From the IMG/VR virus record IMGVR_UViG_3300001472_000140, positions 1,552 through 26,359 of that record: a DNA stretch of 24,808 bases, one strand, 5' to 3'. Positions 1-24,808 of the stretch are shown here, piece by piece. A model generated the notes under the pieces. The model did not search any database and was not told the origin of the DNA. It worked only from the letters and a program-made list of their open reading frames with translations. Origin of the DNA: a virus. Made by a program: the position numbers and the translations under genes. Positions within the stretch are counted from its first letter, which is position 1. Each line of letters starts with the position of its first letter.

Positions 1-668
1 TCTGCCTCGTAATTTTTACTTTTCTTTTCTAATATACTTAAACTTTGCCATGTACAAATAGTATGTGTTTTATCATATTCCTTTCTGTCTCCATATAAAA
101 CACCCACGTCTAATCCTAAGTTTTTGTAATCCTTTTCTGTCTGCACAACTAAATCTTTATTAGGCACTATAACTATAGTCCTTCCATACTCCTCACACTT
201 GTGACTAAGCACGGCTGTAATAAGAGTCTTACCTGCTCCTGTGGCAATCTCTTGTAAGCATTGTGTATTCTCTAAAAACTTATTAATTATCTCAACCTGA
301 TAATCTCTTAATATAATAGGCTGTCCTTCTGCAGGATGCCTTTTAGGCCATGCTACATTATCATAACTAGTTTGCTCTACTTTATTAAACTCAAAACTCC
401 AAGGTTGCCTGTGATCTACTATTTCTATTTCATAACCTTCGTCAGTAATAATAGGCACTAGTTTATCTAATAACTGAAAATATGTCCTGCCTCCAATATC
501 ACAATACCTCACACAACCATCCCATCTGCCTAATTTATAAGCAGGCATATGATATGCATGAGGTAAAAAATATTTACAAGCATCAGAAATCTTACGTCTT
601 GCTTTTACATCAAGCCCTTTAAAACGAACGTTTACTTCGTCTCTTATTTCTAAAACACATTTAGCCAT
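1..668 (-). CDS. uvsW: UvsW-like recombination DNA/RNA helicase, N-terminal part (cut by window edge)
   Basis: About 222 codons are visible from an ATG at 668; the gene runs off the left edge. T4 UvsW is an SF2 helicase that unwinds branched DNA and R-loops and drives the switch from origin- to recombination-dependent replication. I read a UvsW-like N-terminal region with GRWDG-type residues, then LRDYQ (about residue 120, Q-motif-like), a P-loop in EIATGAGKT (about residue 143) and motif Ia-like TIVIVPNKDL. The DEAD/H box would lie outside the window. It follows the TonB-receptor gene by 11 nt with no good Shine-Dalgarno, so it is probably translated from that transcript or a longer one. Family assignment is confident; the missing C-terminal half cannot be judged. 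Confidence 0.88.
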   Translation of the reverse strand, partial: MAKCVLEIRDEVNVRFKGLDVKARRKISDACKYFLPHAYHMPAYKLGRWDGCVRYCDIGGRTYFQLLDKLVPIITDEGYEIEIVDHRQPWSFEFNKVEQTSYDNVAWPKRHPAEGQPIILRDYQVEIINKFLENTQCLQEIATGAGKTLITAVLSHKCEEYGRTIVIVPNKDLVVQTEKDYKNLGLDVGVLYGDRKEYDKTHTICTWQSLSILEKKSKNYEA

Positions 669-679
669 AGTTTATTATA

Positions 680-2365
680 CTACCAGTTATACTGTAATGT
701 CAAGTTTACTTGTTTGCCTTGGTTATCATAATAAGGCAATACTTCTGCTTTTTCATCTGTGATGTTTTCATATGAGAAGTTTAAATTTAACCCATTAGAG
801 AAACTTTTAGTGATAAACAAACTTAGTTTTTTAAGATCATCTAAAAATTCTTGTCCTTCAGGTAAATAATCATATGGTCCAGGTGCTCTATCAAACTGTC
901 CTGCATACTGTACCTTGTAGTTTACATCTTTAAATGTTTGTTCCCATGTAATAACAGTTACATACTCGGGTATTCTAGTTTGGTCTGTGTCATTAAATTT
1001 AAGCATTAAATTAATAGGACCCCATGTATTTGCAAATCTAATACCCTGTGTAGTATAGGAACCTGAATTATTATATCTTGCATTGTTCCAAACAGATTCT
1101 GTAACAGCATCAAGTATTAAAGTTCCAGCATCATCATATATTGCGTCTTCTAAAATAGTTGTGGTCATAAATCCACTAGTATACTCAATAGACTCTTCAA
1201 AGTCATATCTAAATAAACTTAATGCACCAAACCCAATTTCATAGCCTACGCCTTCTTCAGGAAGTAAATTATCGTTTCCATCAACATAAGCATCACCAAA
1301 TACTTCATATAAGTTTGGTCGTCTGTAACTTGTTCCAAAGTTTATAAAAAATTGATCTTTTGATATACCTAATCTCATAGCATTCTGATCTTCGTTACCT
1401 GCTCTTAAGCCAAAGTTATACTCTAAGGCAAACTCGGCATTAACACTTAAAAAGACTCCATAGTCATCTTTTTCATGTACGCCATATTGATCTCTACTTC
1501 CGTCAGCACCATATGTAACTTCTAATAAGTTAGATAGTTGTACTGTATCGCCTACTCTAAAGAAGTCTCTGCTACTTTCGTTTTCATATGTACTAACACC
1601 TTCTGTAAAGTACTCTGCTTTGTCTTCTGTTCTACCAACAGTAAAGAATTCGTTTCTAACACTAACAGTAAACCTTTCACCATCCTGTAAACAGTCATTA
1701 CTTTGACTAAAACTTGCAGTATAACAATTATCATAGTCATATGCATAGTCTGTTGCTGTAACATAAAGTTTAAAGTCTCCTGCATCTGCTATAATTTTTG
1801 CACTAGTATTTTCATACTTGTCATATTCATCATTATCATTTCTTGCCTGTTGCTTTACAGAAAAATCTGTAACTTGCATCCAGTTTGTAGGTGCTACTGA
1901 AATATATTGATGATCTTGATTACCTAATCTTCCTGTAACCCCTCTTGTAATTGTATCTTGTATTAAAACTGTACCGCCAATACTTCCTGATCCGTACATA
2001 ACACTATTTGCACCACTTATAACTTTAACACTTTCGCCTGACACAATGTCGTGTCCAAAGTCGTACCAACCTGAACCAGGTGTGTTTTGTGGTATGCCGT
2101 TTCTATATACTGTAGAGTGAACTGATTGTGTTCCACGTTCTCTATAAAGAACATTTCCTCCATAGCCTCCTGCTATCCAGGTTACATCAGGCATTATGCT
2201 ACTAATTAATTTAGTATCTGTAAGTGCATCTGTTTCTGTTTGCTTTACTACTTGAGCAACAACTACTACCTCTTCTATATCTTCAGCAAGTGCAAAGGCT
2301 GTCCATAAAGGTAGAGTAATAACTATTGCAATTTTTACGATATTATCGTATAGGAATCTTTCCAT
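680..2365 (-). CDS. TonB-dependent outer-membrane receptor, phage-encoded (BtuB-like size)
   Basis: 561 aa. Visible in order: a signal peptide with hydrophobic core (residues 9-27) ending in ALA before E28; a TonB-box-like EEVVVVA (31-37); a plug domain with RERGTQS, VYRNGIP and the hallmark VKVISGANSVMYGSGSIGG; then an alternating beta-barrel with the TBDR signature FGTSYRRPNLYEVFGD and LLPEEGVGYEIGF; and a C-terminal strand ending in an aromatic W. Two cysteines near residues 214 and 225 could form an extracellular-loop disulfide. Such receptors import B12, iron chelates or other scarce substrates using TonB energy; the substrate here is unknown. BtuB is slightly longer, so the gene looks complete. 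Start: ATG with AGGAG at 2375-2379, 9 nt upstream. It has its own consensus sigma70 promoter and a palindromic terminator upstream, so it is an independent unit. Alternative role: a decoy or receptor-masking protein. The fold is near certain; the role is inference. Confidence 0.93.
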   Translation of the reverse strand: MERFLYDNIVKIAIVITLPLWTAFALAEDIEEVVVVAQVVKQTETDALTDTKLISSIMPDVTWIAGGYGGNVLYRERGTQSVHSTVYRNGIPQNTPGSGWYDFGHDIVSGESVKVISGANSVMYGSGSIGGTVLIQDTITRGVTGRLGNQDHQYISVAPTNWMQVTDFSVKQQARNDNDEYDKYENTSAKIIADAGDFKLYVTATDYAYDYDNCYTASFSQSNDCLQDGERFTVSVRNEFFTVGRTEDKAEYFTEGVSTYENESSRDFFRVGDTVQLSNLLEVTYGADGSRDQYGVHEKDDYGVFLSVNAEFALEYNFGLRAGNEDQNAMRLGISKDQFFINFGTSYRRPNLYEVFGDAYVDGNDNLLPEEGVGYEIGFGALSLFRYDFEESIEYTSGFMTTTILEDAIYDDAGTLILDAVTESVWNNARYNNSGSYTTQGIRFANTWGPINLMLKFNDTDQTRIPEYVTVITWEQTFKDVNYKVQYAGQFDRAPGPYDYLPEGQEFLDDLKKLSLFITKSFSNGLNLNFSYENITDEKAEVLPYYDNQGKQVNLTLQYNW

Positions 2366-2414
2366 GATCTATTTCTCCTGTAATGACTGATCAAAGTCGT
2401 AATTAATAGTTTTA

Positions 2415-2442
2415 ATTATACATTACTTGTTTGTTTTGTCAA
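2415..2442 (-). promoter_or_regulatory. Consensus sigma70 promoter of the TonB-receptor gene
   Basis: On the minus strand TTGACA (2442-2437), a 16-nt spacer and TATAAT (2420-2415): both hexamers match consensus perfectly. The -10 ends 49 nt before the receptor ATG. It predicts strong early transcription by host RNA polymerase. Confidence 0.88.
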
Positions 2443-2457
2443 GAGGTTTATATAAGA

Positions 2458-2481
2458 AACCCCCAAATTAATTTGGGGGTT
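2458..2481 (-). terminator. Perfect palindrome, probable terminator between AAA ATPase and TonB-receptor genes
   Basis: Arms AACCCCCAAATT (2458-2469) and AATTTGGGGGTT (2470-2481) form a perfect 24-bp palindrome: a G/C-capped stem with a tight AATT loop. On the minus strand it is followed by TTTCTTATAT, a moderate U-tract. It lies just upstream of the receptor promoter, so it would insulate it. It could work on both strands. Confidence 0.65.
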
Positions 2482-2485
2482 AATC

Positions 2486-2584
2486 GTGTTCAAAGTGGGA
2501 GGGTTCTGAACACTAGGGGGAACCCTTAAAAATATTTATTAAGGGCTCTTAACCGTATGAGGTATTATTGAAAACTCCTCATAC
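2486..2584. repeat. Three further inverted repeats downstream of the AAA ATPase gene
   Basis: Three stem-loops follow one another: GTGTTCA 2486-2492 with TGAACAC 2507-2513; CCCTTAA 2523-2529 with TTAAGGG 2539-2545 (loop holds a TAAATA-like late box, 2533-2540 on the minus strand); GTATGAGG 2555-2562 with CCTCATAC 2577-2584, which includes the ATPase stop codon. With the palindrome at 2458-2481 this makes four structures in about 130 bp. Function unknown: 3'-end protection, termination or a recombination element are possible. Confidence 0.6.
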
Positions 2585-3589
2585 AAGTTGATCTTGATAA
2601 TCCTTCCAGTTATCATAATTCATTTTGGCCAAGTCTGCAATCTTAAGGACCATCCTTAATGATATCTCTCTTAACCTACCTGCGTTCTCATGCATAAAGT
2701 CTACAATCTCCTTTTCAAACTCTTTGCTGAACCCATATTCTTTAAGCATACCATCTCTAATGATTTGATCGATTCTTAAAAACTTATCGTCTACTGAATC
2801 CATTTCTAAATCAATATAGTGACATCTGCTCATTAGTGCCGCTAAATGGTCTTTAATCTTTTTACTTCTAACATTCTCAAAATTAACGTTAGTAATAAAA
2901 ATTACACCACCTTTAAAGTCAAACCTATCAGGTATTCCTTCTCTTCTTAGTGCGGAAGATTCTGCTTTCCAACTAATTGTTCTTTTCTTGCCTGAGTCTA
3001 AAACTGCTTTAAGCATATTAAGACAAACTTCATCAAATAGTACACTATCACAATCATCAAATACAAGTATGTCACCTGCCGCACTATTATTAAATAGTGT
3101 TTGATATAAACCAATTGGTGTCATTGAGCCTTTAACAATTTCTGTTTTTACTGCTCCACCAATTTTTGCCATTGCGTCATATTCTTCAAGAATAGTTTCA
3201 ACACCAAAACTTTTACCAACTCCTGGAGGGCCACTTACTATAAGTCCTCTAACAACACCATTAGCAACTGCATCAGTCATTTCGTCAAGGATACTAAATC
3301 TTTCAGCAATTCTATCCATTGCTTGTTTTTTAGATTCCTTTTTCTCTTTAGGCTTCATGTTTTCAGGAATAAAGTTATTGTACTCTTGCTCAGTTGCTGG
3401 TATAACTTCACTTGGAGAGTCAACTAGTACTCTAATTTTTGTAAACTCGGCTCCCATTAAAGCAGTTGCATCAACTGTTACAAATGCTCCACGTTTACCA
3501 AATGTTACCCCTTTGAGTAAAGGGAAAACTGCGTCTGTGACTGGCTTACTTCTGTGTACGCCATTTTTTATTTTAACAAAGTCTTTCAT
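2579..3589 (-). CDS. AAA-family ATPase, phage-type, function unknown
   Basis: 336 aa. Walker A GPPGVGKS (residues 120-127), Walker B ILVFDDCD (174-181) and a sensor-1-like VIFITN (229-234) define an AAA ATPase core. The N-terminal ~90 residues hold a Lys-rich linker (KPKEKKESKKQ); the C-terminal part is helical and resembles an AAA lid. Marine T4-like phages often carry a similar single-domain ATPase, but I cannot name a biochemical role. It is not CobS-like: the CobS motifs are missing. The start is supported by GGGAGG 6 nt upstream of ATG 3589. It has its own TTGACA-N16-TATACT promoter and is followed by a run of inverted repeats, so it is probably an early, separately transcribed gene. Confidence 0.85.
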   Translation of the reverse strand: MKDFVKIKNGVHRSKPVTDAVFPLLKGVTFGKRGAFVTVDATALMGAEFTKIRVLVDSPSEVIPATEQEYNNFIPENMKPKEKKESKKQAMDRIAERFSILDEMTDAVANGVVRGLIVSGPPGVGKSFGVETILEEYDAMAKIGGAVKTEIVKGSMTPIGLYQTLFNNSAAGDILVFDDCDSVLFDEVCLNMLKAVLDSGKKRTISWKAESSALRREGIPDRFDFKGGVIFITNVNFENVRSKKIKDHLAALMSRCHYIDLEMDSVDDKFLRIDQIIRDGMLKEYGFSKEFEKEIVDFMHENAGRLREISLRMVLKIADLAKMNYDNWKDYQDQLV

Positions 3590-3627
3590 ATTTGCCTCCC
3601 ACGGCTTTATTTTTAAACTATAAGTAT

Positions 3628-3655
3628 AGTATAACAGATTTTTTGTTTATGTCAA
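3628..3655 (-). promoter_or_regulatory. Sigma70 promoter of the AAA ATPase gene
   Basis: Minus strand TTGACA (3655-3650), 16-nt spacer, TATACT (3633-3628). The -35 abuts the stop codon of the 53-aa membrane protein (3647-3649). The -10 ends 38 nt before the ATG. Confidence 0.82.
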
Positions 3656-3808
3656 TACCCAAATAACAAAATAAACAAATAAAATTGTTCCAATAATATT
3701 ACAAATAAACTCTTCCAAGTTAGTTGCTGAAAATATCATTTGGATAGCACCAAAGATATACCAAATTACTGCTATTGTTATAATTCCTAATGGTAATAAT
3801 AAACTCAT
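3647..3808 (-). CDS. Small two-helix membrane protein, 53 aa
   Basis: A short gene read directly from the sequence: 53 codons starting MSLLLPLGIITIAVIWYIF and ending FVYFVIWVLT. Residues 2-28 and 37-52 are strongly hydrophobic, so two membrane helices with a short polar link (ATNLEE) are likely. The ATG at 3808 has AAGGAG 9 nt upstream and a TTGACT-N16-TATACT promoter beyond that, which is strong support for expression. The stop codon touches the -35 of the ATPase promoter. No family recognised. Phage membrane proteins of this size are often superinfection-exclusion, holin-like or host-takeover factors, but nothing here discriminates among these. Confidence 0.78.
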   Translation of the reverse strand: MSLLLPLGIITIAVIWYIFGAIQMIFSATNLEEFICNIIGTILFVYFVIWVLT

Positions 3809-3831
3809 ATTTCTTAACTCCTTACTATACT

Positions 3832-3859
3832 AGTATAGCAAAAAACCTATATAAGTCAA
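3832..3859 (-). promoter_or_regulatory. Sigma70 promoter of the 53-aa membrane protein gene
   Basis: Minus strand TTGACT (3859-3854), 16-nt spacer, TATACT (3837-3832). The -10 lies inside a perfect 14-bp palindrome CTATACTAGTATAG (3825-3838), a possible operator. Confidence 0.78.
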
Positions 3860-3864
3860 GTGTT

Positions 3865-4074
3865 TTAGATGTTTCTTATTATAATAATGCCGTATGTATC
3901 CATAACAACATTGTTGCAACCTATTGAATTTATTACACCATTTACTAGGTCTATCATGCGTTGTGAATTACCGCATACTATGGTGAGAGGTATTTTGTCC
4001 TGATTAAGTAATATAAAATTTTCCACCATAAGTTCTACCTCATAATGTCTTACGCCATGTAAGTCTAATCTCAT
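3865..4074 (-). CDS. Smr-domain-like small protein
   Basis: 69 aa. It opens with LDLHG (residues 3-7), the classic first motif of Smr (small MutS-related) domains, followed by a helix (HYEVELMVENFI), a beta strand (LTIVCGNS, residues 30-37, at the place of the usual T-G-x-G loop) and a terminal strand YGIIIIRN. Smr domains have nicking or RNA-cleaving endonuclease activity in some families. The canonical glycine loop is altered to CGNS, so activity is uncertain. The start codon overlaps the end of the 381-aa gene by 4 nt (ATGA), showing translational coupling in the uvsX-uvsY operon. At 69 aa it is near the minimum for the domain. Confidence 0.65.
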   Translation of the reverse strand: MRLDLHGVRHYEVELMVENFILLNQDKIPLTIVCGNSQRMIDLVNGVINSIGCNNVVMDTYGIIIIRNI

Positions 4075-5216
4075 ATTACAGAACGAAGTAATACTTCCTG
4101 ATTATGTTTAAGTATTGGCATCATATCCCAATACATATCGTGTAAGTCTTCTTGTGATCTGGAACCTAAGTCTATTAGTATATCCATTATTGCATCTAAT
4201 TTACGTTCTCCGTTTAAATGATCGTAATGTTCGTCCCAATAATCACTAAATGTTTTAAAGCCAATACTGTGTAAATGTTCTAATGTTCCTGATGTTCCGT
4301 ATATAATTTGTGGATGTAAGTTTAGCATGGGTCTTGTAATCTTTTCTGTTAAGAACATTTCTTTATGAAAACTTCTAAAATAGTCATTTACTTTATCGTC
4401 CCAATGATAATCACATAAATCCTGTGACTCTGAACTTTCTGTAGTCACCGTAAAGTAACAATCCTCATAAAGGTATCTGAAGTCACCCACCTTGTTCCAA
4501 TCTAATCCATCTACTTCAGGATAACTCTCAAATATTTTATCGTAAATCTGATCCCAATCCCCAGATAAATCAAACTGTATTGGTAATTGAGATTTAAATT
4601 CTGGTGTAAGTATGCTGGCCCATTTGTCATGTTTAAGGATAGGATCTTCAGGACTAGGATTTAATAGTTCTGGATAGGCATGGAAACTTGTATAAGTATT
4701 TTCCGTATCTATCAAACCATTTTTTTCCATTGCCAACATAAACATTAATCTGTGTGGTAACATATTTGCATTTAGGCAATTATATTTTTTACTTCTTAGG
4801 TGTGTAGGTGCTTCTTTTGTGTATATAAGTTTGTCATGATAACCGCTATTTCTTCTATATAAGTACAATCCAAAGCATTCGCTCACTACATTAATTTTGT
4901 CTGAAGTGTCTGAATACAATCTGTGCCAATTGTCGTAACTGTCTTGTATTTTTTCGTTTGAGCCTTTATATGTTATATCGCTTAACTTTACATTATACTT
5001 TTTACCGAAATCATGTATTGCTTTATAAAAATGACTACCATCAATAAGCCACATTGTGCCTTCACATGTATAACTAAAAATTATTGATACCGGCTCATCA
5101 GGATTTGATTGCCTATAGGACTGAAAGTCCTGTGTTAATGTTTCTGTGAAATTTTCCCAACTATGCCAAGTTCTTTCTTCGCATTGGATTAAGTCGTATG
5201 TAAATGTTCTGGCCAT
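4071..5216 (-). CDS. Uncharacterised 381-aa protein with a glycosyltransferase-like C-terminal signature
   Basis: 381 aa, soluble, rich in aromatic and acidic residues. I cannot place the N-terminal two thirds. The last third reads CYFTVTTESSES, then FLTEKITRP, IIYGTSGTLEHLHSIGFKTF and DYWDEHYD. This S/T-E...TEK...G...L...GFKTF...DEsYD order recurs in marine-phage proteins and resembles the nucleotide-sugar-binding end of some GT-B glycosyltransferases. A sugar-transfer role (modification of DNA, virion or host envelope) is therefore possible but unproven. It starts in a 1-nt TAATG overlap with uvsY and ends in a 4-nt overlap with the Smr-like gene, so it is co-translated with the recombination genes. 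No cysteine cluster, signal peptide or membrane helix is visible. Confidence 0.6.
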   Translation of the reverse strand: MARTFTYDLIQCEERTWHSWENFTETLTQDFQSYRQSNPDEPVSIIFSYTCEGTMWLIDGSHFYKAIHDFGKKYNVKLSDITYKGSNEKIQDSYDNWHRLYSDTSDKINVVSECFGLYLYRRNSGYHDKLIYTKEAPTHLRSKKYNCLNANMLPHRLMFMLAMEKNGLIDTENTYTSFHAYPELLNPSPEDPILKHDKWASILTPEFKSQLPIQFDLSGDWDQIYDKIFESYPEVDGLDWNKVGDFRYLYEDCYFTVTTESSESQDLCDYHWDDKVNDYFRSFHKEMFLTEKITRPMLNLHPQIIYGTSGTLEHLHSIGFKTFSDYWDEHYDHLNGERKLDAIMDILIDLGSRSQEDLHDMYWDMMPILKHNQEVLLRSVI

Positions 5217-5677
5217 TAATCAATTACTATGTCTTCCATACCTGCTGTTCTGAGTCTTGTTATGTGGCCAATTTGCCATTGTTTCGTATCAAGACCTTTC
5301 ATTATGCCTAAGTATTTGTTTCTTAAAAGACTGAATTGATTAACTAAGTGAGATAAGTCTATAACTGATTGTTCACCATCTACAAACTTATCAGCATCTC
5401 TACTGCTTAAAGTTCTATTGTATGATTCTAAATACTTTCTAAATACTTTAGAACGTTCTCTACGAAGTTCTATATTTAGATGTTCGAGAATCGCTTCAAT
5501 CTCTTGTAGTTGATTAAAGCGAAACTCTGTCAAACCAGGAAGGGAGGAGGAGGCTTTCTCCAAACTCCCTTTAATCTTAACTTCCCATCGTGCTTCATTA
5601 AGTTCTTTTTCGTAATATTCGATCGCTGGAACAATATTACCTAAGTCCTTAACTATATTATTATAATGGGTAGCCAT
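5216..5677 (-). CDS. uvsY: UvsY recombination mediator
   Basis: 153 aa (T4 UvsY is 137 aa). In T4 this hexameric protein loads UvsX on gp32-coated ssDNA. Recognised by the C-terminal block FSLLRNKYLGIMKGLDTKQWQ followed by ITRLRTAGMEDIVID, and by an N-terminal helical, charged region ending in YNRTLSSRDADKFVDGE. It lies two genes after uvsX, in the usual order for marine T4-like phages. The ATG at 5677 comes 3 nt after the stop of the 76-aa gene and lacks a clear Shine-Dalgarno, so translation probably depends on coupling. The stop overlaps the next start by 1 nt. Confidence 0.9.
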   Translation of the reverse strand: MATHYNNIVKDLGNIVPAIEYYEKELNEARWEVKIKGSLEKASSSLPGLTEFRFNQLQEIEAILEHLNIELRRERSKVFRKYLESYNRTLSSRDADKFVDGEQSVIDLSHLVNQFSLLRNKYLGIMKGLDTKQWQIGHITRLRTAGMEDIVID

Positions 5678-5680
5678 TAA

Positions 5681-5911
5681 TTAATCCCAATCCTCATCTT
5701 CTTCTTCGTCAAGCCCAATGTCAAAATGGCTTACTAATGCGGCTTTCATTACAGTATCAAATTCATTAAGATTATCCTCTGCGTCTGATATGCTTACATT
5801 ATCTTCAAAAGTTCTAACAAGTTCTTCTGCTACATGAAGTCTTTCTTTTGCTGGAATAAAAGATTTAACCGTATCCCAGGCGTCTAATAGTAGTGCTGTT
5901 TCAGGACTCAT
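5681..5911 (-). CDS. Small acidic protein between uvsX and uvsY
   Basis: 76 aa, helical, with a very acidic tail (GLDEEEDEDWD). No domain recognised. Its ATG lies inside the last codons of uvsX (11-nt overlap) and its stop is 3 nt before uvsY, so it is translated as part of the recombinase operon. A small gene in this place is common in marine T4-like phages. The acidic tail could mimic DNA or contact gp32, UvsX or UvsY; that is inference only. Confidence 0.75.
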   Translation of the reverse strand: MSPETALLLDAWDTVKSFIPAKERLHVAEELVRTFEDNVSISDAEDNLNEFDTVMKAALVSHFDIGLDEEEDEDWD

Positions 5912-7007
5912 CTGTGTAATCCTCCATATTTGGCTCTAATAATTCAGGATCAATATCTTCTGCAGTATCTTCTAATGCTAAAGGATTTTGCCCCCACTCA
6001 TCTAAAATTACTTGAAGTTTATCATTTGTCCAGCCTTTCCTAAACTCTTTAATTTCTTCTCCTGTTACAGGAGAAACATAAGAAAGTTTGTTGCCGACTT
6101 TAGTGACAATTTCTTTTGCTTCTAGCATTTCTAACATACCACTATAAGGATCCATTCCTGTTTCGTATGGAATCTTGATCTGCACACCTTCAAAAGGTTT
6201 ACTGTATCTAGACTTCATTACTTTACAGGCGGCTCTTATACCTTGTACTGTAGAAACTTTGTTTCCTGCTTCGTCCTCTTTTAGTTTAAGTTTTTTAATT
6301 GCTACAACAATACTTGATGCATATATAAAGCCTTGTCCGCCTGATATCTTATCGTCAGGGTCAAACATATCTTGTGATGCATAAGTATGGTTTGTTGCTA
6401 CTATTCCAATTGGATATGGTGCAATCTGGTTAACGGTGTTTCTAACTAAAGACGCTAACGCCTTAGGTTTTCTACCCATATCACCTTTCATATCACCTTT
6501 CTCAAATTGTGCTACGTCAGTTGGTGTTAATAACATTCCCAAACTATCTACTACAAACAACAACTTGGGCATGTCATCATACTCCATGTCGCCATAGTTT
6601 GCTTTGTAGTCTTTCATAAATTCACTCAGTGCTTTCGCAACATCGTCAACCATTGAAACACTAATCTTTAATAGTTTTTCTGGGCTTGTGTCTACATCTA
6701 ATGCCTGTAGCCATTGCTCGTCCAATGCATTTTCAGAGTCAAATAAAACTACCTGACATCCTTTTTCTTGTGCATTTTTTACAATGTTTCCAGAACATAT
6801 AAATGATTTACCAGAACCTGATTCACCTGCAAACACACTTACTTTACCTAATGGAATACCTCCATTGAAGTCTCCACTAATTAAGTAATCAAGTGTTTTG
6901 TTACCAGTGCTGACCCAATCTCTTGGGTCATGAAAGCCGGCACTAATACCTGTTATGCTTTTGGTCAGTCCAGTTCTGAACTTTGTTAAGTCAAAAGGTT
7001 TTTGCAT
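5901..7007 (-). CDS. uvsX: UvsX RecA-like recombinase
   Basis: 368 aa. It catalyses ATP-dependent strand exchange in phage recombination-dependent replication. Visible: Walker A GESGSGKS (61-68), the catalytic-glutamate region LFDSENALD (88-96), Walker B LLFVVDS (149-155), the polymerisation/L1 region with GDMGRKPKAL, IGIVATNH (200-207) and the glycine-rich L2-like segment ISGGQGFIYA (221-230). The C-terminus is acidic (EDIDPELLEPNMEDYTDES), as in T4. The start is supported by AAGGAGATAAC just before ATG. It follows gp32 by 9 nt, in one transcription unit driven by the promoter upstream of gp32, and overlaps the 76-aa gene by 11 nt. Nothing essential appears to be missing. Confidence 0.96.
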   Translation of the reverse strand: MQKPFDLTKFRTGLTKSITGISAGFHDPRDWVSTGNKTLDYLISGDFNGGIPLGKVSVFAGESGSGKSFICSGNIVKNAQEKGCQVVLFDSENALDEQWLQALDVDTSPEKLLKISVSMVDDVAKALSEFMKDYKANYGDMEYDDMPKLLFVVDSLGMLLTPTDVAQFEKGDMKGDMGRKPKALASLVRNTVNQIAPYPIGIVATNHTYASQDMFDPDDKISGGQGFIYASSIVVAIKKLKLKEDEAGNKVSTVQGIRAACKVMKSRYSKPFEGVQIKIPYETGMDPYSGMLEMLEAKEIVTKVGNKLSYVSPVTGEEIKEFRKGWTNDKLQVILDEWGQNPLALEDTAEDIDPELLEPNMEDYTDES

Positions 7008-7016
7008 GTTATCTCC

Positions 7017-8036
7017 TTAACTAGATTGTCTGTTTCTGATCATGTTAAGAATATCATCTGCTGACTTCTTTCCGCCTTCTGCTGGTGCAGTTGCTACTGG
7101 TTCAGCCGCTGGTGCTGGTGCAGTCTCTACTACTGGTGCAGTTGTTTCTGCTACTGCTGGTGCTGGAGCACTTACAGGAGCCACACTCGCTGTTGGAGTT
7201 GCTGGTACAGTTTGAGCTGGAGCCACAGTTGCCTGTGTTTGTGTTCCAACATCAAGTCCATAGGGTTTGTAAAACTGACCCCATTTTGCAGGATCATATA
7301 ACTCACCATTTACACTTGCTTCAAACATTTCTGCAATCGCCTGTACACCTTCTGGTGTTGGCTTTGAAGGAAGAAAGTCATTTAAGTTATGTAAACCATG
7401 TGTGTCAATAGCCGCCAAGTTTTCTTCTGTTAGAGCAGTTTCTTTTCTTGCCCATTTAGAAGTACTATAGTCAGCATATTGTCCTTTTGTTGTTTTAGCC
7501 AATCTAAAGTCAGTACCTGCTACATAGTCTGTTGGAAGGTTTTCCATATCAGGATCCATGAGTGCTGATTTTATAATGTTAAATATTTGTGGTCCAATCA
7601 CAAAACGTCTTACTGGATTTTCAGGACTCTCTTCATTTAGTGGATTTTCATTAACAAATCCTTGGAAGATGTAACTTCTTTTTTTCCAATATTTACGTCC
7701 CATATCCTCTAGTGAAGGATCTTTAAACCAAGGTCTTACCTCAGTTAGTACTGGACATGTTTCACCAGAGAACATTTCCATACAAGGAACTTGTACTGTT
7801 GTTGGCTTTTGATCGCCTCCAACAATTCCTGGGAATGTTAATCTGATCATTTGTCGTTCTACCCAAAAGAACGTGTTGTTTGGATCTGAGTCAGGTAAGA
7901 ACCTTAAAACGGTACTTGTTCCTTCATCGATGTTCCAAAAGGGGTATATTGCTTTATCGCCTTGAGCTGGGGAACTACTGCCTGGTTTGGATTCCATTGA
8001 TTGTAGTTTAGCTCTTATTTCTTGTAATGATGCCAT
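7017..8036 (-). CDS. gp32: gp32 single-stranded DNA-binding protein
   Basis: 339 aa (T4 gp32 is 301). It coats ssDNA in replication, repair and recombination. An N-terminal cooperativity region with basic residues (LQEIRAKLQ) is followed by the OB-fold core with VERQMIRLTFPG, VPCMEMFSGETCPV, RKYWKKRSYIFQGFV and KWARKETALTEE. Only two cysteines (C85 and C94) sit where T4 has its His/Cys zinc ligands, so zinc binding is doubtful. Residues ~250-320 are a low-complexity Pro/Ala/Val linker (DNA 7070-7250 is repetitive), ending in KKSADDILNMIRNRQSS rather than a long acidic tail. The ATG has CAGGAG 7 nt upstream. It leads the uvsX-uvsY operon, with a sigma70 promoter at 8100-8128 and a late-type box further up. 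Confidence 0.95.
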   Translation of the reverse strand: MASLQEIRAKLQSMESKPGSSSPAQGDKAIYPFWNIDEGTSTVLRFLPDSDPNNTFFWVERQMIRLTFPGIVGGDQKPTTVQVPCMEMFSGETCPVLTEVRPWFKDPSLEDMGRKYWKKRSYIFQGFVNENPLNEESPENPVRRFVIGPQIFNIIKSALMDPDMENLPTDYVAGTDFRLAKTTKGQYADYSTSKWARKETALTEENLAAIDTHGLHNLNDFLPSKPTPEGVQAIAEMFEASVNGELYDPAKWGQFYKPYGLDVGTQTQATVAPAQTVPATPTASVAPVSAPAPAVAETTAPVVETAPAPAAEPVATAPAEGGKKSADDILNMIRNRQSS

Positions 8037-8062
8037 GTTTGTCTCCTGTTATGCCATGTTTC

Positions 8063-8090
8063 GTCGTACCTTCTGTGTTTGGGGTACAAC
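8063..8090 (-). promoter_or_regulatory. Hairpin in the gp32 mRNA leader
   Basis: GTCGTACC (8063-8070) and GGTACAAC (8083-8090) form an 8-bp stem with one G-U pair and a 12-nt loop. It lies 27 nt upstream of the gp32 ATG. T4 gp32 represses its own translation by binding a structured leader, so an analogous operator is plausible. The leader also repeats ACATGGCAT before and at the start codon; the first copy makes a 2-codon ORF ending just before the Shine-Dalgarno. Confidence 0.45.
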
Positions 8091-8099
8091 TGTTTTATT

Positions 8100-8128
8100 A
8101 TTATAATGCCTTGATGCAAAAAAGTCAA
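8100..8128 (-). promoter_or_regulatory. Sigma70 promoter of the gp32-uvsX-uvsY operon
   Basis: Minus strand TTGACT (8128-8123), 17-nt spacer, TATAAT (8105-8100). The leader to the gp32 ATG is about 60 nt and holds the hairpin noted above. Confidence 0.8.
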
Positions 8129-8180
8129 GTACTTTTTGCAACTATTGGAAAATTAAATTACTTTATCTTTCCAACAAATT

Positions 8181-8188
8181 TATTTATC
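8181..8188 (-). promoter_or_regulatory. Late-type box GATAAATA upstream of gp32
   Basis: Minus strand GATAAATA, identical to the boxes before gp13, gp18, gp19 and the 731-aa gene, but ~145 nt from the gp32 ATG. It may give a second, late gp32 transcript. Confidence 0.45.
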
Positions 8189-8202
8189 TATAAACTATTA
8201 AT

Positions 8203-10398
8203 CTAGTCTACAAAACGGTCCATAAATGCTTCATATGACTCTGATGCTGTCATAGGAGCACTTTGTACATTGTGCTGACCTGCACTTAGTAAACAACTTT
8301 TAACTGCACCATACTCGAATTGGTTAAGTTGTCCACCAGCATTTAGTTTACTACTAATGCCATGTAAATAATTGCTTAGGGTTTCGTCTTTTGCTGAATT
8401 ACCTAAACTGCTAACTTTGTGACCTAATTGTTGATGGATTGTTTCAAACTCCATTAAGTCATCTTCTGCTAACATATCTTTAACACCAGCAAATGATTCT
8501 AACTCAATTGCTTTTGTAATTTTACTTTCAAAACTGTTTCTTCTGCTAGTCATTGCTTTAAGGCTGTCCATTACATTGGCAACCTTGTCATCAAAATGCG
8601 TTTCTGTAAATTTACTTTCTAAATCTAAATCATCTTGTAGTAGTTCTACATTATTATAATCAGTAACTGATTCTACTGCGTTTGCATATGACTTAACACC
8701 ACTTAATCTCTTAAATGTTGTTTTGATGTTGTTAATATTTTCCATTGCTAATGTTACAAACTCTTGATTTGCTTCATTAACTAGGTTTGCTTTTCTTACA
8801 TAACTAACAAACTCTTTTAATTTTCCAAACTCTTTAGACATATCAGTGATTGCTTCACCTATTGTATCAAAAGTTTCTCCGCCATTATGCAAATGTCTTG
8901 CCATTGCTCTTGCGGCTGACAGATTGTTTTCTGCCATTTTAAATTTCTCTTCTCCACGTTGTATTAATATACTGTGGATGTTTCTGCTTCTAGCACCACG
9001 AACTTCTTCGTTTACATCTTTATTGTGTCTCACAATAATTTTTACACTATCAGTTAGAGGTTGATAACTGGATTTTCTGCTACCAGTCATTTTACCTAAA
9101 CTTGCTTCTGTAACACTTTCCATATTTGACCTAGGTGCTGGTACTTCAAATGCATCTTGCATCTTTAGTAATCCATTTAAAATTGTCCATCCATGCATTT
9201 CTAATCCTTTCCCCCAAGTTGCTTCTAACTCTTGGTGATGAATTCCTTTTATAGGGTTACCCTCAGTATCAACATCCATTTTTGCTATATTGTCTGCTGT
9301 ATATCCACCTGTACCTTGGTTTCCTCTGTGGTCTATTATTGCCTTTACAAAAGCATTGAATCCATCTTGTGCATCCATATTAGGTTTTAAATTTTTTGAC
9401 CAGGACCATCCAGGGAAATCTTTTAGATACGGATGAGCAACTCCTACACTTTCTTTTTGTGCCATAATAGATGGTTTACTTTTAGCAACTCTGTCTAAAT
9501 AAATTTTATAGTGTTTTGGAGTTTCCTCTGGTGAGTAAATTTCTGCACCTGGTTCCTGCATTCTGTTATGATTCCATTCTGCTTGGCTCAGTGGTGAACC
9601 ATCTGTATGTACTAACATTCCATTAATTGTTTCAAGTCTTTCTGATAATGATATTGCTAATTCTATTGCTTCGTCTAAATCATGTTCTAGGCTTTCTCTA
9701 CTTACACCAGGTCGTCCATCTTCGTAATCACTAGGAACATCTGTAGTAAATGCAGGGTCAATAGTATCTTGTTTCATTTGTAACAGTCTTGCATTATTAA
9801 AAGCCTGGGTCATTTGGATAGCCGCCGCCGTTACACTAGGACCTTCTGCAGGTACTGTTGGTTTGGCTTGTTCTGCTCTCCATGCTTTTAAAAACTGAGC
9901 TTTAAAGTCAGGCATAAAATGACCAACTTTAACTTTTAATACTTTTAGTATAGCCTCTGTTCCGTCTAAATCTAACTCTTGCTGTTCTGGATTTTCTGAA
10001 ACTTGATCTACTTCTAGACCTGCAAGTTTTTTTAAAATATTCATATCTTCTGACATTTGAATTTCCTCTTTACTCTTTTTAGCAACATCTACTTTTTCAC
10101 CTTTTGGTTTAATCTGCTTATCAAATACAGAATAGTCAAAATCTAACAAATAATCTTGTGCTAGTTCTTTCAACATAGGCCTAATTTTTTCTATAGCCTC
10201 TCCTGGTGTACCTGTTTTTAAACTTAGATGTTTATCATTAGGGTCTATTCTGACCAAAATGTTAGGAGATTCACAAGCAAAACGAGTTGCTTCCATAGGA
10301 TCAATAACTAAATCGCCTTCTTTATTATAACTGCTTACTTCAAAACCGAATCCTTTAAGCAAGTTAAAAGTTTTTTCTGCCACTAATTTAATGTTCAT
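8203..10398 (-). CDS. Large late protein of unknown function, 731 aa
   Basis: 731 aa, mostly helical, no signal peptide or membrane segment. The N-terminal ~110 residues look like a small alpha/beta domain (MNIKLVAEKTFNLLKGFGFE, then LVRIDPNDKHLSLKTG), followed by a Lys/Glu-rich linker; the rest is long amphipathic helices. I do not recognise the family. A late box GATAAATA (10404-10411) ends 5 nt before the ATG with no Shine-Dalgarno, as for gp13, gp17 and gp4, so it is made late. A virion, scaffold or injected protein is therefore a reasonable guess. It ends about 165 nt before gp32. It has almost no cysteines, as expected of a cytoplasmic or capsid protein. Confidence 0.8.
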   Translation of the reverse strand: MNIKLVAEKTFNLLKGFGFEVSSYNKEGDLVIDPMEATRFACESPNILVRIDPNDKHLSLKTGTPGEAIEKIRPMLKELAQDYLLDFDYSVFDKQIKPKGEKVDVAKKSKEEIQMSEDMNILKKLAGLEVDQVSENPEQQELDLDGTEAILKVLKVKVGHFMPDFKAQFLKAWRAEQAKPTVPAEGPSVTAAAIQMTQAFNNARLLQMKQDTIDPAFTTDVPSDYEDGRPGVSRESLEHDLDEAIELAISLSERLETINGMLVHTDGSPLSQAEWNHNRMQEPGAEIYSPEETPKHYKIYLDRVAKSKPSIMAQKESVGVAHPYLKDFPGWSWSKNLKPNMDAQDGFNAFVKAIIDHRGNQGTGGYTADNIAKMDVDTEGNPIKGIHHQELEATWGKGLEMHGWTILNGLLKMQDAFEVPAPRSNMESVTEASLGKMTGSRKSSYQPLTDSVKIIVRHNKDVNEEVRGARSRNIHSILIQRGEEKFKMAENNLSAARAMARHLHNGGETFDTIGEAITDMSKEFGKLKEFVSYVRKANLVNEANQEFVTLAMENINNIKTTFKRLSGVKSYANAVESVTDYNNVELLQDDLDLESKFTETHFDDKVANVMDSLKAMTSRRNSFESKITKAIELESFAGVKDMLAEDDLMEFETIHQQLGHKVSSLGNSAKDETLSNYLHGISSKLNAGGQLNQFEYGAVKSCLLSAGQHNVQSAPMTASESYEAFMDRFVD

Positions 10399-10403
10399 AC
10401 GTC

Positions 10404-10411
10404 TATTTATC
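10404..10411 (-). promoter_or_regulatory. T4-type late promoter box of the 731-aa gene
   Basis: GATAAATA on the minus strand, followed by GACGT and the ATG (5-nt gap). It implies a start of transcription at or next to the initiation codon. Confidence 0.75.
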
Positions 10412-10416
10412 TGATC

Positions 10417-11082
10417 TTATACTCTTACTGAAAGATTGTTTAAAACTTTTTGTACATTTTCCACACTTGTTTCAACATTTATTACTATCCAGTAACTCTG
10501 CAAGTCTCCAGCATTAAACAAATAATGTGATTTAGTTGTATCTGTAAAGTAAACAAAGCCAGTATTCCAGTGTGTAATCTCTCCGTCCATAACAAAATTA
10601 AAATAAGGCGGATCTACATATTGTAAAGGAACAATTAATCTAAAACTATCTACAAACGGTATATTATGATCTCTATGTGGAGGAAAATAACCTCCTGGAT
10701 CTAGTCTTAGTATATGTGTTCTAAAAATACTATCTCCAAAAACGTCTAGTATTTCTTTTAATGGTGGATAATCAGCAACCGGAGTCCTTGTTTTAAAATC
10801 TTTTTCGTTATAATCTGTATTATTTTCCTGATTGTATTCCCTTAAACTATCTAAATCTGGTATGCCACTAAGTCCACCGTCTAAACTGGTGATACTTAAT
10901 CCTGCTCTGTTTACTGCCTTTCTGGGATTGTATTGTACAAATTTAAATTTACTATATACCCAATCTAAAAAATCGTCTGGATCTAAATAGTAATTCGTTT
11001 GGCATTGTTTTCCATATAATGCTAAACTATTAAGTGCTGTAGTTTCCAACAGCAATTCGTTTACAGTTTTTTTCTTTTCCAT
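10417..11082 (-). CDS. 2OG-Fe(II) oxygenase / Asp-Asn beta-hydroxylase-like protein
   Basis: 221 aa. The core reads ILRLDPGGYFPPHRDHNIP (HxD iron ligands H136 and D138), FRLIVPLQY, NTGFVYFTDTTKSHYLFN (probable distal His H186) and a final strand SYWIVINVE. This is the double-stranded beta-helix pattern of 2-oxoglutarate/Fe(II) oxygenases, closest to the aspartyl/asparaginyl beta-hydroxylase type. The usual 2OG-binding Arg about ten residues after the distal His is not obvious. Substrate unknown: protein side chain, nucleobase or small molecule. It starts in a 1-nt TAATG overlap with gp17, so it is co-translated with the terminase and is a late gene. Similar oxygenases are frequent in marine T4-like phages. 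Confidence 0.75.
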   Translation of the reverse strand: MEKKKTVNELLLETTALNSLALYGKQCQTNYYLDPDDFLDWVYSKFKFVQYNPRKAVNRAGLSITSLDGGLSGIPDLDSLREYNQENNTDYNEKDFKTRTPVADYPPLKEILDVFGDSIFRTHILRLDPGGYFPPHRDHNIPFVDSFRLIVPLQYVDPPYFNFVMDGEITHWNTGFVYFTDTTKSHYLFNAGDLQSYWIVINVETSVENVQKVLNNLSVRV

Positions 11083-12680
11083 TATATGATACCTATAGGC
11101 ATAGGATAATCTGTGTCGTCCTCAAATCCATTAGGGTCATTAGGGTCAACACTTAAACTACTATTTACAGCATTATAAACATCGTCTTCAAATTGACTTA
11201 TGTATTCTGTCATTCTGATTGCTATAACCAGTGCCATAACTAAGTCATCTGTTGCTCCAGGTTTTGCTTTAAAACTATTACCAGAGCTAACAAAGTTTTT
11301 TAATTCACTCACAAGTGCTTTACTTTTTAAGTGTAATTTATTACTCTCTACTAATCTTTTTAATTGTAAACAGGCTTCCATTTTATTTTTATGAGTAGTA
11401 TGATATCCTTTTCTGCCTTTTTTACCTTGTATGCGTTTAGGCTCGTGTAAAAAATCTCCTGGGAAAGTCTCTTCGCCAGTATCTCTAATAACAACTAAGG
11501 CGGCTTCACCAATTGTATTATTCTCTACAGTCCAATATATCTGTGATAAACCATTTGTTTGATCTTTTACATAATGCATTATTTCCAACATTACTTTAAT
11601 TTGTTTTTCTACAGGAGATTTATTATGATACCATTCTGCAACTTGTTCCATACTAGGAACTTCTAATACTTGTATTGCTGAGTTATCACCACCTGTACCA
11701 CTACTTGGATCTAATGTAACTAGGTATGTACTATCATGTGTAGGTTGCTTATACCAACGTACATTACCCATTTTAATTTTAGGCTCAACACCTTCCATAT
11801 CTACAAGTTTAAGTGGATCAATAAGTGTTTCATCATATATAATGAATTCACATTCATGCTCACGTCTAAAACGTTCTTCTCCTATCCTGCCTCGTTCTTC
11901 TGTAGCCCAAACAGGGTCTCTATCTGGGTGCTGATTCCAAGTTGCTAACATAGGCTTAAATCCGTTTACACCCAACTCCTGCTGGTTTCCATGGGCGTCA
12001 AATAATTTATTTGCTTGACCCCAAATCATAGCAAAAGTATCTTCGTCACTGTTAGGCGTACTTGTAATTATACATTTACCACCTGTTGCTAGTGTAGGAG
12101 ATAATGCTGTCCAAAATTCACTAGCAATTCTGGGAGGCACAAAAGCAAACTCGTCCAAGTAAACTAAAGTAAGTGACATACCCCTACCAGTGTTTTCTGT
12201 TGTTGTACTTGCTACTATTCTGCTACCGTTATCAAAACTTATGCTACCTTTATTGTACTCTGTAACACCTGCTCTGATATGATCTGGTACACTTTCGTAT
12301 GCATAACGAATACGTTGCATAATTTCCTGGGCACCTGCTTGTTTATGAGCCGCAACTAATATAGTACTATCTGGCCTAAACATAGCATACCATAATAAGT
12401 ATCCTGCCGCCACAGTAGTTTTACCCATCTGTCTGCCCAGCATATTGATACTGTATCTGAAATTGTTATAATTGTGGATTAATTCTAACTGATATTCAAA
12501 AGGGTCAAAGTCTATTCCGCCTTTTGTAGGATGTTGTATTTTTACATGATTTACCATAAAATACAGAGGACCTGTTTCTGCGTTAGCACAGTTCTTAAAG
12601 TCTTCTATAGTATCTGGTGTATATGCTACTTTACTGTAGCCTTGTTTAACCAGACTGGTGTCTGCTGTTCCTCTTGCCAT
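11082..12680 (-). CDS. gp17: Terminase large subunit gp17
   Basis: 532 aa (T4 gp17 is 610). It is the DNA-packaging motor ATPase and headful nuclease. Visible: adenine-binding region FDPFEYQ (58-64), Walker A GRQMGKTT (82-89), Walker B LVYLDEF (172-178) with catalytic E177, coupling motif TSTPN (206-210), and the RNase H-like nuclease starting with TLDPSSGTGGDNSA (D324) and ending with a late Asp in GATDDLVMAL. It lacks the extra ~80 residues of T4, as is usual in marine relatives. The ATG is 5 nt from a TATAAATA late box and has no Shine-Dalgarno. It is separated from gp16 by two unknown genes and overlaps the oxygenase gene by 1 nt. Confidence 0.97.
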   Translation of the reverse strand: MARGTADTSLVKQGYSKVAYTPDTIEDFKNCANAETGPLYFMVNHVKIQHPTKGGIDFDPFEYQLELIHNYNNFRYSINMLGRQMGKTTVAAGYLLWYAMFRPDSTILVAAHKQAGAQEIMQRIRYAYESVPDHIRAGVTEYNKGSISFDNGSRIVASTTTENTGRGMSLTLVYLDEFAFVPPRIASEFWTALSPTLATGGKCIITSTPNSDEDTFAMIWGQANKLFDAHGNQQELGVNGFKPMLATWNQHPDRDPVWATEERGRIGEERFRREHECEFIIYDETLIDPLKLVDMEGVEPKIKMGNVRWYKQPTHDSTYLVTLDPSSGTGGDNSAIQVLEVPSMEQVAEWYHNKSPVEKQIKVMLEIMHYVKDQTNGLSQIYWTVENNTIGEAALVVIRDTGEETFPGDFLHEPKRIQGKKGRKGYHTTHKNKMEACLQLKRLVESNKLHLKSKALVSELKNFVSSGNSFKAKPGATDDLVMALVIAIRMTEYISQFEDDVYNAVNSSLSVDPNDPNGFEDDTDYPMPIGII

Positions 12681-12685
12681 ACTAC

Positions 12686-12693
12686 TATTTATA
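12686..12693 (-). promoter_or_regulatory. T4 late promoter box TATAAATA of gp17
   Basis: Exact T4 late consensus on the minus strand, then GTAGT and the gp17 ATG (5-nt gap), placing the predicted transcription start at the start codon. Confidence 0.82.
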
Positions 12694-12704
12694 TAGTATA
12701 GGGT

Positions 12705-14138
12705 TTAGGATATGCTTTTTTTAAGTTTGTCTTTGAGGTAATTTACTAAAACTTCTTTGTCTGTAGAGTAACTTGCATCTTTTGGAGACACAACCATTAC
12801 TTTATCATCTTTAGGTTCTTCTGAATCACATGGCATTTCTGCTTCTGGTTCATCATGTGCTTCTGGTTCGTCATGTGCTTCTGGTTCGTCTTTATGCATG
12901 TCTTGTGGTAAAGTAAGTCCTGCAAGTTTAAGTACATCTGCTAAGTCTTGCATTGTTTCGCCACTTGCTTCAACACTAACAGAACCTTTATCAGTATTTT
13001 TATGTTGTTTAAACTCTACTGAGCCTTCAACTTGTTCTGGACTGTCTGGTTTAAGTTCTACAGGAGCAACCATTTGGTCTTCGCCGTAAGCATCGCTCAT
13101 TGCTTCACTCATTTCTACTTGATCTTTTTGCTTTAAATCTTCTTTACAGTCTTTGCACATTGCTTTTAACTTGTCTTGATCACAATCTGGATACTTTTTA
13201 CAAATTTCTGAAACACTCATTCCATCTTTACAGCATTTCATTACTTGTGATTTTGATGGCATGTCATCGCTCATTGCTTCCACAATTTCTGACAAACGTC
13301 TAAGTTGGTCTACTTCTTCTGAATATTTACTTTGCGTCATTTTAACTTTCTCCTTTGCCTTACTAGGATCTTTTTTGTCTTGACCCTCTGGATCTTGTGC
13401 TAATTCTCCAGCCTGTGCCTTTTTAAGCAAATCAGCAACCGTTTGTTTTTGTTGATCAGTTACTGTAGGCATTTTTACTTCATTACCATACTGTAGTATT
13501 TCTTCTTCAGAAGGTTCTGGCATATTTTCTGGTTCCATGCCAGGTAGTTCTGCTTGTACAGGATCTCCAGTTTGTTGTGCTAGTGCTTTTTGTAGGGCCA
13601 TAATCTGATTATACCCTGTAAAGCCTGAGCTTAAAATTGTTAGATATGGTGATAAAAATTGTTTTAGAGCAGGCATAAATCTTTTGTTTATACCTCTTTC
13701 GTTGTTAATCTGTCTTAATGCTTGTCTCATTAAATTAACGTCTGTGTCATCGCCCATTACATTAGATAAAACGTTTATAGGAACTTCCATATTTAATGAA
13801 GGTGCTAATTCATTTAAATCTACAGTTTCTGCTACTTCATTTTCTTGAGATAATTTTTCTATCTCTGAGGAAATTAAATTAGCAGTTTTAGGATTGTTTA
13901 ATAGTTTATCAAGCGTATCTGCTTTTTTAACTATATCTCTTACTCCAGGATTTGTACTGCCTCTCAGCCTATCAGTTGTTATTTCTGTTGCCTGAGCACT
14001 TCTTCCTGTAATAGTTTTATTTGTTCTTGTATGCTGAGCACTTGGGACTTGAGGAACAATCGCAGGTTTAGTTGCAATATTCGGATCATCATAATTAGGT
14101 GCTTCCAAAATGTTATCTAACATGTCCCTTAAATTCAT
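12705..14138 (-). CDS. Late protein of unknown function with Cys cluster and acidic repeats
   Basis: 477 aa. The N-terminal half is Asn/Gln/Leu-rich and helical. Residues ~300-345 hold six cysteines in KCCKDGMSVSEICKKYPDCD then AMCKDCKED, a helix-turn-helix-like or metal-binding looking segment (DNA about 13140-13245). A tandem acidic DEPEAH repeat follows (encoded at 12841-12894), then a basic end (LVNYLKDKLKKS). No family recognised. It overlaps the 232-aa gene by 1 nt (TAATG) upstream and ends 24 nt before gp17, so it sits between the terminase subunits. A role in packaging or head maturation is inferred from position only. Very acidic overall (pI not computed). Confidence 0.78.
   Translation of the reverse strand: MNLRDMLDNILEAPNYDDPNIATKPAIVPQVPSAQHTRTNKTITGRSAQATEITTDRLRGSTNPGVRDIVKKADTLDKLLNNPKTANLISSEIEKLSQENEVAETVDLNELAPSLNMEVPINVLSNVMGDDTDVNLMRQALRQINNERGINKRFMPALKQFLSPYLTILSSGFTGYNQIMALQKALAQQTGDPVQAELPGMEPENMPEPSEEEILQYGNEVKMPTVTDQQKQTVADLLKKAQAGELAQDPEGQDKKDPSKAKEKVKMTQSKYSEEVDQLRRLSEIVEAMSDDMPSKSQVMKCCKDGMSVSEICKKYPDCDQDKLKAMCKDCKEDLKQKDQVEMSEAMSDAYGEDQMVAPVELKPDSPEQVEGSVEFKQHKNTDKGSVSVEASGETMQDLADVLKLAGLTLPQDMHKDEPEAHDEPEAHDEPEAEMPCDSEEPKDDKVMVVSPKDASYSTDKEVLVNYLKDKLKKSIS
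12841..12894. repeat. 18-bp tandem repeat, 3 copies, in the 477-aa gene
   Basis: Units start at 12841, 12859 and 12877; the first two differ at one base, the third diverges in its last few bases. They encode the DEPEAH-type repeats. Such in-frame units change copy number easily. Confidence 0.8.
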
Positions 14139-14836
14139 TATACTATACCTTTGAGAGATTGGCTATGATTAGCAACCTGTTTTTGACTCTCTGTGCCTCT
14201 ACCCATGTTAGGCATACCGTGTATTTGAGCACCAAGTTCTTCTAAGTCTTTACCCATTAACTGATCTTTGTCTGGATAACTACGGAAGTAATCTGCGCCT
14301 TTGTCTTTTTTAATTTGTTCAAGAGCTTTCAAGAATTCTTTATTATATTCTTCACCAAAGTGTGATTTAGCAAAATCTATTTCTTCATTTTGCTTTTCGT
14401 AATGTGCTTGGTCTTCATCATTAAGTACTGCATCTTCTTCGCTTACCTGTCTTTCAACATCTGCTTTTGCTTTTTCTTCTGCCATTTCAGACTCTATTCT
14501 TCTAGGGTCTTTAACATTATATGCTAATACTCTTTCATGATCTAAACCTAAATTTACAGCACACCATACTTCTAGTATTCTTTCGTTGACTGGATATTTA
14601 AGTATAACATCTGTACTACATACTTCTGAAGTACATGTTGTACCTTTAGCTCTGTAAAACTCCATTGGATTCTCTTCAATAGGTGTTCTCTTGAATGGTG
14701 TAGCACTAACTAAATTGTATTTGGCTAAACATTTTTCTAGCATATCCATATGGTCTGCACCGCAATCTGCGGCAAACTTGATTCTGTAACCATGTTCTTT
14801 GTCTAATGATTCTGCTATGTAATTTTTAAGTTCCAT
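14138..14836 (-). CDS. Late protein of unknown function, 232 aa
   Basis: I choose the ATG at 14836 (MELKNYIAES). A late box GATAAATA lies at 14860-14867 and an ACGGAG Shine-Dalgarno just before the ATG. A longer reading to 14917 would cross the promoter and add a non-conserved hydrophobic stretch. The product is 232 aa: residues 1-75 form an alpha/beta region with four cysteines (C20, C32, C64, C69 approximately), the middle is charged coiled helix (EMAEEKAKADVERQVSEED), the end is Gly/Asn/Gln-rich and flexible. No family recognised. It lies between gp16 and gp17 with the 477-aa gene, overlapping it by 1 nt, which suggests a packaging or head role by context only. Confidence 0.75.
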   Translation of the reverse strand: MELKNYIAESLDKEHGYRIKFAADCGADHMDMLEKCLAKYNLVSATPFKRTPIEENPMEFYRAKGTTCTSEVCSTDVILKYPVNERILEVWCAVNLGLDHERVLAYNVKDPRRIESEMAEEKAKADVERQVSEEDAVLNDEDQAHYEKQNEEIDFAKSHFGEEYNKEFLKALEQIKKDKGADYFRSYPDKDQLMGKDLEELGAQIHGMPNMGRGTESQKQVANHSQSLKGIV

Positions 14837-14859
14837 ATTAATAACTCCGTTATAACACT

Positions 14860-14867
14860 TATTTATC
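14860..14867 (-). promoter_or_regulatory. T4-type late promoter box of the 232-aa gene
   Basis: GATAAATA on the minus strand, 23 nt from the ATG, leaving room for a leader with a Shine-Dalgarno. It is divergent from the plus-strand box at 14885-14892. Confidence 0.7.
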
Positions 14868-14884
14868 ACTTTCTGATTTTTTCT

Positions 14885-14892
14885 GCTAAATA
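14885..14892 (+). promoter_or_regulatory. Late-type box GCTAAATA on the plus strand
   Basis: GCTAAATA is followed by AAAAC and an ATG at 14898: the same 5-nt gap as in gp13, gp4, gp16, gp17 and the 731-aa gene. The second base departs from the late consensus, so strength is uncertain. Confidence 0.5.
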
Positions 14893-14897
14893 AAAAC

Positions 14898-15059
14898 ATG
14901 ACAAACAATACAAACATACTAGTAAGAGAACCACAAAATCCTGTAGAGGGCGAATATACTTTAGATAATTATGGTAATCTTGTGGTTTTTAAGGAAGGCA
15001 GATGGGTAGATATGACAAAATTAACTGTCTCCACCTCCGCCTTTTATGATTTTGAGTAA
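14898..15059 (+). CDS. Small plus-strand protein, 53 aa, the only likely gene on this strand
   Basis: Short gene read directly: begins MTNNTNILVREPQNP and continues YTLDNYGNLVVFKEGRW, ending SAFYDFE. It has a sensible residue mix: a Pro/Asn-rich start, then a beta-hairpin-like NYGNLVVFKEGRWVDM resembling small fibre or adhesin modules. It fills the only sizeable gap between minus-strand genes in this region. A late-type box ends 5 nt before its ATG. The last 13 codons lie antisense to the 3' end of gp16, so the true end may be functionally shorter. No family assigned. Against it: very short, and the promoter box is imperfect. Confidence 0.58.
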   Translation: MTNNTNILVREPQNPVEGEYTLDNYGNLVVFKEGRWVDMTKLTVSTSAFYDFE

Positions 15060-15506
15060 ATCATTTCTATCAAAAACTGTAGCCTGAACCGACTCTGCTT
15101 CAGTACCTTTATTATCAAATTTATCGATTCTTGCTTTCTTGAGCATTAAATCTATTTGCTGTAACTTGGCTTTTGTCTTGGCGTCACTGGCGTCTAAGGC
15201 TATCTTTAACATGTTACTTGCCTCTGCAAATACTTTACCAGCCGCCATGTCACTTACATTCATACCTAAACTCATTAGTTGTTCATAACTGTTTATAGCC
15301 TTTTTGGCTATATCGTTCATTTCAACTTCGTGATCCTCTAAACCTCTGATTTCTTTGAATGCTAAGTTAATTTTTTCACTAACACTTAAGGCACCTTGTG
15401 TTTCCTCAATAATTTCCTGAGTTTCTGCTACTGTAGGAACATTTTCCGTATCTGTAACTTCCTCCATAGGAGGCAAGTTGAACTCTTCTTCAAGTTTTCT
15501 TGTCAT
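15021..15506 (-). CDS. gp16: Terminase small subunit gp16
   Basis: 161 aa, almost the length of T4 gp16 (164). It recognises concatemeric DNA and stimulates gp17. The pattern matches marine T4-like gp16: MTRKLEEEFNLPP start, an acidic linker, then a helical core with SYEQLMSLGMNVSDMAAGKV, ALDASDAKTKAKLQQID and the conserved tail ATVFDRNDLLKIIK. ATG 15506 follows the late box AATAAATA (15512-15519) with a 5-nt gap and no Shine-Dalgarno. The stop codon of gp4 lies inside that box. Its 3' end overlaps a plus-strand small gene by 39 nt. Confidence 0.85.
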   Translation of the reverse strand: MTRKLEEEFNLPPMEEVTDTENVPTVAETQEIIEETQGALSVSEKINLAFKEIRGLEDHEVEMNDIAKKAINSYEQLMSLGMNVSDMAAGKVFAEASNMLKIALDASDAKTKAKLQQIDLMLKKARIDKFDNKGTEAESVQATVFDRNDLLKIIKGGGGDS

Positions 15507-15511
15507 ATTAG

Positions 15512-15519
15512 TATTTATT
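15512..15519 (-). promoter_or_regulatory. Late promoter box of gp16
   Basis: AATAAATA on the minus strand, gap CTAAT, then the gp16 ATG. The gp4 stop codon (15518-15520) is embedded in it. Confidence 0.7.
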
Positions 15520-15988
15520 ACTTGCGTTTTTTAGCAACTCGTTTCTTCGCCTTACGAGGTTTATTATTTCTAAATATTTGGTCTTCGTTTATTACTTTAA
15601 AACGAATACCTTTACGTTTACACCACTCTTGAGCCGCTGTCCATTTAGCGGCGTTTAGATGTGTTTGTATTTGCTGGCCCTGAGTCCTAGCATTTTCTAA
15701 TGTGGTTTGATTAGCAGGCTTAATTTCGATAAGCTCAACATGTTGAGCACCATCTTTATCTGTGTATTGCACCATAAAGTCTGGAACATAGTTGTGATAC
15801 TTTCCATCTACTGGACTTCTGTAAGGTATCTTTACATTTTCACTTGCCCATTTTGTAATATTGGGATGATTATCACACATTCTCATGAATGCTAACTCCC
15901 AACTACTTCTATAGGTAGGTAATTTTCCACCTACAAATTTAGATCCGTTTACAATTTCGTATTTGCCTTTTGCGAATTTAGTTGCCAT
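15518..15988 (-). CDS. gp4: Head completion protein gp4 (nuclease fold)
   Basis: 156 aa, close to T4 gp4 (150). It finishes filled heads before tail joining. The PD-(D/E)xK-like set is visible: E31 in SSWELAF, PD70 in NYVPDFMV and E88-I-K90 in LIEIKP, preceded by IPYRSPVDGKYH. The C-terminus is very basic (KPRKAKKRVAKKRK), suited to DNA contact. ATG 15988 lies 5 nt from a late box CATAAATA that overlaps the stop codon of the 144-aa gene. Gene order gp4-gp16 fits a head-maturation and packaging cluster. Confidence 0.88.
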   Translation of the reverse strand: MATKFAKGKYEIVNGSKFVGGKLPTYRSSWELAFMRMCDNHPNITKWASENVKIPYRSPVDGKYHNYVPDFMVQYTDKDGAQHVELIEIKPANQTTLENARTQGQQIQTHLNAAKWTAAQEWCKRKGIRFKVINEDQIFRNNKPRKAKKRVAKKRK

Positions 15989-15993
15989 AGTAC

Positions 15994-16001
15994 TATTTAT
16001 G
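15994..16001 (-). promoter_or_regulatory. Late promoter box of gp4
   Basis: CATAAATA, gap GTACT, then the gp4 ATG. The TAA stop of the upstream 144-aa gene (15997-15999) is part of the box. Confidence 0.75.
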
Positions 16002-16431
16002 GCTTAATGAGTGCTGATATTTTGCTACGTGAGTTTAATGTTGGGGATTTTAAATCTATTTTATTACCTGCGGGTCTAAAAGAATTTATGGCCGCATAAG
16101 CATCTACAGTCAATTTTAACGAATCCTGATTCATTTCAAAATATGTTGTAGGATGTAATCCTTGTACTTCTGCAACTTTAATTAAAACTCTTGCCATTGC
16201 TTTGGCATTAGATTTTTTAAAACCTATTGCTTGTAATTTTGTTTCTACAACTGAAAGTGTACTTGGATCTATTGGTGTATCTTTAGGTGCGGCAATTTCT
16301 GCCAGTATTTCTGAACTTGCTTCTGGTAATGGAAATTTTACACTTGCATTATCAATATACGCAACTAAAGTATCTTTAACAACTTTATACGAAACTTCAT
16401 TACCAAAAGTATTATATATAGATGTTGACAC
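15997..16431 (-). CDS. Conserved-type late structural protein, 144 aa, GTG start
   Basis: 144 aa. The start is GTG at 16431, in a 1-nt TAGTG overlap with the preceding gene and behind a strong GGGAGG Shine-Dalgarno that lies within that gene's last codons. The N-terminus (SIYNTFGNEVSYKVVKDTLVAYI) looks like a beta-rich virion domain; the C-terminal half is helical. No name can be given. It is co-translated with the tube-fold protein and sits just upstream of gp4, so a tail or neck component is likely. No cysteine is present. Confidence 0.72.
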   Translation of the reverse strand: MSTSIYNTFGNEVSYKVVKDTLVAYIDNASVKFPLPEASSEILAEIAAPKDTPIDPSTLSVVETKLQAIGFKKSNAKAMARVLIKVAEVQGLHPTTYFEMNQDSLKLTVDAYAAINSFRPAGNKIDLKSPTLNSRSKISALIKP

Positions 16432-17609
16432 TATTCACCTCCCTTTTTAGGGGCAGTTACTATGTTTGCCTCTTTTTTAGTAAGTTCTCTTTCTGCTACA
16501 CTGAGTACATAGTTTTGTACTGCATCTCCAACATGATTTCCAGTAAGTTTGGCTAAAATAGCCGTACTTAATAATGATTTACCTGGATTCTTATCTGGGT
16601 CTGTTGACAATGGTAAATCAATTGCATCATATGTACTAGGCGTTGGCTTGGTTCCGCCAGCCTTTTTCTTAGTTTCGTCGCCTTCACTACTCGCATCATC
16701 TGATTTTGGTGGTTTTGCTTCTTCTTTCTTTTCCGGAGTTTGTGGTTGTAATGTTCTTCCTCTAGTACCAAACTTACCGTCTGAATTTCCTAGGAACTGC
16801 ATATCTGTTCCGTCGTCTATAATACCCAATGGTTTAACAAGTATTTCGTCACTAGCAAAATTAAGTCCTACTACATTCTCAAATCTATCTAAATCTACTC
16901 CAGAAAGATCAAAGTTTGCAATATCAAATGTAGTAAAGTTTTCATAATCACATTGTATTGTAAACTCTACAAATTCATTACTACTATAATCTATATCACC
17001 AAAATCAAAACTATTAATAAGTGGATTTGTCATACTATATTGTACACCTTTTCCACCGTGATACATAATTATATCTATACGCTCAAAAAATTGTTTTGTT
17101 CGTTGTAAATTTAGTCCTGCTTCTCCACTTTTAAAACTTGTTCCACCAAATGATGAACTTGGATTTTCTAATGCAGAGTCTGTATTAACTTTGATATCTC
17201 TATCGCCTGTAGCATTTTTGTTTCGTGGATTCATATATAGATAAGAAAAATATCTCATCAATACTTGTAACCATTCATTGTTTAGTGTATCAAATACAGC
17301 AATTTCTACAGGTGCATACTCAACTCCTGTTGTTACAATTTTCTTTTTGTTGTATTGATTTTTTACTATGTTTTTAAATGTTACAGAAGGCAATTTTGCT
17401 CTTCTTACTAAACTAGAAATGTTTGTTTTAAATGTATGATTTTCCATATCTAGAAAAGACGCCAAATCTCTGTTGAAAACAAAGTTCACATATCCTTCAA
17501 ATTTGATACGTGGTGGATTGACGTCAGGTCTAAATCTGTAATTATTACGGAAGTCTCTGGCGTAGAATTTATCTTTAGTGTTTTTACCTAAAAATTTAAG
17601 AAAATTCAT
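16431..17609 (-). CDS. Tail-tube-fold structural protein, possibly baseplate-tube initiator (gp54/gp48-like)
   Basis: 392 aa. Residues ~40-240 show features of the tube fold seen in gp19: LVRRAKLPSVTFKN, then VEYAPVEIAVFDTLNN, then a long stretch leading to IDIIMYHGGKGVQYSMTNPL and FVEFTIQCDYENFT. The C-terminal third is a low-complexity Pro/Lys/Glu/Ser linker (TPEKKEEAKPPKSDD) then a short helical end. It follows gp19 by 25 nt with TTGAGG as Shine-Dalgarno. T4 encodes three paralogues of this fold (gp19, gp48, gp54); which one this corresponds to, or whether it is a separate marine paralogue, cannot be settled by eye. Confidence 0.65.
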   Translation of the reverse strand: MNFLKFLGKNTKDKFYARDFRNNYRFRPDVNPPRIKFEGYVNFVFNRDLASFLDMENHTFKTNISSLVRRAKLPSVTFKNIVKNQYNKKKIVTTGVEYAPVEIAVFDTLNNEWLQVLMRYFSYLYMNPRNKNATGDRDIKVNTDSALENPSSSFGGTSFKSGEAGLNLQRTKQFFERIDIIMYHGGKGVQYSMTNPLINSFDFGDIDYSSNEFVEFTIQCDYENFTTFDIANFDLSGVDLDRFENVVGLNFASDEILVKPLGIIDDGTDMQFLGNSDGKFGTRGRTLQPQTPEKKEEAKPPKSDDASSEGDETKKKAGGTKPTPSTYDAIDLPLSTDPDKNPGKSLLSTAILAKLTGNHVGDAVQNYVLSVAERELTKKEANIVTAPKKGGE

Positions 17610-17634
17610 ACCAGAGCCACCTCAAGTTAAGCCG

Positions 17635-18273
17635 TTAAACTCCGATTGTTGAACCGGTGCTTACTGTTTCTGGGAATGGGTTTCCTGCTACTGTTCTGCC
17701 ATTAATATCGTTATCACCTTCATAGTGAGTTGCGTTATCGTAACGTACCTGCATAGTAACTGTTACTTGCTCGCCTGTAGCATAGTCGCCATCACTGTAG
17801 TCTACGTTTGTTAAAAAACATCCTTCAAGGAACCAAACCTCTGTAGCACCTGCATTAACACCATCCAATACTTCAATTTGCATGTCAAATTTGTAATCTG
17901 AACCTGATGCTGGAGTAGTTTGTTGGAAGTGGTTAACCTGTCTTTGGACTTGTGATCCAACTGACTTGGCTACTTGGTTAGTTATATCGTCCCTTACTGT
18001 TACAGTAATTTGTTCCCAAGCATGTTTACCTTGTAGGTAACTTCTTGAGTTATAACTATCAATAATTATTTCTTCATAAGTAATTTTTGGTCTAGTAACG
18101 TTTTGTACGTTTTGTGTCAATATTTTAGCCTCTGGTGCTCCACCAAAGTTATTTAAAAAACTAACCCTAAATCTGTACTTCAGTTTCGGCATTAAAATAC
18201 CGGAACCAGTTGCACCCGTTACCGGAACTCCAAACTTACTTTTGGTTTCGTTTGTTGCACTTGATACTGCCAT
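17635..18273 (-). CDS. gp19: Tail tube protein gp19
   Basis: 212 aa (T4 gp19 is 163). It polymerises into the inner tail tube. The N-terminus SKFGVPVTGATGSGILMPKL is followed by YRFRVSFLNNFGG, QNVQNVTRPKITYEEI, a hairpin YLQGKHAWEQITVTVRDD and the C-terminal FLEGCFLTNVDYSDGDYATG with VTVTMQVRYDNATHY: the standard T4-like tube pattern. The extra length is a short loop insertion and tail. ATG 18273 has AGGAGAAC upstream and a late box at 18305-18312. A complete unrelated gene cassette separates it from gp18, which normally precedes it directly. Confidence 0.95.
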   Translation of the reverse strand: MAVSSATNETKSKFGVPVTGATGSGILMPKLKYRFRVSFLNNFGGAPEAKILTQNVQNVTRPKITYEEIIIDSYNSRSYLQGKHAWEQITVTVRDDITNQVAKSVGSQVQRQVNHFQQTTPASGSDYKFDMQIEVLDGVNAGATEVWFLEGCFLTNVDYSDGDYATGEQVTVTMQVRYDNATHYEGDNDINGRTVAGNPFPETVSTGSTIGV

Positions 18274-18304
18274 ATTGTTCTCCTAGAACTAAATTATATG
18301 CAAA

Positions 18305-18312
18305 TATTTATC
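18305..18312 (-). promoter_or_regulatory. Late promoter box of gp19
   Basis: GATAAATA on the minus strand, about 31 nt from the ATG, leaving a leader with AGGAG. Together with the terminator just upstream it restarts late transcription after the 192-aa cassette. Confidence 0.72.
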
Positions 18313-18349
18313 ATTTCTAGCAGAAAATAATTAACAAGTGTTTTAATAA

Positions 18350-18367
18350 AGTCATAAAAAAAGGGCA
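18350..18367. repeat. 18-bp direct repeat, copy 1
   Basis: AGTCATAAAAAAAGGGCA on the plus strand, identical to 19046-19063. The copies are 696 bp apart and bracket the 192-aa gene plus its promoter. Confidence 0.85.
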
Positions 18368-18382
18368 ATTAAATGCCCTTTT
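18350..18382 (-). terminator. Rho-independent terminator after the 192-aa gene
   Basis: Minus strand AAAAGGGCA, 6-nt loop, TGCCCTTTT, running into a T7 tract (18362-18356): an almost ideal intrinsic terminator. Positions 18350-18367 are one copy of the 18-bp direct repeat bounding the cassette; the other is at 19046-19063. Confidence 0.88.
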
Positions 18383-18397
18383 AATGCTCTTTCTCCC

Positions 18398-18976
18398 CTA
18401 CGCCGACTCTTTAATCCTGTTTATAGCAACGTCTCCGCTCTCTATAATAGCAGTAATGTCTGTAAAACCATAACTTTCAACTAAAAAGTATCTAGTTTGT
18501 GGAACTATATCAGCAACTTCCATTACTTCATAACCTACTTGTGGAACTTCAGCAATAATGTCACCAACTGATAGTGAATGCATATTTCTGTATTCAATAG
18601 TTTTACCTTCTCTTACAAATGACTTCATTGTGAATCCACTAACATGACTATCAAACACGACATCTTCCATTGTGTCTTCATCTAAGTATTGTTGGTTAAG
18701 TATAGCAAATACTTCATTTTTACTTTTAACAGTATAATCCATATCACCATTTGATACACCATTGTATCTGCCATCTACCTCACATACTTTTGTATAGTGT
18801 GAGAAAAACTCTGCTTTAAAGTTAATTTTTCTGTCATCGCCTCTGCCATGTAAAGTTTCCATTTTAGCATTATATAGCGGATATTTTTCAGCGGCACCTG
18901 TGTGTCCTCTGTCATTAGAATTAACAAAATCGGAAATTTCGTTACTAACTTGGATTTGATAAATGTTGTATTGCAT
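18398..18976 (-). CDS. Early-type gene of unknown function inserted between gp18 and gp19
   Basis: 192 aa, soluble, beta-rich by eye (MQYNIYQIQVSNEISDFV; EYRNMHSLSVGDIIAEVP; YFLVESYGFTDITAII). The region HSLSVGDIIA...VGYEVMEV resembles small beta-barrel proteins, but no family is recognised. The ATG has GGGAG upstream. Unlike its neighbours it has a sigma70 promoter (19011-19038) and its own strong terminator. It is flanked by near-identical terminators containing an 18-bp direct repeat, so it looks like an inserted, self-sufficient cassette (moron-like). No cysteine cluster or membrane helix is seen. Early expression suggests host interaction rather than a virion part, despite its position among tail genes. 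Confidence 0.82.
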   Translation of the reverse strand: MQYNIYQIQVSNEISDFVNSNDRGHTGAAEKYPLYNAKMETLHGRGDDRKINFKAEFFSHYTKVCEVDGRYNGVSNGDMDYTVKSKNEVFAILNQQYLDEDTMEDVVFDSHVSGFTMKSFVREGKTIEYRNMHSLSVGDIIAEVPQVGYEVMEVADIVPQTRYFLVESYGFTDITAIIESGDVAINRIKESA

Positions 18977-19010
18977 AAATGACTCCCATCTTTTTATTTA
19001 ATATACAACT

Positions 19011-19038
19011 AGTATAGCAGATTTTGTGATATTGTCAA
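19011..19038 (-). promoter_or_regulatory. Sigma70 promoter of the 192-aa gene
   Basis: Minus strand TTGACA (19038-19033), 16-nt spacer, TATACT (19016-19011). It resembles the ATPase promoter, sharing AAAATCTG just before the -10. It lies directly downstream of the gp18 terminator. Confidence 0.85.
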
Positions 19039-19045
19039 GCCTTTT

Positions 19046-19063
19046 AGTCATAAAAAAAGGGCA
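19046..19063. repeat. 18-bp direct repeat, copy 2
   Basis: Identical to 18350-18367. It is the trailing half of the gp18 terminator plus 5 nt beyond the T-tract. Confidence 0.85.
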
Positions 19064-19080
19064 GTAAAACTGCCCTTTTT
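19052..19080 (-). terminator. Rho-independent terminator after gp18
   Basis: Minus strand AAAAAGGGCAG (19080-19070), loop TTTTA, CTGCCCTTTTT, then a T7 tract. An 11-bp perfect stem. It ends the sheath transcript just before the early promoter of the 192-aa gene. Confidence 0.9.
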
Positions 19081-19095
19081 AAAAGTTTTAAAAAC

Positions 19096-21849
19096 TTATG
19101 ATGCTGTTGAACCCAATGTGTTCTGGATTCTGATCGGTATGTAAATAAACTCTACTGCTTTCACTGGTTGTACAGCGATATCAATGTATAGTTCGTTTCT
19201 ATCGATTCTAGCCGCAGTATTATTTGTTGTGTCACAAACTGTAACAAAGTCAAATAATCCACGTTGTTGTACTAATTGAGCTAACAATCTGTCTACAACT
19301 ACTTTAGCATTTGCTCTTGTAACCTCATCATTTGGTTCAAACAAGAATGGTTTTACTGCATCATCAAGTTGTTCTCTGATGTAAATAACCAATCTTGAAA
19401 CATTAACTCTGTCCAATGCACTTGATACTGAGTTGAGTGTTTTCTGTCCAAATACTGCAATTCCTCTTCCTGGGAAGTTACCAATTGGGTTAATTTTGTT
19501 AAGGTAAAGACTGTCTCTTTGTCCTTCACTTAAACTAACTGCTTGGAATTCTCCAGTAGTTGCATCAAGGTAACCTGTAGACGTTGCATTATTGACAACA
19601 CCTCTTTGGAAACCTGCTGGTGCAAACCAAGGGAAAGCAACTGAGTCATTAAATGCAATAGTTCTTAATGCCATATGTGAAGCAGGAACCATAACTGTTG
19701 TACCGTCTAGGTTTGTTGATAAACCATGTGGGTAGTAAACAGCCGCTTGTGAAGATGCACTAATAAGTCCGTCTTCTCCGTTCTCTGTCGCATTGCCGAC
19801 ATTAGTAGCCCAGTTTTGTGTGCTTGTAGCATCTGCTGATAATCTCATTGGAGCATCTGCAACACAAAATACTGTATCTTTTCTATTAACACTTAAAGCC
19901 AACATTTCGTCTAAACATTCTGCATATCCTGGAGTAGAACAAATATTAAATCTGTTTGTCTCATTTAGGATTTCCTGGTTAGCCACTAGTTGTGATTGCA
20001 TTGCTCTTACAACTACTTTACGTTGTGCTTTTCTCAGCATATATGGTGAACCATCAGTTTTATTACCTGAATAATCTTTCCATAAACCGCTTGTTGCGTC
20101 GTATTGCTTAACATTACCTACTGAAGCCATTTTATTCCATGCTAACATATTAACAGGATATAATGCCGCATTAGGAAGTCCATTAGTAGTACTTAACAAA
20201 GCACCACTTGAACTTGCTCTAAAGTCGCCAAATAAGATACCATCGCTGGTAACTTGGTCTGCATTATCTACTAATACCCAAACAGAACTTGCTCTCTTAT
20301 AGATTTTAGGGAAGTTTTCTAAATCGCTACTATCGATCCAAATATCACCGTCTACTAAACTACTTGCGCCATCACTTTGTAATGTTGGTGCTGAAGCACT
20401 AAACTGAGCGTCATTTGAATAAGTTGCCCATGTACCTGCATTTTGATATAGTAAATCAATATTTGTATTAGCAACATTATTATCATACCATAATGTTCCT
20501 TGTACTGCTGGTCCTGTAATTGCGTTGTCAGATGCTTCATAACTTAATGATTTAAAGTTACTGTATGTTCCTACTGCAATATTAATGTCTGCTGGTGTAT
20601 AACCTGAAACATTACCTGCCGCAAGACCAATATCTTTACCGTCTGACGTTGTAATTGTAACTTTACCTGATACATTACTTGCAACTGCTGTTGTGGCACT
20701 AAATCCTGTTGCCCCATTAATACTTGCAACTATATCATCTACTGATACTGAAGACACATCTGCACCTGCAAATGTAACTGGAATATCTGCCGCACCATTA
20801 ATGCTGACGTTAATAGATACTTTACCAGCATGTGCTGTAAAGTTTTGTCCGTCTGCTACAGCACTTGAACTTGCAACTGAAAGTGTAGCACTTCCGTTAT
20901 GTCTTTTCAATGTAAATGATGCTTCTGAACCGCCGTCTGCCCATAAATCACCAACTGCTGGAGATGGATATGTATTTGCATATACAACGTTTGAATCTTC
21001 TTCTGCTACAATACTCTCTACTGCAAAAGCACTAGTAGTAGTTGAATATTCTTTAACAACAATGTTTGAACCATTGTTAGGTGTTGTTTCTTGTAAGAAA
21101 ATATCACCTGTTGATAAAGCACCACCACCTGATTTTGTTGTAGGTATTGCTAAATGGCTTGCAAACTGAAAATCACCTGCTGAGCCACTTACAGCACTTG
21201 ACCAATTACTTGAACCGATCTTGTACCATGCATTTGCTATTTTTTCGTAAAAGTCAATAGTAGACTTTGTTGCACCTGTGCTAGTGTAGTAAGATACACA
21301 AAAGTCACCCGTTACGCCGAAAGCCGCTTTTGGGTCACCATTGCCGTCAACTTCTGACGCACCAGGTTTTTTAACTGTTTTTAACACCCATGCTGAGCTC
21401 TCATACCTTTTAAGACCCCATGAAGTTAAACTAGTGTCTAACCAATAGGCTCCGTTGGCTGGTGCTTTTGTAGGTGCTGTTGAACTTGCTGAAAGTTCGT
21501 CGAGGTCAATGTCTGCTCTAAGTACATAGGCTCTGTTTGCGATACCTAAGAAACTGTAAGCGGCCATTAGACCATATTCATTCTGTTCATTACCATGTAA
21601 AGGTGTAGAACCACTTGTTTTAAAGACTGGATTACCAAAGTTCTGTAGTAATTCTCTTTGTGAAGTGATTTGATACAACTTACCGGCTGTTGCTGATGTG
21701 GTATATGCGGCTGTAGATGTTCCGTCTGGGGCCTTTTTGTCTTGTGCAGTTGCAATCACAATTAATGGGACTGATCCTGCACCAGCGGCCGCGTAAAACG
21801 ATTCGTCTGATACACTTATACTAACACCAGGGCTAATTAATGTTGCCAT
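19096..21849 (-). CDS. gp18: Tail sheath protein gp18 with a very large modular insertion
   Basis: 917 aa, against 659 for T4 gp18. It forms the contractile sheath. The sheath core is split: residues 1-~125 (ISPGVSISVSDES, QNEYGLMAAYSFLGIANRAYV) and ~610-917 (RFNICSTPGYAE, FPWFAPAGFQRGVVN, FPGRGIAVFGQKTL, VSRLVIYIREQLDDA, DRNELYIDIAVQPVKAVEFI). Between them ~480 residues contain repeated G-x-x-W-x-D modules (near residues 133, 302, 454, 504) and a domain at ~335-420 (VSINVSINGAADIPVTF, DDIVASINGATGF, KVTITTSDGKDI) resembling the flagellin/hook IN motif. The ATG has AAGGAGAACAAC before it and a late box at 21894-21901. An 11-bp-stem terminator follows. The insertion probably decorates the sheath surface. 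Confidence 0.94.
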   Translation of the reverse strand: MATLISPGVSISVSDESFYAAAGAGSVPLIVIATAQDKKAPDGTSTAAYTTSATAGKLYQITSQRELLQNFGNPVFKTSGSTPLHGNEQNEYGLMAAYSFLGIANRAYVLRADIDLDELSASSTAPTKAPANGAYWLDTSLTSWGLKRYESSAWVLKTVKKPGASEVDGNGDPKAAFGVTGDFCVSYYTSTGATKSTIDFYEKIANAWYKIGSSNWSSAVSGSAGDFQFASHLAIPTTKSGGGALSTGDIFLQETTPNNGSNIVVKEYSTTTSAFAVESIVAEEDSNVVYANTYPSPAVGDLWADGGSEASFTLKRHNGSATLSVASSSAVADGQNFTAHAGKVSINVSINGAADIPVTFAGADVSSVSVDDIVASINGATGFSATTAVASNVSGKVTITTSDGKDIGLAAGNVSGYTPADINIAVGTYSNFKSLSYEASDNAITGPAVQGTLWYDNNVANTNIDLLYQNAGTWATYSNDAQFSASAPTLQSDGASSLVDGDIWIDSSDLENFPKIYKRASSVWVLVDNADQVTSDGILFGDFRASSSGALLSTTNGLPNAALYPVNMLAWNKMASVGNVKQYDATSGLWKDYSGNKTDGSPYMLRKAQRKVVVRAMQSQLVANQEILNETNRFNICSTPGYAECLDEMLALSVNRKDTVFCVADAPMRLSADATSTQNWATNVGNATENGEDGLISASSQAAVYYPHGLSTNLDGTTVMVPASHMALRTIAFNDSVAFPWFAPAGFQRGVVNNATSTGYLDATTGEFQAVSLSEGQRDSLYLNKINPIGNFPGRGIAVFGQKTLNSVSSALDRVNVSRLVIYIREQLDDAVKPFLFEPNDEVTRANAKVVVDRLLAQLVQQRGLFDFVTVCDTTNNTAARIDRNELYIDIAVQPVKAVEFIYIPIRIQNTLGSTAS

Positions 21850-21893
21850 GTTGTTCTCCTTAATTTATATTAGTACTAATAATATAGTAATAG

Positions 21894-21901
21894 TATTTAT
21901 C
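21894..21901 (-). promoter_or_regulatory. Late promoter box of gp18
   Basis: GATAAATA on the minus strand, 44 nt before the ATG; the leader carries AAGGAG. Immediately upstream is a 10-bp-phased repeat (21911-21960). Confidence 0.72.
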
Positions 21902-21910
21902 AGATTTGCG

Positions 21911-21960
21911 TATTTTAGTGTATTTAAGGATATTAGGTTGTATTAGGCTGTATTATATTA
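21911..21960. repeat. Five 10-bp units each starting with TATT, upstream of gp18 promoter
   Basis: Plus-strand decamers at 21911, 21921, 21931, 21941 and 21951 all begin TATT; the two central ones differ at one base (TATTAGGTTG, TATTAGGCTG). The spacing is one helical turn. It covers the 3' end of the dNMP kinase gene. Confidence 0.65.
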
Positions 21961-22615
21961 ATTTAAGTGTCTGCTTAAACTCACCTGTTTTCCAGTCTCT
22001 AATGTCTTCTACTTGCATGGCTAGATCTTCAAGGGTTCCATTATTTTTAATAATGTAATCAACTGGGTAGCCTGCCCAATTCCATTCACTTTCATGAACA
22101 TCTCTGTATTTGGTTGTCATTATCTTTCTACTAACAACGTTATCGTGTGCCTGACTTGCTGTTCCAAACCATTCAGGAAGTTCTCCACGTTGTACCCAGA
22201 TAACAACTCCACCCATGTTTTTAATTAAATCCAGTTCATTTCTGAATCTGGCGTCACTTATAACAGTACATGGTGTATCTTCTATTTGTTTTCTTATTCT
22301 GTATTCTAAACTGTTTAACCAAATATCTTGGTCAAAATGATTCCTAAGTACTTCTGTACCTAATAGTTGTAATGCTAGTCTGGGAGTAAAATTTGGCACA
22401 CCTAATTTTTTAGTCCAAAATACATCAGGTGTTTCTCTGAAATCTCTGCTTTCTGTTGTATCACCTTCCAGCATATATCGATCCCAACCAAAAATGCTGG
22501 AACATAAATCTTTAAGGGGAGCGGCAAAACTGTCATGAACACAACCACGTTCTACAAACATATTGGCTACTGTATCTTTGCCACTGCCTATAAAACCGGT
22601 TATTCCTATTAGCAT
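21953..22615 (-). CDS. Deoxynucleoside monophosphate kinase (T4 gp1-like)
   Basis: 220 aa (T4 gp1 is 241). dNMP kinases convert dNMPs to dNDPs for phage DNA synthesis. A P-loop GFIGSGKDT (residues 7-15) at the N-terminus, the DSFAAPLKDLCSSIFGW segment (28-45), RLALQLLGTEVLRNHFDQDIW and TVISDARFRNELDLIK are typical of this phage family. It starts in a 1-nt TAATG overlap with gp13 and ends about 100 nt before gp18. It therefore sits within the virion gene block and is presumably expressed late or throughout, unlike T4 gene 1. All motifs are intact. Confidence 0.88.
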   Translation of the reverse strand: MLIGITGFIGSGKDTVANMFVERGCVHDSFAAPLKDLCSSIFGWDRYMLEGDTTESRDFRETPDVFWTKKLGVPNFTPRLALQLLGTEVLRNHFDQDIWLNSLEYRIRKQIEDTPCTVISDARFRNELDLIKNMGGVVIWVQRGELPEWFGTASQAHDNVVSRKIMTTKYRDVHESEWNWAGYPVDYIIKNNGTLEDLAMQVEDIRDWKTGEFKQTLKLI

Positions 22616-23376
22616 TAGCCTATCACAAATCCTAGAGGGGTATTGCCTTCTTCATAGTTATGTAGTCGTTCTCTTAACGACTCAACTTCGCCTTGTCCTT
22701 CTGCCTTTAGAGCGTCACCATTAAGTGTAATGGCTCCACCGGCCCCAGGTAATCCTGATGTGTATTTACTTCTTGCTTCTCCTAACATAAGTTTAGATTG
22801 TGCAAGTGAGTATGCGGCTAACCAAGGATTGGCTCCTACATCTTTAAGCAAGATACTTTCAGGTATAAAGTTGTAAACACCTACAGCAATATCTTCTTCG
22901 TGTCTGATGTTACGCATAATTTTTAAATTTTTAGTATTTCTATTCCAAATAAAATTATACTCACTACCAAAGACACGGCCAATAGTTTCTTTGTATTGTG
23001 CAAATGCATCAAATACTGCTAGTCCACCTATTTGTCCTGCTTGTAACATATACATATTGTTAAATGCTACATCAAACGGATCAAAGTTGGTACCGCCACC
23101 ACTATTAGTTCCTATACCTCTACGATATATACGCCTAACTTCCATTACTTCATCTGGTAAAGTGTAGTCAGTTTGCCCGTCAACAGTTTCGATAAAGATA
23201 ATACTCTCTTCAACACTACCAGCACTTAACTGTCTATATGTACTTAGAGCTTTGTTAATTGCTATGTCGTAGTGTTCTCTGTCCAACTCAACGTCTACTA
23301 TGCCATCAGCCAAACGAAGTTGTAACTCACGTATGAGATCTTCTCTACTACTATATCCTATTGTATCTATTGCCAT
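22615..23376 (-). CDS. gp13: Neck protein gp13-like (head completion)
   Basis: 253 aa (T4 gp13 is 309). Neck proteins seal the portal after packaging and join the tail. Recognised by the N-terminal helix set SREDLIRELQLRL with AINKALSTYRQLS, the segment QTDYTLPDEVMEVRRIYRRG, FNFIWNRN-type central strands (YNFIWNRNTKNLKI) and the end GGAITLNGDALKAEGQGEVESL followed by GFVIG, which fit the marine T4-like gp13 pattern rather than gp14. The ATG lies 5 nt from a GATAAATA late box and lacks a Shine-Dalgarno. It is coupled to the dNMP kinase gene by a 1-nt overlap. Confidence 0.75.
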   Translation of the reverse strand: MAIDTIGYSSREDLIRELQLRLADGIVDVELDREHYDIAINKALSTYRQLSAGSVEESIIFIETVDGQTDYTLPDEVMEVRRIYRRGIGTNSGGGTNFDPFDVAFNNMYMLQAGQIGGLAVFDAFAQYKETIGRVFGSEYNFIWNRNTKNLKIMRNIRHEEDIAVGVYNFIPESILLKDVGANPWLAAYSLAQSKLMLGEARSKYTSGLPGAGGAITLNGDALKAEGQGEVESLRERLHNYEEGNTPLGFVIG

Positions 23377-23381
23377 AGTAC

Positions 23382-23389
23382 TATTTATC
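23382..23389 (-). promoter_or_regulatory. Late promoter box of gp13
   Basis: GATAAATA, gap GTACT, then the ATG. Box, gap and first codons are nearly identical to those of gp4. Confidence 0.78.
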
Positions 23390-23399
23390 GTTTTCCGAA

Positions 23400-24554
23400 T
23401 TAAAATGCCTTAAGAATGATAGTATTTTCGTTTATTCTACCATTCATTTTGATACCGGTTGTAGTGAGCTCGTCAAAGGATTTTGTAAACTTAGTTTTTG
23501 CTTTTCCAGTCCAATTACTAATTTGCTCTTTGGGTTTCCTTAAAGTTTTTTGTATACTAGTTTCTTTATCATAATCTAGTATAGTTGTACCCTTAACCAT
23601 TAAGCCAGAGCCTGGTCTATTCATTGATCTGGGATCTTTAGTATGAGCATGATATACTCCTAACTTTCTTGTTTTAGTATTGTATATCCAAATTTCATTT
23701 GCATTTACAATTTCTGTAGGATGGATACTTGCTATGCCTAATTCACTATCATTAATCTGATATTTTAGTTTTTTAATAATTGAATCTTTACTTCTGGCTC
23801 TAGGCTTACGAGCTTTTCTTGTAGTTGCTTTTGTTTGTATGATAGTTTCACATGCAGTATTAATTTTTTCAAAAAACTCTAAATACTCTTTACGCATTTT
23901 AGGTGTAAAATGACCGTAGCCTTCTTTAATATCTGGATCGTTCCACTCTTTAACTTCTAATGCTTCATTATATGCATATTCAAAATCGTCTTTTATAAGT
24001 TTTGCATGAGCGGCCTTTATTTCAGGTCTATAAGAAACTAAATCCTTATATGGCTCAAACTCTGTTAAAGTTTTACTACCATCGGTAAGACAGTCTAATT
24101 GATACTCCCATTCTGCACAAAGGTGTTCAACTTGCATTTTCATTCTTTCCTGAATACTAATAACTTTTTTATCTTTAATTGCTTCCTTTTTTTCTAATAA
24201 AACTTCTTTACCACGTGTAATCCATTCTTCTTTTCTTTTCCAAAGATGTTTTGAAATGCTTTCAGGCATATATCCTAATTTATATTCAACGTATGTAGAA
24301 ATTCCTGTTGCGGCGAAGGCCCAGTCTGGATTTGCTAGAACAATTTTTTGCTCTTCCTTAGTCCAGCCCGATGTTTCCTTAACCCAATTTCTAACAGAAG
24401 CACAAAGTTTCTTTTTAGGTATCTCAGTCCTAACAAAGTACTCACAACTATGAAATGCTTTTGCTTGTTCTTCTGTATCAGTAAGAGCTCTAAATTTATT
24501 CCATTCAGGCTCTTTTGTAACGTATATACTTCTTTCTTTCTTTTTTCTTGGCAT
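23400..24554 (-). CDS. Late-region protein of unknown function, 384 aa
   Basis: I choose the ATG at 24554 (MPRKKKERSIYVTKEPEW), 10 nt after the stop of the preceding gene; the ATG at 24599 would overlap that gene by 35 nt. The product is very basic and helical: KERSIYVTKEPEWNKFRAL at the N-terminus, a central Lys/Glu-rich helical part, a basic KATTRKARKPRARSKDSIIK segment (~260-280) and a C-terminal beta-rich end with IWIYNTKTRKLGVYHA and GTTILDYDKETS. The last part resembles a domain in large marine-phage proteins, but I cannot name it. Basic charge suggests DNA or RNA contact. It precedes gp13 by 23 nt. Confidence 0.75.
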   Translation of the reverse strand: MPRKKKERSIYVTKEPEWNKFRALTDTEEQAKAFHSCEYFVRTEIPKKKLCASVRNWVKETSGWTKEEQKIVLANPDWAFAATGISTYVEYKLGYMPESISKHLWKRKEEWITRGKEVLLEKKEAIKDKKVISIQERMKMQVEHLCAEWEYQLDCLTDGSKTLTEFEPYKDLVSYRPEIKAAHAKLIKDDFEYAYNEALEVKEWNDPDIKEGYGHFTPKMRKEYLEFFEKINTACETIIQTKATTRKARKPRARSKDSIIKKLKYQINDSELGIASIHPTEIVNANEIWIYNTKTRKLGVYHAHTKDPRSMNRPGSGLMVKGTTILDYDKETSIQKTLRKPKEQISNWTGKAKTKFTKSFDELTTTGIKMNGRINENTIILKAF

Positions 24555-24564
24555 GTGTGTTGTC

Positions 24565-24789
24565 TCAGTCTTCAAATATTTCCGGGTCTGGATTAGCATA
24601 TAACATCTGTATTGCTAAAGGCCAACTTTTAAACCCTTGTATATCATTTTTATCTTTAAGAACGTTTTTTTGCTTAAAGAACTGAACAATACTTATCATT
24701 CCGGTGAATTTTCCTGCTTTTTCGCCTGCTTTGAACATGAAATACGAATTTGCGGCTATAAAACCTAAAGATAGTAGATAAATTTCCAT
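24565..24789 (-). CDS. Small protein with N-terminal membrane helix, 74 aa
   Basis: 74 aa. Residues 2-19 (EIYLLSLGFIAANSYFMF) form a probable membrane helix, followed by a Gly-patterned KAGEKAGKFTGM segment and a polar C-terminus ending PDPEIFED. ATG 24789 has AAGGA upstream. No family recognised; small membrane genes of this type occur before late gene blocks in marine T4-like phages. Its promoter lies beyond the window. It is followed by the 384-aa gene after 10 nt. Confidence 0.7.
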   Translation of the reverse strand: MEIYLLSLGFIAANSYFMFKAGEKAGKFTGMISIVQFFKQKNVLKDKNDIQGFKSWPLAIQMLYANPDPEIFED

Positions 24790-24808
24790 AATAATCCTTA
24801 ATAAAAAA

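Follow-up and report, generated by a model that had tools for sequence, protein, structure and literature searches.

A gene located at positions 680..2365 on the minus strand of the window, defined here as the whole 24,808-nucleotide stretch of viral DNA that was analyzed, encodes a phage BtuB-like TonB-dependent outer-membrane transporter (hereafter TBDR). It is a genuine phage gene under selection and a candidate auxiliary metabolic gene. TonB-dependent receptors are usually the points at which phages enter cells. At a probability of roughly one half, TBDR is a TonB-coupled importer that is made early, most likely takes up cobalamin/corrinoid, and may serve the SAM and methyl metabolism of the phages that carry it. 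The odds are about even because the fold, the profile matches, and the gene context argue for this ligand, while a loose link to B12-dependent enzymes and a class I ribonucleotide reductase argue against it.

Gene Structure and Predicted Fold

The open reading frame is intact, encodes 561 amino acids, and has the coordinates given in a preliminary description of this DNA, which had also claimed a signal peptide, a TonB box, a plug, and an aromatic C-terminus. All of these were recovered. The signal peptide (MERFLYDNIVKIAIVITLPLWTAFALA, residues 1-27; 2285..2365, minus strand) and the TonB box (IEEVVVV, residues 30-36; 2258..2278, minus strand), where conservation within the family peaks, were identified by eye, and the Plug domain (residues 38-132; 1970..2254, minus strand) by a match to Pfam PF07715 (E=2.1e-9, 38.3 bits against a cut-off of 23.9). 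The remainder of the protein (residues ~142-561; 683..1942, minus strand) is predicted from the model and the sequence to form a 22-stranded beta-barrel, and no Pfam barrel model matched it at E<=1. It ends in a tryptophan, seen by eye, that is present in 47 of 56 family members and is missing from one distant clade. The GC content of the gene resembles that of its surroundings and is no outlier.

An AlphaFold model built with 56 diverse viral relatives reached a pLDDT of 90.0 and a pTM of 0.87 and was used throughout; a run with 21 close relatives gave a pLDDT of 33.6. By our reading of the DSSP elements, the model comprises a plug and 22 barrel strands, and it superposes over its full length on BtuB. 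The plug and full barrel that had been proposed from sequence are thus upheld by the prediction, since the model contains both and BtuB is its nearest neighbor. In VIA-align, the best match was BtuB (2gsk; Z 37.2, rmsd 2.3 A over 492 residues), and the top 15 rows comprised cobalamin transporters only (BtuB, Z 33.9-37.2; Bacteroides BtuB-type proteins, Z 32.1-33.6), followed by ChuA (Z 30.7). Foldseek also ranked BtuB first. Similarly, a profile search of the PDB returned BtuB at E=4.6e-13 and next the heme receptor ShuA at E=0.08, with no other match below 0.08, and a phmmer search of the PDB with the single TBDR protein returned no match. The NCBIfam model that matched the most family members was TonB-B12 (41 of 56, best E=3.7e-21), and heme/hemoglobin receptor profiles matched 36 of 56. 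The resemblance to BtuB is remote (16-18% identity). Further, since TBDR scores 28.6 bits against the BtuB equivalog model TIGR01779, for which the cut-off is 599.7, it is by these sequence comparisons a BtuB-like TonB-dependent transporter outside of the BtuB equivalog family. In BFVD, the sole confident match was a SusC protein from an uncultured marine phage, which is unlike TBDR in its length (805 aa) and shares 11% identity with it.

Phage Lineage and Distribution

The preliminary description termed the phage T4-like. This holds loosely, in that UvsX, UvsY, gp32-like, and UvsW-like proteins are encoded, but by its terminase and by the sizes of its relatives it is a jumbo phage. The large subunit of the terminase is nearest to those of Pseudomonas PA5oct-type jumbo phages (58% identity over 98%), and the relatives that share its synteny have lengths of 217, 250, and 340 kb. 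The likeness to the PA5oct-type phages extends to genomes of >200 kb; the two differ in that tblastn detected no TBDR in PA5oct-type records. Directly 3' of the terminase gene of the window lies a 2OG-Fe(II)/Asp-Arg hydroxylase-like gene (10417-11082, minus strand). Elsewhere in the window, a gene at 4071-5216 (minus strand) encodes a 381-aa protein without a Pfam match that has several divergent homologs in each large relative, marking a multicopy jumbo-phage family.

Searches of viral contigs with a range of queries returned overlapping sets of 36, 88, 211, and 225 TBDR relatives, placing the number of IMG/VR contigs that carry one at 225 or more. A tblastn search of 50,697 GenBank phage records returned no family member and only weak btuB matches. 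In two pattern-based scans of 84,980 cellular genomes, by which a cellular cousin could have been missed, the best match had only ~32% identity, over the plug, and the best match in plasmids had 36% identity over 15% of the protein. A recent bacterial donor clade, as sought by the preliminary description, is not supported by these scans.

The window derives from a 26,359-base record, and its being part of such a 26-kb fragment is compatible with TBDR being a piece of host DNA mis-assembled onto a phage contig, or a decaying remnant. Against this, the order AAA ATPase-TBDR-uvsW recurs in dozens of other contigs, by which chimerism is excluded, TBDR is present in a single copy in each of the 217-340 kb phage records, dN/dS is ~0.1, and the cellular scans revealed no close relative. 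Mis-assembly and host contamination are ruled out by the repeated gene order and the single copies in the large records, and an origin of this kind, decay included, is scarcely conceivable.

Two other features of the large relatives were noted. In a 340-kb relative, a curli-like cluster (L347; G020 251530-259164, minus strand) comprises genes for CsgG (PF03783, E=1.4e-45), for two curlin-related proteins, one with curlin repeats and one curlin-like, and for a protein with a FecR domain. In a 250-kb relative, a DUF481 outer-membrane barrel-like protein is encoded at L178 11847-12530 (G001 201847-202530, minus strand) and is a second candidate phage outer-membrane protein.

Genomic Position and Promoter

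In the window, TBDR is preceded by a gene for an AAA ATPase (phrog_1250; 2579..3589, minus strand) and followed by a gene for a UvsW-like helicase (3..668, minus strand; truncated by the window end), both of which are conserved neighbors. When relatives were searched from the AAA gene, TBDR was found between the two, where the preliminary description had suggested looking, in 63 of the 67 loci that had at least 400 nt downstream, a hand count of loci that are not all independent. Because it occupies this site so regularly, TBDR is close to core in this phage lineage. The other four loci comprise two different arrangements and two empty sites, which lack TBDR and in which uvsW follows the AAA match after ~141 nt. 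Both empty-site relatives (L320, 1986-4607; L316) carry MetK.

TBDR has a promoter of its own: a sigma-70 element (TTGACA-N16-TATAAT; 2415..2442, minus strand) that matches the consensus at 12 of 12 positions. Between this promoter and the AAA ATPase gene, a terminator-like hairpin (2458..2481, minus strand) separates TBDR from its upstream neighbor, and a ribosome-binding site (AGGAG; 2375..2379, minus strand) was identified by eye. A second sigma-70 promoter, also a 12/12 match, lies in the 3' end of TBDR and reads into uvsW (674..703, minus strand). Of 90 distinct upstream contexts, 55 contain a strict consensus promoter, which in 53 has the same 16-nt spacer, and the contexts without one are mostly copies at a second site, described below, together with one distant clade. 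From the promoter, we infer that TBDR is probably made early by the RNA polymerase of the host.

Exchange of Alleles Between Two Sites

The second site at which TBDR occurs lies among genes that by eye appear baseplate-like, and an MTA/SAH-nucleosidase-like gene immediately precedes it. On the maximum-likelihood tree, the site label switches at least five times, indicating that alleles move between the sites. Additionally, alleles are replaced within the first site: in phage pairs whose AAA, UvsX, and UvsW proteins are 95-99% identical (L049/L105 and L010/L125), the TBDRs are just 40-60% identical, with DNA identity dropping at the start of TBDR or just within its signal peptide and returning at the stop. 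Different alleles have signal peptides in common, which is consistent with recombination there. The same signal peptide (MERFLYDNIVKIA...LAED) also starts an unrelated small exported protein that is weakly DUF6491-like (L033 4680-5099, L034 8001-8420, L035 8001-8420, and L036 8001-8408). A simple vitamin importer would not be expected to swap alleles in this way, and the exchange counts against cobalamin as the ligand.

Selection and Conserved Residues

In most pairs, dN/dS is ~0.08-0.18, and TBDR is thus under purifying selection. Mean column entropy is 0.64 bits in the TonB box and 1.50 bits overall, with values of 1.03 in the plug, 1.02 in loop L2, 1.00 in L3, and 0.91 in L9 as compared to 1.61 in the membrane strands and 1.82 in the periplasmic turns. 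With loop limits taken from our reading of the AlphaFold model, loops L2, L3, L7, L9, and L11 are less variable than the membrane strands, L1, L5, and L8 are variable, and length variation falls in the surface loops L5 and L8. Invariant residues cluster in the TonB box, the plug apices, L2, L3, L7, and L9-L10. Among the 56 members, these include Glu31 and Val35 of the TonB box; Q80 and H83 of the plug, where H105 is nearly so; D177, N178, E180, and D182 in the acidic L2 motif R175-NDNDEY-D182 (1820..1843, minus strand); D212 and the cysteine pair C214 and C225 in the L3 motif Y209-DYDNCYTASFSQSND-C225 (1691..1741, minus strand); R348, Y353, and D358 in L7; and R464 and R493 (full-length numbering). 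It should be noted that several of the family scans relied on plug, L3, L4, and L7 motifs, a possible source of selection bias; eight members that were found via the AAA gene and not via TBDR motifs keep the same invariant residues.

These observations bear on the suggestion in the preliminary description that the protein might act in superinfection exclusion, as a receptor decoy, or by occupying TonB. If TBDR occupied TonB or displaced host receptors at the cell surface, bacteriocins or superinfecting phages dependent on TonB or on receptors of the BtuB type would fail. A consensus promoter suggestive of early expression, a position fixed in 63 of 67 relatives, whole alleles swapped with sharp edges, and surface loops L5 and L8 of varying length would all suit such competition. 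However, L2, L3, L7, L9, and L11 vary less than the membrane strands (for the first four, the opposite of an arms-race decoy), dN/dS is ~0.1, and a mere TonB blocker would need neither a conserved plug apex nor conserved ligand loops. Allele swapping and the variability of L1, L5, and L8 leave some room for antagonism at the surface; as the role of TBDR, competition is nonetheless improbable. The overall pattern of residue conservation is that which would be expected if TBDR were a transporter coupled to TonB whose family members share a ligand, not if it were a decoy. Nutrient uptake, which the preliminary description had also put forward, is the best supported of its options, given that BtuB is nearest in both fold and profile, that the TonB box and the presumed ligand loops are conserved, and that dN/dS is ~0.1, with the identity of the nutrient left to the considerations that follow.

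Ligand and Metabolic Context

TBDR resembles BtuB of E. coli in having a plug and a 22-strand barrel, a similar size, acidic residues in L2 and L3, and an arginine at the position of Arg497; it is unlike BtuB in its invariant pair of L3 cysteines, its short L4 and L5, and its carriage by a phage, with a promoter of its own. The arginine in question, R464, aligns with BtuB Arg497, which we take to have a functional role in BtuB. The L3 motif of TBDR aligns with loop L3 of BtuB, and the aligned residues are conserved; in BtuB, this loop contacts cobalamin (PMC7360065). In BtuB, calcium is bound within a cage formed by five Asp (PMC7360065). TBDR has invariant acids in L2 (D177, E180, and D182) and L3 (D212) that do not correspond one-to-one with this cage, the fifth Asp of which is not kept, and the plug apex reads WYDFGH in TBDR versus GSADLSQ in BtuB.

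The gene context also touches on methyl metabolism. Among the 28 loci of the first site with at least 7 kb of downstream sequence (the record of the window stops before that region), an adenine phosphoribosyltransferase (APT) is encoded within 9 kb downstream in all 28, the SAM synthetase MetK in 17, and an MTA/SAH-nucleosidase-like protein in 9. B12-binding radical-SAM proteins that are KedN5-like, and thus resemble methylcobalamin-dependent enzymes, are encoded in G001, G010, G020/G021 (where the two proteins are identical), G027, and G042. KedN5-like cobalamin-binding radical-SAM enzymes, as encoded at L357 1207-3057, L355 429-2264, L354 256-2139, and L180 15161-17230, occur in at least 559 viral contigs, and only one weak match was found in 50,697 GenBank phage records. 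The enzyme was rejected as a strict companion of TBDR: 13 other phage records, 7 of which are 236-345 kb long, encode a B12-radical-SAM enzyme but no plug domain, and the enzyme and receptor are therefore not obligately linked. A B12-dependent ribonucleotide reductase was likewise rejected as the reason for B12 import, the reductase of these phages being class I (NrdA and NrdB), which is not B12-dependent.

Class I ribonucleotide reductases are usually iron-dependent. The presence of one in these phages, along with the 2OG-Fe(II) oxygenase-like gene in the window, would fit an early TonB-dependent importer for some other scarce ligand, such as heme, a ferric siderophore, or a different complex, organic or metal, with alleles that may differ in ligand. 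The heme/hemoglobin profile matches noted above and the position of heme receptors as the next structural neighbors (Z ~30) point in the same direction; the invariant H83 and nearly invariant H105 of the plug, like the swapping of alleles, could suit a ligand of another or a variable kind. However, BtuB is well ahead of heme and siderophore receptors by both sequence and structure, and loop residues stay invariant across alleles of only ~40% identity, which argues that the ligand is shared. An importer for a ligand of another kind is therefore rather unlikely.

Proposed Mechanism and Relation to Known Systems

If TBDR does import cobalamin/corrinoid, the host RNA polymerase would read the gene early from its strong sigma-70 promoter, the product would be exported by Sec and BAM, and the host TonB-ExbB-ExbD would power it, no TonB gene having been found in the phage contigs searched. 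Cobalamin or corrinoid brought into the infected cell would feed the methyl and SAM economy of the phages, as represented by MetK, MTA/SAH nucleosidase, the nearby APT, and the B12-radical-SAM enzymes, and host MetH would benefit too. A more far-reaching version of this reading is tentative and, although possible, falls short of probable. In this version, a TonB-dependent transporter was domesticated by a whole jumbo-phage lineage and became an early, near-core surface cassette that is exchangeable: some allele out of many is almost always present, and alleles are recombined via flanking genes and moved between two sites. The resulting virus-specific cobalamin/corrinoid importer would refit the host outer membrane in each infection and would be coupled to a virus-encoded SAM/methyl cycle.

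Reports of phage-encoded TonB-dependent receptors were found in the open-access literature for two phages only. The marine megaphage Mar_Mega_1 encodes a SusC-like TonB-dependent receptor that was proposed to be an auxiliary metabolic gene for uptake (PMC9723777). It is like the present case in that a large phage, there a marine one, carries such a receptor, and it differs in that tblastn detected no TBDR family member among GenBank phages, including the related megaphage LR745206. In the pelagiphage Polarivirus skadi, a TonB-dependent receptor gene lies between tail-tube and capsid genes and was read by the authors as a hint to the adsorption receptor (PMC10504331). Skadi likewise carries a phage-encoded TonB-dependent receptor gene, and differs in that no relative of the TBDR family was detected among GenBank phages. 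A virus-specific, near-universal, allele-swapping, and promoter-bearing family of BtuB-like proteins was not found in the open-access literature searched.

The present findings describe a large group of uncultivated jumbo phages that nearly always brings its own TonB-dependent receptor, with a TonB box and ligand loops kept by selection. The pattern of allele swapping provides a new handle on what drives the exchange of surface proteins among phages. Should TBDR import cobalamin, a single gene in a laboratory E. coli btuB strain would allow a direct test of whether viruses alter the outer membrane to take up nutrients in lytic infection. These jumbo phages probably re-equip the surface of the infected cell for the uptake of a scarce cofactor and, if that cofactor is cobalamin, they would direct into the cells that they infect a vitamin in short supply in many waters.
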